The translations under genes were made by a program, and so were the position numbers. Of a stretch of DNA of 64,000 nucleotides, positions 1 to 64,000 are shown one piece after another. Each line of letters starts with the position of its first letter. The stretch's first letter is position 1. Origin of the DNA: Burkholderia contaminans (GTDB taxonomy: Bacteria; Pseudomonadota; Gammaproteobacteria; Burkholderiales; Burkholderiaceae); the NCBI RefSeq assembly GCF_029633825.1, contig NZ_CP090641.1:124001-188000 (forward strand). The letters are read 5' to 3'. The notes beneath the pieces are model-generated. The model did no database searches. It was not told the DNA's origin and was given only the letters and a program-made list of their open reading frames with translations.

Positions 1-727
1 GCGTTTCCTCGATCACTTTCTGGTTGCGGCGCTGCACCGAGCAATCGCGTTCGCCGAGTGCGATTGCATCCCCGCGGCCGTCGCCGAAGATCTGCACTTC
101 GATGTGCCGCGCGTGCTCGACGAATTTCTCGAGATACACGCCCGCATGCGCGAAGTTCGCGGCGCCGAGCCGCACGACGGAATCGAACGCCGCTTCGAGC
201 TGCGCGGCGTCGCGGCACAGGGACATGCCGATCCCGCCGCCGCCGGCGGTGCTTTTCAGCATCACCGGGTAGCCGATCGCGTCGGCTTCGGCGAGCGCCG
301 TCCGTGCATCGTCGAGCAGGCCCGTACCGGGCAGCAGCGCGACGCCCTGTGCAGCGGCGAGTTCGCGCGCGGTGTGCTTGAGCCCGAACGCGCGCATCTG
401 GTCGCCGCGCGGCCCGATGAAGCGCAGGCCCGCCGCTTCGCATGCGTCGGCGAATCCCGCGTGCTCGGACAGGAAGCCGTAGCCGGGATGCACGGCTTGC
501 GCGCCCGTCTCGCGTGCGGCGGCGAGGATCGCCGCGACGTTCAGGTAGCTGTCCGGCGCCGGCGCGGGGCCGACCCGCACGGCTTCGTCGGCGAGCGCCA
601 CGTGGCGCGCATCACGGTCGGCGTCGGAGTAGATCGCGACCGATGCGATTCCGAGCCGTTTCAGCGTGCGGATCACGCGGCACGCGATTTCGCCGCGGTT
701 CGCGACGAGGACTTTCGTGAATTTCAT
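1..727 (-). CDS. Urea/guanidine carboxylase, N-terminal part (runs off window)
   Basis: This is the first ~242 residues of a biotin-dependent carboxylase; the rest lies beyond the left edge. It opens with [20 protein letters not shown], the classic start of a biotin-carboxylase domain. It keeps the HPGYGFLSE motif, the glycine-rich ATP loop (GGGGIGMS) and the ERDCS..RRNQK segment near the edge. The family carboxylates urea or guanidine with ATP and bicarbonate in the cytoplasm. The ATG is set by a strong GGGAGG Shine-Dalgarno 5 bases upstream. It follows two DUF1989 genes on the same strand, the arrangement of 'urea carboxylase-associated' operons. The guanidine-I riboswitch at the operon head makes guanidine the likely true substrate (known for this family; inferred here). 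Without the C-terminal biotin domain, acetyl- or propionyl-CoA carboxylase cannot be excluded from this fragment alone, but the neighbours argue against them. Confidence 0.85.
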
Positions 728-739
728 GTTGCCTCCCGC

Positions 740-830
740 CGGGCCGCCCCAAGGGAGGCAACCGCCCCCTTGGGGGGCAGCGAACATGTCGGTCCGGAGT
801 AGCGCTTCAGCGCGTACTCCGGCCCCATGC
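740..830. repeat. Intercistronic palindromic repeat element
   Basis: The 127-bp spacer between the second DUF1989 gene and the carboxylase gene holds two strong inverted repeats. One pairs CCCCAAGGG (747-755) with CCCTTGGGG (767-775). The other pairs CCGGAGTA (794-801) with TACTCCGG (815-822) and has an inner GCGCT/AGCGC stem. The text strongly resembles a dispersed intergenic repeat I recall from betaproteobacterial genomes; that is memory, not a search. It could act as an mRNA processing or stabilising element inside the operon. Confidence 0.55.
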
Positions 831-854
831 AAAGCAAGTGAGCGTGGCGGTCGT

Positions 855-1511
855 TCATTCCGCCTCCCAGATCGTGAGGCGCACCGGCGTCGGGTTGTAC
901 CCGTTGCACGGATTGTTGAGCTGCGGGCAGTTCGAGATCAGCACCGTGACGTCCATCTCCGCGCGCATCTCGACATACTTGCCCGGTGCGGAAATGCCGT
1001 CCTCGAACGTCAGCCCGCCGAGCGGCGTGACGGGCACGTTCATGAAGAAGTTGACGTTGCCGACCAGGTCGCGCTTGGTGAGCCGCGCACCCGCGCCGCA
1101 CGTGCAGTGCGTGATGGCGTTGAGGAAGCTGTCGCGGCAGTTGTGCATGTGCCGCTTGTCGAGCGCATAGCGCACGGTGTTGCTCTCGGCCGCGCACGCG
1201 CCGCCGAGCGTATCGTGACGGCCACAGGTATCGGCGACGATCGTCACCATCGGGTTGCCCCGGCTCGACAGCAGCACGCTGCCCGCGCTCAGGTACAGGT
1301 TGCGCTGCGCGCGGATGGTGTCCTGCGCGCTGTAGCGCTCCTCGGGGTCGTCGGACCGGTAGAACAGCGTGTCGACGGCCTGGTTGCCTTCGAGGTCGAG
1401 GATGCGGAAGACCTGCCCGCGCTTCAGGTCGTGCAGCCACGGTTCCCCCGCATTCAGCGTGGTGTCGTGAATGGCATCGCGCGGGTCGAGACGGCTTTCG
1501 ATGATCGGCAT
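855..1511 (-). CDS. DUF1989 protein, urea-carboxylase-associated type 2 (carboxyguanidine deiminase subunit)
   Basis: A 218-residue cytoplasmic protein of the DUF1989 family that accompanies urea/guanidine carboxylases. In guanidine-degrading bacteria two such proteins form the carboxyguanidine deiminase that yields allophanate (family knowledge). Visible features are [19 protein letters not shown] near residues 45-65, [11 protein letters not shown], and a Cys-rich centre ([14 protein letters not shown]). The motif [12 protein letters not shown] is shared with its neighbour. The centre could hold a metal. The start at ATG 1511 is backed by AAGGAGAG upstream. It lies 13 bp after the other DUF1989 gene and 127 bp before the carboxylase, so the three probably form one operon under the riboswitch at 2338-2462. 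Which subunit is CgdA and which CgdB cannot be decided from the sequence. Confidence 0.85.
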
Positions 1512-1524
1512 GGCTCGGCTCTCC

Positions 1525-2280
1525 TTACGCAAACAGGCGATCGGTGTTGGCGAAGCCGCGCACGTTCTCGGCGCACGCGCGGCGGCACGGATCGTCTTCC
1601 GGCGCGGCACCGTCCGCCGGATACGCGCGGTACGCGATCAGCTTCACGGCCTTCGGCGCGTAGTCCGGGTGCGGATCGAGCGGATGCGGCGCGGTCGAGA
1701 ACGCTGCCAGCGTGTTCATCTCGAAACGCAGGTCGAGGGCACTGCCGGCCGGCGAATGTCCGGCGACGAAATCGAGCGCGCCGTCGTCGCGGGTGTCGAG
1801 CTTGCTGAAGAAATTGACGTTCGCGACCAGGTCGCGCGCCGACAGCCCGTATTTCGCGAGTTCGAGCACGAGGCTGTCCCGGCCGTTGCGGATCATCGCG
1901 TTGCGATCGGCCTGGTACGACGTCGTGCCGTACTTGTGCGCGAACAGCCGCGCGTCGCCGACGCCGCCGAGCGGGTCGTGCCAGCCGAGCGTGTCGGCCG
2001 TGATCGACGCGATCACGCGCCCCATGTCGGTGTACAGCGCATGGCCGCGCGTGAGATGCGCGGTGTGCTGTGCCTTCAGCGTGTCGGCCATGTTGTAGCG
2101 TTCGAGCGGGTCTTCCTGGCGATGAAATACGGCGGACAGGTTCGCGCCGCCGTCGACATCGACGACGCGCAGCGCGAGGCCGCGGCGCAGGATGCCGGAC
2201 CAGTGGGTTCCGGCGGGAATGAGCGTTTCCCACACGACGTGTGGCGGCGGGGCAAGGACGGCTTGGGGGCTCGGCGACAT
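1525..2280 (-). CDS. DUF1989 protein, urea-carboxylase-associated type 1 (carboxyguanidine deiminase partner)
   Basis: A 251-residue paralogue of the following gene and the first gene of the operon. It shares the framework [31 protein letters not shown] and [13 protein letters not shown]. It lacks the central cysteines of its partner; its only Cys residues sit near the C-terminus ([11 protein letters not shown]). The two probably form a heteromer in which the Cys-rich subunit holds the active metal (inference). The ATG at 2280 follows a CGGAG Shine-Dalgarno and lies 58 bp after the end of the guanidine-I riboswitch. An in-frame extension upstream would run through the riboswitch and is rejected. 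Expression should rise with guanidine. Confidence 0.85.
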
Positions 2281-2337
2281 GGCGGCTCCGGGGTCGATTG
2301 GACAAAAGGCGTGAGAGGGCGACCGAACGACATCGCG

Positions 2338-2462
2338 ACCTCCCGGGCTTTTATCCCTCCGTGGAGCCTCGCCGTTTCCTCGAAGCGAGGAGAAGACAAG
2401 ACCGGATTGCTCTCGGACCAGCCATCGCGCGGCGCGAACGCCGCACGACCGGAACCCTAGCG
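2338..2462 (-). promoter_or_regulatory. Guanidine-I (ykkC) riboswitch, copy 1
   Basis: Reading the minus strand, three conserved blocks of the guanidine-I class are present in order and at normal spacing: CTAGGGTTCCGG (2460-2449), CTGGTCCGAGAGC (2421-2409) and GGGATAAAAGCCCGGGAG (ending at 2340). A variable arm with a GAGG..CCTC-type hairpin lies between blocks two and three. It heads the DUF1989-DUF1989-carboxylase operon. There is no clear T-rich terminator between aptamer and start codon, so control may act on translation or by a mechanism not visible here. Confidence 0.92.
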
Positions 2463-2907
2463 ATCCTGAAGATGATGCAAATTGCTTCGCACCTCTCGGG
2501 CACTGAATAAGCGAGTTGCGTGCCAGCGTGTGAGGAATCGCCGCGCCACGCGGCTTTCCGGCAAGCGCGCACTGACGGACACCGCACCGGATGCGGATGG
2601 CTGCCCTCACGGCGGGCGTGCCGCGCACCATGCGAACGCGCGCCCGCACCGGTGCAGTGCGCGCCGCGCCTGCCTGTACGACACGATCGGCAATGGCATG
2701 GGCATTGCTCGATGCATGCACCTTCACTCGATACGCGACACCTCATGAACAAGCTCGACCTGCTCCGGCGCGCGCTGAGCGCGCTCTTCTCCGCCCGCTT
2801 CATCGAACTGCAGCGCAGGTCGCGGCGCCACTGAGCCGCCCCGCCGCGCGCCGTTGGCACGCTTCTCGCTCGGCATGACGCCGAGAGGTGCGGCGGCATC
2901 GCATCTT
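2463..2907. other. Divergent promoter region between two riboswitches
   Basis: This 445-bp stretch has no credible gene; frames on both strands lack Shine-Dalgarno sites and family features. It must hold both promoters that drive the leftward carboxylase operon and the rightward binding-protein gene. I see no clear -35/-10 pair or operator. The segment at 2690-2730 (ATGGCATGGGCATTGCTCG...) has some repeat character only. Confidence 0.6.
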
Positions 2908-3025
2908 AGGGGTGCTAGGGTTCCGGTTCATCGAACGTCTGGTCCGAGAGCAGCCCGGTGCGGGTTCGTCCGATCGCGAGACCGGACGCACACGCGCTAC
3001 ACGGCGGGACAAAAGCCCGGGAGAT
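2908..3025 (+). promoter_or_regulatory. Guanidine-I (ykkC) riboswitch, copy 2
   Basis: The plus strand carries the same three blocks: CTAGGGTTCCGG (2915-2926), CTGGTCCGAGAGC (2939-2951) and GGGACAAAAGCCCGGGAG (3006-3023), with ACACGCGCTACACGG just before the last. This copy has shorter first and longer second arms than copy 1, so the two are not a recent duplication of identical sequence. It precedes the binding-protein gene at 3163 by 137 bp. That leader contains GC-rich inverted repeats (CGGCC around 3090-3105) that might form the expression platform. Confidence 0.92.
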
Positions 3026-3162
3026 TGGCGATGGCAACGGCCGTCGCGCCTCTCCGTGGCCGCTTCATTCGTTCCGCATCCGCAGGAACCGGCCACGCGG
3101 CCGGACCGCGCACGAGCACGGTCCGTATCGACGATCCCGATCCCGGTCTCCTGGAGAAAACG

Positions 3163-4185
3163 ATGACCCGCCCCGCCCTGGCGCCTGGCCGCCTGCTGTC
3201 CCGCCGTTCCGTCCGTCACGCATGGGGGGCCGCCGTTACGGCCGCCGCGCTACTCATGACACCCGCCGCGCACGCGGCAGCACCGCTCAAGATCGGCTAC
3301 AGCGACTGGCCCGGCTGGGTCGCGTTCCAGGTCGCACTCGACAAGGGATGGTTCAAGGAAGCCGGTGTCGATGTCGATTTCGAATGGTTCGATTACTCGG
3401 CATCGCTCGACGCGTTCTCCGCGGGCAAGCTCGACGCGGTCGCGGCGACGAATGGCGACGCGCTCGTCACGGGCTCGGCCGGCGCGAAGAACGTGATGGT
3501 CCTGCTCACCGACTATTCCGCCGGCAACGACATGATCGTCGCCAAGCCGCCGCTGCGCACCGTCGAGGCGCTGAAGGGCAAGAAGGTCGGCGTCGAACTC
3601 GGCCTCGTCGATCACCTGCTGCTCGAAACCGCGCTGCAGAAGCACGGGCTGAAGGACGGCGACGTGACGCTCGTGAACGCGAAAACCAACGAGCTGCCGC
3701 AGGTGCTCGGCTCGTCGTCGGACATCGCCGCGGTGGCCGCCTGGCAGCCGAACGCGGGCGAGGCGTTGAAGCGCGCACCGGGCGCACGCGCGATCTTCAC
3801 GTCGGCGGATGCGCCCGGGCTGATCTACGACGCGATCACGGTCGCGCCGGCCAGCCTTGCCGCGCGCCGCGCCGACTGGGCCAAGGTGATCAAGGTCTGG
3901 TACCGCTGCGTCGCCTACATCAACGATCCGAAGACGCAGGGTGACGCAGTCAAGATCATGTCCGCACGCGTCGGGCTTGCGCCGGAGCAGTACCTCCCGC
4001 TGCTGAAGGGCACGCACCTGCTCGACGAAGCCGCCGCAAAGCGCGCGTTCCGCAAGGGCGACGGACTCGATTCGATCTACGGCTCGACGCGCAACGCGAA
4101 TGCGTTCAACGTGCGCAACGGCGTGTACAAGCAGTCGCAGGACATCGACGCGTATATCGATCCGCGCCTGGTGATGCCGCATTGA
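3163..4185 (+). CDS. ABC transporter substrate-binding protein, riboswitch-controlled (guanidine/urea type)
   Basis: A 340-residue periplasmic binding protein of the nitrate/taurine/sulfonate (NMT1/SsuA-like) class. A signal peptide of ~40 residues ends at AHAAAPLKIGYSD. Typical features follow: WPGWVAFQVALDKGWFKEAG, DAFSAGKLDAVAATNGDALV and LKGKKVGVELGLVDH. The start at 3163 has CTGGAG upstream; an in-frame ATG at 3031 lacks a Shine-Dalgarno and would spoil the signal peptide. It is the only gene behind riboswitch copy 2, so guanidine or a guanidine compound is its likely ligand (inference). Such binding proteins normally sit with a permease and an ATPase. None follows here; a porin gene comes next after 240 bp. 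The partner subunits must be encoded elsewhere, perhaps beyond the left edge. Confidence 0.85.
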   Translation: MTRPALAPGRLLSRRSVRHAWGAAVTAAALLMTPAAHAAAPLKIGYSDWPGWVAFQVALDKGWFKEAGVDVDFEWFDYSASLDAFSAGKLDAVAATNGDALVTGSAGAKNVMVLLTDYSAGNDMIVAKPPLRTVEALKGKKVGVELGLVDHLLLETALQKHGLKDGDVTLVNAKTNELPQVLGSSSDIAAVAAWQPNAGEALKRAPGARAIFTSADAPGLIYDAITVAPASLAARRADWAKVIKVWYRCVAYINDPKTQGDAVKIMSARVGLAPEQYLPLLKGTHLLDEAAAKRAFRKGDGLDSIYGSTRNANAFNVRNGVYKQSQDIDAYIDPRLVMPH

Positions 4186-4429
4186 CGGACGCGGGGCCGG
4201 GCTTCGCGCGCCGGCCCCGCGCGCGCACTTCCCCCCACACCGAGGTTGCGTCAATCCGCACCCGCCGCCTGACCGTCTTCCCGCCCCCACCTCGCCGCGA
4301 CTCCACGCGATTCCACGCGATTTCGCAGAGGACCTTTCCTGTGCAGCGCCTTAATCGACTGCCACACGATCTCCAATAATGGCCGCTCGATCCGCCGGCC
4401 ACCGGGCCGGAAAAACGATAAAAACTCCT

Positions 4430-5641
4430 ATGCATTCCTACAAGATGAACCAGCACGCCGGGACTCGACTCGCGGGGACCGCCATTGCCACCTGCCTGAC
4501 CGCCCTCGCGTCGGGCGGTGTCCACGCACAGAGCAGCGTCACGCTGTACGGACTGATCGACACGTCGATCACTTACGCGACCAACCAGCGCACGCACGGC
4601 GCCGGCTCGCCGGGCAGCGGCACCGTCGCGATGACGAGCGGCGCACTGAACGCGTCGCGCTGGGGGCTGCGCGGCCGCGAGGATCTGGGCGGCGGGACCG
4701 CGGCGGTCTTCACGCTCGAGAACGGCTTCTCGGGCACCACCGGCGCACTGTCGCAGAAAGGCGTCGACCTGTTCGGCCGCCAGGCATGGATCGGCCTGAG
4801 CTCGAAGACGGCCGGCACGCTCACGTTCGGCCGCCAGTACGACCTGATCCTCGATTTCGTGACGCCGCTCGGCGCGTCCGGCCCCGGCTGGGGCGGCAAC
4901 CTCGCGGTGCATCCGTACGACAACGACGATTCGAACCGCAACCTTCGCATCAACCACGCGGTGAAGTACACGAGCCCGACGTACCGCGGGCTGACGTTCG
5001 GCGCGATGGTCGGGTTCTCGAACACGGCCGGCCAGTTCGCCAACAACGCGGCGTGGAGCGCGGGCGTGTCATATGCGAACGGACCGCTGAAGCTCGGCGC
5101 CGGTTACCTGAAGATCAGCCGTGACCGCAATGCGCCGAACCCGAATGGCGCGCTCAGCACGGTCGACGGCTCGGCGACGATCACCGGCGGCAACCAGCAG
5201 ATCTGGGCCGCGGCCGGCCGCTATGCATTCGGTCCGCATTCGGTCGGCGCCGCGTGGTCGCACTCGACCACCGACGGCGTGACCGGCGTGCTCCAGGGCG
5301 GCGGCATCGCGCCGCTGAAGGGTGAATCGCTGGTGTTCGACAATTTCACGATCGACGGGCGCTACGCCGTCACGCGTGCGTTGAGCCTTTCTGCCGCCTA
5401 CACGTACACGATGGGCCGCTTCGACACGCGCACCGGGCAAACGCGCCCGAAATGGAACCAGGTCGTGGCGCAAGCCGACTATGCGCTGTCGAAGCGCACC
5501 GATGCGTACCTCGAAGGCGTCTACCAGAGCGTGAGCGGCGGCAACGGCAATCCCGCGTTCAACGCGACCGTCTGGACGCTGACACCATCGGCGAACAGCA
5601 ACCAGGTCGTCGTCGCGCTGGGGCTGCGGCACAAGTTCTGA
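4430..5641 (+). CDS. OmpC-type general porin
   Basis: A trimeric outer-membrane porin of the Burkholderia Gram-negative porin family. The mature protein begins after a signal peptide ending GGVHAQ, with the hallmark SSVTLYGLIDTSITY. Other family marks are the ASRWGLRGREDLGGG motif, FGRQAWIGLSSKTAGTLTFGRQ, and a C-terminal beta strand ending in Phe (VVALGLRHKF), needed for BAM recognition. The length of 403 residues is normal. The start is uncertain: ATG 4430, 4445 and 4379 are all in frame, and none has a strong Shine-Dalgarno. It allows diffusion of small hydrophilic solutes. It lies 244 bp after the riboswitch-controlled binding protein on the same strand; co-transcription is possible but not shown. 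Confidence 0.93.
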   Translation: MHSYKMNQHAGTRLAGTAIATCLTALASGGVHAQSSVTLYGLIDTSITYATNQRTHGAGSPGSGTVAMTSGALNASRWGLRGREDLGGGTAAVFTLENGFSGTTGALSQKGVDLFGRQAWIGLSSKTAGTLTFGRQYDLILDFVTPLGASGPGWGGNLAVHPYDNDDSNRNLRINHAVKYTSPTYRGLTFGAMVGFSNTAGQFANNAAWSAGVSYANGPLKLGAGYLKISRDRNAPNPNGALSTVDGSATITGGNQQIWAAAGRYAFGPHSVGAAWSHSTTDGVTGVLQGGGIAPLKGESLVFDNFTIDGRYAVTRALSLSAAYTYTMGRFDTRTGQTRPKWNQVVAQADYALSKRTDAYLEGVYQSVSGGNGNPAFNATVWTLTPSANSNQVVVALGLRHKF

Positions 5642-6046
5642 CGATGCAATACGGAGCGGCGCAGCGCAAAACTGTTGCGCCGACCGTGTCGGGCAGGCGT
5701 TTCCAGCCCCGCTCGATCGTCATGCCCCGAGCCGGAATGGCCGCGCCCGCGCACGGCCTTTTCGCTGTGTCGTCGCCCCGCGCGACGACAAAAATGCGCC
5801 CCGGTCTGTCGCATCGGCGCAAAAAAATGCGGAGAAACTGGTCACGCTGTGACATTTTTCCTAATCTGTCTCCAGCGACGCCGCGATTTGGCGTTCCGGT
5901 CGCGACACTCTTTCATATGGCGCACCACCGGCTTACGAACATGATTCACGTCGTAAGTGCCGGCCTTTCGCGCCATTCCGGCCGGATACGGGCGTGCCGG
6001 TCGCACGCCCCACGCGTTCAACGCAGTCAACCGCTGGAGACGAACG
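5642..6046. other. Intergenic region with weak terminator-like hairpins
   Basis: There is no gene in these 405 bp. Two inverted repeats follow the porin: GCGCAA/TTGCGC (5664-5680) and GGCCG/CGGCC followed by TTTT (5739-5762). The second is the better candidate for a porin terminator. The A-rich stretch near 5820-5860 probably belongs to the promoter of the next gene. Confidence 0.4.
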
Positions 6047-6538
6047 ATGAGCAAAACGAACCGATTTGCGGTCCTCGCAACCTTCGTGCTGCTGGCCGGC
6101 TGCCACAATGCGGCGAAGACGCCCGAGAATGCCGGCACGGAGCCGACACCCTCGAGCGAAGCCGTCGCCACGGTGACGGCCGACGAGCTCAATGATCCGA
6201 ACAGCCCGCTCGCGAAGCGCAGCGTCTACTTCGATTTCGACCAGTACTCCGTCAAGCCCGAATACCAGTCGCTGCTGCAGGCGCACGCCGACTACCTGCG
6301 CAGCCATCCGTCGCGGCACGTGCTGATCCAGGGCAACACCGACGAACGCGGCACGTCCGAATACAACCTCGCGCTCGGCCAACGCCGCTCGCAAGCCGTG
6401 ATGAGCGGGCTCGAAACGCTCGGCGTGCAAGCCTCGCAACTCGAGGCGGTCAGCCTCGGCAAGGAAAAGCCGGTTGCGCTCGGCCACGACGAGGATTCGT
6501 GGGCGCAGAACCGCCGCGCCGATCTCGTCTATCGTTGA
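6047..6538 (+). CDS. Pal-like OmpA-domain lipoprotein
   Basis: A 163-residue lipoprotein. A lipobox, LLAGC, lies after a ~20-residue signal, so the mature N-terminus is a lipidated Cys. A short Pro/Thr linker leads to an OmpA/Pal peptidoglycan-binding domain: VYFDFDQYSVKPEYQSLLQAHADYLR, then QGNTDERGTSEYNLALGQRRSQAV and a C-terminal NRRADLVYR. These are the usual diaminopimelate contacts of Pal. The ATG at 6047 follows CTGGAG. The housekeeping pal gene normally lies in the tol operon. No tolB, tolA or cpoB gene is nearby, so this is probably a second Pal paralogue with a role in envelope anchoring or stress. Confidence 0.88.
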   Translation: MSKTNRFAVLATFVLLAGCHNAAKTPENAGTEPTPSSEAVATVTADELNDPNSPLAKRSVYFDFDQYSVKPEYQSLLQAHADYLRSHPSRHVLIQGNTDERGTSEYNLALGQRRSQAVMSGLETLGVQASQLEAVSLGKEKPVALGHDEDSWAQNRRADLVYR

Positions 6539-6544
6539 TCGCGG

Positions 6545-6561
6545 GCCGCCGCGACGGCGGC
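6545..6561. terminator. GC-rich hairpin between convergent genes
   Basis: A perfect GCCGCCG/CGGCGGC stem with a 3-base loop follows the Pal-like gene by 6 bp, in the space before a converging gene. It has no T-tract, so a role as terminator is tentative. Confidence 0.35.
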
Positions 6562-6685
6562 GGCATCCGCTTCAGGAACGGCATGGCAGCCCGCAGGCCG
6601 CTGAAGCGGCCGCACGGTTCCGCCCGCGGCATGCTCGCGAGCAACGACACTGCGCCCGGACACTGCGCCCGATGACGCGCCGCGT

Positions 6686-7150
6686 TCAACGCCGGCGTGC
6701 GAGCCGCCGATGAAGCCAGTGCGACAGCACGGCCGACGTCACGATCGCATCGAGCGTGGCGATCGCGTTGATGTCGCCGACCTTGTCGGATTTCTGGAGG
6801 TAGGCCACGAGTTCGACGAAGCCGATCATCGCGCCTGCCCCGACGACCATCCCCAGCAGCACGAACCAGCGCCGCCGGATCCGCGTGCCGATTGCACCCA
6901 TGATGCCGCCCGCCACGGCCGCGGGCACGAAATAGCCGAACAGGAACGACGCGAAGAAGATCAGCGGCACCATGCTGGCGCCGATCTTCAGTACCTCCCA
7001 CGACGGACCGTCGATCAACGACCACGCGATCAGCATCACGGCCGGTCAGACGAGCGATGCGACCAGCGGGCCGCCGACGGCAAACGACATGTAGCCGAAC
7101 ATGACGGGATGGGACAGACGCAACGGCGGACGTTCTGCGGTAGCACTCAT
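6686..7150 (-). pseudogene. Small integral membrane protein gene interrupted by in-frame TGA
   Basis: One reading frame runs from ATG 7150 through 155 codons, with a single TGA at codon 35 (7046-7048). The first part reads MSATAERPPLRLSHPVMFGY and goes on to GGPLVASLV. After the stop the frame continues PAVMLIAWSLIDGPSWEVLK, with hydrophobic segments PLIFFASFLFGYFVPAAVAGGI, WFVLLGMVVGAGAMIGFVELV and a basic C-terminus. The residues on both sides of the stop read as one continuous protein, with a membrane segment spanning the break, so a nonsense mutation is likely. The downstream part could restart at GTG 7039, but no Shine-Dalgarno is visible there. No family is recognised. A selenocysteine reading is unlikely, as no such context is apparent. 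A sequencing error is possible. Confidence 0.6.
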
Positions 7151-7359
7151 GTTCTTTGTAGTCGGAATCGGAATGGCGGCTGCCGGAGTGTATCAAGGCA
7201 CGGCAAGATGCCTCCGGTCTGCCCTTTCGCGTTCGACGATTCGCAAAAAAGCATGGAATAAACCGCCCGCCCGAAACGTTTCGTATTTCGTCAGCGCGCA
7301 GACGCACGGTTCGAGCGAACCGGCCTTTCCAGCGTCCCGCGTGCGGCAAGGAGGCGGAC

Positions 7360-7521
7360 ATGAAATCGGCAAGGTTGGCCGCGGCGCTGATCGCCGCGCT
7401 GGTGCTCGCGCTGTCGGCGGGGTGTATGTCGTCGGGTAGTGGCCCGGCGCAGGGACCGGGCATGAGCCGGTATGGCGGCGGCTCGGGAGGCAGCGGAGGC
7501 GGTGGCGGCAGCGGCTACTGA
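7360..7521 (+). CDS. 53-residue glycine-rich lipoprotein
   Basis: A short gene with a very strong Shine-Dalgarno (AAGGAGG, 6 bases before the ATG). It encodes MKSARLAAALIAALVLALSA followed by GC, a clear lipobox (LSAGC). The mature peptide of ~32 residues is a Ser/Gly/Pro-rich tail (GSGPAQGPGMSRYGGGSGG..., ending GGSGY) with no charged core. It is likely anchored in the outer membrane. No function is known to me. It stands alone, converging on the cytochrome gene at 7610. The start, signal and ribosome site together make it more credible than most small frames in such GC-rich DNA. Confidence 0.72.
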   Translation: MKSARLAAALIAALVLALSAGCMSSGSGPAQGPGMSRYGGGSGGSGGGGGSGY

Positions 7522-7609
7522 AGGACCGCTGCAGAAAATCGGGCGACGCGTCGCGCGCGAGCACCGGAAACGGCTCGATCGCGCGCGACGCCCCGCCCTG
7601 CGGCACGAC

Positions 7610-8869
7610 TTAACGCATCGCCTTCACGTCGGCCGGCGTGACGCTCGCGGGCTGGCCGCCCCACGTCGCACGCAGGTAGTTCGCGAGCTGCGCGAGTTCG
7701 TCGTCGGTCAGCGTTTTCGCGAAACCCGGCATCCGCTGCAGGTTTTCGAAACCGGCGAACTTCTGCTCGTCGATGCCGTCGAGCATCGCGACCAGCAGGT
7801 TGCGCGAGTCGGCCTGACGCACCGTCGAATTGCCGTTCATCGGCACCGCCACGTGCGGCTTGCCTTCGCCGTTGAAGCCGTGACAACCGGCGCACACCGC
7901 GAGATAAACAGAGCGCCCGGCCGCCAGTTGCGCGGCATCGGCCGACACCGGCTTCACCGGTTGCGGCGCGGGCGGCGTATCGCCGAGCAGGTACGTCGAC
8001 AGGCCGCGCAGGTCGTCCTTCGTCAGATACTGCGTGCTCAAGTGCACGACCGGGTACATTTCGCCGAACGCCGAGCCTTGCGGCGCGATGCCGACGCCGA
8101 AGAACGTCTGCAGGTCGGCGCCCGTCCAGCCGCGCGCGGCGAGGCCGGCCGGCGTGATGTCGGGCGCGGCCACGCGGCCGAGCGCGGCGCCCGCGAACGG
8201 TTTCGCGCTGTCGAGCTGGCCCGTGAACGCGCGCGGCGTATGGCATTCCGCGCAGTGGCCGAGCGCACCCGCCAGATAGCGGCCGCGCTGCCAGTCGGCG
8301 GACTGGCCGGTCGACGCATCGGGCAGGCTGTCCTTCAGGAACACCATGTCCCAGAAGACCATCCCGAAACGCAGGTTGTACGGGAACTTCAGCTCGTGCT
8401 CGCGGTTTTCCTGCGCGACCGGCTTGACGGTCTTCAGGTACGCGTACATCGCGTCGGAATCGGCGCGCGTGAGCTGACGGTACGACGTGTACGGCATCGA
8501 CGGATACAGGCGCTTGCCCGGCGCCTTCCCGTCATGCAGCGCGGCGTAGAAATCGTCCGCGCTCCAGCTGCCGATCCCGTGATCCTTGTCGGGCGTGATG
8601 TTCGAGCCGTAGAACGTGCCGAACGGCGATTCGAGGGGCGCGCCGCCGGCGAACGGCGCGCCGTCCTTCGCGGTGTGGCACGCCGCGCAGTCGGCGGCCT
8701 TGACGAGATAGCGGCCGCGCGCGACCGGGTCGGCACCCGGCGCGCCGGAAGCCGCGTTCGAGGCCGGTGCGTCATGGCCGCCGCATGCGGCGAGCAGCAG
8801 CGCGCAGGCGACCGCGAGCGCGGGCAGGCCCGCAGCCCGCGCGACACGATGAGCGAGTGTGCGTTTCAT
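7610..8869 (-). CDS. Tri-heme cytochrome c subunit of a periplasmic molybdenum dehydrogenase
   Basis: A 419-residue exported cytochrome with three CxxCH heme sites: CAACH near residue 58, CAECH near 205 and CAGCH near 330. This matches the cytochrome subunit of membrane-bound aldehyde/gluconate/alcohol dehydrogenases. The signal is lipoprotein-like (LLLAACGGHD), so it may be tethered by a lipidated Cys. It is the last gene of a three-gene operon. Its ATG overlaps the stop of the 2Fe-2S gene by 4 bp (ATGA), implying coupled translation. It should pass electrons from the molybdenum enzyme to the respiratory chain (ubiquinone or a terminal oxidase). Confidence 0.9.
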   Translation of the reverse strand: MKRTLAHRVARAAGLPALAVACALLLAACGGHDAPASNAASGAPGADPVARGRYLVKAADCAACHTAKDGAPFAGGAPLESPFGTFYGSNITPDKDHGIGSWSADDFYAALHDGKAPGKRLYPSMPYTSYRQLTRADSDAMYAYLKTVKPVAQENREHELKFPYNLRFGMVFWDMVFLKDSLPDASTGQSADWQRGRYLAGALGHCAECHTPRAFTGQLDSAKPFAGAALGRVAAPDITPAGLAARGWTGADLQTFFGVGIAPQGSAFGEMYPVVHLSTQYLTKDDLRGLSTYLLGDTPPAPQPVKPVSADAAQLAAGRSVYLAVCAGCHGFNGEGKPHVAVPMNGNSTVRQADSRNLLVAMLDGIDEQKFAGFENLQRMPGFAKTLTDDELAQLANYLRATWGGQPASVTPADVKAMR

Positions 8870-9561
8870 GCGGAGTCCTTCACGAGTCCCGGCGTCGTCA
8901 AAATCACGTCCTTCACGGCTGCGTAGTAACGGACATAGCCCGTGCAGCGGCAAAGGTGCGCATCGAGCGCCTCGGTGATCGTGCGTTCGACGTCGGCCTT
9001 CGCGACCGGCTCGCGCTTCAGGCGTTCGATCAGCACGGTGGCCGCGTTGACGAAGCCCGGCGTGCAGTAGCCGCACTGGAAGCTGAAATGCTCGAGGAAC
9101 TTCTGCTGGATCGGCGACAGCTCGACCACTTCGCCCGCTTCGTTGCGCTTCGCGTGGCCTTCGATCGTGCGGATCGAACGGCCGTGGAAGAAGTGCGCGC
9201 CGGTGATGCAGGTGCGCATTTCCTCGCTCGTGCCGTCCGGCTTGTCGACGATCACGACGCACGCGTGGCAGATGCCCTGCCCGCAGCCGAGCCGCGAACC
9301 GGTGAGGCCTGCGTACTCGTGCAGGAACTCGATCATCATCAGCCCTTCCGGCACCTGCATCGGGCCGACGGACTTGCCGTTGATGTTCACCGACAACGGC
9401 TTCTGCTGGAACCGGACGAGCGGACGCTCGACGGCAGCCGGCGCCGATGCCTGCGCGGAAGGAACGGATGCCGGTGCGGCCGAAGCCGCGCTCGGCGCGG
9501 AAGCGCCGGTCGCAGCGGCGCTGGCGCTCGCGGCCGAAGCCGCGGTTTGGGCGGTCGTCAT
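8866..9561 (-). CDS. 2Fe-2S subunit of xanthine dehydrogenase-family enzyme
   Basis: A 231-residue iron-sulfur subunit. After an unusual Ala/Ser/Thr-rich N-terminal extension of ~70 residues comes a plant-type ferredoxin domain (VNINGKSVGPM; CGQGICHACVV; CITGAHFF). A second 2Fe-2S domain follows with CGYCTPG and CRCTGY. All eight ligands are present. There is no signal peptide or twin Arg, so export would depend on hitch-hiking with the Tat-targeted large subunit. The low-complexity extension is not typical of the family and may be a flexible tether. Its ATG overlaps the stop of the large-subunit gene by 4 bp and its stop overlaps the cytochrome start, so translation is coupled on both sides. 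Confidence 0.92.
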   Translation of the reverse strand: MTTAQTAASAASASAAATGASAPSAASAAPASVPSAQASAPAAVERPLVRFQQKPLSVNINGKSVGPMQVPEGLMMIEFLHEYAGLTGSRLGCGQGICHACVVIVDKPDGTSEEMRTCITGAHFFHGRSIRTIEGHAKRNEAGEVVELSPIQQKFLEHFSFQCGYCTPGFVNAATVLIERLKREPVAKADVERTITEALDAHLCRCTGYVRYYAAVKDVILTTPGLVKDSA

Positions 9562-12434
9562 GCGAGCACCTCCTGAATCTTTTGCGGGGTCACCGGCAGG
9601 TCGGTGAAACGATGGCCGATCGCGTGCGCGATGCCGTTCACGATCGCGCCGACGACGGGGATCATCACCACTTCGGCGACGCCCTTCGGCGGATCGGTCT
9701 CGGACAGCGGCGGCAGCACGTCGCCCGTCTGCGTCCAGACAGCGACGTCGGACGCGCGCGGCAGCTGGTAACGGTTGAAGTTCCACGTGCCGTTGCCAGG
9801 GCCGTCTTCATACAGCGGCAGATACTCGTGCAGCGCGTGGCCGATACCCATCGCGAGACCGCCCTGCAACTGCCCCGACACGAGCTGCGGCGAAATCTGG
9901 TTGCCGCACTCCATGATCGAATGGTGCGTGAGCAGCTCGACCTTGCCGGTCGCTTCGTGCACGGCCAGCTCGACGAGCGTGCCGACTGCCGTGTAGTACG
10001 TGACGGCCGCGTTGTTGCGGCTCGTCGGCGGGATGAACACGCGCTTGCGGTCCAGCACGCGGTAGCCGTTCGCGGTCGGCGCCAGCGTGCCGCGCATCGC
10101 GGTGGCGCCGGCCGGTGCGGCCGTGCCGGGCACCGGGCCGTTGTCGCCCGTCTTCGGCGCGCCGACGCGCAGCGACAGCCCGTCGATCGGCAGGCGCTCG
10201 ACCGTGCCGCCCACTTCGAACTCGGCGTCGGTCCACTGCCAGCGGTTGAACACGTGCACGACGGCGCCGGTCGGCAGGCCCAGCGCATGCGCCTGCTTCG
10301 CGAGCTGTTCGAAGCTCAGCGGCTCGAGGCCGTCGGCGGTCAGCTTGCCGTCGACCCAGCGCGCGTCCTCGATGCGGATCGCATACGGCGCGGCCTGGCC
10401 GCCGCCGAGGCCGCGCGTCCAGATCGACATCGCGGCCGGCCACAGGCCGTAGCGGAACACGGCGCGCGCGGCTTCGCGCGTGCTGTGCGTGAAGTAGTAC
10501 GCGGAGTTCGTCGCGCTCGACGGCGACGCATAGCTCGGCGACCAGCGCGGGTTCGCGCTCAGGCGATCCTGGTCGGCCTGCGACATGACGTACGGATCGC
10601 CGCTGGTCTCGACCGGCAGGTCCGGCCATTCGGTCACGGCCACGCGCACGTCCGTTGCCGGACGACCCAGCCATTTCGCGACCGCGACCGCCTGCGACGT
10701 CGACATCCCGGTGCCGATCTCGGCCGCCGTGTGCTGCAGCGACACCTTGCCGTTCTCGTCGAATTCGACCTTCGCGAACGACGCTTCCGCGCCCGTGCCG
10801 AAGTCCTTCTGCACGCACGCGAAGCCGACGCCGTAGCGCTTGCCCGGGTTCGCGGCCTCGTATTCGGCCTTGCGCGCCGCGCGGCGCGTCCACAGGGGAT
10901 GCTGCTTCGAGCGCTCGAGCACCTCGTCGACGCGCAGCGCGCCGGCGGGAATCGCCCCCTGCGTGTTCTTCATCCCCGAACGCAGTGCGTTGCGCAGGCG
11001 GAAATCGATCGGGTCGATGTTCAGCTGCGCGGCGATCTCGTCGACCGCCATCTCGGTCGCCGCCATGCTCTGCAGCGTGCCGTAGCCGCGCGCGGAACCG
11101 GCATCGATCGCGCGCGACGCGATCGCGACCGCGGCCAGGTCGCTCTTCGGGAAGTAGTAGATCGATTGCGCGGCCGTCGCCCCCACCATCGCCACCGACG
11201 GCGAGAAGTTCGAGCGCCCGCCGCCGTTCGCCTCGAAGTCACCCTTGAACGACTGCAGCAGGCCCGTGTTGCGGTCCACCGCGATCCGGTAGTGCATCTT
11301 GAACGCGTGACGCTTCAGCGACGTCTGGAACTGCTCGTAGCGGTCGTTCGCGAAACGCACCGGGCGGCCGTCCGCGTACAGCGCGCAGACGAGACCGTAG
11401 AACGGCACGTTGAAGTGATCCTTGGAGCCGTAGCCGACCGTGTAGCACGGATGCACGAACAGCTTCTTCACCGGGAAGCGGCACTTCGCGACCATCGCGG
11501 CCGCGTTCTCGGCCACTTCGAGCGGCGACTGGGTCGGCACGACGAGGTGCAGCGACTGCGTCGCGGCGTCGTACCAGCAGTTCGCGTTGTCCGGCTCGAG
11601 CGCGGACGTATCGACCGACTGCGTGTTGTACTCGCGGTCGAACACGAGCCAGTCTGCCGACGGATGGTCGAGCTCGCTGGCGATCTGCCCGGCGAGGAAC
11701 ATGCCCTGCTCGTCGAGCTTGCCGTGCTCCTTGCCGTCCGGCCACACCGGCAGGTGCTTGCGCATCATGCTCGGGAAGATCGGCGCGTCCTTCAGGCTCG
11801 AATAGACGTCGTCGTCATAGGCCGTCTTGCCGCCCACGCGCACGTAGCGGAAGGTGCCCCACGGATCGCGCTCGAGCGGGCCCGTGACCGCGCCGTAGCG
11901 GATCACGTCGTCGCGGAACTTGAGCGCGTTCTTCGCGAAGCGAAAGCGCGCGAAGTCGTGATAGATGAGGATCGCGACCGCATGGCCGAGATACGCGGGC
12001 GTCTTGCCGGCCGGCAGCAGCATGTCGTCGCCGTAGAACGTCGGGAACGCGACGCCGTCGCGCACGAGATCGTCGGCCGTGACCACGCGGTCCGGCTTCA
12101 GGTCGTCGCCGAGCAGCGACAGGTCGAAGCCCTCGTAGATCCGGTCGGCCTGCGTGACGCGCAGGATCAGCGCATGCGACTGCTGCTGCGGCCAGTGCGG
12201 CATGTCGGCGGCGCGCACGTCACGGGCGAACACTTTCGAGCCCGTGACCTTCGCGATGCCGTCGATGCGGAATTGGGGGATGCCGGTGACGCTATCCCAT
12301 TTGACGGGGGTGAGGAGTTTTTCTTCGAAGAGCGCCGCGAATGCGCGGCTGCCCAGGGGCGCGACATACACCGCGACGCCCGCCAGCACGCTGGCTTTCA
12401 GAAAACCCCGCCGTGACAGGCCGTGGTTTTTCAT
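9558..12434 (-). CDS. Molybdopterin-binding large subunit, xanthine dehydrogenase family (periplasmic aldehyde dehydrogenase type)
   Basis: A 958-residue large subunit with a Tat signal (SRRGFLKASVLAGVAVYVAP), so the folded enzyme is exported. It keeps the domain order of the periplasmic xanthine-dehydrogenase-like group: an early FRIDGIAKVTGSKVFARDV segment, SARGYGTLQSMAATEMAVDEIA, GVGFACVQKDFGTGAEASFA, AAEIGTGMSTSQAVAVAKWL, and a C-terminal QISPQLVSGQLQGGLAMGIG with the expected Gly and Gln contacts to the cofactor. The substrate cannot be told from sequence; aldehydes or N-heterocycles are the usual ones. It heads an operon with the 2Fe-2S and cytochrome genes. No maturation factor (XdhC, MobA) is seen nearby. 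The ATG at 12434 is chosen because it gives the complete Tat signal. Confidence 0.92.
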   Translation of the reverse strand: MKNHGLSRRGFLKASVLAGVAVYVAPLGSRAFAALFEEKLLTPVKWDSVTGIPQFRIDGIAKVTGSKVFARDVRAADMPHWPQQQSHALILRVTQADRIYEGFDLSLLGDDLKPDRVVTADDLVRDGVAFPTFYGDDMLLPAGKTPAYLGHAVAILIYHDFARFRFAKNALKFRDDVIRYGAVTGPLERDPWGTFRYVRVGGKTAYDDDVYSSLKDAPIFPSMMRKHLPVWPDGKEHGKLDEQGMFLAGQIASELDHPSADWLVFDREYNTQSVDTSALEPDNANCWYDAATQSLHLVVPTQSPLEVAENAAAMVAKCRFPVKKLFVHPCYTVGYGSKDHFNVPFYGLVCALYADGRPVRFANDRYEQFQTSLKRHAFKMHYRIAVDRNTGLLQSFKGDFEANGGGRSNFSPSVAMVGATAAQSIYYFPKSDLAAVAIASRAIDAGSARGYGTLQSMAATEMAVDEIAAQLNIDPIDFRLRNALRSGMKNTQGAIPAGALRVDEVLERSKQHPLWTRRAARKAEYEAANPGKRYGVGFACVQKDFGTGAEASFAKVEFDENGKVSLQHTAAEIGTGMSTSQAVAVAKWLGRPATDVRVAVTEWPDLPVETSGDPYVMSQADQDRLSANPRWSPSYASPSSATNSAYYFTHSTREAARAVFRYGLWPAAMSIWTRGLGGGQAAPYAIRIEDARWVDGKLTADGLEPLSFEQLAKQAHALGLPTGAVVHVFNRWQWTDAEFEVGGTVERLPIDGLSLRVGAPKTGDNGPVPGTAAPAGATAMRGTLAPTANGYRVLDRKRVFIPPTSRNNAAVTYYTAVGTLVELAVHEATGKVELLTHHSIMECGNQISPQLVSGQLQGGLAMGIGHALHEYLPLYEDGPGNGTWNFNRYQLPRASDVAVWTQTGDVLPPLSETDPPKGVAEVVMIPVVGAIVNGIAHAIGHRFTDLPVTPQKIQEVLA

Positions 12435-12957
12435 TGGGGGGGAACCTCCTGATGCGGCTCGGACGGCGATCGGGTGTCGCGACGTTCGGAGCGGCGCGCA
12501 TTCTGGCATTGTTTTTGATATATCGCCTATAGTATTTCTCGCATGAAATACTTATTGAATTTCTTATAACGGTATTCAGCCGGCCTGCGACAGCCGGTCG
12601 CGGGTGTCGCTTCGACCGCGTCGCGTGCCCGTCTGCAGCAGTTTCGATCGTGTCGACCGAGCCCGCTCTGTGCTCGGTGACCGGTCTTCCGCCGGCCCCC
12701 GAGCCGCATTCCGTTCGCGACGATGCTGCCCCAGGCGCCGGCGAATACGCAAGCCATTCGCGGGCGTGATTGACGACGAGCGGCCGGCGCGGCGAGCGCC
12801 GCCGCGGGCCCCTCCGGGCATCCACGCGGGCACCCCGCGCCGCCCGTGTTTCATGGTAATGTCGTGCGCATCCGGCGTGGCCGGGCTTCCGCCATGTGCC
12901 GTGCGGTCGCCGCCAGCCATCGCGACATCACGCGACATCGTGTCGAGGTCAAAAACC
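12435..12957. other. Divergent intergenic region with AT-rich core
   Basis: A 523-bp region between the molybdenum-enzyme operon and the GGDEF gene. An AT-rich patch at 12507-12572 (TTTTTGATATATCGCCTATAG... and TTGAATTTCTTATAACGG) stands out and is the likely promoter area for the leftward operon. The remaining GC-rich 380 bp, including the frame running into the GGDEF gene from 12604, shows no protein family and no ribosome site. Confidence 0.5.
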
Positions 12958-14508
12958 ATGGCAGTCAGGGCATCTCTCCTGCACTCCGTTCTCGCCACTC
13001 CTCCCTCCGGCAACCACCGTGTGACGGCCGCGCTGCGCCCGTCGATGCTCGTTACGCTGTTCGAAGACGTCCGACCGATGGCGCTCTCCGGGCTCGCGAG
13101 CGGCTTCGTCGCGGCCGTCGCGCTGATCCGGCTGCAGCAGCTCTGGTGCCTCGCATGGCTGGTCGCCGACGTCGGCCTGCTCATCGCGCGGCTCTCGATC
13201 GCGCGTGCGTACACCGTTCAACGCAACGCCGGCGACGACCGTGCCGAATACTGGGCGATGCGCTACGCGCCCGTGTCGCTCGTCGCGTGCTTCGTGCTCG
13301 GTCTCGGCGTGATGGGCTGCGTGCAGGCCGTCGACGTGGAGCTCGGCACGCTGTCGGTGATGGTCGCGGGCGGCGTGTTCGGCGGAATCGCGTCGCGCAA
13401 TTCGGCGCTGCCGCGGCTCGCGATGATGCAGGTCACGCTTGGCGTGCTGCCGATCGGCGTCGGTGCGCTGCTCGCCCACCGGTCGGGCGCGTGGCTGCTG
13501 CTGCCGCCGCTCGCGATCTATCTCGCCGCGATGCGCACGGTCGTCCAGCGTCACTATCGCGTGCTCGTCGCGCTGATCGCCGCACGCCAGCGCAACGCCG
13601 AACTCGTCGCGCGCTTCGACGCCGCGCTCACCTACATGCCGCACGGCCTGTGCATGATCGACGGCGAGCGCCGCGTGATCGTCGCGAACCGGCGCACCGC
13701 GCAACTGTTCGGCTCGCCGCGCGAAATCATGCTCGATACGCCGCTGCCTGCCGTCGTCGCGGCGCTCGGCGCGAACGACGCGACCGATCCCGGCGGCGCC
13801 ATTCTGGCCACGCAGTGCGAGCTCTGGCTGACCTGCGACGAACCCGCGCCGCTCGACGTCGTGCTCGCCGACGGCCGCCAGCTCGAACTGACCCGCCATC
13901 GCGTGCCGGACGGCAACGCGGTGATCATCGTCGAGGACGTGACCGCGCGCCGCCAGACCGAGCAGCACATCCGGCATCTCGCGCGGCACGATGCGCTGAC
14001 GGGCTTGCCGAATCGCCACGAGCTGCATGCCGAGCTCAAGCGAATGCTCGCGCGCCGGCCGCGCGCGCCGGGCCCGGCGCTCGCCGTGATGTATCTCGAC
14101 CTCGACGGCTTCAAGGCGATCAACGACCGGTTCGGCCACCAGGCCGGCGACGACGTGCTCACCCAGGTCGCCGTGCGGCTGGGCAAGACGCTGCCGTCCG
14201 GCGAGCTGGCGGCCCGCATCGGCGGCGACGAGTTCGTGGTCGCGATCGACGACACGACGATGCACGCGTGCTCGCTCCTCGCCGCGCGCATCATCCGGCA
14301 GATCTCGGCGCCGTACACGCTGTCGATCGGCGAGACGGTGAGCCTCGGGATCAGCATCGGCATCGCACTCGACGACGGGCACGGCTCCCCCGACGAACTG
14401 ATCCGGCAGGCCGACAGCGCGCTGTACGAAGCGAAGTCGGCCGGCAAGGGAATCTATCGCTTCTATTCGAGCGGCAGCAGCCGGGTCACGCCCGTCATCG
14501 CGAGCTGA
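12958..14508 (+). CDS. Membrane-bound PAS-GGDEF diguanylate cyclase
   Basis: A 516-residue protein that should make cyclic di-GMP. Several hydrophobic segments fill residues ~40-195 (GLASGFVAAVALIRL, LVADVGLLIARLSI, SLVACFVLGLGVMGCV, LLLPPLAIYLAAM). A PAS-like domain follows (FDAALTYMPHGLCMIDGERRVI, ~220-320), then a GGDEF domain beginning LARHDALTGLPNRHEL. The active-site motif GGDEF is intact at residues 422-426. The inhibitory RxxD site, expected a few residues before it, is missing (the sequence there is PSGELAARI). No EAL domain is present. The ATG at 12958 gives a short cytoplasmic N-terminus, though no strong Shine-Dalgarno is visible; longer in-frame starts back to 12604 lack support. 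It would control motility or biofilm in response to a signal at the membrane or PAS domain. Confidence 0.85.
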   Translation: MAVRASLLHSVLATPPSGNHRVTAALRPSMLVTLFEDVRPMALSGLASGFVAAVALIRLQQLWCLAWLVADVGLLIARLSIARAYTVQRNAGDDRAEYWAMRYAPVSLVACFVLGLGVMGCVQAVDVELGTLSVMVAGGVFGGIASRNSALPRLAMMQVTLGVLPIGVGALLAHRSGAWLLLPPLAIYLAAMRTVVQRHYRVLVALIAARQRNAELVARFDAALTYMPHGLCMIDGERRVIVANRRTAQLFGSPREIMLDTPLPAVVAALGANDATDPGGAILATQCELWLTCDEPAPLDVVLADGRQLELTRHRVPDGNAVIIVEDVTARRQTEQHIRHLARHDALTGLPNRHELHAELKRMLARRPRAPGPALAVMYLDLDGFKAINDRFGHQAGDDVLTQVAVRLGKTLPSGELAARIGGDEFVVAIDDTTMHACSLLAARIIRQISAPYTLSIGETVSLGISIGIALDDGHGSPDELIRQADSALYEAKSAGKGIYRFYSSGSSRVTPVIAS

Positions 14509-14712
14509 CGCGGCTGCGCCGCCCGTTTTCCCCGCCGCCGCTCCTTCCGACGATTCAATTCCGAAACGCTTTGCGTCGCCGCATGTGTCGTCGCGCGTTC
14601 GCGTGTCACGTGACGTGTTCCGTAACATCGCCGCTCGCCACCCGTCACGTTGGCTGCAGAAGCCTGCACGATCGAGGCATAGCCGGGCTTTTCGAACCTG
14701 GCACTCTTATTG

Positions 14713-14742
14713 CTCCCTGTCAGGAAAACAGGTGTCAGGGAG
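14713..14742 (+). promoter_or_regulatory. Hairpin masking the Shine-Dalgarno of the next gene
   Basis: CTCCCTG (14713-14719) pairs perfectly with CAGGGAG (14736-14742), with an additional inner CCTGT/ACAGG pairing option. The right arm contains the Shine-Dalgarno of the gene starting at 14750, so the folded leader would hide the ribosome site. This fits a thermosensor, an sRNA/protein-controlled leader or a cis hairpin lowering expression. Confidence 0.5.
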
Positions 14743-14749
14743 ACCCAAC

Positions 14750-15034
14750 ATGAATACCGTCGAAGTCCTCAGCCGCAGCGAAACCATCGACGAACTGGAT
14801 GTGATCGACGGCGCGTCGCTGATCCGCCGGCTCGTGTCCGAACGGCGCATGCCTGTGCCTGTGGCCGCGCGGGAAGCCCGATGCGTCGACAATCCGCCGC
14901 TCACGCTGTACGGCGCGTTTCGCCAGGGCATCGCCGATCACGGTGCGCGCCGCGAGAATCCGTATCGCGCCGGCAGCCGTTTCTGGGCACTGTGGGAAGA
15001 AGGCCGTCTCGAAGCTGAAACATCGGGCCGGTAA
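14750..15034 (+). CDS. 94-residue protein with RMF/CrpP-like C-terminal motif
   Basis: A small soluble protein starting MNTVEVLSRSETIDELDVID with a GGGAG ribosome site 7 bases upstream. The C-terminal half reads AFRQGIADHGARRENPY, then a short Ser-containing stretch and FWALWEEGRLEAE. This AxxxG-x(n)-NPY-x(n)-W-x-x-G pattern recalls ribosome modulation factor and the RMF-like CrpP group, which bind ribosomes or were reported as small modifying enzymes. The likeness is by motif only and is weak. If real, the protein could act in ribosome hibernation, consistent with a tightly regulated leader. It stands alone between the GGDEF gene and the deacylase. Confidence 0.6.
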   Translation: MNTVEVLSRSETIDELDVIDGASLIRRLVSERRMPVPVAAREARCVDNPPLTLYGAFRQGIADHGARRENPYRAGSRFWALWEEGRLEAETSGR

Positions 15035-15285
15035 GCCGGTGGCGAGCGCCGGCCCCGTCGCGACAAGGGGCCGGCGCGAAACATCACGCCGGAATGCGGC
15101 CGGCGAGCCGCCATGCGTTCACCGCTGCAACATTGCACGGGGTTTCGCGTATCGGCTTTGCAACGCGCCCGTACGCATCCATGCGCGTGCCGCTTGACGG
15201 CGTTCGGCGTTGCGCACGCCCTGCGCGCCGCGCGGCAGTCGTTTCCCGATAAGATGGCGAATTCCGTTCATCGAACGATGCCGCC

Positions 15286-16329
15286 ATGACCGCCTCTTCT
15301 TCCTCGCACCGCAATCCCATCCACTGCGAAATCGATCTCGACGCGCCAGGCAAGCACGCGGGCTACCTGCGGCTGCCGCATTCCGTGCACCGCTCGGCGT
15401 ACGGCTGGCTGCCGATCCCGATCGCGTCGATCCGCAACGGCGACGGCCCGGTCGCGCTCGTGATGGCCGGCAATCACGGCGACGAGTACGAAGGCCAGAT
15501 CATCGTGTCGCAACTGATGCGCGAGATCGAGCCCGAGATGGTCAGCGGGCAATTGATCCTGCTGCCGATGGCGAATTTCCCGGCGGCGGATGCAGGCCTG
15601 CGTGTGTCGCCACTCGACGGAGGCAACCTGAACCGCAGCTTCCCCGGCGATCCGACCGGCACGCCGACGCAGATGATCGCCCACTACATCGAGCACGCGC
15701 TGCTGTCGCGCGCAGAGTATCTGGTCGACCTGCACTCGGGCGGCAGCTCGCTGCTGTACCAGGGCGGCAACATGCTCGCGATCGATCCGCTCGACGCCGA
15801 CGAAGCGGCGAAGCTCAACGGGCTGCTGGTCGCGTTCGGGCTGGACAATGCGCTGCTGCACGCGCCGAATCCCGTGCATTCGGCATCGGCCGCGCGCCGC
15901 CAGGGCGCGATCTCGATCGTGACCGAACTCGGCGGCGCGGGCATGGCCGATCCGTCGCTGATCCGGATGGGCCGCCAAGGGCTGCTGCACTACCTCGGCC
16001 ATATCGGGCTGCTGCACGGCGCGCTCGTGCCCGATGCGCCGCCTACCGTCACGCGCTTCATGCGGGTCGACGGCGAGCGCCACTTCGTCTACGCGTACGA
16101 GCGCGGGCTGTACGAGCCGCTCGTCGAACTCGGCGACCAGGTGAAGGCCGGGCAGCCGGCCGCGTGGGTGCATTTCCCCGATACGCCGCTGCGCGAACCG
16201 GTGCTGCACCGCTTCAAGGGCGACGGCGAAGTGGTGTGCAAGCGCGTGCCCGCGCAGGTGCAGCGCGGCGATTGCCTGTTCCAGCTGGCGGAGTTGTCGG
16301 CGCCGCCGAGCATCGGCCAGACGGCCTAA
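15286..16329 (+). CDS. Succinylglutamate desuccinylase/aspartoacylase-family zinc deacylase (DoeB-like)
   Basis: A 347-residue zinc hydrolase of the AstE/AspA superfamily. Visible catalytic features are GNHGDEYEGQ (His and Glu zinc ligands), NLNRSFPGD and VDLHSGG (third ligand region). A C-terminal beta domain begins near FMRVDGERHFVYAYERGLYEP. Length and motifs fit the group that includes N-alpha-acetyl-diaminobutyrate deacetylase DoeB of ectoine catabolism. No DoeA, DoeC, DoeD or ectoine transporter gene is adjacent, so the substrate is open; an N-acyl amino acid is the safe call. The ATG at 15286 is the first in frame near the conserved start, with a weak ribosome site. It is a single-gene unit. 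Confidence 0.82.
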   Translation: MTASSSSHRNPIHCEIDLDAPGKHAGYLRLPHSVHRSAYGWLPIPIASIRNGDGPVALVMAGNHGDEYEGQIIVSQLMREIEPEMVSGQLILLPMANFPAADAGLRVSPLDGGNLNRSFPGDPTGTPTQMIAHYIEHALLSRAEYLVDLHSGGSSLLYQGGNMLAIDPLDADEAAKLNGLLVAFGLDNALLHAPNPVHSASAARRQGAISIVTELGGAGMADPSLIRMGRQGLLHYLGHIGLLHGALVPDAPPTVTRFMRVDGERHFVYAYERGLYEPLVELGDQVKAGQPAAWVHFPDTPLREPVLHRFKGDGEVVCKRVPAQVQRGDCLFQLAELSAPPSIGQTA

Positions 16330-16390
16330 ATCCGGACCTCTCTCCTTTCCCTGCTGTCTGCCAGTCATGGCGGACGGCATGCGTTCGCCA

Positions 16391-16427
16391 TTAACCAACT
16401 TGACAAATTAACTTACTTGGTTATGAT
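16391..16427 (+). promoter_or_regulatory. mqsRA promoter and probable MqsA operator
   Basis: A near-perfect sigma-70 promoter is visible: TTGACA (16400-16405), 16-bp spacer, TATGAT (16422-16427). Inverted arms TAACCAA (16392-16398) and TTGGTTA (16417-16423) flank the -35 and overlap the -10, as expected for autorepression; E. coli MqsA binds AACCT/AGGTT-type palindromes. The -10 ends only 5 bases before the mqsR ATG, so the transcript would be leaderless or nearly so. Confidence 0.7.
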
Positions 16428-16432
16428 CGCAG

Positions 16433-16729
16433 ATGGAAAAGAGAACGCCTCATTGCAAGCTGCCTCGCGTCAAGGCACTCGTCGAAACCGGCCAGGTCCG
16501 GCTAACGGCGAGTGCGGTACTCGGCGCCCGGCTATTGGGTTTCACGGAACGGGAGGCGCTCGATGTCGTGCTGTCGCTGACCGATCTCGACTTCCACAAG
16601 AGCATGACGACGTACGCCGACCACACGATCTGGCAGGACGTCTACCGACCTTTCACGGTGCGTGGCGACGTGTACCTGAAACTGACGGTGATCGACGATG
16701 TGCTGATCGTGTCTTTCAAGGAGCGATGA
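16433..16729 (+). CDS. mqsR: MqsR toxin, mRNA interferase (type II toxin-antitoxin)
   Basis: A 98-residue RelE-fold ribonuclease, the same length as E. coli MqsR. It shares its opening MEKRTPH and the core KSMTTYADHTIWQDVYRP. The residues known as catalytic in E. coli (K56, Q68, Y81) occur at exactly the same positions here, and the C-terminus LIVSFKER also matches. The family cuts mRNA at GCU sites and causes growth arrest or persistence. It precedes its antitoxin, the toxin-first order typical of this pair. There is no Shine-Dalgarno, consistent with the very close -10 box. The toxin looks intact. Confidence 0.97.
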   Translation: MEKRTPHCKLPRVKALVETGQVRLTASAVLGARLLGFTEREALDVVLSLTDLDFHKSMTTYADHTIWQDVYRPFTVRGDVYLKLTVIDDVLIVSFKER

Positions 16730-16731
16730 AC

Positions 16732-17133
16732 ATGAAGTGCCCTGCATGCGGTGCCGCCAGGCTGGTCCGCGACACGCGAGACATCCCTTATACCTACAAG
16801 GGCCGGTCGACTGTCGTTCGCGACATCACCGGCGATTTCTGCCCGGCCTGCGGGGAATCGGTGCTGGATCTCGACGAGGCGACCCGTCTCGGCGAAGCGA
16901 TCACCGAATTCAACAAGCAGGTGAACGCCACCATCGTCGACCCGAAGTACATCGCGAAGGTGCGCAAGAAGCTGAAGCTGGATCAGCGCGAGGCAGCCGA
17001 GCTCTTCGGCGGTGGAGTCAACGCGTTCTCCCGTTACGAAACGGGCAAGACGAATCCGCCGCTTGCCCTCGTGAAATTGCTGAAGCTCCTGGATCGTCAC
17101 CCCGATCTGCTCGCCGAAGTTCGAGCGGCATAG
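16732..17133 (+). CDS. mqsA: MqsA antitoxin and transcriptional autorepressor
   Basis: A 133-residue antitoxin with two domains. The N-terminal zinc domain carries CPACG (residues 3-7) and a second CPACG near residue 38, which bind one Zn and the toxin. The C-terminal HTH_XRE domain includes RKKLKLDQREAAELFGGGVN and FSRYETGK, matching E. coli MqsA closely. It neutralises MqsR and represses the operon. An ATG at 16726 overlaps the mqsR stop. ATG 16732 fits the family start MKCP and is 9 bases after GGAG, so it is preferred. A 2-bp gap to mqsR implies coupled translation. Confidence 0.97.
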   Translation: MKCPACGAARLVRDTRDIPYTYKGRSTVVRDITGDFCPACGESVLDLDEATRLGEAITEFNKQVNATIVDPKYIAKVRKKLKLDQREAAELFGGGVNAFSRYETGKTNPPLALVKLLKLLDRHPDLLAEVRAA

Positions 17134-17451
17134 CCGCTCGCCTGTCGACGTCGCGCATGCGTCAGGCACCGGCTTCGACGCGTGCACGCTCTTCCCGCCC
17201 CCTTCACCCCACCCCCGCTGCAAGCCTTCTGACGCTTGCCGCGAAATCCTTATCGAAATTGCTTCGTTCGCCTTTGCCGGCCGCGCCGCTAACGTGTTCA
17301 AAACGGCGGCGGCCCGCCATCTGCATTCCGGCAGGATGCGCACCGGCCGCCGCCATCACGACAACCGCGTCGCGATAACGGAACAGACCGGACGGGCCGC
17401 GTGCCCGCACCCCGCCAGGAACGTCCGCATCGCGCGCCCTTCGCGATGCCC
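17134..17451. other. Intergenic region, nothing recognised
   Basis: These 318 bp follow mqsA. I see no gene, no T-tailed hairpin and no operator. The stretch probably includes the promoter of the acetyltransferase gene. Confidence 0.5.
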
Positions 17452-18012
17452 ATGGCCACGACCGACCGCATCATCGACACGACGCCGCTCGACGTCCGCG
17501 CGCAACCGCTGATCGACGCGCTGATCGACGAGTATTCGACCCGTTACAACGCGTATCGCCCCGACAGCCGCGCGTCCGCCCGCGAGGAACTCGCTCGCTA
17601 CCCGGCCGAAGCGTTCGCGCCGCCCGAAGGCGCGTTCGTGCTGCTGCTGCGCGACGGCGTAACGATCGGCGGCGGCGCGTTCAAGCGCTACGACGCGCAG
17701 ACCGCCGAGCTCAAACGCATCTGGACCCGCTCGGACCTGCGCCGCCAGGGCCTCGCCCGCCTCATCGTCGAGGCGCTCGAACTGCGCGCCGCGCAGCAGG
17801 GCTATCGCCGCATCTACCTGACCACCGGTTTCCGCCAGCCCGAAGCATGGGCGCTGTACGACCGCACCGGCTATACGCGGCTGTTCGATCCGTCGATCGC
17901 CCCCGAAGCGTATTTCCACCTGCGGTTCGGCAAGGATCTCGCCGATCCGTCGCGCACGTCGACGCTGGCCGACCTGTGGGCGCCCGTGCCCGAACCGGTG
18001 CTGTCGCGCTGA
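17452..18012 (+). CDS. GNAT-family N-acetyltransferase
   Basis: A 186-residue acetyltransferase. The GNAT core is visible as FVLLLRDGVTIGGGAFKRYD (strand pair), ELKRIWTRSDLRRQGLARLI (the acetyl-CoA pyrophosphate loop R/Q-x-x-G-x-A is RRQGLA) and a final WALYDRTGYTRLF helix-strand. The substrate is unknown. It opens a run of same-strand genes (acetyltransferase, binding protein, two flavin monooxygenases, fused transporter, binding protein) and may act on the imported compound, for example as a detoxifying N-acetylase. Starts at 17446 and 17452 are both possible; neither has a clear ribosome site. Confidence 0.85.
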   Translation: MATTDRIIDTTPLDVRAQPLIDALIDEYSTRYNAYRPDSRASAREELARYPAEAFAPPEGAFVLLLRDGVTIGGGAFKRYDAQTAELKRIWTRSDLRRQGLARLIVEALELRAAQQGYRRIYLTTGFRQPEAWALYDRTGYTRLFDPSIAPEAYFHLRFGKDLADPSRTSTLADLWAPVPEPVLSR

Positions 18013-18068
18013 CCGCGACCGCCTCCCTGCCTCCCCCCGATCTCCGCTTGCCCCCACAGGACGCCTAC

Positions 18069-19016
18069 ATGCAACGAGCCGTACCGCTTTCTTCCCGTGC
18101 CGCGCGCACGCTGGCCGCCGCACTGATCGGCCTGACCGCGTTCGCCGCAGCCGCGGCCGCCGCCACGTTCGACCTGAGCCCCGAGCAACGCGGCCGCCCG
18201 CGCAGCGTGGCCGATGCGGCCGTCGAGCGCGCCGTGCCCGCGTCGTTCAAGTTCGCCGAGCCCGGCACGCTGACGATCGGCGTTGCGCCGAGCCTGCCGC
18301 CGATCAGTTCGTATGCGACCGACGCGCGCACGGTGATCGGCTTCGATGCCGACGTCGGCCAGCTCGTGTCCGACAGCCTCGGCCGCAAGCTGAAGATCGT
18401 CGCGCTCGCGTGGGCCGACTGGCCGCTCGCCCTCGAATCCGGGAAAGTCGACGCGGTGATCTCCAACGTGACCGTCACCGAGGAGCGCAAGCAGAAGTTC
18501 GATTTCTCGACCTACCGCAAGGACCAGGTCGGCTTCTACGTGCGCAACGACAGCAAGATCCAGGCGATCCGCGAGCCGAAGGACGTCGCGGGCCTGCGCA
18601 TCGTGACCGACGCCGGCACCAACCAGGAAAAAATCCTGCTCGCGTGGGATCGCGAGAACGTCGCGCACGGGCTGAAACCCGTGCAGATCCAGTACTACGA
18701 CGACCAGGCGATGCGCATCGTCGCCGTGCAGTCGGGCCGCGCCGATGCAGTGTTCAGCGTGAACTCGGTGCTCGCGTACCAGAGCGCGCAGCAAGGCAAG
18801 ACGCGGCTCGTCGGCGCGATCAGCGGCGGCTGGCCGCGCACCGCCGACATCGCGATCGCGACGCGCCGCGGCAGCGGGCTCGCCGATCCGCTCACCGTCG
18901 CGCTGAACGGGCTGATCAAGAACGGCCGCTACCAGCAGGTGCTCGACCGCTGGAACCTCGCCTCGGAAGCGATCGACCAGTCGCGCACGAATCCGCCGGG
19001 GCTGCCGAAGAGCTGA
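18069..19016 (+). CDS. Amino-acid-type ABC substrate-binding protein (paralogue 1)
   Basis: A 315-residue periplasmic binding protein of the SBP_bac_3 family. A signal peptide ends in an Ala-rich stretch, and the mature part begins ATFDLSPEQRGRPRSVADAA. Core features are LTIGVAPSLPPISSYATDAR, FDADVGQLVSDSLGRKLKIV, SGKVDAVISNVTVTEERKQKFDFS and RIVTDAGTNQEKILLAWD. It resembles the second binding protein at 23368 throughout, including the rare QxGRPR opening and the NPPGLP C-terminus; the two are paralogues. It precedes two LLM-type monooxygenases and the fused permease-ATPase. Known relatives in this setting serve uptake of sulfur compounds or amino acids, so an organosulfur ligand is inferred. 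Confidence 0.88.
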   Translation: MQRAVPLSSRAARTLAAALIGLTAFAAAAAAATFDLSPEQRGRPRSVADAAVERAVPASFKFAEPGTLTIGVAPSLPPISSYATDARTVIGFDADVGQLVSDSLGRKLKIVALAWADWPLALESGKVDAVISNVTVTEERKQKFDFSTYRKDQVGFYVRNDSKIQAIREPKDVAGLRIVTDAGTNQEKILLAWDRENVAHGLKPVQIQYYDDQAMRIVAVQSGRADAVFSVNSVLAYQSAQQGKTRLVGAISGGWPRTADIAIATRRGSGLADPLTVALNGLIKNGRYQQVLDRWNLASEAIDQSRTNPPGLPKS

Positions 19017-19068
19017 ACGCCGCGCACGCTCACCGTCCATTCACGCTCACGCAGGAACGCCGCCCACC

Positions 19069-20118
19069 ATGTCTTATTCGCTTTCGTTGCTGGACAAGAG
19101 TCCGATCGCCGACGGCGCGAACGCCGCCGACGCGCTGCGCTTCACCACGACGCTCGCGCAGCGCGCCGAACAGCTCGGCTACGAGCGCTTCTGGGTCGCC
19201 GAACATCACGGCACGCCGGCCTTTGCAAGCTCGGCGCCGGAGATCGTCGTCGCGCACCTCCTCGCGCACACGTCGCGCATCCGCGTCGGCTCGGGCGGCG
19301 TGATGTTGCAGCACTACAGCCCGTTCAAGGTCGCCGAAACCTTCAAGGTGCTGGCCGCGCTCGCGCCGGGCCGCGTCGATCTCGGTATCGGCAAGGCGCC
19401 CGGCGGGTTGCCGCTGACCACGCGCGCGCTGCAGTGGTTCCACGACAAGGCGCGCAAGCCGGACTTCGCGGGCCAGCTCGCGGAGCTCGACGCGTTTCTC
19501 GGCTGGGGCGTCGCCGAGGATCACCCGCTCGCCGGCGCCGTCGCGCTGCCCGTGCCGCCGCAGGCGCCCGAACGCATCCTGCTCGGCGGCTCGCCGGACA
19601 GCGGCGCGCTCGCCGCGCGCAACGGCTGGCGTTTCTGCTACGCCGGCCATTTCAACGGCGACGACGCGAACCTCGAACGCTCGCTGGACGCGTACCGCAG
19701 CGCGGGCGGCACGCGGCCGCTGGTCGCGCTGTACGCCGTGGCCGCGCCGACGCGCGACGCGGCCGAGCAGCTGATCGGGCCGCTGAAGATCTTCAAGCTG
19801 CAGTTCGCGGGCGGCCAGAGCTTCAATCTCGCCAGCGCGCAGGCGGCCGCCGAATTCGCGCGGCAGAGCGGCGCGTCCGACTACCGGATCGACGAGTTGC
19901 GCCCGACGGTGCTGGCCGATACGCCCGAGCGCATCCACCGCGCGCTCGATGCACTGAGCCGGCGGCTCGACGTCGATGCGTTCGTGATCGATTCGCCGGT
20001 GACCGACTACGCGGCCCGGCTCGCATCGGTCGAATGGCTCGGCGGCTCGCTGTCGGCCACGCCGTTGCAGGCGGCCCTCGCGGCCGACCGCTCCCTCTCT
20101 CCTGACCAGAACGCGTGA
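19069..20118 (+). CDS. LLM-class flavin-dependent oxidoreductase (MsnO8-like)
   Basis: A 349-residue luciferase-like TIM-barrel oxidoreductase. The N-terminal [38 protein letters not shown] and [26 protein letters not shown] match the short LLM group (MsnO8/YhbW). It uses reduced flavin supplied by a reductase, and none is encoded nearby. The likely role is oxidation of an imported organosulfur or related compound (context inference). It starts 52 bp after the binding-protein gene and ends 7 bp before the next monooxygenase, so the genes are almost surely co-transcribed. Confidence 0.9.
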
Positions 20119-20125
20119 CGCTCCC

Positions 20126-21478
20126 ATGACCACCCGACGATCGATCCCCTTCGGCCTGATGCTGCAAGGCGCAGGCAGCCACATGAACGCATGGCGGCAC
20201 CCGAGCAACCCGCCGGACGCGAGCATCAACCTCGACTTCGCGATCGGCATCGCGCGCAAGGCGGAAGCCGCCGGCATCGCGTTCGCGTTCGTCGCGGACG
20301 GCCTCTACATCAACGAGAAGTCGATCCCGCACTTCCTGAACCGCTTCGAACCGCTGACCGTGCTGTCGGCGCTCGCGGTCGCGACGAAGAAGATCGGGCT
20401 CGCCGGCACGATCTCGACGTCGTACAGCGAGCCGTTCACGGTCGCGCGCCAGCTCGCGTCGCTCGATGCGATCAGCGGCGGACGCGCGGGCTGGAACGTC
20501 GTGACGACGCCGCTCGAAGGCACCGCGAAGAATTTCGGCAAGGCGCATCCCGATCACGAACTGCGCTACGAGATCGCCGACGAATACCTCGAAGTCGTGC
20601 AAGGCCTGTGGGACAGCTGGGACGACGACGCCTTCGTGCGCGACCGCGCGACCGGCCGCTTCTTCGACCGCGACAAGCTCCACACGCTCGACCACCACGG
20701 CCGCTTTTTCCAGGTCGCGGGCCCGCTCAACATCCAGCGCTCGCCGCAGGGGCAGCCGGTGATCTTCCAGGCCGGTTCGTCGGACACCGGCATCGCGCTC
20801 GCGGGCAAGTATGCGGACGCGGTGTTCACGCATTCGCCGTCGCTCGACGAAACGGCCGCGTTCACGCGGCGCGTGAAGCAGAGCGCGATCGAGCACGGCC
20901 GGCAAGGCAGCGACGTGAAGATCTTCCCCGGCATCGGGCCGATCGTCGGCCGCACCGCGGCCGAGGCCGAGGACAAATACCAGGCGATCCGCAACCTGCT
21001 GACGATCGACGAGGCGCTCGCGTATCTCGGCCGCTATTTCGATCACCACGATTTCACGCAGTACGCGCTCGATGCGCCGTTCCCTGAACTCGGCGAGCTC
21101 GGCCGCAACAGCTTCCGCTCGACCACCGACCGGATCAAGGCCGACGCGAAACAGAAAGGGCTCTCACTGCGCGAGACGGCGCTCGCGGTCGCCACGCCGC
21201 GCCCGAACTTCATCGGCACGGCCGAGCATGTCGCCGACGAGCTGATCCGCTGGCACGACGCCGGTGCCGGCGACGGTTTCATCCTCGGCTTCGCGGTGCA
21301 GGCGCAGGGCGTCGAGGATTTCGTCGAACTCGTGATTCCGGAACTCGAGGCACGCGGGCGCTACAGCCGCGACCTGCCCGGTGCAACGCTGCGCGACCAC
21401 CTCGGGCTGCCGCGCAAGGCCAGCCGCCACGCGGCGCCCGGCGCGTCGCACGAAACGGCGGCCGAAGCGCACGCCTGA
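20126..21478 (+). CDS. NtaA/DmoA-family FMN-dependent monooxygenase
   Basis: A 450-residue member of the nitrilotriacetate/dimethylsulfide monooxygenase family of LLM enzymes. Typical marks are [18 protein letters not shown] near the start, [36 protein letters not shown] (the NVVT flavin-site motif), [21 protein letters not shown] and [11 protein letters not shown]. Family members cleave C-N or C-S bonds using FMNH2 and O2. With the adjacent binding protein and transporter it forms a sulfur- or nitrogen-scavenging locus. The C-terminal Ala/His-rich tail after residue 430 is not conserved in the family. It starts 7 bp after the previous gene. Confidence 0.9.
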
Positions 21479-21542
21479 CACCCGCCGCCGCGCCGCCCGT
21501 GCGCGGCGCGCCCGTCCGACCGATTCGAGGATTTCCACCGAC

Positions 21543-23333
21543 ATGAGCGACACCACCCACCTCGGCGGCGCGCTGCCGCCGCTCTCTCCCCCCGGCGCAC
21601 GCGACGCCGGCACGCGTTTCAGGATCGTGCCCGCGCGCCACCGGTCGCGCACGGCCGGCACCGTGCTGGCCGTCGCGCTGATCGCGATCGTCCTGCATTC
21701 GATTCTCGGCAACCCGCAATGGGGCTGGCCGGTGTTCGCCGAATGGTTCCTGTCGCCGCCGGTGCTGTCGGGGCTCGCGCGCACGCTGGTGCTGACGCTG
21801 CTCGGTGCGGTGTTCGGCTTCGTACTCGGCGCGTTCGTCGCGCTGGCCCGGCTGTCGCGCTCGCGGCTGCTGTCGGCGAGCGCGTGGACATTCGTGTGGC
21901 TGTTCCGCTCGATTCCGCTGATCGTGCTGCTGCTGATCCTGAACAACCTCGGCTACCTGTACGAGCACGTGCGGCTCGGCGTGCCGTTCACGGACATCGT
22001 GTGGTTCGACACGCCGACGACCGATCTCATCAGCCCGTTCCTCGCGGCCGTGCTCGGCCTCACGCTGAACCACGCGGCGTTTTCCGCGGAAGTGATTCGC
22101 GGCGGCATTCTCGCGGTCGACCAGGGCCAGCTCGAAGCCGCCGCCGCGCTCGGGCTGCCGCGCGGCCGCCAGACCACGCGGATCGTGCTGCCGCAGGCGA
22201 TGCGCGCGATCCTGCCGACCGCGTTCAACGACCTGATCTCGCTCGCGAAAGGCACGTCGATGGTGTACGTGCTCGCGATGCCGGAGCTGTTCTATACGGT
22301 GCAGGTGATCTATCGCCGCAATCTCGAAGTGATTCCGCTGCTGATGGTCGCGACCGTCTGGTACCTGATCATCCTGACCGTGCTGTCGGCCATCCAGGTG
22401 CAGGTCGAGCGGCACTACGCGCGCGGCGCGCTGCGCAACCCGCCGCCGTCTGTCATCACGTTCGCGCTTGCGCGTATCGGCGCGCTGTGGCGCCGTGTCG
22501 CGTCCCGTCACGCGGCATCGGTCGCCCAGACTCACGATGATGGCGACGCGGCGAGCGCCGTCGCACCGCGCGCCGGCGGCGAAGTGGCCGTGCATGGCGT
22601 CTCGAAGCAGTTCGGCATGCAGCGCGTGCTCGACAACGTGTCGTTCGTCGCGCCGCGCGGCAGCGTGACCGCGATCGTCGGGCCGTCGGGCTCGGGCAAG
22701 TCGACGCTGCTGCGCACGATCAACCATCTCGAACGCGTCGACGACGGCTTCATCGACATCGACGGCGAACTGATCGGCTATCGCCGCGACGGCGACGTGC
22801 TCTACGAGCTGAAGGAGCGCGACGTGCTGACGCGGCGCACGGCCGTCGGGATGGTGTTCCAGAACTTCAACCTGTTCCCGCACCTGACCGTGCTCGAGAA
22901 CCTGGTCGAAGCGCCGGTCGCCGTCGGCGGCATCACGCGCGATGCCGCCGAACGCATCGCCCGCACGCTGCTCGCGCGCGTCGGCCTCGCGGACAAGGCC
23001 GATGCGTATCCGCGCCAGTTGTCCGGCGGCCAGCAGCAGCGCGTCGCGATCGCGCGGGCGCTCGCGCTGCGCCCGAAGGTGCTGCTGTTCGACGAGCCGA
23101 CGTCGGCGCTCGATCCCGAACTCGTCAACGAGGTGCTCGACGTGATCAAGGAGCTCGCGCGTTCGGGCACGACGCTCGTGATCGTCACGCACGAAATCGG
23201 CTTCGCGCGCGAAGTCGCGGACAACGTGCTGTTCATGGAGCGCGGGCGCATCGTCGAAGCCGGGCCGCCGGCCGTCGTGCTCGATGCGCCGTCGCATCCG
23301 CGTACGCGTGCGTTCCTGTCGCGGGTGCTGTGA
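21543..23333 (+). CDS. Fused ABC transporter permease-ATPase (polar amino acid type)
   Basis: A 596-residue single protein that joins two parts normally encoded separately. Residues ~30-300 form a HisM-type permease with several membrane spans (GLARTLVLTLLGAVFGFVLG, WLFRSIPLIVLLLILNN). Its coupling loop is EAAAALGLPRGRQTTRIVLPQA. Residues ~345-596 form an ATPase with Walker A GPSGSGKST (380-388), Q-loop FQNFNLFP, signature LSGGQQQR (from 493) and Walker B LLFDEPTSALD (~513-523). The linker is a hydrophilic stretch rich in His, Asp and Ala. All catalytic motifs are intact, so the fusion is likely functional as a homodimer. It sits between two paralogous binding proteins and probably serves both. 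Confidence 0.95.
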   Translation: MSDTTHLGGALPPLSPPGARDAGTRFRIVPARHRSRTAGTVLAVALIAIVLHSILGNPQWGWPVFAEWFLSPPVLSGLARTLVLTLLGAVFGFVLGAFVALARLSRSRLLSASAWTFVWLFRSIPLIVLLLILNNLGYLYEHVRLGVPFTDIVWFDTPTTDLISPFLAAVLGLTLNHAAFSAEVIRGGILAVDQGQLEAAAALGLPRGRQTTRIVLPQAMRAILPTAFNDLISLAKGTSMVYVLAMPELFYTVQVIYRRNLEVIPLLMVATVWYLIILTVLSAIQVQVERHYARGALRNPPPSVITFALARIGALWRRVASRHAASVAQTHDDGDAASAVAPRAGGEVAVHGVSKQFGMQRVLDNVSFVAPRGSVTAIVGPSGSGKSTLLRTINHLERVDDGFIDIDGELIGYRRDGDVLYELKERDVLTRRTAVGMVFQNFNLFPHLTVLENLVEAPVAVGGITRDAAERIARTLLARVGLADKADAYPRQLSGGQQQRVAIARALALRPKVLLFDEPTSALDPELVNEVLDVIKELARSGTTLVIVTHEIGFAREVADNVLFMERGRIVEAGPPAVVLDAPSHPRTRAFLSRVL

Positions 23334-23367
23334 TGCGCGCCGCTCCCGACCTGCGAGGTACCGCACG

Positions 23368-24300
23368 ATGACCGACCGACGCCAGTTCATGACCGCCGCG
23401 CTGGTCGCGGCAGCGGGCCTGCCGTGGCGCGCGGCGCACGCGGCCGCCGCGACGGCCGACCTCGATCCGCGCCAGGCCGGCCGGCCGCGCGCGCAACCCG
23501 ACGACGCGGCGATCCGTGCGGCAGCCGGCTACCGCTGGGTACGCGACGGCGCGTTCACGGTCGCGATTTCACCGCATGCGCCGCCCGTGTCGACCTACGC
23601 GACCGACGCGCGCACCGTGGTGGGCGCCGATCCCGACTATGCGCAGCTCGTCGCCGACGCGCTCGGCCGCACGCTGGTGCTGCTGCCGATCGCATGGGCC
23701 GACTGGCCGCTCGGGCTGACGTCCGGCAAGTACGACGCAGTGATCTCGAACGTCGGCGTGACCGAGAAGCGCAAGGAAAAATACGATTTCACGACCTACC
23801 GGCTCGGGCTGCACGGCTTCTATGTGCGCACCGGCAGCCCGATCGCGAAGCTCGCCGAGCCGAGGGATATCGCGGGCCTGCGCATCATCACCGGCGCGGG
23901 GACGAGCCAGGAGCGCATCCTGCTCGAGTGGAACAAGCGCAACGTGGCGCAGGGGCTGAAGCCGGCAGAGCTGCTTTATTTCGACGACGATGCGGCGGCG
24001 CGCGTCGCGCTGCTGTCGGGTCGCGCGGATGCGGAGCTGAACCCAAATGCATCGCTCGCGTACGAGGCCGCGCGCACGGGCAAGATCCGCCGCGTCGGCG
24101 TCGTCAATGCGGGCTGGCCGGCCAACGCCGACGTGGCGATCGCGACGCGGCGCGGCAGCGGGCTCGCGCCCGCGCTGACGCTCGCGACGAACGCGCTGAT
24201 CGGCAACGGCCGCTACGGGCAAGCGCTCGCGCGCTGGGGTTTGCAGAGCGAGGCGATCGCGCGTGCGGAGACCAATCCGCCGGGGTTGCCGTCGTTTTGA
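23368..24300 (+). CDS. Amino-acid-type ABC substrate-binding protein (paralogue 2)
   Basis: A 310-residue periplasmic protein paralogous to the one at 18069. Shared blocks include the ADLDPRQAGRPR opening of the mature chain, VSTYATDARTVVGAD, IAWADWPLGLTSGKYDAVIS, VTEKRKEKYDFTTYR and the NPPGLPSF end. Its signal is of a different type: TDRRQFMTAALVAAAG has a twin Arg close to the N-terminus, so Tat export is possible, while paralogue 1 has a plain Sec signal. It lies 34 bp after the fused transporter and ends the operon before a strong bidirectional hairpin. Confidence 0.88.
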   Translation: MTDRRQFMTAALVAAAGLPWRAAHAAAATADLDPRQAGRPRAQPDDAAIRAAAGYRWVRDGAFTVAISPHAPPVSTYATDARTVVGADPDYAQLVADALGRTLVLLPIAWADWPLGLTSGKYDAVISNVGVTEKRKEKYDFTTYRLGLHGFYVRTGSPIAKLAEPRDIAGLRIITGAGTSQERILLEWNKRNVAQGLKPAELLYFDDDAAARVALLSGRADAELNPNASLAYEAARTGKIRRVGVVNAGWPANADVAIATRRGSGLAPALTLATNALIGNGRYGQALARWGLQSEAIARAETNPPGLPSF

Positions 24301-24332
24301 CGGCGTTGAAACGTCGACGCCCCAAATGACAT

Positions 24333-24366
24333 CGCCCCGGCATCCCGTAACGGAAATGCCGGGGCG
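24333..24366. terminator. Bidirectional terminator hairpin
   Basis: CGCCCCGGCAT (24333-24343) pairs perfectly with ATGCCGGGGCG (24356-24366) around a 12-base loop. It lies between two convergent genes (ends at 24300 and 24406). There is no long T-run on either side, but the placement and 11-bp stem support a shared terminator. Confidence 0.75.
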
Positions 24367-24405
24367 AATCGCGGAAGTCTCGTACAACGTTGCGCCGCGA
24401 TGCGT

Positions 24406-25500
24406 CTACGCCGTCACCGCCGCGTGATACCGGTCGAGTTCCGCAACGTGCGCATGAATCGCCGGAATCAGCTCGCGCCCGTAATCGAGCGCATCGTCCA
24501 GCGGATCGAACCCGCGAATCAGGAACGTCGACACACCGAGGCTGTAATACGCGCCGAGCGCCCGCGCGACCTGTTCGGGCGTGCCGACCAGCGCGGTCGA
24601 ATTCCAGCGCGCGCCGGTCAGGTTCGCGACACCCATCCACAGCCGCTCGTCGAGCACGTCACCCTGCGCGGCGGCCGCCATCAGCCGTTGCGAGCCGGCA
24701 TTCTGCGGCGCATGGCCGGCAATCGGCTGGCCGTTCGCGAGCCGCGCCGCGCGCACGCGCTCGCGGATCGCCTCGGCCTTCTCCCATGCGGCCGCCTCGG
24801 TGTCGGCGACGATCGGCCGGAACGACACGCTGATGCGCGGCGCACGCCCGAATGGCGCGGCGGCCGCCCGCACGCGCGCGATCTGCTCGCGCACCGACGC
24901 GAGCGGCTCGCCCCACGTCATGTAGACATCGGCATGCTCGCCCGCGACCGCCAGCGCGGCCGGCGACGATCCGCCGAAATAGATCGGCACGTGCGGCCGC
25001 TGTGCGCCCTTGACGAGCGGCGACGCACCGCGCAGCCGGTAGAACGCGCCGTCGTGGTCGACCGGCGCGTCGGCCTGCCAGATCCGCTTCAGCACGTCGA
25101 GGTATTCGCCGGTCCGACGATAGCGCGCATCGTGCGGCACGAAATCGCCGTCACGCTGCAGGTCCGCATCGTCGCCGCCCGACACGACGTTCAGCGCGAG
25201 CCGGCCGCCGCTGAACACGTCGAGCGTCGCGATCTGCCGCGCGGCGGCCGACGGCACGATCACGCCCGGCCGGTGCGCGAGCAGGATGCGGATGCGTTCG
25301 GTCGCGGCGGCCGCGAACGACGCGACGATGAAACCGTCCGCCGCGTTGCTGAAGTGGCCGACCAGGATCTGGTCGAAGCCGGCGGCCTCGTGCGCCTGCG
25401 CGAAGCGGCGCACGTAGTCGGGCTGGACGGCCGCGCCGCCCGGTACGTCGACCTCCGCGCCGGGTGTCGCGGTGATCATGCCGATGATGTCGACTGGCAT
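24406..25500 (-). CDS. SsuD-like LLM flavin monooxygenase (alkanesulfonate monooxygenase family)
   Basis: A 364-residue FMNH2-dependent monooxygenase of the SsuD group. Features are YVRRFAQAHEAAGFDQILVG, LLAHRPGVIVPSAAARQIATLDVFSGGRLALNVVSGGDDAD (an SsuD hallmark; long stretch at about residues 70-110), RYRRTGEYLDVLKRIWQ and PIYFGGSSPAALAVAGEHAD. SsuD releases sulfite from alkanesulfonates in the cytoplasm. It is 52 bp downstream of an SsuA-like binding-protein gene and probably co-transcribed with it. No flavin reductase (SsuE) is adjacent. The ATG at 25500 has AAGGA about 12 bases upstream. Confidence 0.9.
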   Translation of the reverse strand: MPVDIIGMITATPGAEVDVPGGAAVQPDYVRRFAQAHEAAGFDQILVGHFSNAADGFIVASFAAAATERIRILLAHRPGVIVPSAAARQIATLDVFSGGRLALNVVSGGDDADLQRDGDFVPHDARYRRTGEYLDVLKRIWQADAPVDHDGAFYRLRGASPLVKGAQRPHVPIYFGGSSPAALAVAGEHADVYMTWGEPLASVREQIARVRAAAAPFGRAPRISVSFRPIVADTEAAAWEKAEAIRERVRAARLANGQPIAGHAPQNAGSQRLMAAAAQGDVLDERLWMGVANLTGARWNSTALVGTPEQVARALGAYYSLGVSTFLIRGFDPLDDALDYGRELIPAIHAHVAELDRYHAAVTA

Positions 25501-25552
25501 GTCGGGGGGTCCTTCGGGTTATCGATCGGGAATCGTGGCCGGTATGGCCCGC

Positions 25553-26518
25553 TTACTGGGCGGCAGCCGTCTTCTGCGCAGGCGCCGCGAACGCACCCGC
25601 ATACGAACGGTCGAGCAGCTTCGACGTGTCGTACGCCGCCGGAATCACGCCGGCCTTGTGCAGGAAGTCGGCCGTGTTCTGCGCGTCCTTCGCGGCCGTC
25701 TCGTCGACCGGGCCGACGCGCTGCTTCGCGTTGTTGAGCCAGCGGTATGCGACGTCGGGTTCGAGCTTCGCGCGCTTCGCCCACAGGTCCGCGTACTCGC
25801 GCGGATGGTTGTCGACCCACTGGCGCGCGGCAACGACGCGCCGCAGGAAATCGGTGATCTCGGCGCGCTTGCCGGAGGCGGCCTGCTCGTTCGCGGCAAC
25901 GAAGCTCAGCGCCGGCATCAGCCCCTGCGCGGTCGCCACGGGCCGCGCACCCTGCCGCAACGCGAGCGTGCTGACGAACGGCTCCCACAGCGACACGGCG
26001 TCGACCGAACCGTTCGCGAGCGCGTTGGTCGCATCGATCGGCATCAGGTACGCGTACTTGACCGAATCCGCGCGCAAGCCCGCGTGTTCGAGCGCGCGCA
26101 GCACGAGCTGCTGGCTCCACGCACCGCGCCATACGGCGATGGTCTTGCCCTGCAGGTCGGCCACGGTGCGCACCGGCGAATCCTTCGGCACGAGGATCGC
26201 GACGCCGTCGAGGCTCTGGCGCGACACCGCGACCACCTTCACCGGCGCGCCGCGCGCGGCCAGCGTGAGCAGCGCCGAATCGCCGAGGAAGCCCACGTCG
26301 ATCGCATTGCCGTTCAGCGATTCGGCAACGGGCGCGGCGGCCTGGAAATGCTTCCACTCGATCGTGTAAGGCAGGTCCTTCAGCACGCCGGACGCCTCCA
26401 TCGACGCCTGGATGTTGAAGTAGTTCTGTTCACCGACGCGCAGCGTGACGGTGTCCTTGGCCATGCCCGGCTGCGCGGCAAGCGCCAGCAAGAGTGCCGT
26501 GACGATTCGACTCAACAA
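25553..26518 (-). CDS. SsuA-like aliphatic sulfonate binding protein
   Basis: A 321-residue periplasmic binding protein (signal MLSRIVTALLLALAAQPGMA) of the sulfonate/nitrate/taurine class. Core motifs are VTLRVGEQNYFNIQASMEAS, YTIEWKHFQAAAPVAESLN, DVGFLGDSALLTLAARGAPV and DLQGKTIAVWRGAWSQQL. The start is TTG 26518, preceded by GGGAG. It pairs with the SsuD-like enzyme downstream. As with the guanidine-locus binding protein, the permease and ATPase are not adjacent. It may use a transporter encoded elsewhere. Confidence 0.88.
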   Translation of the reverse strand: MLSRIVTALLLALAAQPGMAKDTVTLRVGEQNYFNIQASMEASGVLKDLPYTIEWKHFQAAAPVAESLNGNAIDVGFLGDSALLTLAARGAPVKVVAVSRQSLDGVAILVPKDSPVRTVADLQGKTIAVWRGAWSQQLVLRALEHAGLRADSVKYAYLMPIDATNALANGSVDAVSLWEPFVSTLALRQGARPVATAQGLMPALSFVAANEQAASGKRAEITDFLRRVVAARQWVDNHPREYADLWAKRAKLEPDVAYRWLNNAKQRVGPVDETAAKDAQNTADFLHKAGVIPAAYDTSKLLDRSYAGAFAAPAQKTAAAQ

Positions 26519-26750
26519 CGTGATCTCCCGTAGGGTTGGCGGGCGGCCGCGCGAGGGCGGCGCCCCGTGGTCCGCCGTGCATGGTGGCCGACGGAGCGGA
26601 TGGAACCGCTGAAGATACGTCGATCTTGATCATGAAACAAACGCAATATTCTTCTATATAAAGATGCAAATGTTTTATGACACGGCGGGCCTCGCCGGAT
26701 GCCGCCGGTCGCGGTCGCGGGAACCCGGTTCGAACGAATCCTCGACAGAT

Positions 26751-26796
26751 ATTTCGCGCACGAAATAAATCCTGGACTATATTTCGCATACGAAAT
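26751..26796 (+). promoter_or_regulatory. Duplicated palindromic operators, probable MarR sites
   Basis: Two copies of the 16-bp palindrome ATTTCGCnnACGAAAT occur at 26751-26766 (centre GC) and 26781-26796 (centre AT), 30 bp apart, or about three helical turns on the same DNA face. They lie 17-62 bp before the hydrolase start, in the promoter area of the hydrolase-MarR pair. The likely ligand is the MarR protein encoded second in the operon, giving autoregulation. Confidence 0.72.
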
Positions 26797-26812
26797 AACT
26801 GCCCGAGCGAGG

Positions 26813-27736
26813 ATGGCCATGACCTCCCAACCCATCGAGTTTTCCGCCGCCGACGGCTACGCGCTGCACGGCACGCTGTGGTCGCCGGACGCGCCGCCGC
26901 GCGCGCTGGTGCTGATCCATCCGGCAACGGCCGTGCCGGAGCGGCTGTATGCGGGCTTCGCACGCTTCCTGACCGAACGCGGCTTCGCGGCGCTCACCTA
27001 CAACTATCGCGGCATCGGCGCGTCTCGCCCCGCGCGCCTGCGTGCGTTGAAGGCCCGCATGCGCGACTGGATGGAACTCGACGTGGGCGCCGCGACCGCG
27101 TGGGCGCGGCAGGCCTACGACGGTTTGCCGCTGCTGGCGGTCGGGCATAGCGTCGGCGGCCATGCGATCGGGCTGTCCGCCGCGACGCCGCACCTGCGCG
27201 CGGCCGTGCTGATCGCCGCGCATGCGGGCAGCACGCGGCTGATCACGCAGGCGGCCGAACGCCTGAAGGTGCGGCTGATCCTGCGTGTGCTCGGTCCGCT
27301 GATGTCGGCACTGCTCGGCTACGTGCCCGGCAAGCGGCTCGGGCTCGGCGAGGACATGCCGGCCGGCGTGTTCCGCGAATGGAGCCGCTGGACCGCGCTG
27401 CCGAACTATTTCTTCGACGATCCGACGCTCGGCGCCGCCGAACGATACGCGAAGCAGCAGTTGCCGATCCTCGCGCTGGGCTTCGACGACGACCCGTGGG
27501 CGAACCCGACTGCGATCGGTCTGCTGGTAAGCTATCTGACCCGCGCGACGGTCGAACGCCGCCAGATCGATCCGCACGCGGCGGGCAGCGGCCCGGTCGG
27601 GCACATGGGCTTCTTCCGCAGCCGCCCCGGCACCGTGCTGTGGCCCGACGTGGCCGACTGGCTCGCGCAGGCACTGGACACGCCGCGCGCCGCACGCCGC
27701 CCCTCCCTTTCCATTGCAGCCGGGAACCTAGCTTGA
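26813..27736 (+). CDS. Alpha/beta hydrolase (putative esterase)
   Basis: A 307-residue alpha/beta-hydrolase. The nucleophile elbow GHSVGG lies near residue 107. The oxyanion region is LVLIHPATAVPERLYAGFARFL and the late His region is HMGFFRSRPG. The early IEFSAADGYALHGTLWSPD strand matches the UCP037442-type hydrolases often paired with regulators. It acts in the cytoplasm, as no signal is seen; the substrate is unknown. ATG 26813 or 26819 could be used, and frames starting further upstream would run through the operator palindromes. Its stop overlaps the TTG start of the MarR gene, so the two are translationally coupled. The pairing suggests a small detoxification module induced by the regulator's ligand. 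Confidence 0.85.
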   Translation: MAMTSQPIEFSAADGYALHGTLWSPDAPPRALVLIHPATAVPERLYAGFARFLTERGFAALTYNYRGIGASRPARLRALKARMRDWMELDVGAATAWARQAYDGLPLLAVGHSVGGHAIGLSAATPHLRAAVLIAAHAGSTRLITQAAERLKVRLILRVLGPLMSALLGYVPGKRLGLGEDMPAGVFREWSRWTALPNYFFDDPTLGAAERYAKQQLPILALGFDDDPWANPTAIGLLVSYLTRATVERRQIDPHAAGSGPVGHMGFFRSRPGTVLWPDVADWLAQALDTPRAARRPSLSIAAGNLA

Positions 27737-28164
27737 GCGAAGACCGACGACTGTTTTTCATGTTGAACATCGGCCAGCGGCGCGTGCAGCGCTGGATCGA
27801 CCGCAAGGCGGAGACCGAGACGCGCGCGAGCGCCGCGCAGGCCGGCGTATTGTTCTGTCTCGCGAAACAGGACGGCGCGCTGATCGGTGAAGTCGGCGCC
27901 GCGCTGCAGCTTGCGCCGTCCGCGATGACGGGGCTCGCCGACCGGATGGCGAAAGCCGGCCTGATCGCGCGCCACGCCGATTCGGACGATGGCCGCGCGA
28001 CGCGGTTGTACCTCACCGATGAAGGGCACGCCGCGCTCAAGCGTGCGCGCGTGCTGCTGCGCGAACTCAACGGCAAGCTGTGCGACGGGTTCTCCGACGA
28101 CGAACTCGATGTCGTCGCGCGATGGCTGCATGCGCTGCAGGAGCGGTTTCCGGCGGAGCGCTGA
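27733..28164 (+). CDS. MarR-family transcriptional regulator
   Basis: A 143-residue winged-helix repressor. It contains AQAGVLFCLAKQDGALIGEV, the recognition helix region LAPSAMTGLADRMAKAGLIA and the wing RHADSDDGRATRLYLTDEG, all standard MarR features. The start is probably TTG 27733, overlapping the hydrolase stop (TTGA); ATG 27760 is an alternative but would trim the first helix. It is predicted to bind the duplicated ATTTCG/CGAAAT palindromes upstream of the hydrolase and repress both genes until a small, probably phenolic or hydrophobic, ligand binds. Confidence 0.9.
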   Translation: MSEDRRLFFMLNIGQRRVQRWIDRKAETETRASAAQAGVLFCLAKQDGALIGEVGAALQLAPSAMTGLADRMAKAGLIARHADSDDGRATRLYLTDEGHAALKRARVLLRELNGKLCDGFSDDELDVVARWLHALQERFPAER

Positions 28165-28245
28165 GCAGCACGATCCCGCATCGCCGCCGGCGCTCAACGG
28201 CCCCATCGAAAGCGATTCCGATTCGCATTTTCGATTCGATTTTCA

Positions 28246-28267
28246 TGCCGTCTCGACGGCATTTTTT
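28246..28267 (+). terminator. Rho-independent terminator after MarR gene
   Basis: TGCCGT-CTCG-ACGGCA (28246-28261) forms a 6-bp stem with a tetraloop, followed at once by TTTTTT (28262-28267). It is 81 bp after the regulator's stop and the clearest intrinsic terminator in the window. Confidence 0.85.
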
Positions 28268-28621
28268 GCGCGTCCGCCGCCCTCTTCCGGCAACGCTTTC
28301 CGGCTACGCACTGTTACAAAAAACTGCCTGCCGGGCGGCATTCGAATCGCCTACATTGCAATCCACCTCGACACATTCGTCGCCTGCCCGGGCAAGGCTT
28401 CCCGTCCGGCCGACATCGCAGTCACGCCCGACAATCAATGAAAATGAAAAGGAGTCTTAACCGAAGTGCTGGCGGCGTCCAGCGCACGCGGATTGCGATG
28501 ACCGAAGCGGCATCCTGAACGACACGTATCGGCCCGATGCGCGGCATACGACGCCGCGCGCCGGATCGCGCTGCCGCGTCGTGCCGCCCCATCGCACCCG
28601 CACGTCAACGAGGAGCAGTCC
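28268..28621. other. Leader/promoter region of the Asp-box protein gene
   Basis: There is no gene in these 354 bp. A lower-GC segment around 28310-28460 ends in AAAATGAAAAGGAGTC at 28440-28455. This resembles a ribosome site, but no meaningful frame follows. It probably holds the promoter and a long leader for the gene at 28622. Confidence 0.45.
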
Positions 28622-30067
28622 ATGCGACGCATGATCGTGTCCCACTCGCTTGTCACCCGCCTGTCCGCCGCGATGGCGATGGCCGCCGCGGCCGCGGCGC
28701 ACGCCGATCCCGTCGTCGTGTCCGGCCCGAGCCCGTTCGTCGCCTGCACCATCGGCGGCCCCGGCACCAACTACGTGAACGCCGAAGTCGAGCCGTGGCT
28801 ATCGGTCAACCCTGCAAACCCGATGAACATGATCGGCGTGTGGCAGCAGGACCGCTGGTCGAACGGCGGCGCCCACGGGCTCGTCGCCGGCTACACGTTC
28901 GACGGCGGCGCGACCTGGGCACGCACGCCGCAGCCGTTCAGCGCATGCGCGCCGGGCGGGCTCAAGTACGAGCGCGCGTCCGATCCGTGGGTCTCGTTCG
29001 GGCCGGACGGCACCGCGTACTCGGTGTCGATCTCGTTCAACCAGTCGAACAACAGCAATGCGGTTGCCGCGTCGGTGTCGTCCGACGGCGGACAGACCTG
29101 GAGCAGCCCCGCGGTGCTGATCGCGAACGACGAGCCGACGACGCAGTTCTTCAACGACAAGGAATCGGTCACCGCGAACCCGGCGAAGGCCGGCACGGCC
29201 TACGCGGTATGGGACCGCCTCGAGCTGCCGAACGGCAACCCTTATGCGAACCTTCACACGAAGGCGTTCCGCGGCCCGACGCTGTTCTCGAAGACGACCG
29301 ACGGCGGCAAGACGTGGAGCGCCCCGAAAGTGATCGTCAACGTGCCTTCACGCCAGCAGACGATCGGCAACCAGATCGTGGTCGATCCGAGGAACGGCAC
29401 GCTCTACGATTTCTTCGACCTGATCCAGCCTCCGTTCAGCAAGGCGGCCGGCAAGGTGGCGTTCATCAAGTCGACCGACGACGGCGCAACATGGACGAAA
29501 CCGCAGGTGATTGCCGGCCTGCAGACGGTCGGCGTCACGGATCCGGTGACCGGCGAACCGGTGCGTACCGGCGACATCATTCCGGAACCCGCGATCGACC
29601 CCGCGTCGGGGCAGCTGTACGTCGTGTGGCAGGACAGCCGCTTCAACGGCGGCACATACGACGAGATTGCGGTATCGACGTCGAAGGACGGCGGCGCGAC
29701 CTGGAGCGCGCCACAACAGTTGAACACGCCGACCGGACGCCCCGCGTTCAATCCGTCGGTGCGCGTCGACAACACGGGGGCCGTGATGGTCACGTACTAC
29801 GACTTCCGCGACCTGCAGGCCGGCAACACCACGACGCTGCCGACCGGCTTCTGGCGCAAGATCTCGCATGACGGCGGCACGACGTTCGCCGACGAGCGGC
29901 GTGTGGGCGGCCCGTTCGACATGAAGCTCGCGCCCAATGCCGAAGGTTTCTTCATCGGCGACTACCAGGGGCTCGACGTGCTTCCGTCGTCGTCGTTCCA
30001 TCCGTTCTTCGTCCAGACCAACGCGGGCAACCTGACGAACCGCACCGACGTGTTCTTCGCACCATGA
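28622..30067 (+). CDS. Secreted BNR/Asp-box beta-propeller protein (sialidase-like)
   Basis: A 481-residue exported protein. A signal peptide ends near AAAAAHADPVVV. Six Asp-box type motifs recur: FDGGATW, SDGGQTW, TDGGKTW, TDDGATW, KDGGATW and HDGGTTF, spaced as in a six-bladed sialidase-like propeller. Further signs are VNPANPMNMIGVWQQDRW and YVVWQDSRFNGGTYDEIAVS. The catalytic Arg triad, Tyr and Glu of true sialidases cannot be confirmed by eye, so the activity may be something else, and carbohydrate binding is also possible. A strong GAGGAG site fixes the ATG at 28622. It is a single-gene unit after a strong terminator. Confidence 0.87.
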   Translation: MRRMIVSHSLVTRLSAAMAMAAAAAAHADPVVVSGPSPFVACTIGGPGTNYVNAEVEPWLSVNPANPMNMIGVWQQDRWSNGGAHGLVAGYTFDGGATWARTPQPFSACAPGGLKYERASDPWVSFGPDGTAYSVSISFNQSNNSNAVAASVSSDGGQTWSSPAVLIANDEPTTQFFNDKESVTANPAKAGTAYAVWDRLELPNGNPYANLHTKAFRGPTLFSKTTDGGKTWSAPKVIVNVPSRQQTIGNQIVVDPRNGTLYDFFDLIQPPFSKAAGKVAFIKSTDDGATWTKPQVIAGLQTVGVTDPVTGEPVRTGDIIPEPAIDPASGQLYVVWQDSRFNGGTYDEIAVSTSKDGGATWSAPQQLNTPTGRPAFNPSVRVDNTGAVMVTYYDFRDLQAGNTTTLPTGFWRKISHDGGTTFADERRVGGPFDMKLAPNAEGFFIGDYQGLDVLPSSSFHPFFVQTNAGNLTNRTDVFFAP

Positions 30068-30085
30068 CGCTTGCATGACCGCCAC

Positions 30086-30118
30086 GCCGCCGCACGACGC
30101 GATGCTTCGCGCGGCGGC
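30086..30118. terminator. Weak GC-rich hairpin between convergent genes
   Basis: GCCGCCGC (30086-30093) can pair with GCGGCGGC (30111-30118). It lies between the convergent Asp-box and AdhP genes but has a long loop and no T-run. A terminator role is only suggested by position. Confidence 0.3.
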
Positions 30119-30136
30119 GCGTGCGTGTTTACGGCA

Positions 30137-31165
30137 TCAATGCATGTCGGTCAGCACGATGCGCCCGTCGACCTTGCCTTCGCGCAGCTTTGCGAACACG
30201 TCGTTGATGTTGCCGAGCCGGTCGCGATGGATATGCGCGCGCACCAGGCCATCGGCCGCGAAGTCGAGCGATTCCTGCAGGTCGCGCCGCGTCCCGACGA
30301 TCGACCCGCGCACGGTGATGCCGTTCAGCACCGTGGAGAAGATCGGCAACGGGAAATCGCCGGGCGGCAAGCCGTTGAGCGCCACCGTGCCGCCGCGCCG
30401 CACCATCCCGAGCGCCTGCGCGAACGCGCTGCGCGACACGGCCGTGACGAGCACGCCGTGCGCACCGCCGATCTCCTTCTGGATCACCTTGGCCGGATCG
30501 TCGGTCGACGCGTCGATCGTCAGTTCCGCGCCGAGCTGCCGCGCCAGCGCGAGCTTGTCGGGTGAAATGTCGATGGCCGCGACGTGCAGCCCCATTGCGC
30601 GCGCATACTGCACGGCCACGTGCCCGAGGCCGCCGATGCCGGAAATCGCGAGCCATTGGCCCGGGCGCGTATCGGTGACGCGAATGCCCTTGTAGACGGT
30701 GACACCCGCGCACAGGATCGGCGCGATCTCGTCGAACGCGACCTGCGCGGGCAAATGGCCGACGTAGTCGGGATCGGCCAGCACGTATTCCGCGTAGCTG
30801 CCGTTCACCGAATAACCGGTGTTCTGCTGGCCGTGGCACAGCGTTTCCCAGCCCGTGTGGCAGTACTCGCAATGGCCGCAGGCCGTGTAGAGCCAGGGCA
30901 CGCCCACGCGGTCCCCCTCGCGCACGTGCGTGACGCCCGCACCGACCGCCGCGACGATGCCCACGCCTTCATGCCCCGGAATGAACGGCAACGTCGGCTT
31001 GACGGGCCAGTCGCCGTCGGCTGCGTGCAGGTCGGTATGGCATACGCCCGATGCCTTGATGTTGACGAGGATCTGGCCGGGCCCCGGCGTCGGCACGGGC
31101 ACTTCCTCGATGCGCAGCGGTTCGCCGAATGCGTGCACGACGGCCGCTTTCATGGTTTGGGTCAT
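30137..31165 (-). CDS. adhP: Zinc-dependent alcohol dehydrogenase AdhP
   Basis: A 342-residue medium-chain alcohol dehydrogenase, close to E. coli AdhP in length and motifs. The catalytic zinc site is [13 protein letters not shown] plus GHEGVG. The structural zinc site is [15 protein letters not shown] (four Cys). The NAD site is [16 protein letters not shown], and [20 protein letters not shown] follows. It interconverts alcohols and aldehydes with NAD in the cytoplasm. ATG 31165 has a good CAGGAG site; an upstream in-frame start lacks one. A perfect 16-bp palindrome lies 58 bp upstream of the start. No regulator gene is adjacent. Confidence 0.93.
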
Positions 31166-31222
31166 AGGTCGCTCCTGCCTGGTCGATGAGCGACCCAGTA
31201 TCCGGCTTCGGAATCGACCGAC

Positions 31223-31238
31223 GTTGATACGTATCAAC
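31223..31238. promoter_or_regulatory. Perfect 16-bp palindrome upstream of adhP
   Basis: GTTGATACGTATCAAC is a perfect inverted repeat with no spacer, 58 bp upstream of the adhP start. It has the form of a dimeric repressor or activator site. The binding protein is not identifiable from this window. Confidence 0.55.
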
Positions 31239-31570
31239 ACGCGGGGCAATGCACGACGATGGCCATCGCTACAAGACGTCGCACCGTTGCGCGACGCTGA
31301 ATCGCACTGGCCGCTGATTCAGGCGCGGATGTCCGCGTCCGGCGCATCGATCAGCGCAGGGCCGCTTCCGGCGGGCCGCTTCGACGGACACCGAACACCG
31401 AACGCGGGCAACACGCACGGGGCCGACGTATCGGCAACGCGTCGGCGCGCGCATCGCATCACCCGGTTCAGGCGATCGTTACGAACACCGCGCAGACAGT
31501 TTCCGCTCCCGCCGCCATTTCACCCTTCCGACAGAAACCCGACAGGATCCCGCCATCCGGCTTGGATTTT

Positions 31571-31593
31571 GAAATGATATAACATATCATTTC
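31571..31593 (+). promoter_or_regulatory. Zur box
   Basis: GAAATGATAT, then AAC, then ATATCATTTC: a perfect 10-bp inverted repeat with a 3-base centre. This matches the layout and most bases of the proteobacterial Zur consensus (GAAATG-TTAT...ATAA-CATTTC). It is the only strong palindrome in the 587-bp region upstream of the TonB-dependent receptor, 160 bp before its ATG, and indicates repression by zinc-loaded Zur. Confidence 0.78.
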
Positions 31594-31752
31594 GCATGCT
31601 CGTCCGCCTGACGCCGTTCCACTTCGGGTGGCCGGGCCTCGCCGAGCCATGTTCCAACGGGTCACTGCGCGTCGCAGACGCAACAATATATCGTATCCAG
31701 CCGTGATCCGCATCGCTCGTTATCCGATCCGATTCCAACCGATTCACCGACC

Positions 31753-33831
31753 ATGCGCGACCTCCCTCGTCTACCGCTTCGCCCGCTCTCGTCCCTTTCG
31801 CTGATGGTGTTCGCCGCCGTCGCGCACGCGCAGACCGAACCGCCCGCCGCGTCCGGCACGCCGCCGGCCACCACGCTCGCCCCGATCTTCGTGACCGCGA
31901 ACCCGCTCGGCGACAACGAACTGATCGCGCCGACCGCCCAGCTTTCCGGCGACGCGCTGACGCGCCGCCAGGCCGATTCGCTCGGCGAAACGCTGAACGG
32001 GCTGCCCGGCGTGTCGACCACCACCTACGGGCCGATGGTCGGCCGCCCGATCATCCGCGGGATGGATGGCGACCGGATCCGGCTGCTGCAGAACGGCGTC
32101 GCGGCGTACGACGCGTCGTCGCTGTCATACGACCATGCGGTGCCGCAGGACCCGCTGTCGATCGAACGCGTCGAGATCGTGCGCGGCCCGGCTGCGCTGC
32201 TGTACGGCGGCAATGCGGTGGGCGGCGTCGTCAACACGATCGACAACCGGATTCCGCGCGAAGCGATCGAAGGCGTGACGGGCGCGCTCGACGCGCGCTA
32301 CGGCGGCGCGAACTCGGTGCGCGCGGGCGCCGCGCAGGTCGAAGGCGGCAACGGTCGCTTCGCGTTCCACGTCGATGCGTTCGACCGCGAGACGAGCAAG
32401 CTGCGGATTCCCGGCTACGCGCGCAGCAGCGCACAACGCGCGATCGACGGCCCCGACACGCCGCAGCCGTACGGCAACGTGCCGAACAGCGACGGCCGCG
32501 TGCATGGCGGCGCGGTCGGTGCGTCGTACACGTGGGCGGACGGCTTCGCGGGCCTGTCCTACAGCGGCTACGAATCGAACTACGGCTCCGTCGCCGAAAG
32601 CGACGTGCGGCTGCGGATGCGCCAGGAGCGCCTCGCGCTCGCGTCCGAGGTGCGCAACCTGAGCGGGCCGTTCACGAAGCTGAAATTCGACTTCGCGTAC
32701 ACCGACTATCGCCACAAGGAAGTCAACAACGGCGAGACGGCGACCACCTTCCGCAACCGCGGCTACGAGGCGCGCATCGAGGCAACGCATCGCAAGATCG
32801 GCCCGTTCGAAGGGGCGATCGGCGTGCAGTTCGGCCAGAACACGTTCTCGGCGCTCGGCGACGAATTGCTCGTGCCGTCCACGCGCACGAACAGCGTCGC
32901 GCTGTTCGGCCTCGAGGAATGGCAGGTCGTCCCCGCGCTCAAGCTGAGCCTCGGCGGCCGCTTCGAACACGTGAAGGTCGATCCCGATCCGGCCGGCGTC
33001 GAGAAATTCGCGGGCGCGCAGCCGCGCGAATTCAACGCGGGCAGCCTGTCGGCCGGCGCCCTGTTCTCGCTGACGCCCGTGTGGTCGGTAGCGGCCAACG
33101 TCGCGTACACCGAACGCGCGCCAACCTTCTACGAGCTGTATTCGAACGGCCCGCACGATGCGACCGGCCAGTTCCTGATCGGCAACCCGAACGCGTCGAA
33201 GGAAAAGGCGGTGTCGACCGACCTGTCGCTGCGCTACGCGAGCGGCCCGAACCGCGGCAGCGTCGGCGTGTTCTACAACCGCTTCTCGAACTACCTGACC
33301 GAGTACAACACGGGCCGCGTGGTGAACGGAGACGACGAGCCGGTCGCGCCCGGTACCGACGGCTCGCTCAACGAGGCGATCTACCGCGGCGTGCGTGCCG
33401 AGTTTTACGGCATCGAGCTGGACGGCAAGTGGCGCGCGTTCGCGCGGCACGGCCACACGGTCGACCTGGAACTGACCGCCGACTACACGCATGCGCGCAA
33501 CGTCGACACGGGCCAGCCGCTGCCGCGCATCGCGCCGCTGCGTGCGACGCTCGCGGCCGACTACGGCTACGGCCCGTTCGGCGCGCGTGCGCAAGTCACG
33601 CATGCGTGGTCGCAGCACCGCGTGCCCGACAATGATTTTTCGACGGACGGCTACACGTCGCTCGGCGTGATGCTCACCTACAAGTTCCGCGTCGGCCCGA
33701 CGCACTGGCTCGCGTACCTGCGCGGCGACAACCTGACGAACCAGGAGATCCGCTACTCGACCTCGGTCGTGCGCGGCTTCGCGCCGCAAGGCGGCCGCAG
33801 CGTGATGGCCGGGTTGCGCACCACGTTCTGA
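31753..33831 (+). CDS. znuD: ZnuD-like TonB-dependent outer-membrane receptor (zinc uptake)
   Basis: A 692-residue TonB-dependent receptor. A signal peptide ends AVAHAQ, and a TonB-box-like APIFVTANPLG follows. The plug domain reads SLGETLNGLPGVSTTTYGP, GRPIIRGMDGDRIRLLQNGV, then YDASSLSYDHAVPQDPLSIE and IVRGPAALLYGGNAVGGVVN. These blocks are those of Neisseria ZnuD and its relatives. A 22-strand barrel ends in Phe (GLRTTF). It should carry zinc, possibly heme, across the outer membrane using TonB energy. The Zur box upstream supports zinc. The His-rich loops typical of ZnuD are not obvious, a point against. No other zinc genes are adjacent, so its ABC partner lies elsewhere. Confidence 0.85.
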   Translation: MRDLPRLPLRPLSSLSLMVFAAVAHAQTEPPAASGTPPATTLAPIFVTANPLGDNELIAPTAQLSGDALTRRQADSLGETLNGLPGVSTTTYGPMVGRPIIRGMDGDRIRLLQNGVAAYDASSLSYDHAVPQDPLSIERVEIVRGPAALLYGGNAVGGVVNTIDNRIPREAIEGVTGALDARYGGANSVRAGAAQVEGGNGRFAFHVDAFDRETSKLRIPGYARSSAQRAIDGPDTPQPYGNVPNSDGRVHGGAVGASYTWADGFAGLSYSGYESNYGSVAESDVRLRMRQERLALASEVRNLSGPFTKLKFDFAYTDYRHKEVNNGETATTFRNRGYEARIEATHRKIGPFEGAIGVQFGQNTFSALGDELLVPSTRTNSVALFGLEEWQVVPALKLSLGGRFEHVKVDPDPAGVEKFAGAQPREFNAGSLSAGALFSLTPVWSVAANVAYTERAPTFYELYSNGPHDATGQFLIGNPNASKEKAVSTDLSLRYASGPNRGSVGVFYNRFSNYLTEYNTGRVVNGDDEPVAPGTDGSLNEAIYRGVRAEFYGIELDGKWRAFARHGHTVDLELTADYTHARNVDTGQPLPRIAPLRATLAADYGYGPFGARAQVTHAWSQHRVPDNDFSTDGYTSLGVMLTYKFRVGPTHWLAYLRGDNLTNQEIRYSTSVVRGFAPQGGRSVMAGLRTTF

Positions 33832-34285
33832 CCCTCTCATGGTCCGCGGCGCACGCCGCGGGCCTCGTTCCGGCGCGCTCCCCCTGCGCCGCGAATTTCC
33901 GTTGATCCGTCATTACCGCTCATTGCGCGGCATTCTCCCGCGACGCGCACCGGTTCCCGTCTCCAATCAAGTCGAAACAAAATCCGATATTCATCCATAA
34001 ATCGAAACCGATTCATCAGACAATTATTAGCAAAACGACAGTTTCTGTTTCACCCAGCAAAACCGGTTTCGAATTCCACGTATAAACCTTTTAATCACGG
34101 GCACTCCGTCAATTCCTGATCAAAATCAGGCGCGCCCATCCGGCAACGATTCCAGCGCTAAAAAAACTAATATCAGGGTTTTCGAAGGGTAAAGAATCAT
34201 CCCGTATACCCGTTAATGCCGGCACGAGCCCGTATCTGGTCGAACAATAAATCCGATTCGTCAACCACACGCACAGAGGCACACT
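33832..34285. other. AT-rich intergenic region upstream of chemoreceptor gene
   Basis: A 454-bp gap with no gene. From 33960 to 34210 it is clearly more AT-rich than its surroundings. CCTGAT-CAAA-ATCAGG (34115-34130) is a perfect short hairpin. No flagellar sigma-28 promoter could be matched by eye. Confidence 0.5.
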
Positions 34286-35920
34286 GTGAAAATCGCCAGA
34301 ATGAGCATCAGAACAAAACTCCTTGGCGGCTTCGGCCTGCTCGCCGCGATCGTCGTGATCGTGTCGGGCATGGCACTCAAGGCGCTATCCGATACGAACG
34401 CCGAGTTTTCCCGCTACATGAACGGCATCAATGCGCGGGCGACCGTTTCCGCGCAAATCCGTACCGCGGTCGACCGGCGCGCGATCGCCGCGCGCAACCT
34501 CGTGCTCGCGACCAAACCGTCCGACGTCGAGCTCGAACTGGCCGAGGTGAACCAGGCGCACAAGGACGTGCAGGATCGCCTCGCGAAGCTCAAGGACATG
34601 ATGGCGAACGCGACGGACACCTCCGACCGCGCGCGCGAACTGGTGGCCGACATCGTGCGCATCGAAGCCAGCTACGGGCCCGTCGCGCTGCGCATCGTCG
34701 GGCTCGCGCAGGCCGGCAAGAAGGACGAGGCGATCGCCGACATCGACGACAACTGCCGCCCGCTGCTCGCGCAACTGGTGCGCGCAACCGATGCATATGC
34801 AACCTATACGCATGAGCGCGAACTCGCGATCGCGCAGCAATTCGCGGATCGCTATGCGATGGAGCGCAACCTGCTGGCCGGCATCTGCCTGATCGCGGTC
34901 GTGGTCGCGGCATGCGGCGGCCTGTGGCTGACGCGCAAGATCACGGCGCCGATCGGCTCGGCCGTGGACGTCGCGCGCACGGTCGCGAACGGCGATCTCG
35001 GCAGCCGCATCAACGTGAGCGGCAACGACGAGACGCGCGATCTGCTCGAAGCGTTGCGAACGATGAACGAGCGGCTGATCGGCATCGTCGGCCGCGTGCG
35101 CGATTCGTCGAACAGCATCGCGCATGCGGTCAGCGAGATCGCGTCGGGCAACCTCGACCTGAGCCAGCGCACCGAGGAACAGGCCGCGTCGCTGCAGGAA
35201 ACCGCCGCGACGATGGAGGAATTCACGTCGACGGTGCGCCTGAACGCGGAGAACGCGCAACAGGCCAGCTCGCTCGCCGCGAACGCATCGGACGTCGCGC
35301 AGCGCGGCAGCTCGGTGGTCGGCCGCGTGGTCGACACGATGACGGAGATCGGCCACAGCTCGTCGAAGATCGCGGACATCACGGGCATCATCGAAGGCAT
35401 CGCGTTCCAGACCAACATCCTCGCGCTGAACGCGGCCGTCGAAGCCGCGCGTGCGGGCGAACAGGGCCGCGGCTTCGCGGTGGTCGCGAGCGAAGTGCGC
35501 AGCCTCGCGCAACGTTCGTCGACAGCGGCGAAGGAGATCAAGGAACTGATTTCCGCGTCGGTGCAGACGATCCGCGACGGCTCCGAGCTCGCGGGCGAAG
35601 CCGGCAAGACGATGTCGGACGTCACGCAGGCCGTCGCGCGCGTGACGGACATCATGGGCGAGATCGCGGCCGCGTCGGCCGAGCAGAGCCGCGGCATCGA
35701 CCAGGTGAACCTGACGATCACGCAGATGGACGAGACGACCCAGCAGAACGCGGCGCTCGTCGAGCAGGCCGCGGCCGCATCGAAGTCGCTCGAGGCGCAA
35801 GGCCGCGAGCTGTCCGAAACGGTTGCCGCGTTCCGGATGCCGTCCGGCACGCACGTGGCGTCGCCCGGCGCGTACACGCAAGCGCCCGCCGCGCATCACT
35901 GGCAGCCGGCCGCTGCGTAA
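34286..35920 (+). CDS. Methyl-accepting chemotaxis protein
   Basis: A 544-residue chemoreceptor. It has an N-terminal membrane helix ([20 protein letters not shown]), then a periplasmic four-helix-bundle sensor of ~155 residues. A second membrane helix ([20 protein letters not shown]) is followed by a HAMP domain and a long coiled-coil signalling domain. The hairpin tip is intact: [20 protein letters not shown] followed by [18 protein letters not shown], where CheA and CheW bind. There is no C-terminal NWETF-type CheR tether; the end is Ala/His/Pro-rich. The start is GTG 34286 with AGAGG upstream; ATG 34301 is an alternative. The ligand is unknown. It is a single-gene unit with no che genes nearby. 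Confidence 0.93.
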
Positions 35921-35938
35921 CCGCGTAACCGCGTAACC
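35915..35938 (+). repeat. Tandem 8-bp repeat across chemoreceptor stop codon
   Basis: GCGTAACC occurs three times in a row (35915-35922, 35923-35930, 35931-35938). The first copy contains the TAA stop. Slippage would change the 3' untranslated sequence but not the protein. Confidence 0.8.
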
Positions 35939-36571
35939 GATACCGCAAGGAGACGACGATGCGCCCGCTGTTGCGCCGGTCCGCCTGTGTCACGCTTGCG
36001 CGCACCGCGCGAAGCGCGGCCGCACGCGGCACGCGCAACCGCTGCGCATCGTCACCGTCCGGCGCGGCCGGTTCGCATCCGCGACGTCGCGCTTCGCCGA
36101 TTCGCGCCGCGCGTTCGCGGCACGCGTGCGTGTAACGCGCACACCCGCGCAATCGCATCGCCGGCGCTCGTTTCGACCGACCGGCGCGGCATCGTGCGCG
36201 TGCCCGGCCATGCACGCCACAACGCACGATTGCGTGCGATACGCTCTCCTCCACATCGTAGGGCGCACGCTACGTTTGCAGCGGTGCGCAATTTTCGATC
36301 CCGCCCGCGGTTCGCACGTCGCCATACCGGCGACATGGAGATCACGCTGCATCCGCACGTGCGTCGCTCTCCGATGCAGACTTTTAAAACGACCGAATGA
36401 CGAGTATGCTTAAAAAAGCACTCCCCGTTCGGACGGCGAATCGCGTGCCCTGACTCCCGTCCGATCGCATTGCGGCCTCATCGCTCTGCGCGTATCGCGC
36501 GTCGATGGCGGCGTCTGCTTCCCGCGCCACGGCCGCACGAACCTTTCCCTCAACAAACGTCAGGAGAGCTG
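35939..36571. other. Long intergenic region before otsA
   Basis: These 633 bp have no convincing gene; frames here are Arg-rich and composition-driven. The segment 36380-36420 (TTTTAAAACGACC..., GCTTAAAAAAGC) is AT-rich and includes a short GCTT-AAAA-AAGC hairpin; it is the likely otsA promoter region. Confidence 0.45.
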
Positions 36572-37978
36572 GTGAGCCGACTCGTCGTCGTATCCAATCG
36601 CATTGCAGATCCCCGTAAAGCCGCGGCCGGCGGGCTCGCCGTCGCCGTGAAGGACAGCCTGCAGGAATCCGGCGGCGTCTGGTTCGGCTGGAGCGGGAGG
36701 CTACGCGGCGGCGACGACCAGCCTGCGCACGGCGACGAAGTGCAGATCCAGAACGTCGGCGGCATCCAGCTCGCGACGATCGATCTCGACCCGCAGGATT
36801 ACGACGCGTACTACCTCGGTTATTCGAACAACGTGCTGTGGCCGGTGTTTCACTACCGGCTCGATCTCGCGCAGTTCGATCGCCGCTTCGCCGACGGCTA
36901 CCGGCGCGTGAACCAGCTGTTCGCGCGCAAGCTGCGCACGCTGCTGCGGCCCGACGACACCATCTGGGTCCACGACTACCAGCTGATTCCGCTCGCCGCC
37001 GAGTTGCGCGCGATGGGCTGCAGGAATCCGATCGGCTTCTTCCTGCACATTCCGATGCCGCCGCCGCCGATCATGGCCGCGATTCCGGAGCACGAATGGC
37101 TGATGCGTTCGCTGTTCGCCTACGATCTCGTCGGCTTCCAGACCGAGTCGGACCTGCTTCACTTCGAGCATTACGTCGAAGCGGAAGCCGGCGCCGCGCG
37201 GCTGCCCGACGGCCGCCTGCGCGCGTTCGGCCGCACGCTGTCGGCCGGCGCATTCCCGATCGGCATCAACGTCGACGAGTTCGAATCGCTCGCGCGCGAT
37301 CGCGACGGCCTCGACATGTTCGACCGGATGCGCGACGAGTACTCGCGCCGCCAGTTGCTGGTCGGCGTCGACCGGCTCGACTACACGAAGGGGCTGCCGC
37401 AGCGCGTCAATGCATTCCGCCAGTTGCTCGAGCAATATCCGGAGAACCGCAACCGCGCGACGCTGATCCAGATCGCCGCGCCGAGCCGCGAGGATCTCGG
37501 CGCGTACGACGACCTGCGGCGCGAGATGGACAGCCTGTGCGGCGCGATCAACGGCGACTACGGCGAACTCGAATGGATGCCGATGCGCTACATTCACCGC
37601 ACCGTCGCGCGCAAGCGCTTGCCGGGCCTCTACCGCGCGAGCCGCGTCGCGCTCGTCACGCCACTGCGTGACGGGATGAACCTCGTCGCGAAGGAGTTTC
37701 TCGCCGCACAGGATGCCGCCGATCCGGGCGTGCTCGTGCTGTCGCGTTTCGCCGGAGCGGCCGAGCAGCTGAAGTCGGCACTGCTCGTCAATCCGTATGA
37801 CACGCAAGGCACCGCACAGGCGATCCAGCGCGCGCTCGCGATGCCGCTCGAAGAACGCCGCCAGCGTCACGCGGCATTGATGGCGATCGTGCGCGCGACC
37901 GACGTGCACTGGTGGCGCACGCGCTTTCTCGACGCGCTCACCGAGGCGGCCGAAGTCGCAGCAGCGACCGAATCCTGA
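36572..37978 (+). CDS. otsA: Trehalose-6-phosphate synthase OtsA
   Basis: A 468-residue GT20 glycosyltransferase that joins UDP-glucose and glucose-6-phosphate in the first step of trehalose synthesis. Diagnostic segments are VVSNRIADPRKAAAGGLAVA at the start, WVHDYQLIPLAAELR, IGFFLHIPMPPPPIMAAIPE, VGVDRLDYTKGLPQRVNAF and TPLRDGMNLVAKEFLAAQ, which form the donor and acceptor sites. The GTG start at 36572 has a strong CAGGAG site; the in-frame frame upstream is Arg-rich and unsupported. No otsB phosphatase gene is next to it, although the two are usually linked. It should help in osmotic and desiccation stress. It converges on the OsmC-family gene with only 7 bp between stops. Confidence 0.97.
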   Translation: MSRLVVVSNRIADPRKAAAGGLAVAVKDSLQESGGVWFGWSGRLRGGDDQPAHGDEVQIQNVGGIQLATIDLDPQDYDAYYLGYSNNVLWPVFHYRLDLAQFDRRFADGYRRVNQLFARKLRTLLRPDDTIWVHDYQLIPLAAELRAMGCRNPIGFFLHIPMPPPPIMAAIPEHEWLMRSLFAYDLVGFQTESDLLHFEHYVEAEAGAARLPDGRLRAFGRTLSAGAFPIGINVDEFESLARDRDGLDMFDRMRDEYSRRQLLVGVDRLDYTKGLPQRVNAFRQLLEQYPENRNRATLIQIAAPSREDLGAYDDLRREMDSLCGAINGDYGELEWMPMRYIHRTVARKRLPGLYRASRVALVTPLRDGMNLVAKEFLAAQDAADPGVLVLSRFAGAAEQLKSALLVNPYDTQGTAQAIQRALAMPLEERRQRHAALMAIVRATDVHWWRTRFLDALTEAAEVAAATES

Positions 37979-37985
37979 CCTGCGC

Positions 37986-38453
37986 TCACGCGTTCGTCAT
38001 CGCGTATTCGAACGCCGCACCGTTCACGTCGCACAGGTCCACCGAAACCGGAATGCCTTCGCGCAGGCTCTCCGTCAGTACGCAATACGCATCGAACTGA
38101 TCGAGCACGCGCGTCGCGGCTGCGAGATCGGCCCATGTCTTGCCGATCGACAGCCGTACCGACATCGCGCCCACGCGCACCCTGCCCGCTTCGTTCTGCA
38201 CCATGTCGACGTCGATATGCGCGGCGATCGGCTGCGGATCCACATGCTGCTTTTCCAGCGCGAACAGCAGGCTCGCCGCAAGACACGTCGCAACGGACGC
38301 GGCCAGTAACCGGATCGGGTTCGGCCCGCGTCCGTCGCCGAGCGGCGGCGGTTCGTCGGTAAGCACCGGCGCCAGCGTCGTGCCGGCAAATGCGACTTCG
38401 AAACAGAAACGCGCCTGCTGCGCGACATCGACCGATACGTGCGCCTCGCTCAT
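37986..38453 (-). CDS. OsmC-family protein
   Basis: A 155-residue OsmC/Ohr-fold protein. It contains LLAASVATCLAASLLFALEK, where the Cys (TC) is the expected first redox Cys of the fold, and FDAYCVLTESLREGIPVSVD, whose YCVLTESL carries the second Cys region. These support a thiol peroxidase-like or organic-peroxide role, though many OsmC-like proteins lack proven activity. It is translated from ATG 38453 with CGGAG upstream and sits 83 bp after the ftsH gene on the same strand, so it may be co-transcribed with it as a stress unit. Confidence 0.87.
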   Translation of the reverse strand: MSEAHVSVDVAQQARFCFEVAFAGTTLAPVLTDEPPPLGDGRGPNPIRLLAASVATCLAASLLFALEKQHVDPQPIAAHIDVDMVQNEAGRVRVGAMSVRLSIGKTWADLAAATRVLDQFDAYCVLTESLREGIPVSVDLCDVNGAAFEYAMTNA

Positions 38454-38536
38454 GGCGACTCCGTGGAGATCAACGGGGAAAGGAATGCCGGCACGCAGTC
38501 GCTTCGACGCGCGCCGCTCGCAGGTTCGCGGCACCT

Positions 38537-40513
38537 TCAGCGCTCGGGTTCGCGTGGCGGCCCGTACGCGACGAAATCGCGCTCGACCGCGGACGCCTGC
38601 TCCGTCTCGACCGTGCCGTCGCGTGCGCCGGCTGCGTCGTCCGGCGCCATCGTGCTGGCGGATGGCGGTTCGACGCGCCCGTCGATCAGCGCCTGCAGCG
38701 CGTCGCGTTCGAGCACCTCGCATTGCAGCAGCCGGCGCGCGATGCGTTCGAGCACATCGCGGCGTTCGCCGAGCGTCGTCGCGACTCTTGCATGGGCGTC
38801 GGCCAGCAGCGTGCGCACCTCGTCGTCGATCATCCGCGCGGTGTGCTCGCTGCAGCGCCCGTCGCCCCCATGCCACGCGCCCGGCATGCCCTGGCGCGCA
38901 TCGCCGTCGTCGAACGTCGCGAGCCCGATCTTCTCGCTCATCCCGTACTGCATGACCATGTGGCGCGCCATCGCGGTCGCGCGTTCGAGATCGTTCTGCG
39001 CGCCCGTCGACACGTCGCCGAACACGAGCTCCTCGGCAACGCGCCCGCCGAGCAGGGCATCGATCCGGTCGAGCAGTTCGCTTCGGCGCAGCACGTAGCG
39101 ATCCTCGGTCGGTACCTGCTGCGTATAGCCGAGCGCCGCGACACCGCGCGGAATGATCGACACTTTCTTCACCGGATCGCAATGCGTGCGGCTTTCCGCG
39201 ACGAGCGCATGGCCGGCCTCGTGATACGCGATGGTCAGCTTCTCCTGTGCGTTCATCACGCGGCTCTTGCGCTCGAGGCCCGTCAACGCGCGGTCGATCG
39301 CCTCGTCGAAATCGGCCATGCCGATTGCCGGCTTGCCGAGTTCGGCCGCATGCAGCGCCGCCTCGTTGACGACGTTCGCGAGATCCGCGCCGACGAAGCC
39401 CGGCGTGCGCGATGCAAGTTCGCCGAGATCGACGTCGGCCGCGAGTTTCACGCGCTTCACGTGCACGCCGAGGATCTGCCTTCGGCCATTCACGTCGGGG
39501 CGGTCGATCGCGATGTGACGGTCGAACCGTCCCGGCCGCATCAGCGCGGGATCGAGGATCTCGGGCCGGTTCGTCGCGGCCATGATGATCACGCCGGAGC
39601 CGGCCTGGAAGCCGTCCATCTCGACGAGCAACTGATTGAGCGTCTGCTCGCGTTCGTCGTTGCCCGACATCGGGCCGACGCCGCGCACCTTGCCGAGCGC
39701 ATCGAGCTCGTCGACGAACACGATGCACGGCGCCTTCTGCTGCGCCTGCTCGAACAGGTCGCGCACGCGCGCCGCGCCCACGCCGACGAACATCTCGACG
39801 AACGCCGAGCCGCTGATCGAGAAGAACGGCACGGCCGCCTCGCCGGCCACCGCGCGCGCGAGCAGCGTCTTGCCCGTGCCCGGTGCGCCGACCACCAGCA
39901 CGCCCTTCGGGATCTTGCCGCCGAGCCGCTGGTAGCGTTCCGGATTGCGCAGGAATGCGACGAGTTGCTGAAGTTCGGCCTTCGCTTCGTCGATGCCGGC
40001 GATATCGTCGAACGTGATGCCGGTTTCCTGCTGCACGTACACCCGCGCGCGGCTCTTGCCCATCCCGGTGAAATCCTGCAGCCCGCCGCGCCTGCGCAGC
40101 ATCATGTTCCAGATGAACACGAACAGCACGAGCGGCAGCAGCCACGACGCAAGCGATGCGATCCAGCTCGTGTCGGGCGCACCGTGATAGCGGATGCCGG
40201 CGGCGGTCAGCGCGTCGGTCAGGTGCTCGTCGGCCACGCGACTGGTCGTGAAGCGCCACGGCGCACCGGCCTCCCGCACGGCCGCGGCTTCGGACGCCGG
40301 CAGCATCGTGCCCGCCTGCGGCATCTTCAACGTGCCCGAGATCGATACGGGGCCGACTTCGAGATCGTCGACGAGCCGTGCGGCGACGAGCTGGTGGAAA
40401 TCGCTGTACGCAATCGGCGCCGACGTCGGATGCAGCATCAGCAACTGCGCGGCGAACAGCACGAAGAAGCCCGCCGCGATCAGCAATCCCGGGTAGTCGA
40501 ATTTCCTGTCCAT
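38537..40513 (-). CDS. ftsH: FtsH-type membrane AAA+ zinc protease (accessory paralogue)
   Basis: A 658-residue hexameric membrane protease. There is a first membrane helix at ~9-27, a periplasmic segment, and a second helix at ~117-138. The AAA+ module carries Walker A GAPGTGKT (209-216), Walker B IVFVDE (264-269) and the second region of homology [20 protein letters not shown]. The zinc site is HEAGH (431-435). All catalytic residues are present. The C-terminus is long and Ala/Pro-rich. It lacks the neighbours of the essential copy (rlmE, folP, glmM), so it is probably an additional paralogue with a specialised stress role. A Pho-box-like element with a leftward -10 lies ~330 bp upstream. 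Confidence 0.93.
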
Positions 40514-40840
40514 GGCATCGGGCCGGACGTGCGCGCTACGCTTGCGTTGCGCGACACGGCGGACGTGTGCGGGCACGCGCGCAGCCGGCGCGCACCATCG
40601 GCGGCCATGCGGAAGCGGCATTCATGCGTGCCATCGTCGCCTCGCTTCATCGCGTCGTTCGTCGCATCAACGGCACCGCGACGGCGCCGTGGGCCGGCGC
40701 CGCCGGGCAATCCTCGCCCGGGCGGCACGCTGCGACGCGCCGCCCCTGAATCCAGTCTAGCTCGCGCGCAGGCGTCGCGCATCGCCCGACGCGCAACACC
40801 AATCGTCCGACAAACACCTTTCATCCGCCCTCGGTGCCGC

Positions 40841-40873
40841 GTTATAGTCGCGTTCGTGACATTTTCGTGACAG
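40841..40873 (-). promoter_or_regulatory. Pho-box-like element with -10 on the minus strand
   Basis: On the minus strand, CTGTCAC-GAAA-ATGTCAC (40873-40856) has the 7-4-7 direct-repeat form of a PhoB box (consensus CTGTCAT-N4-CTGTCAT). A TATAAC -10 (40846-40841) starts 10 bases further, the spacing expected of a PhoB-activated promoter. This orientation drives transcription toward the ftsH-like gene; the phosphoesterase gene lies 122 bp to the right. No gene occupies the region 40514-40994 otherwise. Confidence 0.5.
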
Positions 40874-40994
40874 ATGCATCGCACCGGCCCATACGTGACA
40901 CGGGCCGTTGCGTTCCATCGCGCGGCGCGGCAGCCTGTGCGACGCCGCCGCGCATCACGCCCCCGTCCACCCGCCCATTCGAGGAACCCACGAC

Positions 40995-42659
40995 GTGAAC
41001 GACACGCCCGATCGCCCCGACGACCTTCCCGCCGATCCCGACCGCCGCCGCATGCTCGGCGGCCTCGCCGCGCTCGGTGCGGGTGTCGCGCTCAGCGGCT
41101 GTGAAACCACGGCGGGCAGCGCACCGCGTTCGGCCGCCGACCTGCGCATCGACGAAGCGCTGCGCCAGCGCGTGCGGCACATCGTCGTGATCTATGCGGA
41201 AAACCGCAGCTTCGCGAACCTGTACGGCGATTTTCCGGGCGTGCGCCATCCGCTGAGCGAGGTGCGGCCCGAACATGCGCAGCAGCTCGATCGCGACGGC
41301 AAGACGCCGCTGCCCGTGCTGCCGAAGATCTGGGGCGGGCTCGTGCCGCAGGCGCAGGAAGTGGACGGCAAGCGCTACGCGATCGCCGAGCGCGACATCG
41401 ACAAGCTGCCGAACGCGCCGTTCCTGATCAAGGACGCGCAGGGCAACCCGCTGCCGAACGGCGTGATCACGCGCGACCTGTGGCACCGCTTCTACCAGAA
41501 CCAGATGCAGATCGCGGCCGGCCGCAACAACCAGTTCGCCGCGTGGGCCGATTCGGGCGGCCTCGTGATGGGCCACTACCGCAATTCGGCCGACACGCTG
41601 CGGCTGTGGAATCTCGCGCGGCAATACACGCTGTGCGACAACTTCTTCATGGCGGCCTTCGGCGGGTCGTGGATGAACCACATGTTCCTGATCTCCGCGC
41701 AGCCGCCGCTGTATCCGGATGCGCACAAGCATCCGCACGCGGCGAAACTGCTGTCGAAGGTCGAAGGCGACGATCCGGCCGGTACGCGCCTGAAGCTCGC
41801 CGACCATTCGCCCGCGTCCGCGCTCGACGGCCCGCCGAAGTTCGTGGCCGACGGCCCGCTCACCCCGGACGGCTACGGCGTGAACACGATGGCGCCGCCG
41901 TACCAGCCGAGCTACGTGCCGCCGCCCGATCCGGGCAACGCCGCATATGCGGATCCGGCCGACCATCGCGTGATGCCGCCGCAAGGCCATGCGACGATCG
42001 GCGACCGCCTGTCGGAAAAGAACGTCGACTGGGCGTGGTACAGCGGCGCATGGCAGTACGCGCTCGAGCACCGCGATACGGGCGCCGTGCCCGATTTCCA
42101 GTACCACCACCAGCCGTTCAACTATTTCGCGAACTACGCGCCGGGCACCGAGGCGCGCAGCAAGCACCTGCGCGACGCGGGGCTCGGCGACGAGCCGTCG
42201 ACCAACCACTTCATCGCCGACATCGACGCGGGCCGCCTGCCGGCCGTCACGTTCTACAAGCCGCAGGGCAACCTGAACATGCACGCGGGCTACGCGGACA
42301 TCGAATCGGGCGACCGTCACATCGCGACCGTGATCGACCATATCCGGCGCGGGCCGCAATGGGACAACACCGTGATCGTGATGACGCACGACGAGAACGG
42401 CGGCTGGTGGGATCACGTCGCGCCGCCGGAAGGCGACCGCTGGGGCCCCGGTTCGCGGATTCCCGCGCTCGTGATCTCGCCGTTCGCGAAGAAGGGGTTC
42501 GTCGATCACACGCTGTACGACACGAACTCGATCCTGCGCTTCATCAGCCGCGTGCACGGCCTCGCGCCGCTCGACGGCGTGGTCGCGCGCAACAAGGCGT
42601 TCGCCGCGCGCGGCGCGACGCCGCCGGGTGATCTGACGAATGCGCTCGATCTCGGCTAA
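40995..42659 (+). CDS. AcpA/phospholipase C-family phosphoesterase
   Basis: A 554-residue enzyme of the acid phosphatase AcpA/phospholipase C superfamily. The N-terminus holds a DRRRMLGGLAALGAGVALSG twin-Arg-like signal and a lipobox-like SGCETT, so it may be Tat-exported and lipid-anchored. Catalytic blocks are RHIVVIYAENRSFANLYGDF (metal and nucleophile region), FFMAAFGGSWMNHMFLISAQ and TVIVMTHDENGGWWDHVAPP (late metal ligands). It should hydrolyse phosphomonoesters or phospholipid headgroups in the periplasm. The start is GTG 40995 with GAGGAA upstream. A Pho-box-like element nearby fits phosphate control, although its orientation points away. Confidence 0.9.
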   Translation: MNDTPDRPDDLPADPDRRRMLGGLAALGAGVALSGCETTAGSAPRSAADLRIDEALRQRVRHIVVIYAENRSFANLYGDFPGVRHPLSEVRPEHAQQLDRDGKTPLPVLPKIWGGLVPQAQEVDGKRYAIAERDIDKLPNAPFLIKDAQGNPLPNGVITRDLWHRFYQNQMQIAAGRNNQFAAWADSGGLVMGHYRNSADTLRLWNLARQYTLCDNFFMAAFGGSWMNHMFLISAQPPLYPDAHKHPHAAKLLSKVEGDDPAGTRLKLADHSPASALDGPPKFVADGPLTPDGYGVNTMAPPYQPSYVPPPDPGNAAYADPADHRVMPPQGHATIGDRLSEKNVDWAWYSGAWQYALEHRDTGAVPDFQYHHQPFNYFANYAPGTEARSKHLRDAGLGDEPSTNHFIADIDAGRLPAVTFYKPQGNLNMHAGYADIESGDRHIATVIDHIRRGPQWDNTVIVMTHDENGGWWDHVAPPEGDRWGPGSRIPALVISPFAKKGFVDHTLYDTNSILRFISRVHGLAPLDGVVARNKAFAARGATPPGDLTNALDLG

Positions 42660-42703
42660 GCGCCGACCGGCCTGACCGGTTGGCCGCCTGGCCGCTTGAA
42701 ACG

Positions 42704-42740
42704 ACGACGCCCCGGGCAATGCGGTTGCCCGGGGCGTCGT
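42704..42740. terminator. Strong bidirectional terminator hairpin
   Basis: ACGACGCCCCGGGCAA (42704-42719) pairs perfectly with TTGCCCGGGGCGTCGT (42725-42740) around a 5-base loop. It separates the convergent phosphoesterase and FAD-dehydrogenase genes. Confidence 0.85.
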
Positions 42741-42760
42741 TCATTTCCGGCCTGAAAACG

Positions 42761-44257
42761 CTACGCGGCGCGGCGCACCGCATCGCCCCCCGCTTGCGCG
42801 GCGTGACGCCCGGCCTGCCGCCCGAAGAACGTCGCGTCGGCCAGCGACAGCCCCGAGCTGTACCCGGCGCCCCAGCGCGGCAACCCGCAGGTCGTGCGGC
42901 CCGCCGCATAGAGCCCCGGCACCGGCGCGCGTGATGCATCGACCACCTGCCCGGTCGGCAGCGTGTCGAGCCCGCCGAGCGTGAAGTGCGGATAGAACGC
43001 GTAGTCGATCCGGCAATCGAGCGCGACGAACGGCGGCTCGATCAGCGGCTGCAGCCACTTCCTCGCCTTGTGGAACAACGGATCGGTGCCTTCGGCCGCA
43101 TGGCGGTTGTAGACGTCGACGGTCGCCGTCAGCGTGCCGGCCGGCATCTGCAGGTCGCGTTCGACTTCCTCCCACGTTTCGCCCGCCGCCGCGATGCCGA
43201 TCCGCGCGATCGCAGGCGGCTCCTGGTAGGTGGCCTGGTCGACGAGCAGGTAGATCCGGTCGTCGGCCTGGTGAAACGCGTGATGGCCCGTGCGGCCGTG
43301 ATAGCCGTCCTCGTTGATGAAGCGCTGGCCGCGTGCGTTCACGAAAATGCCCTTGATCAGCGATTCGGGCGCGTAGAACGGCAGGCTCACGAAGCCCTGA
43401 TCCATGTGAATCGCCGCGCCCCCCGCGCTCTGGCCGAGCAGGATGCCCGAGCCGTCGTCGCCGGGGCTGCCGATCGGTTCGTCCGAGCGCAGGAACTGCG
43501 GCGCATGCCGGCGCACCATGTCGCGGTTCATCGCGAAGCCGCCCGCGCACAGGATCACCGCGCGACGCGCGCGGACGAACGCCGTCTCGCCATAGGCGCG
43601 CAGCACGACGCCGCGCACCGCGCCGCCGTCATCCACGACCAGCGCGAGCGCACGCGTGTCGTAGCGCGTCGCGACACCGAGCGCCGCCACGCGTTCGGCC
43701 AGCACGCGCATCAACATCTGTCCGCCGCCCCAGCCCGGCCATTGCGGGGTGTGCCCGCGCGGGCACGGCTTCGCGGCCTCGCTGAACGGCCAGGCTTCCT
43801 CGCTGCCCGACCAGATCAGGCAATCGTCGGTTTCCGGTTCGACGATCCGCTCGGCGACGAACGTGTTCTTGTACGTGAGGCCCTGCGCGACGAGCCAGTC
43901 GTGGTGCGCCAGGCTTTCGTTCGCGTAGAGGCGCACCTTCGACTCGTCGGCGTCGCGGCCGCCGGCCAGCATCAGGTAGCGGTACAGATCCTCGGTGTCG
44001 TCGGTGAAGCCGGCCTGCCGCTGGGCGGGCGTGCCGCCGCTGCCGCCGAGGTAGATCTCGCCGCCCGACAGCGCGCTCGTGCCGCCGTAGCTCGACGCGC
44101 GCTCGACGATCAGCGTGTCGGCGCCGGCGCTCGCGGCTTCGATCGCCGCGCACGCGCCGGCCGCACCGAAGCCGACGATCACGACGTCGTGTTCGGCATC
44201 CCAGCGATGCACGTCGCGGGTGTTCAGGGGATGAGTCAGGGAATGGTCGGATGACAT
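42761..44257 (-). CDS. FAD-dependent dehydrogenase, 3-ketosteroid dehydrogenase/fumarate reductase type
   Basis: A 498-residue flavoprotein. The FAD site is DVVIVGFGAAGACAAIEAAS followed by an acidic VERAS. SSYGGTSALSGGEIYLGG is the flavin-contact loop, and the C-terminal GLYAAGRTTCGLPRWGAGYSS is the usual FAD closing motif. Length and layout fit the KstD/FRD family, which inserts double bonds next to a carbonyl. It has no export signal, so it is cytoplasmic. The gene ends against a terminator shared with the phosphoesterase gene. It lies near the SDR/SnoaL cluster and probably serves the same pathway; whether the substrate is a steroid is not shown, as no other steroid genes (ring-hydroxylase, HsaC-type) are present. 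Confidence 0.87.
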   Translation of the reverse strand: MSSDHSLTHPLNTRDVHRWDAEHDVVIVGFGAAGACAAIEAASAGADTLIVERASSYGGTSALSGGEIYLGGSGGTPAQRQAGFTDDTEDLYRYLMLAGGRDADESKVRLYANESLAHHDWLVAQGLTYKNTFVAERIVEPETDDCLIWSGSEEAWPFSEAAKPCPRGHTPQWPGWGGGQMLMRVLAERVAALGVATRYDTRALALVVDDGGAVRGVVLRAYGETAFVRARRAVILCAGGFAMNRDMVRRHAPQFLRSDEPIGSPGDDGSGILLGQSAGGAAIHMDQGFVSLPFYAPESLIKGIFVNARGQRFINEDGYHGRTGHHAFHQADDRIYLLVDQATYQEPPAIARIGIAAAGETWEEVERDLQMPAGTLTATVDVYNRHAAEGTDPLFHKARKWLQPLIEPPFVALDCRIDYAFYPHFTLGGLDTLPTGQVVDASRAPVPGLYAAGRTTCGLPRWGAGYSSGLSLADATFFGRQAGRHAAQAGGDAVRRAA

Positions 44258-44514
44258 GAGGAATGGGTCAGCGTTTGGGAATGCTGCGGTAAGCGGCGGA
44301 CGTGGCGAAGGCCTGATGCGGCCGTCGCCGCGATGCCTCGTTGCCGAGACGGACGTGCAACGTGGCGCGTGCAAGACGCCCACCGTCTCATGTCCCCGAA
44401 CCGCGTGAAGCGGGACCGGCGCGCGCCGATTCAGCCGTGGTCGTACGGGACGGCGTCCGTGCGCCAGCGCGCCGCCACGGCTTCCGCGCTGCGCGGCGCG
44501 CGGCCGCGCCGGCG

Positions 44515-44724
44515 TCACATGCCGCGCATCGCGGCGAAACCGAAGTGCGACGGATCGATCGGTACACAACCTGCCGGCAAACCGTTCGCGTCGACCGAGC
44601 GGCATTGCAGGATGCCGGCTGCATACGGCGGCGACGGGACCTGGTCGGCACCGTATCGCGCCATCGCCATGGCAGCGACCGTGCCTATCGCCAATACGCA
44701 CAGCTTGCGAGTCGTCAGTCTCAT
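44515..44724 (-). CDS. 69-residue exported protein of unknown function
   Basis: A small protein with a convincing GGAGGAG ribosome site before ATG 44724. It starts MRLTTRKLCVLAIGTVAAMA and then MARYGADQVPSP, so a Sec signal or single membrane anchor is likely, followed by a ~45-residue tail with two Cys (QCRSVD, GCVPID) that could form a disulfide. The tail ends FGFAAMRGM. It is not recognised. It lies 257 bp upstream of the FAD-dehydrogenase gene on the same strand, so co-expression is possible. Confidence 0.65.
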   Translation of the reverse strand: MRLTTRKLCVLAIGTVAAMAMARYGADQVPSPPYAAGILQCRSVDANGLPAGCVPIDPSHFGFAAMRGM

Positions 44725-45185
44725 GATCGTCGTCTCCTCCGGTTGTCCGCTGGTGCGGTTCGTGTCCGGCTGGCATCGCATGCGCCACCGGATGACTGCA
44801 CGGTAGCCAGCGCCCGGCCGTCGGCCATCGTCCGTTTCGACTAGGGGCAAACGCTGAGCGGACGATGCGCGGCCTGCGGCATCGCAACATCGCGCGCCAC
44901 GGCTTCGCCTGCATGAAGGAAACGCGGCACGTCGCGCGCCTGCCGCGGCCGGCCGCACGAATCGTCAGACACATGCCGCGCACCGGTCGCTGCGCCGCAC
45001 CATCCACACACCCTGATGCCACTTGCGGCGGCCCGCCCCGGTGTTTTCCCCGACCCTCGCCCTGCTCCGTATGGACGATGAATCCCGGCCTGCCCGGTGC
45101 GAACCTGCGCGTCGACGTCGCATTGCCGCCGCGTCGGCCCGCGTTGCGCGGCCAACGCGTTCCGTTCTTCCACGGGAGCCCACGC
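44725..45185. other. Divergent promoter region of the SDR/SnoaL cluster
   Basis: These 461 bp hold no gene. They separate a leftward small gene and dehydrogenase from the rightward SnoaL/SDR operon, so both promoters should lie here. No sharp palindrome was found by eye. Confidence 0.45.
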
Positions 45186-45602
45186 ATGACCGATTCCAAT
45201 CCTCGCCACGCGCTGTACGAACTTGCGTGCCGCTACGCGCAAGCCGTCGACCGGCGCGACTGGCCACGACTCACCGCACTCTTCACCCGCGATGCCACCC
45301 TGGCCGGCCCCGGCTTTCGCTTCGACGACCGCGACGCGATCGTCGCCGGCATGCGCGTGATCGAGCGCTACGAAGCGACCCAGCATCACGTGCACAACCA
45401 GCTCGTCACGCTCGACGGCAGCGAGGCCGATGTCGAGACCTACGGCGTCGCCTGCCACGTCTACGTGCGTGACGCCGTGAAGCGCAAGCTCGACTGGGGG
45501 CTGCGCTATCGCGATCGCTGCGTGTTCGACGACGGCACGTGGCGCTTCGCCGCGCGCACGCTGCACGTCGACTGGGCGCAAGACCTGCCGCTGGAGGGCT
45601 GA
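45186..45602 (+). CDS. SnoaL-like (NTF2 fold) protein A
   Basis: A 138-residue protein of the SnoaL_4 group. It starts with LYELACRYAQAVDRRDWPRL and TALFTRDATL, then has QHHVHNQLVTLDGSEADVET and a closing strand WRFAARTLHVDW, the standard cone-shaped NTF2 layout. Members include ketosteroid isomerase-type enzymes, cyclases and hydratases, but many have no known activity. It heads a five-gene operon with four NAD(P)-dependent reductase/epimerase genes, separated by 3 bp from the first. ATG 45186 has GGGAG upstream. Confidence 0.85.
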   Translation: MTDSNPRHALYELACRYAQAVDRRDWPRLTALFTRDATLAGPGFRFDDRDAIVAGMRVIERYEATQHHVHNQLVTLDGSEADVETYGVACHVYVRDAVKRKLDWGLRYRDRCVFDDGTWRFAARTLHVDWAQDLPLEG

Positions 45603-45605
45603 GCG

Positions 45606-46463
45606 ATGCACACCCCTGCTCCCCTCGCCGGCCGCACCGCGCTCGTGACAGGTGGCGCCGGCGGCATCGGCGCGGCCTGCGCGCATGCGCTGGTCGCAGA
45701 CGGCGCGGCCGTCGTGCTAATGGGCCGCCGCCGCGATGCGCTCGAACGCACGCAGCAGCAACTGACCGACGCCGTGCCCGGCAGCCGCGTCGCGATCCAT
45801 GCGGGCGACGCCTGCGACGAAGGCGACCTGCAGGCCGCGCTCGACTGCGCGTGGGCGATCGACCATCGCCTCGACATCGTCGTGCCGACGGTCGGCGGAG
45901 CGGGCTTCCGGCCGCTGCTGCTGCACGACGCCGACACCTTCCGCGCGGAAATCGACCTGAACCTGCACAGCGCGTTCGCCGCGATCCGTCATGCCGCGCC
46001 GCGGCTCGCTGAAAGCGGCGGCGGCGCGATCGTCTGCATTTCGTCGACGGCCGCGCAGATCAATTTCCGCTGGCTGTCCGCGTACTGCACCGCGAAGGCC
46101 GCGCTCGAAGCGCTCGTGCGCGGCGCGGCCGAGGAACTGGCCGGCGCGCAGATCCGCGTGAACGCAGTGCGCCCGGGCCTCACGCGCTCCGAAGCCACCG
46201 CGCCGATGTTCGACAACCGCGCGCTCGTCGCCGGCTTTCTCGAACAGATCCCGCTCGGCACGCTCGGCGAACCCGAAGCGATCGCGCATGCGGTGCGCTA
46301 TCTCGCCGGCCCCGAGTCGGGCTGGGTGACCGGCCAGAGCTTCGCGGTCGATGGCGGCCATGAGCTGCGCGCCAACCCGCGCGTCGACGACACGATCGCG
46401 CAGATCTACGGCGCGGCCGCGCTCGATGCGATCAAGGCCGGCCGCGCGCCGGGCGCCGCATGA
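45606..46463 (+). CDS. SDR-family oxidoreductase 1
   Basis: A 285-residue short-chain dehydrogenase. The cofactor motif is TGGAGGIG; the following strand ends GRRRDALER, where Arg after Gly suggests NADP. The catalytic Ser is in VCISSTAAQ and the active YxxxK is YCTAK. The usual NNAG motif is replaced by VPTVGGAG, which is unusual. The protein is about 30 residues longer than classic SDRs at the C-terminus. It begins 3 bp after the SnoaL-like gene. It is likely to oxidise an alcohol in the unidentified pathway. Confidence 0.9.
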   Translation: MHTPAPLAGRTALVTGGAGGIGAACAHALVADGAAVVLMGRRRDALERTQQQLTDAVPGSRVAIHAGDACDEGDLQAALDCAWAIDHRLDIVVPTVGGAGFRPLLLHDADTFRAEIDLNLHSAFAAIRHAAPRLAESGGGAIVCISSTAAQINFRWLSAYCTAKAALEALVRGAAEELAGAQIRVNAVRPGLTRSEATAPMFDNRALVAGFLEQIPLGTLGEPEAIAHAVRYLAGPESGWVTGQSFAVDGGHELRANPRVDDTIAQIYGAAALDAIKAGRAPGAA

Positions 46464-46503
46464 GCGCCGTCCTTCTTTCAACGTCAACGGAATCCGACCG
46501 ACC

Positions 46504-47262
46504 ATGAATCGAGTCGCAAACAAGGTCGCGCTGGTCACCGGCGCGGCAAGCGGCGTCGGCCGCGCGGATGCACTGCTGCTCGCCGCCGAAGGCGCACGTG
46601 TCGTACTGACCGACATCGACGAGGACGCGGGTCGTGCGCTCGCCCGCGAGATCGGCGACGCGGCGCTGTTCGTCCGTCACGACATCGCCGACGAAGCCGG
46701 TTGGCAGCACGCGATCGCATCGACGCTCGAGCGCTTCGGCCGTCTCGACGTGCTCGTCAACAACGCGGCGATCTGCCCGGTCGGCTCGATCGAGGACACG
46801 AGCCTCGACACGTGGCGGCGCGTGATGCGCACCAATGCCGACGGCTATTTCCTCGGCTGCAAGTACGCGATCGGCGCGATGAAGGGCAACGACACGCCGG
46901 GGTCGATCGTGATGATGTCGTCGGTCGCCGCGCTCGGCGGGCTGCCGATGATGTGCGCGTACACCGGGTCGAAAGGCGCGGTGACGGCGCTCGCGCGCAG
47001 CGTCGCCGTGCACTGCAAGCGCAGCGGCTACCGGATCCGCTGCAACTCGATCCATCCGGACGGCATCTGGACGCCGATGACGCAGGCGCTGATGCCCGAT
47101 CTCGACCCGGCCGCGCTCGGCATCGGCAGCGATCCGATGGCGCGCATGTGCGACCCGCAGGACGTCGCGAATCTCGTGCTGTTTCTCGCGTCCGACGAAT
47201 CGCGCTTCGTGAACGGTGCGGAGCTGCGGATCGACAACGCGCAACTGGTGTCGTCGCTGTGA
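46504..47262 (+). CDS. SDR-family oxidoreductase 2
   Basis: A 252-residue classical SDR. It has TGAASGVG, an Asp-terminated second strand (LTDIDEDAGR) that favours NAD, NNAAICPVGSIED, the catalytic Ser in MMSSVAAL, and YTGSK. HPDGIWTPMTQALMPDLDP is a substrate-loop feature shared with 3-alpha-hydroxysteroid and cyclohexanol-type dehydrogenases. It follows the previous SDR by 40 bp in the same operon. Confidence 0.92.
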   Translation: MNRVANKVALVTGAASGVGRADALLLAAEGARVVLTDIDEDAGRALAREIGDAALFVRHDIADEAGWQHAIASTLERFGRLDVLVNNAAICPVGSIEDTSLDTWRRVMRTNADGYFLGCKYAIGAMKGNDTPGSIVMMSSVAALGGLPMMCAYTGSKGAVTALARSVAVHCKRSGYRIRCNSIHPDGIWTPMTQALMPDLDPAALGIGSDPMARMCDPQDVANLVLFLASDESRFVNGAELRIDNAQLVSSL

Positions 47263-47299
47263 CGCGACTCACTGCTTTCCCGTTCAAAGGAGTCCATCG

Positions 47300-48136
47300 A
47301 TGATTTCATTCACCGGCAAGACCGTGCTGGTCACCGGCGGCGGCGCGGGCATCGGCCGTGCGTGCGCGCAAGCGTTCGGCGCGGCCGGCGCGCGCGTCGC
47401 GGTGGCCGAGATCGATCCGGCCCGCGCGCAGGACGTGCGCCACGCACTCGAAGCGGCGGGCGTCGATGCGCTCGTCGGCACCGTGGACGTCACGCGCCGC
47501 GACGAGGTCGACGCATTCGCGCGAACCGTCGACGCACGCTTCGGCGGCCTCGACGTGCTCGTCAACAATGTGGGCGATTTCCTGCAGATCGCGAAACCGT
47601 TCGACGACTGCACCGACGACGACATCGCACGGCTGTTCGACGTGAACCTGCGCCAGGTGTTCATCGTCACGCGCGCGATGCTGCCGTTGCTGCGCAAGCG
47701 CGGCGCGGGCAGCAGCATCGTCGGCGTGTCGTCGATCGAAGGCTTTCGCGCGATTCCGAACTGCACCGTGTACGCGTCGTTCAAGGCCGCGCTGACCGGC
47801 TTCACGAAGAGCCTTTCCGTCGAACTCGGGCCGGCCGGCATTCGCGTGAACCAGATCGCCCCCGAAACCACCGAGACGCCGCAGGTGCCCGTCAGCGCGA
47901 TGGTCGCGGCCGAGCATCACGGGCACATCCCGCGCTGGATCCCGCTCGGGCGCTTCGGCGTGGCCGGCGATATCGCGGGCGCCGCGCTGTTCCTCGCGAG
48001 CCCGCTCGCCGCGTGGATCACCGGCACGACGCTGCATGTCGACGGCGGCGCGCTCGCGGCGGCCGGCTGGTATCGCGACCCGAACGGCTTCTGGACCAAC
48101 CTGCCCGTCGTCACGGGCAACGGCTTCAACTTCTGA
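47300..48136 (+). CDS. SDR-family oxidoreductase 3
   Basis: A 278-residue SDR. It carries TGGGAGIG, AEIDPARAQ (acidic, NAD preference), NNVGDFLQIAKPFDD, the Ser in GVSSIEGF, and YASFK. The C-terminal GWYRDPNGFWTNLPVVTGNG is an extended tail seen in a group of hydroxy-acid or cis-diol SDRs. It starts at ATG 47300 with AAAGGAG upstream and lies 37 bp after SDR 2. Confidence 0.92.
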   Translation: MISFTGKTVLVTGGGAGIGRACAQAFGAAGARVAVAEIDPARAQDVRHALEAAGVDALVGTVDVTRRDEVDAFARTVDARFGGLDVLVNNVGDFLQIAKPFDDCTDDDIARLFDVNLRQVFIVTRAMLPLLRKRGAGSSIVGVSSIEGFRAIPNCTVYASFKAALTGFTKSLSVELGPAGIRVNQIAPETTETPQVPVSAMVAAEHHGHIPRWIPLGRFGVAGDIAGAALFLASPLAAWITGTTLHVDGGALAAAGWYRDPNGFWTNLPVVTGNGFNF

Positions 48137-48205
48137 GCGGCACCGCTCGCCTGTTCCTCGCCTGTACCTTTCACGCGGCGCGGTTGCGCCGCTAACGGAG
48201 ACTTC

Positions 48206-49114
48206 ATGAAGATCCTGATCGTCGGCGGCACCGGCCTCATCGGCGGCCATGTCGCGCTGCACCTGCACGCGCAGGGCAACCATGTCACGCTCGCCGCGCG
48301 CAAACCGCCCGCGCCCGGCAGCGCACTCGTCCGGTTCGACGTGCTGCTGCGCGACTACGTGGCCGGCAACTTCACGCGCGACGATCTCGCGCCGTTCGAC
48401 GCGGTCGTGTTCGCAGCGGGCAACGACATCCGCCACCTGCCGCCCGGCACCGACGAAGGCGCGCACTGGGAACGCGCGAACGTCGACGCAGTGCCGCGCT
48501 TCTTCGCGCTTGCGCGCGACGCGGGCGTGAAGCGCGCGGTGCTGGTCGGCAGCTTCTATCCGCAGGTCGCGCCGGCGCTCGTCGACACGGTGCCGTACGT
48601 GCGCTCGCGCCATCTCGCCGACGAACGCGTGCGTGCGCTCGCGACGCCGTCGTTCGCCGTGTGCAGCGTCAACGCGCCGTTCGTCGTCGGATCGGTGCCG
48701 GGGCTGCGCAACGAGATGTTCGCGGCGTACACCAACTATGCGCAGGGCCGGTTCGCGGGGCTGCCCGTATTCGGGCCGGCCGGCGGCAGCAACTTCATCT
48801 CGACGCAATCGCTGTCGGAAGCGATCTGGGGCGCACTGCAGCGCGGCGAAGCGGGCAAGGCCTACCTCGTCGGCGACGAGAACCTCAGCTTCGCCGATTA
48901 CTTCGCGGCCTTCTTCCGCGCGGCCGGCAATCCGCAGGACGTGCCGTCGCTCGACCAGGAGCATCCGCTGCTGCCCGACATGGCGATCTACACGGGGCGC
49001 GGCAACGTCGTGTCGTATGAACCCGATCCGGCCGACAGCGCGCTGCTGCGCTACCGGCGCGGCGACGTGCAGCGCGCGGTGGACGAAGTCGTCGCGCATT
49101 GCCGCGCGCAGTAA
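48206..49114 (+). CDS. NAD-dependent epimerase/dehydratase-like protein
   Basis: A 302-residue extended SDR. It starts MKILIVGGTGLIGGHVALHL, the nucleotide-binding glycine motif (GGTGLIGG), and continues with VVFAAGNDIRHLPPGTDEGA and RAVLVGSFYPQVAPAL. There is no obvious YxxxK; PYVRSRHLADERV occupies that position, so catalysis is uncertain and it may be NmrA-like or a non-canonical reductase. It closes the rightward operon, with a strong hairpin 33 bp after it. Confidence 0.82.
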   Translation: MKILIVGGTGLIGGHVALHLHAQGNHVTLAARKPPAPGSALVRFDVLLRDYVAGNFTRDDLAPFDAVVFAAGNDIRHLPPGTDEGAHWERANVDAVPRFFALARDAGVKRAVLVGSFYPQVAPALVDTVPYVRSRHLADERVRALATPSFAVCSVNAPFVVGSVPGLRNEMFAAYTNYAQGRFAGLPVFGPAGGSNFISTQSLSEAIWGALQRGEAGKAYLVGDENLSFADYFAAFFRAAGNPQDVPSLDQEHPLLPDMAIYTGRGNVVSYEPDPADSALLRYRRGDVQRAVDEVVAHCRAQ

Positions 49115-49146
49115 GCGAACGGCGCGTGTGCCGCGCCGATGCAGAA

Positions 49147-49185
49147 ACGTCCCGCCGCCGGCGATGCATGCCGGCGGCGGGACGT
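49147..49185. terminator. Bidirectional terminator hairpin
   Basis: ACGTCCCGCCGCCGGC (49147-49162) pairs perfectly with GCCGGCGGCGGGACGT (49170-49185) around GATGCAT. It lies between the convergent epimerase-like gene and pckG. Confidence 0.85.
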
Positions 49186-49211
49186 CGGGTACGACGTGTC
49201 GATGCGGGCCG

Positions 49212-51077
<1,866 letters not shown>

Positions 51078-51601
51078 GAGGTGTCTCCAGATTATTGGGC
51101 GAGGATGGGGGATGCGGGGCGAGCCCGCGAGATGGGGTATGCGATTGGAGCGCAGGGTGCGGCGGCGCGCAGGACGGGACGCGCGAGCGGAGCGCGTGTC
51201 GATGCCGCGATGCGAGCGAGAGAAGGTGATGTCTCTTTAGTAAGTGCGAACGCGAGTTTCGCCATACAAGCAACCTGCCGTACAACTCCATGACGGCCAG
51301 CATACCATCGCCGTTATTCGGCAAACGTTGCGTTGCAACAAGAAACAACTATGTCGGCGACCCGGCACGCCGGTTGCCTGCGCGTCCTTTTTACAGCGCC
51401 ATTGCGCGCGCTTTGGGGACGAAACGGCCAGGACGGCCGTCCGGCAAGGGTTTCGCGGAAGCGGAAAATTTGGCGCACCGCTCGCGCGCGCGGCCCGCAC
51501 GAGCGCGGGCCGCGCGAATTCACGTTTTCGCTACTCAGGCAAACCCTGAATTAGGTTGCGTACACAAACATCTGACGTGAGCGTGTCGCAAGCACCCCTG
51601 C
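51078..51601. other. Intergenic region upstream of pckG
   Basis: These 524 bp contain no gene. GTTGC-GTT-GCAAC at about 51329-51341 is a perfect short inverted repeat. The region should carry the pckG promoter and the 3' end of the leftward SDR operon. Confidence 0.45.
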
Positions 51602-52378
51602 TCAAAACGGCGCGCCGGGCAATCCGGGGTAATACGCGCCCGCTGCCATCCCGCCGTCGACGGCCAGCTCGGCGCCATTGCAGTACGACGCTTCGTCGCT
51701 CGCGAGGAACAGCGTCGCGCGCGCAATTTCGTCTGGCAGGCCGACGCGTTGCAGCGGCACGTTCGCGTAGTGCTGGTTGATTTCCTCGAGCGGCGCGCCG
51801 GTCGGGTTCGACATCGCGGTGTTCACGCCGCCCGGATGGATCGAATTCACGCGCACGCCCTGATGGCCGAGTTCGAGCGCCGCCACTTTCGTCAGCCCGC
51901 GCACGCCCCACTTGCTCGACACGTACGCGGCCAGCGCGTTCACGCCGCGCAGCCCGTCCACCGACGAGATGTTGACGATCGACCCGCTCTTGCGCGCGAT
52001 CATGTGCGGCGCGATGGTCCGGATGCCGACGAAGGTCCCGACGAGGTTGATCGATACCGCACGCTCGAAATCGCGTTTCGACAGCTCCGTGATGCCGCCG
52101 AACGTCAGCACGGCTGCGTTGTTGACCAGCACGTCGATCCGGCCGAACTGCTCCATCGTCGCGTCGGTCGCGCGCACCCAGCTTGCTTCGTCGGCGACGT
52201 CGAGCCGCATGAAGCGCGCCGCGTCGCCGAGCTCGCGCGCGAGCGCTTCGCCTTCCACGTCGAGCACGTCGCCGATCACGACGCGCGCACCTTCCGCGAC
52301 GAACAGCCGGCACGTCGCCGCGCCCATGCCACGCGCACCGCCCGTGACGATCGCTACCTTTCCTTCCAGTCGACCCAT
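51602..52378 (-). CDS. SDR-family oxidoreductase 4
   Basis: A 258-residue classical SDR with TGGARGMG, GDVLDVEGE (acidic, NAD type), NNAAVLTFGGITEL, the catalytic Ser in NISSVDGL and YVSSK. HPGGVNTAMSNPTG resembles 20-beta- and 3-alpha-hydroxysteroid dehydrogenases, though this is family likeness only. It is the last gene of a four-gene leftward operon, 110 bp after the previous gene. Confidence 0.92.
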   Translation of the reverse strand: MGRLEGKVAIVTGGARGMGAATCRLFVAEGARVVIGDVLDVEGEALARELGDAARFMRLDVADEASWVRATDATMEQFGRIDVLVNNAAVLTFGGITELSKRDFERAVSINLVGTFVGIRTIAPHMIARKSGSIVNISSVDGLRGVNALAAYVSSKWGVRGLTKVAALELGHQGVRVNSIHPGGVNTAMSNPTGAPLEEINQHYANVPLQRVGLPDEIARATLFLASDEASYCNGAELAVDGGMAAGAYYPGLPGAPF

Positions 52379-52488
52379 GTCGTCCTCTCTTCGATTCCGG
52401 TTTGCCGGCTGCCCGCTACGCCCCTGCGCGGGTTTGCCGTTCCATGATTCGCGCGCGGCCCCAGTGCCGCGCACCTTCGATCCCGCCT

Positions 52489-53244
52489 TCAGCCCCAGTA
52501 AGCCTGGCCGCCGTCGAGCGGCAGCGTCGCGCCCGTCAGGTAGGCCGCGTCGCGGCTCGCCAGGAACACGATCGCGCGACCGATGTCCTGCTCGCAGTCG
52601 CCGACGCGGCCGAGCGGAATCGTGCGAAAGAACGCGGCGGCTTCCTGCGGATTTGCGTCGACCCAGCCTTTCAGGCCCGGCGACAACGCATGCGGCGCGA
52701 CCGCATTCACGCGGATGCCGTCCACGCCCCATTCACACGCGGCCGCGCGCGTCAGCGCACGGATCGCCTCCTTGGTCGCCGCGTACGCGCCGTAGCCGGA
52801 TGCATCCCAGCGCACCGCGGCGGACGATGCAAAATTGACGATCACGCCGTCACCCTTCAGATGCGGATGGCACGCGCGCATCATGCGCAGCGTCGCGATC
52901 GGCCCCGATTCGAGCCCCGCCTGGAAACTCGCGTCGGTGACGTCGAGCAGGCGGCCGAGCGGCACGACCTGCGCGTTGTTGATCAGGATCTGCACGCCAC
53001 CGAACCGCGCGACGACGTTGTCGACGCATTGCTCGATCTGCGACGCGTCCATCACGTCGCACACGAACGGCTCGGCCACGCCGTTGCGCGCGCGGATCGC
53101 CTCGCAGGTCGCGAGCAGCTTGTCGAGGGTGCGGCCGACCACCGCGACGTGCGCCCCTTCCGCCGCGAGCGCCTGCGCGACGCCCTGGCCGACGCCCTGC
53201 CCCGCGCCCGTCACGAGCGCGACCTTGCTTGTCAGGATGCCCAT
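52489..53244 (-). CDS. SDR-family oxidoreductase 5
   Basis: A 251-residue SDR with TGAGQGVGQGVA, GRTLDKLLAT (a basic residue after GR suggests NADP), NNAQVVPLGRLLDV, the catalytic Ser in NFASSAAVRW and YAATK. VGDCEQDIGRAIVFLASRDA and PLDGGQAYWG close the fold. It lies 9 bp downstream of SDR 6 and is co-transcribed with it. Confidence 0.92.
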   Translation of the reverse strand: MGILTSKVALVTGAGQGVGQGVAQALAAEGAHVAVVGRTLDKLLATCEAIRARNGVAEPFVCDVMDASQIEQCVDNVVARFGGVQILINNAQVVPLGRLLDVTDASFQAGLESGPIATLRMMRACHPHLKGDGVIVNFASSAAVRWDASGYGAYAATKEAIRALTRAAACEWGVDGIRVNAVAPHALSPGLKGWVDANPQEAAAFFRTIPLGRVGDCEQDIGRAIVFLASRDAAYLTGATLPLDGGQAYWG

Positions 53245-53253
53245 GCGTGCTCC

Positions 53254-54120
53254 TCAGGCGACGATCGCCGGATGCGCCTGTACAGGCCCACCCAGCAGTT
53301 CGCGGTACGACGGCGGCTGCTTGCCGTCGAGATCGGCGATGCCGTACCGCAGCGCGGCTTCCGCGCCGACGAGCACCTGGCCCGACAGCGTCATGCGCTG
53401 CGGATCGCCATGAATCGCGTGAATCACGCGGCCGGTGAACTCGGGGCTTTCCGCGACGAGCGAGAATTCCTTGTACAGATCCGGGTGTGCTTCCCACACG
53501 CGCGTCGTGCGCTCCGTGCGCAGCGGGCCCATCCAGATCGACACGGCCGCGACGTCGAACGGCTTCAGATCGACGGCCATGTCCTTCGCGAACTTGTCGA
53601 CGCCGGACTTCTGCGCACCGTACGCCGCGCCGTGCATATAGCAGCTCGCGCCGAACGACGACGTAAATGCGATCAGCCCGCTGCGGCGCTGCGCCATCAG
53701 TCGCGCCGCGTGCCAGCTCGCGACATAGGCCGAGCGCAGCCCGACATCGAGGATGTTGACGAGATCGAGCGACTTCTCCCAGAACGGGCCCGGCAGGATC
53801 AGCTGATCGTGCAGGCAGGTCGCGTTGTTCACGAGAATGTCGAGCCGCCCGCTTTCGCGTTCGACACGCTCGAACAGCGCCTTCACCTGGGCGTCGTCCG
53901 CGTGGTCGCAGGCCACCGCGATCCCGCGGCCGCCGAGCGCATCGATCTCGCGTGCGGTCTCGTGGATCGTGCCGGGCAGCGGCGCATCGCCTTCGTTCTG
54001 CGAACGGCCCGTCACATAGACGGTCATGCCGGCCGCGCCGAGCGCGCGCGCGATGCCCTTGCCCGCGCCGCGCGAGGCGCCCGTCACGACGGCGACCGGC
54101 GCCTCGTGGTTCCGTGTCAT
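53254..54120 (-). CDS. SDR-family oxidoreductase 6
   Basis: A 288-residue SDR of the DHRS1/FabG-like group. It has TGASRGAGKGIARALG, TGRSQNEGDAPLPGT with an insertion after the second strand, NNATCLHDQLI, then TSSFGASCYMHGAAYGAQK, which holds the catalytic Ser, Tyr and Lys. The C-terminal half differs from classic SDRs (RVIHAIHGDPQRMTLSGQVL). It starts 55 bp after the SnoaL-like gene B and has no further signal. Confidence 0.9.
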   Translation of the reverse strand: MTRNHEAPVAVVTGASRGAGKGIARALGAAGMTVYVTGRSQNEGDAPLPGTIHETAREIDALGGRGIAVACDHADDAQVKALFERVERESGRLDILVNNATCLHDQLILPGPFWEKSLDLVNILDVGLRSAYVASWHAARLMAQRRSGLIAFTSSFGASCYMHGAAYGAQKSGVDKFAKDMAVDLKPFDVAAVSIWMGPLRTERTTRVWEAHPDLYKEFSLVAESPEFTGRVIHAIHGDPQRMTLSGQVLVGAEAALRYGIADLDGKQPPSYRELLGGPVQAHPAIVA

Positions 54121-54175
54121 GTTCGATGTCTCCTGTTGAATGTGCTGGGCGCCACGTGGATGGCGTTCGCTTGCG

Positions 54176-54676
54176 TCAGGCGGCCGGCGGCTGCACGCCG
54201 GCGAACAGCACGCCCGGCGCATCGCCTTCGTAGCGGGCCGACAGCGTCGACGTGACGACGCAGCGCGTGCCCGCGATCTTCCATTCGCCGTCGACCTTCC
54301 GGTATGCGTCGTCGTAGTACGCGCCGAGCTGCGTGAGCGTGCGCGCGTTCGTGTCGATCATCTGGTAGTGCAGGCCCCACGTGCCGCGTGCATGCGTCGC
54401 GTCGAGCACGTCGATCTCGGGATTCACGCCGTGGTGCATCTCGACGATGTGCGGATGGCAGCCGAGTTGCGCGAACACGTCGACGAGCGCGTCGCGCGTG
54501 TCGAATGTGCCGATCCGGCCGTAGTCGATATGCACGGGGCCGGGCGCGAAGCAGTCGCGCATCCCTTCCGGATCCTTGCGGTCGCAGCAGGTGAAGTAGC
54601 GCGCCTTCAGCCGGCGGATTGCGTCGGCGTCCTCGAGCCGGCGCACGCGCGCTTCCAGCGATTCGATGAGGGTCAT
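54176..54676 (-). CDS. SnoaL-like (NTF2 fold) protein B
   Basis: A 166-residue SnoaL_4-type protein. It starts MTLIESLEARVRRLEDADAI, then IRRLKARYFTCCDRKDPEGM, FDTRDALVDVFAQL, HPHIVEMHHGVNPEIDVLDA and WGLHYQMIDTNARTLTQLGA. The HxxxMHHG motif recurs in protein C. It heads the leftward SDR operon. ATG 54676 follows AAGGAGA. A catalytic role (isomerase, dehydratase or decarboxylase-like) is inferred only from the fold. Confidence 0.88.
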   Translation of the reverse strand: MTLIESLEARVRRLEDADAIRRLKARYFTCCDRKDPEGMRDCFAPGPVHIDYGRIGTFDTRDALVDVFAQLGCHPHIVEMHHGVNPEIDVLDATHARGTWGLHYQMIDTNARTLTQLGAYYDDAYRKVDGEWKIAGTRCVVTSTLSARYEGDAPGVLFAGVQPPAA

Positions 54677-54888
54677 CCTGTCTCCTTGTTCGGTGCCGGC
54701 GCGGTTCGAACGCCGCGTCGATGCCACGTTACCGCCGCGCGATGCGTCGGCCATCACCCGTTCGGATGAAACCGGCGATTCGACCCGGCGTCACGGGCCG
54801 CATGCGTGCGGCGCGTTCGTCCGAACAGACGATGTGGTGCGGGTGCCTTCGTTCCTACCATCGAACGACACCACCACGAGACCCGGCG

Positions 54889-55401
54889 ATGGACGACACG
54901 ACCCGCACGCTCCACGAGTACGAGCAGATCAGGCAGTTGAAGTACCGGTATTTCCGCGCGGTCGACACGCACGACTGGGCGCTGCTCGCGGATTGCCTGA
55001 CAGAAGACTGCGAAGCGCGGCTGTATGGCGGCCGCTATGCGTACGACGGCCGCGACGCGTTCGTGACGAGCCTGCGCACGCTGATCGGCAAGCCGACCTT
55101 CCTGACGATGCATCATGGCCATCACCCGGAACTCACGCTGGTCTCGGCCGATCACGCGTGCGGTGTGTGGTTTCTCGAGGATCACGCGATCAATCTTGAG
55201 GATAACTACCTGCTGCACGGCACCGCGTTCTACGACGACCAGTACGTGAAACGCGATGGCGTGTGGCGCATTCACGCGACGCGCCACGAGCGGCTTTTCG
55301 AAACCGTCACGTCGCCGATCCCGCCGTCGTTCACGCTGACCGCGAACCGGTTCGCGCCGGACGCGCATCAGATGTCCGGATCGACCGAAGCCGCTTCCTG
55401 A
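54889..55401 (+). CDS. SnoaL-like (NTF2 fold) protein C
   Basis: A 170-residue SnoaL_4-type protein with IRQLKYRYFRAVDTHDWALL, then CLTEDCEARLYGG, DGRDAFVTSLRTL and FLTMHHGHHPELTLVSADHA. Its MHHG motif and overall order mirror protein B, and together with protein A these are three related paralogues in one locus. It is divergent from protein B across a 212-bp promoter region, and it is followed 51 bp later by the EthD-domain gene. No clear Shine-Dalgarno was found before ATG 54889, but the fold begins right after it. Confidence 0.87.
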   Translation: MDDTTRTLHEYEQIRQLKYRYFRAVDTHDWALLADCLTEDCEARLYGGRYAYDGRDAFVTSLRTLIGKPTFLTMHHGHHPELTLVSADHACGVWFLEDHAINLEDNYLLHGTAFYDDQYVKRDGVWRIHATRHERLFETVTSPIPPSFTLTANRFAPDAHQMSGSTEAAS

Positions 55402-55452
55402 ATCCCGGCGGCAATGCCGCCGATCCTGTCATTCCCTTCTGGAGCCGGAGCA

Positions 55453-56169
55453 ATGGAGAAAATCATGTATGTGTTGTGGCGCGATACGCAGGCCGCGCCC
55501 GATCAGTGGAGCCGCACGGTGCGCGCGCAGCTCGCCGACAAGCTGCTGTCGCTCGGCGCGCACGGCGTGCAGGTGAACGTCGCCGATGCGGATGTCGCGC
55601 CGGCCGCCGGCCTGAAACAGACCAACACGCACCCGGGCATCGACGGGATCGTCGCGGTGTGGGTCGACAGCGCGAATGCGATGTTCCGTCAGCCGTTCGA
55701 CGACGCGGTGCGCGCCGTCGTCCCGCACATGGCGGCGTATCTCGTCACCGAGTCGCAGCCGATTCCGAATACGCGCTTTCCGGCGCGGCCGGGGGAGCGC
55801 ACGACGGGGTTCTCGCAGCTCGCGTTCCTGAAGCGGCCGCCGCGGCTGACGCACGAAGCGTGGCTCGACGTGTGGCACGGGCATCACACGCGCGTCGCGA
55901 TCGATACGCAGGACAATTTCCTGTACGTGCAGAACGTCGTCGTGCGCGCGCTCACGCATGCGGCGCCGGGGTACGACGCGATCGTCGAGGAGTGCTTCCC
56001 CGCTGCCGCGATGACCGATCCGCATGCGTTCTTCGATGCGCTCGGCGATGACGAGAAGTTTCAGCGGAACGTGGCGGAAATGATGGACAGCTGCGGGCGA
56101 TTCATCGATTTCGACAAGATCGATGTGGTGCCGACGAGTCAGTATGTGGTGAAGGCGGTGCGGGGGTGA
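55453..56169 (+). CDS. EthD-domain protein
   Basis: A 238-residue protein of the dimeric alpha-beta barrel (EthD/NIPSNAP-like) type. After a first half without strong motifs (KIMYVLWRDTQAAPDQWSRT) comes a typical EthD core, LTHEAWLDVWHGHHTRVAID. Later RALTHAAPGYDAIVEECFPA and AFFDALGDDEKFQRNVAEMM follow the same fold. EthD domains are found in ether-degradation loci and in small aromatic- or polyketide-modifying enzymes. The ATG at 55453 follows GGAGCCGGAG. With the SnoaL-like and SDR genes it suggests turnover of a cyclic or polyketide-like compound. Confidence 0.83.
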   Translation: MEKIMYVLWRDTQAAPDQWSRTVRAQLADKLLSLGAHGVQVNVADADVAPAAGLKQTNTHPGIDGIVAVWVDSANAMFRQPFDDAVRAVVPHMAAYLVTESQPIPNTRFPARPGERTTGFSQLAFLKRPPRLTHEAWLDVWHGHHTRVAIDTQDNFLYVQNVVVRALTHAAPGYDAIVEECFPAAAMTDPHAFFDALGDDEKFQRNVAEMMDSCGRFIDFDKIDVVPTSQYVVKAVRG

Positions 56170-56173
56170 GTTT

Positions 56174-56198
56174 GGGCGATCGCGTGGAGCGATCGCCC
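56174..56198 (+). terminator. Terminator-like hairpin after EthD gene
   Basis: GGGCGATCGC (56174-56183) and GCGATCGCCC (56189-56198) form a perfect 10-bp stem around GTGGA, 4 bp after the stop. Only a weak T-content follows, so it may rely on other factors. Confidence 0.65.
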
Positions 56199-56380
56199 AC
56201 CTCTGGATTGATTACGGTTTTACGTTGCGGGCCGGTGGAGCGCTTGTGCGCATCACCGGCTTGATTTTTGCTGCTTTGCGAATTTCCGCGCTTGGCGTCG
56301 ATCGACCTGGAACGGCCCCTGCTGGCCACGGGGAGCCGCCGTTCATCGTGGTTACACGAGCTTTCCCGGCCCTCGTCAAC

Positions 56381-56746
56381 TCACTCGAACCTGCTGAAAT
56401 CCACGTCTTCCTTGACGAACTTTCCCGTCGACAGGAGTGCGTTTTCGACGTCCGCGACGACGCGCGCGTTGTCGAGCGTCGCCGTGACGAACAATCCCCA
56501 GATATCGTCGTCTATTTCGTAGTTGCCGCGGGCATACGTCCAGTAGCTGAAGTAACGGTCCTGAGACAAGGCGACCTCGGGTTCATCAAGGCCATCCGGA
56601 TGCGGAACCTGGACTGAATGCAGCGCGTCTTGCAGGATCGCCGCGACGTCTGGAAAATCCGCCGTGCGATGGTCGTCGAGTACCTCGACCAGCAGATCGC
56701 TGCCGTGAAATACCGGTCGAACGCGGAATCGAATCAGGTTTGTCAT
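56381..56746 (-). CDS. Hypothetical acidic protein
   Basis: A 121-residue acidic protein starting MTNLIRFRVRPVFHGSDLLV. It has a central SQDRYFSYWTYARGNYEIDD and a C-terminal half VVADVENALLSTGKFVKEDV. No membrane segment or signal is seen. I do not recognise a family; small acidic proteins of this kind are often immunity proteins, but no toxin gene is adjacent. Its lower G+C and isolated position set it apart from the flanking operons. No good ribosome site is visible before ATG 56746. Confidence 0.55.
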   Translation of the reverse strand: MTNLIRFRVRPVFHGSDLLVEVLDDHRTADFPDVAAILQDALHSVQVPHPDGLDEPEVALSQDRYFSYWTYARGNYEIDDDIWGLFVTATLDNARVVADVENALLSTGKFVKEDVDFSRFE

Positions 56747-56946
56747 GGTTCATTTTTCTGTTGCCGTCCACCGATCGACACCCATTGGCCGCTTTTTATA
56801 GAAAGAGTCTTCATAACAGGCGGATTCATCGCTGGATGGTTTCAAGCTGCCGAGCGATAACAGCCGTAGCGCGCTCTGTCATCGTTGTCGTACCAGACGG
56901 ATGCTTATATTAAATCGAGCGTACGCGTGGATGCCGAGAATCTACA

Positions 56947-57399
56947 ATGACAACACCGCTTCCACGATATGGATCATGCATGGAATCGCTCGCCCCCTTC
57001 AGTGGTTCGAAAATCGCACTTTTCAAGGACCGGGAAATCCTCGTCTATCGACGCGACGACAAACCCGACATACCGTTTCCCGGTTTGTGGGACCTGCCGG
57101 GCGGAGGCCGGGAAGGGAACGAGACGCCCGAAGCTTGCGTGCTGCGTGAACTCCATGAGGAATTCGGAGTGACGATACCAGGCAGCCGGATCAGTTGGTC
57201 GCGGGTCTATCCGTCGAGTCGACCGGATCGCCTGCCACACTGGTTCTTCGCCAGTTGGTTGAGCGGAGCGGAAATCGCCGCGATCCGTTTCGGCAACGAA
57301 GGCCAGGAATGGACACTGATGGATGTCGATGCGTATCTGCGGCTCACCGACGCAATCCCGCACCTGCAGGCGCGCGTAATAGATTATCTGAGTCGCTGA
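56947..57399 (+). CDS. NUDIX hydrolase
   Basis: A 150-residue NUDIX pyrophosphatase. The signature G-x5-E-x7-R-E-x-x-E-E-x-G is seen as GREGNETPEACVLRELHEEFG, with the metal-binding Glu residues in RELHEE. PFPGLWDLPGGGREG precedes it in the normal way. It probably clears a nucleoside diphosphate derivative, though the specificity is not evident. The N-terminal start is uncertain: ATG 56947 or 56980 (MESLAPFSG). It is a single-gene unit in a region of mixed orphan genes. Confidence 0.88.
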   Translation: MTTPLPRYGSCMESLAPFSGSKIALFKDREILVYRRDDKPDIPFPGLWDLPGGGREGNETPEACVLRELHEEFGVTIPGSRISWSRVYPSSRPDRLPHWFFASWLSGAEIAAIRFGNEGQEWTLMDVDAYLRLTDAIPHLQARVIDYLSR

Positions 57400-57588
57400 C
57401 GCGGCACGATTTCCGGCGATTTCGTTTGCCCGGCGAATGTCCCCTGCCGCCGACTCCCGCTCAATGCGTTCGGCCCGGGCCAGTCGATGCGGTCCCGCCC
57501 GCTTGCGGACGGCAGACGCTCGACGTCATCCAGCGCTTACTCGCCGTGGCACAAGCCGCCACGAAAGACGAACCAGCTTCGGCCGAGA

Positions 57589-58590
57589 CTAGGCCCGATT
57601 CAATGACGATGCGTGCACGAACGCTGAAATAGCCTCCACGACACCGTCCGCCAGTGGCAGATCCGGGTTCGAATAAGCAGCGAGGTTTTCTTGCAGATCC
57701 GCCGTGCGGACGGCCTTGAGAACGTGATTGGCGTCGGCGATCAGCGCCATTTCGGCCTGCGGATTTGCTCGCTGTAACGGTTCCGCGTCCTGCACGGCAA
57801 CCTGGAGATCCCGCGCGCCCTGCACGATGAGCACGGGTTTCGTGTAATCGGCCAGCAGCGCTGCCGGGTCGATGGTCAATTCGCTCATCAGGAAGCGCTG
57901 GTCTTGCGGCCTGAACGCCGGCATGAGTACTGGATCGATGCTGGCTGCATCTACCCGATCCCCGGCCTCCAGGGAATCGAGGATCGAAAGTGCATTGTCC
58001 AGGATCGGCGCATTTGCAGGGTTCGATTGCAGTTGCTGCCGCAATACGGGCCCGAGCGGACGCCCCGCCGCGGCAACCAGGATCAGGCCGGCAATGTCGG
58101 CCGATTGCCGCGCCGCCAGCAACGCCACCAAACCGCCCTCGCTGTGCCCCAACACCCATACGCTGGAAGCACCTGTCCGCGCGCGGATGGCGGCTACCCA
58201 CGAATGGACGTCCGCCGCGTAGTCGTCGATCACGACATCATTAGCATCCGGTATCGCCGACGCGCTGCCATACATGCCGCGCTTGTCGATTCGAACCGAC
58301 GCGATACCTTCTTCGCACAATCGTTCCGCGAGCAACCGGTACGTCGACGCCTGAAGCCAGCTCGGCGCGTTGCCATTTCTGTCGGTCGCGCCCGAGCCCG
58401 GCACGATCAGCACCACCGGCATATCGCCGGTGTCCGGGGACAAGAGCGTGCCCTTCAACGGACCGGGAGGGCCCGGCGCTTCGATTTCCGTCTGCGTGGT
58501 GTGCAAATGACTTCCTCGGAGATGGGCCACAAACAATCGATTTTCAGCGCCAGTCGCCGGCGAAGCGCCGCGGCTGATATGTCCGCTCAT
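57589..58590 (-). CDS. Alpha/beta hydrolase
   Basis: A 333-residue serine hydrolase with GSGATDRNGN (oxyanion region), VWVLGHSEGGLVALLAARQS (nucleophile elbow GHSEGG), YTKPVLIVQGARDLQVAVQD (acid region) and NHVLKAVRTAD (catalytic His). The pattern fits the YqiA/PGAP1-like and 'peptidase S9-like' alpha/beta hydrolases. The start at ATG 58590 overlaps the preceding gene by 47 bp and has no strong ribosome site; a GTG at 58530 is an alternative that leaves a shorter N-terminus. It is the last gene of a TetR-unknown-hydrolase unit. Confidence 0.83.
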   Translation of the reverse strand: MSGHISRGASPATGAENRLFVAHLRGSHLHTTQTEIEAPGPPGPLKGTLLSPDTGDMPVVLIVPGSGATDRNGNAPSWLQASTYRLLAERLCEEGIASVRIDKRGMYGSASAIPDANDVVIDDYAADVHSWVAAIRARTGASSVWVLGHSEGGLVALLAARQSADIAGLILVAAAGRPLGPVLRQQLQSNPANAPILDNALSILDSLEAGDRVDAASIDPVLMPAFRPQDQRFLMSELTIDPAALLADYTKPVLIVQGARDLQVAVQDAEPLQRANPQAEMALIADANHVLKAVRTADLQENLAAYSNPDLPLADGVVEAISAFVHASSLNRA

Positions 58591-59419
58591 TCCAGGTAAA
58601 TCGCACGGGCTTGCCCGATGCGGCCTTGCCCTTTGGTCGCACGAGGAGGTCGTAGTGGCCGTTGGTCATGTGAGGGCTGAACGACAGCACGTAATGAACC
58701 TCCGTCGTGTTTTCCGCGTCGCATGCTTCCTGTCGTGCGTCGCCCGGATCCCCGCCTTTTCCCGTCTTCTCAGCGACACATTCCGCTGCCGCATCCTTGT
58801 CATAGGTCGACCAGTCGGTAACCGCAGTGAAGATGGGCGTCACGCGCGCATCGGCATAGCGATACAGGCTCAGGATCTCGATCGAATCGCTATGCGCGGT
58901 CGATGTGTAGTTATTGTTGAAGCGAACGCCAAAGGCGGTTTCCTGCGCACTGATACGGTAGGGAATCACGTCCATGGTCAGGAATACATTCCACAACATC
59001 GGTGACGTATCGACGCGCTCGCTTCGATCACTGGCGAGCAGGCGGAACCCTTGCCCGTCGCGGGTCAGGACACCCGTCCACAACTCCGCATCGACGTTCT
59101 CGGTCGAGCGCTGGACCAAAGCGGACACGACCCATAGCGGCCCTGTAGACGATGCCCCGTGCGCCCATGGCGACAGCGCGATACCCTTGACACTCTCCGC
59201 CGGCGCAGGATCCTTGCCCATCAGCGCACGCAACGCAGCTTGCTGCTGGTCGTTGTCGCTCAGGTCGCTTGCGGCGAACGTGCAATTCGCAACAAACACC
59301 AGTATGAATGCCAGTACCGCTCGTACGTAAAAGTGGCGGCTCTTGCTCTTTCGAATCCTTGGATATCGCCGCCCCGAGGACGCATCCTCTCCGTCATTTT
59401 CCTGAGTGATGAACGACAT
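58544..59419 (-). CDS. Hypothetical exported protein
   Basis: A 291-residue protein with a membrane segment, FYVRAVLAFILVFVANCTFA, about 25 residues from the start, so a signal peptide with a long positive N-region is likely. The mature part contains SPWAHGASSTGPLWVVSALVQ and VIPYRISAQETAFGVRFNNN, and a Cys-containing segment (ECVAEKTGKG, QEACDAEN). No family is recognised. It lies between the TetR-type regulator and the hydrolase on one strand, and its end overlaps the hydrolase start. ATG 59419 is used; GAGGAG lies ~12 bases upstream. Confidence 0.7.
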   Translation of the reverse strand: MSFITQENDGEDASSGRRYPRIRKSKSRHFYVRAVLAFILVFVANCTFAASDLSDNDQQQAALRALMGKDPAPAESVKGIALSPWAHGASSTGPLWVVSALVQRSTENVDAELWTGVLTRDGQGFRLLASDRSERVDTSPMLWNVFLTMDVIPYRISAQETAFGVRFNNNYTSTAHSDSIEILSLYRYADARVTPIFTAVTDWSTYDKDAAAECVAEKTGKGGDPGDARQEACDAENTTEVHYVLSFSPHMTNGHYDLLVRPKGKAASGKPVRFTWNERTYQPRRFAGDWR

Positions 59420-59541
59420 TGCCCGTGTGCTCCTCATCGATCCACTTTCCAGCCGGTTGCAAGCAAGCCCCGTCGGGCAGAATTTTCCGTCTTCCCAAGC
59501 GACCCCAACCGGGCTGACGCCAAACCTCGCCGCAACCCAGC

Positions 59542-60162
59542 TCACGGCGCCTTGGCCAACGCCAGAATGGCCATCACCGCATCGTCCTCGATTCCCTTGA
59601 TATCCGACGGAAACCGATTCCTTTGCGGTATCAGCACGATGAGCCCCTCGATCTGTGCCGTAACAAGCGCCGCGCGCCGGATGCGTACCGCTTGTGGCAG
59701 CGCCGGGTTCACGGCTTCGATGAGGCCGGCGATCACGCCGCGTTGAAATTCATACCCCTCTTCGAGCATTTTCCGCGCGAACTCTTGCGTCTGAGCCAGT
59801 GCCCAGAAGTTCACGAACAGGCTTTGGGTCCTAGGCTGCTTGCTGTCTTCGAGCAGCAGCCGGACCACTTTCTCCAGACGGCCCTCGGGTGTCAGCGACG
59901 TGTCCGCACGCACGCTGTCGTACGTGTTGGCGTACGCCTCCCTCGTCACGGTCAGGATGGCCTCGAAGATGTCCTCGCGCGTGGGAAAGTAGTGCTGCAG
60001 GTTCGACAGCGCCAATCCGGCTTTTGCCGCGACCTTCCTCATGGTCAGCCCGCCGTAGCCTTCGTCCACGAAGATCTCGATGGCACCGGCCATAATCTTG
60101 TTCACAGCGTGCTTGCCGCGCTCGGTCAAGACGCGTCCGTTATCGAGAGCCGCCCTCTTCAA
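59542..60162 (-). CDS. TetR-family transcriptional regulator
   Basis: A 206-residue regulator. The N-terminal HTH is IMAGAIEIFVDEGYGGLTMR followed by KVAAKAGLALSNLQHYFPTR, the typical TetR recognition helix (LSNLQHYF). The C-terminal domain, of the BetI-like type with GLIEAVNPALPQAVRIRRAA, should bind a ligand and dimerise. It is the first gene of a leftward unit with the exported unknown and the hydrolase and probably controls it. A palindrome GGTCGACC at 60294-60301 is a possible site. Confidence 0.92.
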   Translation of the reverse strand: MKRAALDNGRVLTERGKHAVNKIMAGAIEIFVDEGYGGLTMRKVAAKAGLALSNLQHYFPTREDIFEAILTVTREAYANTYDSVRADTSLTPEGRLEKVVRLLLEDSKQPRTQSLFVNFWALAQTQEFARKMLEEGYEFQRGVIAGLIEAVNPALPQAVRIRRAALVTAQIEGLIVLIPQRNRFPSDIKGIEDDAVMAILALAKAP

Positions 60163-60642
60163 GAATTCCTCCTGCTGCCCTGTGAGCGAATGCCCCGGGC
60201 GATGGTGCCGATGGCGCGTCAGCGCCGTTCATCCCCGGTCGCAGACCGACCGCGTCTTATCCGCTCCATCCACGAGGCGCGGTAATTTAGGTTGGTCGAC
60301 CGGATTTTGAAAAACATCGATGCCTGACACGGGTCGTGTCGGTTCCACTGCAGGGGGCCGAAAGGCCGAACCTGACGGCGACATTCTACGCAGGATCGGT
60401 AATCCGGGGACAGGCGCCGAAGTCGATTGGCGAGCGGACCCGTGACTTGCTCGACACCCGTCAAAAATGGGTCGAGTGACACCTTTTCGTCGATGCGACC
60501 GAACACCGTTGACGCCCCCCCGGTCCCGTCCCTTTGCCACGCTCATGACAAAACGTCTATACTTGGACATTCCATCGACCGACTCGCCGACGCACTCGCC
60601 CCGGCGCGCCCCGATCCCCCGGCCCCACCTGCCCGGAGCGAC
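60163..60642. other. Divergent region between TetR and YbaK genes
   Basis: A 480-bp gap. The core palindrome GGTCGACC (60294-60301) sits in TTAGGTTGGTCGACCGGATT and is the best candidate for the TetR operator, though only the 8-bp core is perfect. The minus-strand frame at 60219-60506 has odd composition and no family; it may be a mobile-element remnant or chance. I could not assign it. Confidence 0.4.
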
Positions 60643-61146
60643 ATGAGCGACTATCCCGTTTTCGACACGCTTTGCGATCTGCTGAACACATCCGGTGCGC
60701 GGTTCCGTGTGCTGGAGCATCCGGCCGAAGGGAAATCCGACGCAATCGCCGCGCTGCGCGGCACGCGCCCCGAACAGGGCGCGAAGGCGATGCTCTGCAC
60801 GTTCAAGGATGGCGGCGACACCACCGCGCTCGCGGTGATTCCCGGCCACCTGAAGATCGACTTCCGCAAGGTCGCCGATGCGGTCGGCCGCCGCAAGGCC
60901 ACCCTCGCATCGCCCGACCTCGCGGCCACCGTCACGCGCTGCGTGATGGGCGCCGTGCCGCCGTTCGTGTTCGACCCGAGCGTGACGCTCGTCGTCGATC
61001 CGGCGCTGGTCGAACGCAACACCGAGATCGCCTTCAACGCCGGTCGCCTCGACCGCTCCGTCGTGCTCGATGCGGCCGACTACGTGCGGATCGCGCAGCC
61101 GCTGCTCGCCGACATCACGCGGCCGGAGGCGACGGGCGGCGAGTAA
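60643..61146 (+). CDS. YbaK/ProX-type aminoacyl-tRNA deacylase
   Basis: A 167-residue protein of the YbaK/EbsC family. It has FRVLEHPAEGKSDAIAALRG, then QGAKAMLCTF (the conserved Lys loop), DFRKVADAVGRRKATLASPD and a late GAVPPFVFDPSVTLVVDPAL. Such proteins deacylate mischarged tRNA (Cys-tRNA-Pro and others). It is the first of three closely spaced genes with the YheO-type regulator and the ammonia-lyase. ATG 60643 follows a CCCGGAG site. Confidence 0.88.
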   Translation: MSDYPVFDTLCDLLNTSGARFRVLEHPAEGKSDAIAALRGTRPEQGAKAMLCTFKDGGDTTALAVIPGHLKIDFRKVADAVGRRKATLASPDLAATVTRCVMGAVPPFVFDPSVTLVVDPALVERNTEIAFNAGRLDRSVVLDAADYVRIAQPLLADITRPEATGGE

Positions 61147-61208
61147 CACGCCGGTTGCCCGTTTCCCCAAGCCGTCGCATCGATCCGAAACCTGACCGCG
61201 AAACCATC

Positions 61209-61847
61209 ATGACCACCACCCGGAAACTCGTGCTGACCGAACAGGCATCGCTGATCGAACAGGTGCAGCGCATTGCCGAAGGGCTCGGCGCGATGTTCGC
61301 GCCGTTCACCGAAGTCGTGGTTCACGACCTGCGCACGCCGGAGCACGCGATCCTCGCGATCCACAACAACCTGTCGGGGCGCGCAGTCGGCGATCCCGCG
61401 ACCGAACTCGGCCTCGCCCGCATCGCGGACGACGATTTCCCGCCCGTGCTCGCGAACTACCCGAACCGCTTCGCCGACGGCCGCACCGCGAAAAGCACGT
61501 CGATCGGCATCAAGGATTCGACCGGCCGCTACGTGGCCGCGCTGTGCCTGAATGCCGACGTCACGCTGTTCCGCGGCTTCCAGGGCATGCTGAACCAGTT
61601 CTGCAGCACGGACGGCGAAGCCGTCGCGGAAACGCTCGATCCGGCCGGCGCGGATGCGATCCGCCAACGCATCGACGCATTCGCGATGCGCCTCGCGACG
61701 ACGCCGCGCGAACTGAAGACCGACCAGCGCCGCGAGTTGATGCAGACGTTGAAGGCCGACGGTTTCCTCGAAGTACGCCGCGCGATGGAGATCGTGTCGC
61801 AGCATCTCGGCGTCTCGCGCGCGACCGTCTACAACGATGCGAAATGA
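61209..61847 (+). CDS. YheO/DauR-type PAS-HTH transcriptional regulator
   Basis: A 212-residue regulator with an N-terminal YheO-like PAS domain (MFAPFTEVVVHDLRTPEHAI, AIHNNLSGRAVGDPATELG, SIGIKDSTGRYVAALCLNAD) and a C-terminal HTH (LEVRRAMEIVSQHLGVSRAT, ending VYNDAK). DauR of this family controls D-arginine catabolism genes. Here it probably controls the neighbouring ammonia-lyase, 63 bp downstream, in response to an amino acid (inference). Confidence 0.9.
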   Translation: MTTTRKLVLTEQASLIEQVQRIAEGLGAMFAPFTEVVVHDLRTPEHAILAIHNNLSGRAVGDPATELGLARIADDDFPPVLANYPNRFADGRTAKSTSIGIKDSTGRYVAALCLNADVTLFRGFQGMLNQFCSTDGEAVAETLDPAGADAIRQRIDAFAMRLATTPRELKTDQRRELMQTLKADGFLEVRRAMEIVSQHLGVSRATVYNDAK

Positions 61848-61910
61848 CGCAAGCGCGCGGCACGCGCGCTGCTTTACTGCTGAACGATTTCAACGACCAC
61901 CAGGCAATCC

Positions 61911-62885
61911 ATGAACGCTCCGACTCTCCCCACATACGACGACGTCGCCGCCGCCGCGGCCCGGCTCGAAGGCCATGCGCACCGCACGCCGGTGATGACG
62001 TCGCGGACGATCGACGAAGCACTCGGCGCGCAAGTGTTCTTCAAGTGCGAGAACCTGCAGCGCATGGGCGCATTCAAGTTCCGCGGCGCGTTCAACGCGC
62101 TGTCGCGCTTCGACGCGGAGCAACGCCGCAACGGTGTCGTCGCGTTCTCGTCCGGCAACCATGCGCAGGCGATCGCGCTGTCGGCGCGCATGCTCGGCAT
62201 TCCCGCGACGATCGTGATGCCGCAGGATGCGCCGGCCGCGAAGATGGCCGCGACGCGCGGCTACGGCGGCAAGGTCGTGACCTACGACCGCTATACCGAG
62301 GATCGCGAGCAGATCGGGCGCGAACTCGCCGCGCAGCACGGGCTCACACTGATCCCGCCCTACGACCACCCGGACGTGATCGCCGGCCAGGGCACGGCGG
62401 CCAAGGAACTGTTCGACGAAGTCGGCCCGCTCGATGCGGTATTCACGCCGCTCGGTGGCGGCGGGCTGCTGTCGGGCACCGCGCTCGCCACGCGCGCGCT
62501 GTCGCCGCACGCGACGCTTTACGGCGTCGAGCCGGAAGCCGGCAACGACGGCCAGCAATCGTTCCGCTCGGGCGCGATCGTGCATATCGACACGCCGCGC
62601 ACGATCGCCGACGGCGCACAGACGCAGCACCTCGGCAACCTGACGTTCCCGATCATCCGCCGCGACGTCGACGACATCCTGACCGCGACGGACGCGGAAC
62701 TGGTCGACTGCATGCGCTTCTTCGCCACGCGCATGAAGATGGTGGTCGAGCCGACCGGCTGCCTGTCGCTCGCCGCGGTGCGACGGATGAAGGACGCGCT
62801 GCAGGGCAAGCGCGTGGGCGTGGTGATCAGCGGCGGCAACGTCGATCTCGAGAACTTCTGCGCGCTGGTATCGGCGCCGGCATGA
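61911..62885 (+). CDS. PLP-dependent threonine/hydroxyaspartate ammonia-lyase
   Basis: A 324-residue fold-type II PLP enzyme. The PLP Lys is in QRMGAFKFRGAFNAL (FKFRGA) and the phosphate-binding glycine loop is FTPLGGGGLLSGTAL; VVAFSSGNHAQAIALSA is the SSGNH motif. No ACT domain is present, so it belongs to the catabolic group (threonine, serine or threo-3-hydroxyaspartate dehydratase; EutB of hydroxyectoine catabolism is a close relative). The end, VISGGNVDLENFCALVSAP, is typical. It follows the YheO-type regulator and probably deaminates a hydroxy amino acid. Confidence 0.93.
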   Translation: MNAPTLPTYDDVAAAAARLEGHAHRTPVMTSRTIDEALGAQVFFKCENLQRMGAFKFRGAFNALSRFDAEQRRNGVVAFSSGNHAQAIALSARMLGIPATIVMPQDAPAAKMAATRGYGGKVVTYDRYTEDREQIGRELAAQHGLTLIPPYDHPDVIAGQGTAAKELFDEVGPLDAVFTPLGGGGLLSGTALATRALSPHATLYGVEPEAGNDGQQSFRSGAIVHIDTPRTIADGAQTQHLGNLTFPIIRRDVDDILTATDAELVDCMRFFATRMKMVVEPTGCLSLAAVRRMKDALQGKRVGVVISGGNVDLENFCALVSAPA

Positions 62886-63002
62886 CCGTCGCGGCGCGCA
62901 TGAACATTCCGTCATCCGCGCCGCATCACTCCTTCACGTCGCGTTAAGTTTCGCGCCCTAGACTGATTACGTTGTCCCGCAGCCAGTCGTGAAGGAGCCA
63001 CC

Positions 63003-63251
63003 ATGAAATCGCACGCGATCGTCGCCGCCGCCCTGACGGCTGCTTCCCTTTCGGCGTTCGCTCAACCGGGCGTGACGTCATCCGGTTTCCCCGCCGCGTC
63101 GCCGCACGACGCCGTTGCGCAAGCGACGCACCGCTCGCCCGGCACGTTGCCGCACGCCGGCTTCGTGCTCGCGAAGATCGATCAGAACAATACGCCGCCC
63201 GATCGCGGCGGCGACCCGAGCGGCCGCTCGCATTCCGGCATGCGCATGTGA
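63003..63251 (+). CDS. Small exported protein
   Basis: An 82-residue protein with a clear Sec signal (MKSHAIVAAALTAASLSAFA, cleaved before QPGVTS). The mature peptide of ~62 residues is Pro/Ser/Gly/His-rich (GFVLAKIDQNNTPPDRGGDP, SGRSHSGMRM) and probably unstructured. AAGGAGCC lies 9 bases before the ATG. A pair of short inverted repeats follows the stop. No function is recognised. It is a single-gene unit. Confidence 0.75.
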   Translation: MKSHAIVAAALTAASLSAFAQPGVTSSGFPAASPHDAVAQATHRSPGTLPHAGFVLAKIDQNNTPPDRGGDPSGRSHSGMRM

Positions 63252-63288
63252 CGGCACGCGCCGGGCGTGGCTGCCGCGCCCGGCCGTC
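63250..63288. terminator. Nested hairpin between convergent genes
   Basis: An outer GACGG/CCGTC pair and an inner GCCGGGC/GCCCGGC stem (63260-63266 and 63278-63284) overlap the 3' ends of both convergent genes. No T-run follows. Confidence 0.45.
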
Positions 63289-64000
63289 AGAACGACGGCA
63301 GCGACGGATCGCGTGCAGCGAGGATGTCGTCTGTGCGCCGCTGCAGCGCGCCGTCGATCGTCTCCGGTTGCGGAATCAGCCAGTAGCGCCCTGCCCGGAT
63401 ACCGTCGAACACCCGCGCGGCGAACGCGTCGGGCGTGAGCCCGTGCGCGTTCAGCATCGAGCGCATCGTGTCGACGAAGCCGCGTACTTCGGGCCGGTCG
63501 TGCACCGCGCCGAACGGGTCGTTGAAGATGCCCGACTGCACCGGGCCCGGCGCGAGCAACGACACGCCGACCGGTGCGCCCAGCATCTTCAGTTCTCCAT
63601 ACAGCGATTCCGTCAGCGCGACCACCGCGAATTTCGTCGCCGAATAAGGCGACATCAGCGGGCTCGGCAGGAACCCGCCGACCGACGCGGTGTTCACGAC
63701 GCGCGCCGGCACGTTGCGCTCGAGCATCCGCGGCACGAAGCTGCGGATGCCGTTCAACACGCCGTGCACGTTGATCGCGAAGCTGCGCTCGAAGCGTTCC
63801 GGCGTGATTTCCCAGCTGAAGCCGGTCGCCATCACACCGGCGTTGTTGAACAGCAGGTCGACGCCGCCGAAGCGCTGCCAGGCGGCCTTCGCCAACGCGT
63901 CGACGGCTTCCGGCCGGCTGACGTCGGTCGGCACGCACAGAACCTCGGTGTCGAGCGTCGCGGCGAATGCGTCGAGCTTCGCCGGGTCGAGATCGGCCAG
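63287..64000 (-). CDS. SDR-family oxidoreductase, 5' end missing
   Basis: The frame is open to the right edge, so the N-terminus is missing. The visible ~237 residues begin LADLDPAKLDAFAATLDTEV, then FGGVDLLFNNAGVMATGFSW, a catalytic Ser in NTASVGGFLP, and YSATK. The C-terminal half carries GELKMLGAPVGVSLLAPGPV and ends DILAARDPSLPSF. It fits the SDR group with a general oxidoreductase role. The Rossmann TGxxxGxG motif would lie beyond the window. Confidence 0.88.
   Translation of the reverse strand: MADLDPAKLDAFAATLDTEVLCVPTDVSRPEAVDALAKAAWQRFGGVDLLFNNAGVMATGFSWEITPERFERSFAINVHGVLNGIRSFVPRMLERNVPARVVNTASVGGFLPSPLMSPYSATKFAVVALTESLYGELKMLGAPVGVSLLAPGPVQSGIFNDPFGAVHDRPEVRGFVDTMRSMLNAHGLTPDAFAARVFDGIRAGRYWLIPQPETIDGALQRRTDDILAARDPSLPSF

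Follow-up and report, generated by a model that had tools for sequence, protein, structure and literature searches.

Guanidine-I riboswitches (RF00442; ykkC subtype 1) are usually transcriptional ON switches, and the meaning of guanidine to bacteria is described as an unsettled matter (PMC12186494). In the riboswitches of ykkC subtype 2, which respond to PRPP or ppGpp, the ends of the PRPP aptamer form a helix, P0, that is involved in the expression platform; this region is absent in guanidine-I, for which an adenosine, not a pyrimidine, at A46 serves as subtype marker (PMC6031431). Combinations of two guanidine riboswitches have been described in Raoultella and Klebsiella, where a guanidine-I and a guanidine-II RNA share importer, deaminase, carboxylase and hydrolase genes between them (PMC12186494), and in Herbaspirillum seropedicae, where two RF00442 leaders, Hsnc110 and Hsnc116, lie upstream of the neighbouring genes HSERO_RS22365 and RS22370 (PMC7011215); promoter type, orientation and expression platform go unmentioned in the accessible text of the latter report. 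A further relevant system is the NtrC/sigma54 regulon of Burkholderia cenocepacia H111, in which genes that are almost surely orthologues of those at the present locus depend on NtrC and were placed under urea use (PMC5491218).

Here we describe a pair of Guanidine-I aptamers in a 64,000-nucleotide stretch of Burkholderia contaminans DNA, termed the window. As in known members of RF00442, both copies exceed the curated cut-off and accompany a guanidine-assimilation gene set; the locus differs from these in its divergent pairing, in its predicted sigma54 promoters and in a predicted long-range helix formed with the 5' end of each leader. Whereas the Raoultella and Klebsiella operons combine two riboswitch classes, one unit lying directly downstream of the other (PMC12186494), a single class is used here, in divergent orientation.

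Results

The aptamer pair and the genes on its two arms

A cmscan search of both strands of the window, run at gathering thresholds, returned two significant RF00442 matches, one per strand and each above the gathering score of 63 (Table 1), and no match to any other family. A sequence-only reading had proposed two ykkC-type aptamers in opposite orientation, heading a leftward DUF1989/DUF1989/carboxylase operon and a rightward binding-protein gene; the search result and the gene models agree with it on each of these points. Both aptamers are full length (model positions 1-107) and divergent, separated by 432 bp (2472-2903) rather than the 452 bp originally proposed. The arms do differ in length, as had been noted, the left aptamer having 134 nt and the right 122 nt, a difference that stems from variable hairpins. 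In the covariance-model alignment, the block that may correspond to the subtype marker A46 reads GGUCCGAGAG in both aptamers. By family membership both are Guanidine-I riboswitches, with a response to guanidine predicted for each; a whole-genome search that scored 150 of its 177 first-look candidates revealed no third Guanidine-I copy.

Table 1. Positions of predicted features around the riboswitch pair (window coordinates).
Feature	Positions	Strand	Basis or remark
Urea-carboxylase-family gene, 5' part	1..727	-	TIGR02712 over cut-off; runs on left of window
DUF1989 protein UAAP2	855..1511	-	TIGR03424 over cut-off
DUF1989 protein UAAP1	1525..2280	-	TIGR03425 over cut-off
Left arm, terminator-like hairpin (2344-2313) and imperfect U-tract CGCCTTTTG (2311-2303)	2303..2344	-	Fold
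Left arm, 3' strand of long-range helix	2313..2322	-	Duplex prediction
Guanidine-I aptamer, left arm	2338..2471	-	RF00442, 74.2 bits, E 2.5e-11 (cmscan, whole window)
Left arm, 5' strand of long-range helix	2487..2497	-	Pairs with 2322-2313; ten pairs, one bulged U, duplex -15.4 kcal/mol
Sigma54 -24/-12 box, left arm, TGGCACGCAACTCGCT	2510..2525	-	TGGCA-N7-NGC in 32/32 genus loci
Weaker NtrC-like site	2602..2618	.	8/12; 22 bp from 2624..2640, 43 bp from 2645..2661; shuffles usually reach 8
Weaker NtrC-like site	2624..2640	.	8/12; 21 bp from 2645..2661; shuffles usually reach 8
NtrC-like site CGCACCGGTGCAGTGCG	2645..2661	.	10/12 consensus positions
Third sigma54-type box, TGGCATGGGCATTGCT, upstream of small ORF	2694..2709	+	32/32 genus loci
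Conserved 29-residue ORF (RFIELQ motif)	2745..2834	+	30 sequences compared
Sigma54 -24/-12 box, right arm, TGGCACGCTTCTCGCT	2855..2870	+	32/32 genus loci
Right arm, 5' strand of long-range helix (predicted +3 to +17)	2883..2897	+	Pairs with 3040-3054; 15 contiguous base pairs, duplex -31.0 kcal/mol
Guanidine-I aptamer, right arm	2904..3025	+	RF00442, 76.3 bits, E 8.2e-12 (cmscan, whole window)
Right arm, alternative hairpin using aptamer GGGAG tail	3019..3055	+	Minimum-energy fold
Right arm, 3' strand of long-range helix	3040..3054	+	Alternatively in hairpin 3019-3055
ABC substrate-binding protein, urea-carboxylase-associated kind	3163..4185	+	TIGR03427 best NCBIfam; Pfam NMT1

The enzyme operon runs on past the left edge of the window, from the carboxylase to an allophanate hydrolase, scoring over its model cut-off, and then to an ABC permease and an ABC ATPase, both assigned by best matches below the cut-offs of the models. 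The binding protein of the right arm likewise falls below the cut-off of its best model (TIGR03427, 141.7 bits against 333.9). A longer form of this protein, starting at an in-frame ATG at 3031, was set aside, as the ATG at 3163 is preceded by GGAG and opens a signal-peptide-like start. Residue 701 of the carboxylase is D and aligns with 737 N of the Kluyveromyces lactis urea carboxylase chain 3va7, in a column that we take to be the marker position (Asn1330). Replacement of the urea carboxylase Asn by Asp is the mark of guanidine carboxylases (PMC12186494). The guanidine-related genes downstream of the aptamers comprise a carboxylase with Asp, the DUF1989 pair, the allophanate hydrolase and parts of an ABC importer. 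As judged from these assignments the importer is split, with permease and ATPase on the left and the binding protein alone on the right, so that a working importer would need both arms.

Distribution of the pair

RF00442 was found in 32 of 65 genomes of the genus Burkholderia, with two matches in each of the 32, and at all 32 loci the aptamers point away from each other, one towards the binding-protein gene and one towards DUF1989. The genomes carrying a DUF1989 gene (32/65) are the same 32, indicating that pair and genes travel together. When the 3 kb upstream of each named relative of the binding protein was inspected (71 loci, mainly from Burkholderia, Paraburkholderia and Trinickia), a divergent pair was present at 22, represented by 19 records named Burkholderia, two Trinickia and one Herbaspirillum MAG. 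Guanidine-I RNAs occurred in 113 of 398 sampled genomes of the family, 51 of 399 of the order and 29 of 369 of the class. Many of the family loci inspected carry one riboswitch, placed ahead of an operon for binding protein, permease and ATPase, and at some the two riboswitch units lie far apart; the earlier assertion that a single riboswitch is usual is thus apt for many genomes of the family but not for the 65 genomes of the genus, where every one that carries DUF1989 has the pair. Divergent pairs recur in other families, and those outside the genus include loci L067, L068, L069, L203 and L241 to L247. Among these, L244, from another family, has a carboxylase-family gene on each side and no sigma54 boxes. 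At three loci of another genus (L070, L071 and L072) about 3 kb lies between the two divergent riboswitches. Adjacent ykkC leaders of H. seropedicae are already in print (PMC7011215), so that the pairing by itself has a precedent.

Sigma54-type promoters upstream of Guanidine-I aptamers

Both aptamers follow predicted sigma54-dependent promoters, whose TGGCA-N7-NGC boxes are kept at all 32 genus loci (Table 1). The left-arm box stands at an almost constant distance from the left aptamer in all 32 loci, and the right-arm box is located 86 nt ahead of GGTCCGAGAG in 30 of the 32, with distances of 87 and 93 in the remaining two. The region between the divergent aptamers had been envisaged as one promoter region; this picture is oversimplified, since the region contains three sigma54-type boxes with NtrC-like sites among them. 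Sigma70 promoters were rejected as drivers, none being found by a pattern scan of positions 2200-3200.

We extended the comparison to 194 aptamers found by a text pattern at 146 loci, reduced to 109 non-redundant leaders; 14 loci whose aptamer was missed by the pattern were dropped, and possible false matches among the 194 (e.g. L043 + and L139 +) were retained and counted as misses. The 130 nt upstream of each aptamer were scored over 12 positions for a GG-N10-GC box with hexamers like TGGCAC and TTGC. Scores of at least 10/12 were reached by 100 of the 109 leaders (2.7% of dinucleotide shuffles), at least 11/12 by 82 (0.30%) and 12/12 by 39 (0.01%), leaving nine Guanidine-I leaders below 10. 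By the same scoring, a value of 10 was reached at one of 28 TPP riboswitches of the order (two of 30 loci, too short at a contig end, were left out) and at none of 30 glycine riboswitches of relatives.

Candidate activator sites were scored against an NtrC-type consensus. In the stretch bounded by the two divergent boxes, five places score at least 8, the best being 2645-2661; since shuffles usually attain a best score of 8, only this site is more than suggestive. In the wider set, 43 of 99 upstream regions score at least 10/12, compared with 4.3% of shuffles. These NtrC-like sites constitute weaker evidence than the sigma54 promoters. The near-constant association of Guanidine-I aptamers with sigma54 promoters appears, as far as could be seen, to be new: no link between guanidine riboswitches and sigma54 or NtrC was found among the papers listed by literature searches, which reached few subscription-journal papers.

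A predicted long-range helix between the transcript 5' end and the region past the aptamer

Both leaders begin near the predicted sigma54 +1 with CGAGAGGUGCG and contain CCUCUC some 20-30 nt past the aptamer, and long-range pairing is predicted on each arm (Table 1). Unlike P0, the predicted helix does not join the aptamer's own ends, its strands being set off by 6-15 nt on the 5' side and by 14-15 nt on the 3' side from an aptamer that matches the guanidine family. In other lineages the letters change and the match stays, as in GGAGC/GCUCC, CACGGGA/UCCCGUG and GCAGGGAAGC/GCUUCCCUGC.

The 100 leaders with a sigma54 box were long enough in 94 cases for permutation, 95 for a simple helix finder, 79 for tests of local hairpins and short 5' ends, and 99 for the NtrC scan. 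Over the 94 leaders, pairing of the 5' end with its own downstream segment averaged -28.0, against -23.8 (sd 0.39) for permuted segments, a value equalled in 0 of 5000 permutations. Single-linkage clustering, which placed 91 of the 94 leaders in one cluster, was replaced by sets of mutually dissimilar leaders; permutation over its four clusters was not significant (245, 74 and 257 of 2000 at or below the own value). For such sets, drawn five times with 23-26 leaders apiece, own values were -20.8 to -22.0 and permuted values -16.6 to -17.2 kcal/mol, with 0 of 5000 permutations in each draw, and the own segment was the best partner in six to eight leaders per draw. When only +1 to +14 was used (15 or 16 leaders), the counts were 17, 1 and 0 of 3000. 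Corresponding controls gave 488 of 2000 for DNA upstream of the promoter, 47 of 2000 for the last nucleotides ahead of the aptamer, and 963, 1970 and 822 of 3000 for a spacer segment. In 46 of 91 leaders the first nucleotide of the 5' strand falls within +1 to +4, compared with 22% of swapped pairs, and at least nine contiguous pairs form in 38 of 95 own combinations against 16% of swapped ones, chance complementarity being high in these GC-rich leaders. The complementarity between 5' end and downstream segment is kept through sequence change, that is, it covaries.

The downstream strand can alternatively pair with the GGGAG tail of the aptamer, which yields the stabler fold in ligand-free prediction: with the long-range helix forced, the right leader scores -86.4 against a minimum of -91.3, and the left leader -83.5 against -95.1. 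The two alternative partners of this strand overlap by at least 3 nt in 42 of 91 leaders by the helix finder, so that mutual exclusion is clear in less than half of them. Comparison of tail pairing with own and swapped segments (16.3 and 16.1) is uninformative, the tail being nearly invariant. The 5' strand can also fold into a local hairpin, a competitor of the long-range helix; as the conserved element this hairpin was discarded, being the weaker of the two, with z values of -0.5, -1.3 and -2.3 against -2.8, -3.4 and -5.1 for the long-range helix.

A canonical intrinsic terminator is not a requirement of this aptamer family. Pattern scanning of positions 2200-3200 returned no terminator-like site, and a simple U-tract terminator was rejected accordingly; hairpins with imperfect tails are present, including that of the left arm (Table 1), which the scan did not recognise. 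Since a clear U-tract is missing in the right arm and in many single-operon leaders, the stop step could be brought about by Rho or at translation. We read the long-range helix as a putative antiterminator, or at least anti-sequestering, element, and as far as could be seen such a 5'-end helix in Guanidine-I leaders is new.

A conserved small ORF between the riboswitches

The third sigma54-type box precedes an ORF with the sequence MNKLDLLRRALSALFSARFIELQ-, box and ORF together spanning 2694-2834 (+). Among 30 sequences, 74% of single-base codon differences are synonymous in this frame, compared with 20% and 14% in the other frames. The 29-residue protein had no NCBIfam match, and no clear Shine-Dalgarno sequence was seen before the ORF. 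Forms with the RFIELQ motif also occur, divergent to a DUF1989 gene, at L070, L071, L072, L074 and L084; a sigma54-type box lies upstream of the ORF at four of these loci, none being found at L071.

Correspondence with published nitrogen-starvation data

A published RNA-seq study of nitrogen-limited B. cenocepacia H111 reported zero reads in the ntrC mutant for I35_7283 ("urea carboxylase-related ABC transporter, periplasmic protein") and I35_7285 ("urea carboxylase-related aminomethyltransferase"), and a log2 change of -6.0 for I35_7286 ("urea carboxylase"); 95% of its top 150 genes were sigma54-regulated as well (PMC5491218). By names, by order and by the single carboxylase, I35_7283 to I35_7286 are almost surely orthologues of both arms; in the B. 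cenocepacia genome of our set (G007), the only carboxylase over the model cut-off is located at this locus. The accessible text of the study classes 7283-7286 as urea genes and contains neither the word guanidine nor the word riboswitch (PMC5491218). For these presumed orthologues we suggest that the published filing needs correction.

Discussion

We think it likely that the locus operates as a two-input, two-armed guanidine switch, in which nitrogen limitation starts transcription and guanidine lets elongation continue. Under nitrogen limitation, sigma54 polymerase at both divergent promoters would be activated by NtrC sitting between the arms, a step suggested by the boxes and sites found here together with the published dependence in B. 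cenocepacia (PMC5491218). Each transcript would start with a Guanidine-I riboswitch. In the absence of guanidine, the GGGAG tail of the aptamer would pair with the downstream CCUCUC-type segment and elongation or expression would halt; guanidine, when present, would close the aptamer, and the transcript's 5' end would then capture the same downstream segment, blocking the stop hairpin. This switching step is proposed on the basis of the covarying complementarity, and its ON direction follows the usual behaviour of the class as published (PMC12186494). The left arm would then supply the carboxylase, the DUF1989 proteins, allophanate hydrolase, permease and ATPase, and the right arm the binding protein. 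Guanidine use may in this way be confined to conditions in which the compound is available and the cell needs it. The published data imply expression in the nitrogen-limited wild type, with guanidine unmentioned in the accessible text (PMC5491218); this counts against a tight gate, which may therefore be leaky or be satisfied by endogenous guanidine.

The same observations could be viewed more conventionally, as an ordinary pair of Guanidine-I riboswitches, each acting alone on transcription or translation behind the usual sigma54 promoters of nitrogen-scavenging genes, the complementarity having no regulatory role. The class is indeed usually a transcriptional ON switch (PMC12186494), and NtrC control is widespread among the nitrogen genes of B. 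cenocepacia (PMC5491218); we nonetheless find this account rather unlikely, as a complementarity that survives large sequence change and starts at +1 to +4 about twice as often as in swapped pairs would require a selective reason. That reason could lie elsewhere than in antitermination, for instance in protection of the 5' end, in a target for an sRNA or protein, or in Rho access. The lack of a terminator by pattern, the capacity of the 5' strand to make a local hairpin, and the limited number of leaders in which the alternative partners clearly overlap all favour such a role, but at the locus in the window the helix uses as its 3' side the very segment with which the aptamer tail would otherwise pair, and we judge such a role unlikely. 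Least probable is the separate tuning suggested by the sequence-only reading, in which unequal affinity or unlike leaders of the two aptamers would make uptake and breakdown answer to different guanidine concentrations: the helix of the right arm is contiguous and that of the left shorter and bulged, and hairpin strengths differ, yet with enzymes, permease and ATPase together on the leftward operon at most the amount of binding protein could be tuned, and separate control of uptake and breakdown does not fit.

Extending the two-input switch beyond this locus, we propose tentatively, with somewhat more doubt than conviction, that attachment to a sigma54 promoter is the rule for Guanidine-I riboswitches in beta- and gamma-proteobacteria, the start site supplying an antiterminator strand that acts across the aptamer. 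Promoter and riboswitch would then form one evolved AND-gate unit, of which the divergent pair holds two copies; these would have an enhancer in common, and a third sigma54 transcript would encode a new small protein. The near-constant link to a promoter of the nitrogen-starvation type argues that in these bacteria the class marks guanidine as a food, not a poison, and makes the two-input gate directly testable. It is also suggested that part of the expression platform lies upstream of the aptamer, outside the view of aptamer-only models.

Neighbouring genes and a Guanidine-II riboswitch of the same genome

Downstream of the binding-protein gene are genes for a porin (4379-5641, +) and an OmpA-family protein (5990-6538, +). 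Further along, 7610-12509 (-) encodes a set which, judged by its translations, resembles a cytochrome c, a 2Fe-2S subunit and a molybdopterin-binding oxidoreductase of the isoquinoline-oxidoreductase kind. Elsewhere in the genome a single Guanidine-II riboswitch (L240; C1:69040-69084, -) adjoins an ORF on the same strand that by eye is SMR-exporter-like; guanidine efflux thus seems to be served by a unit of its own in this genome.
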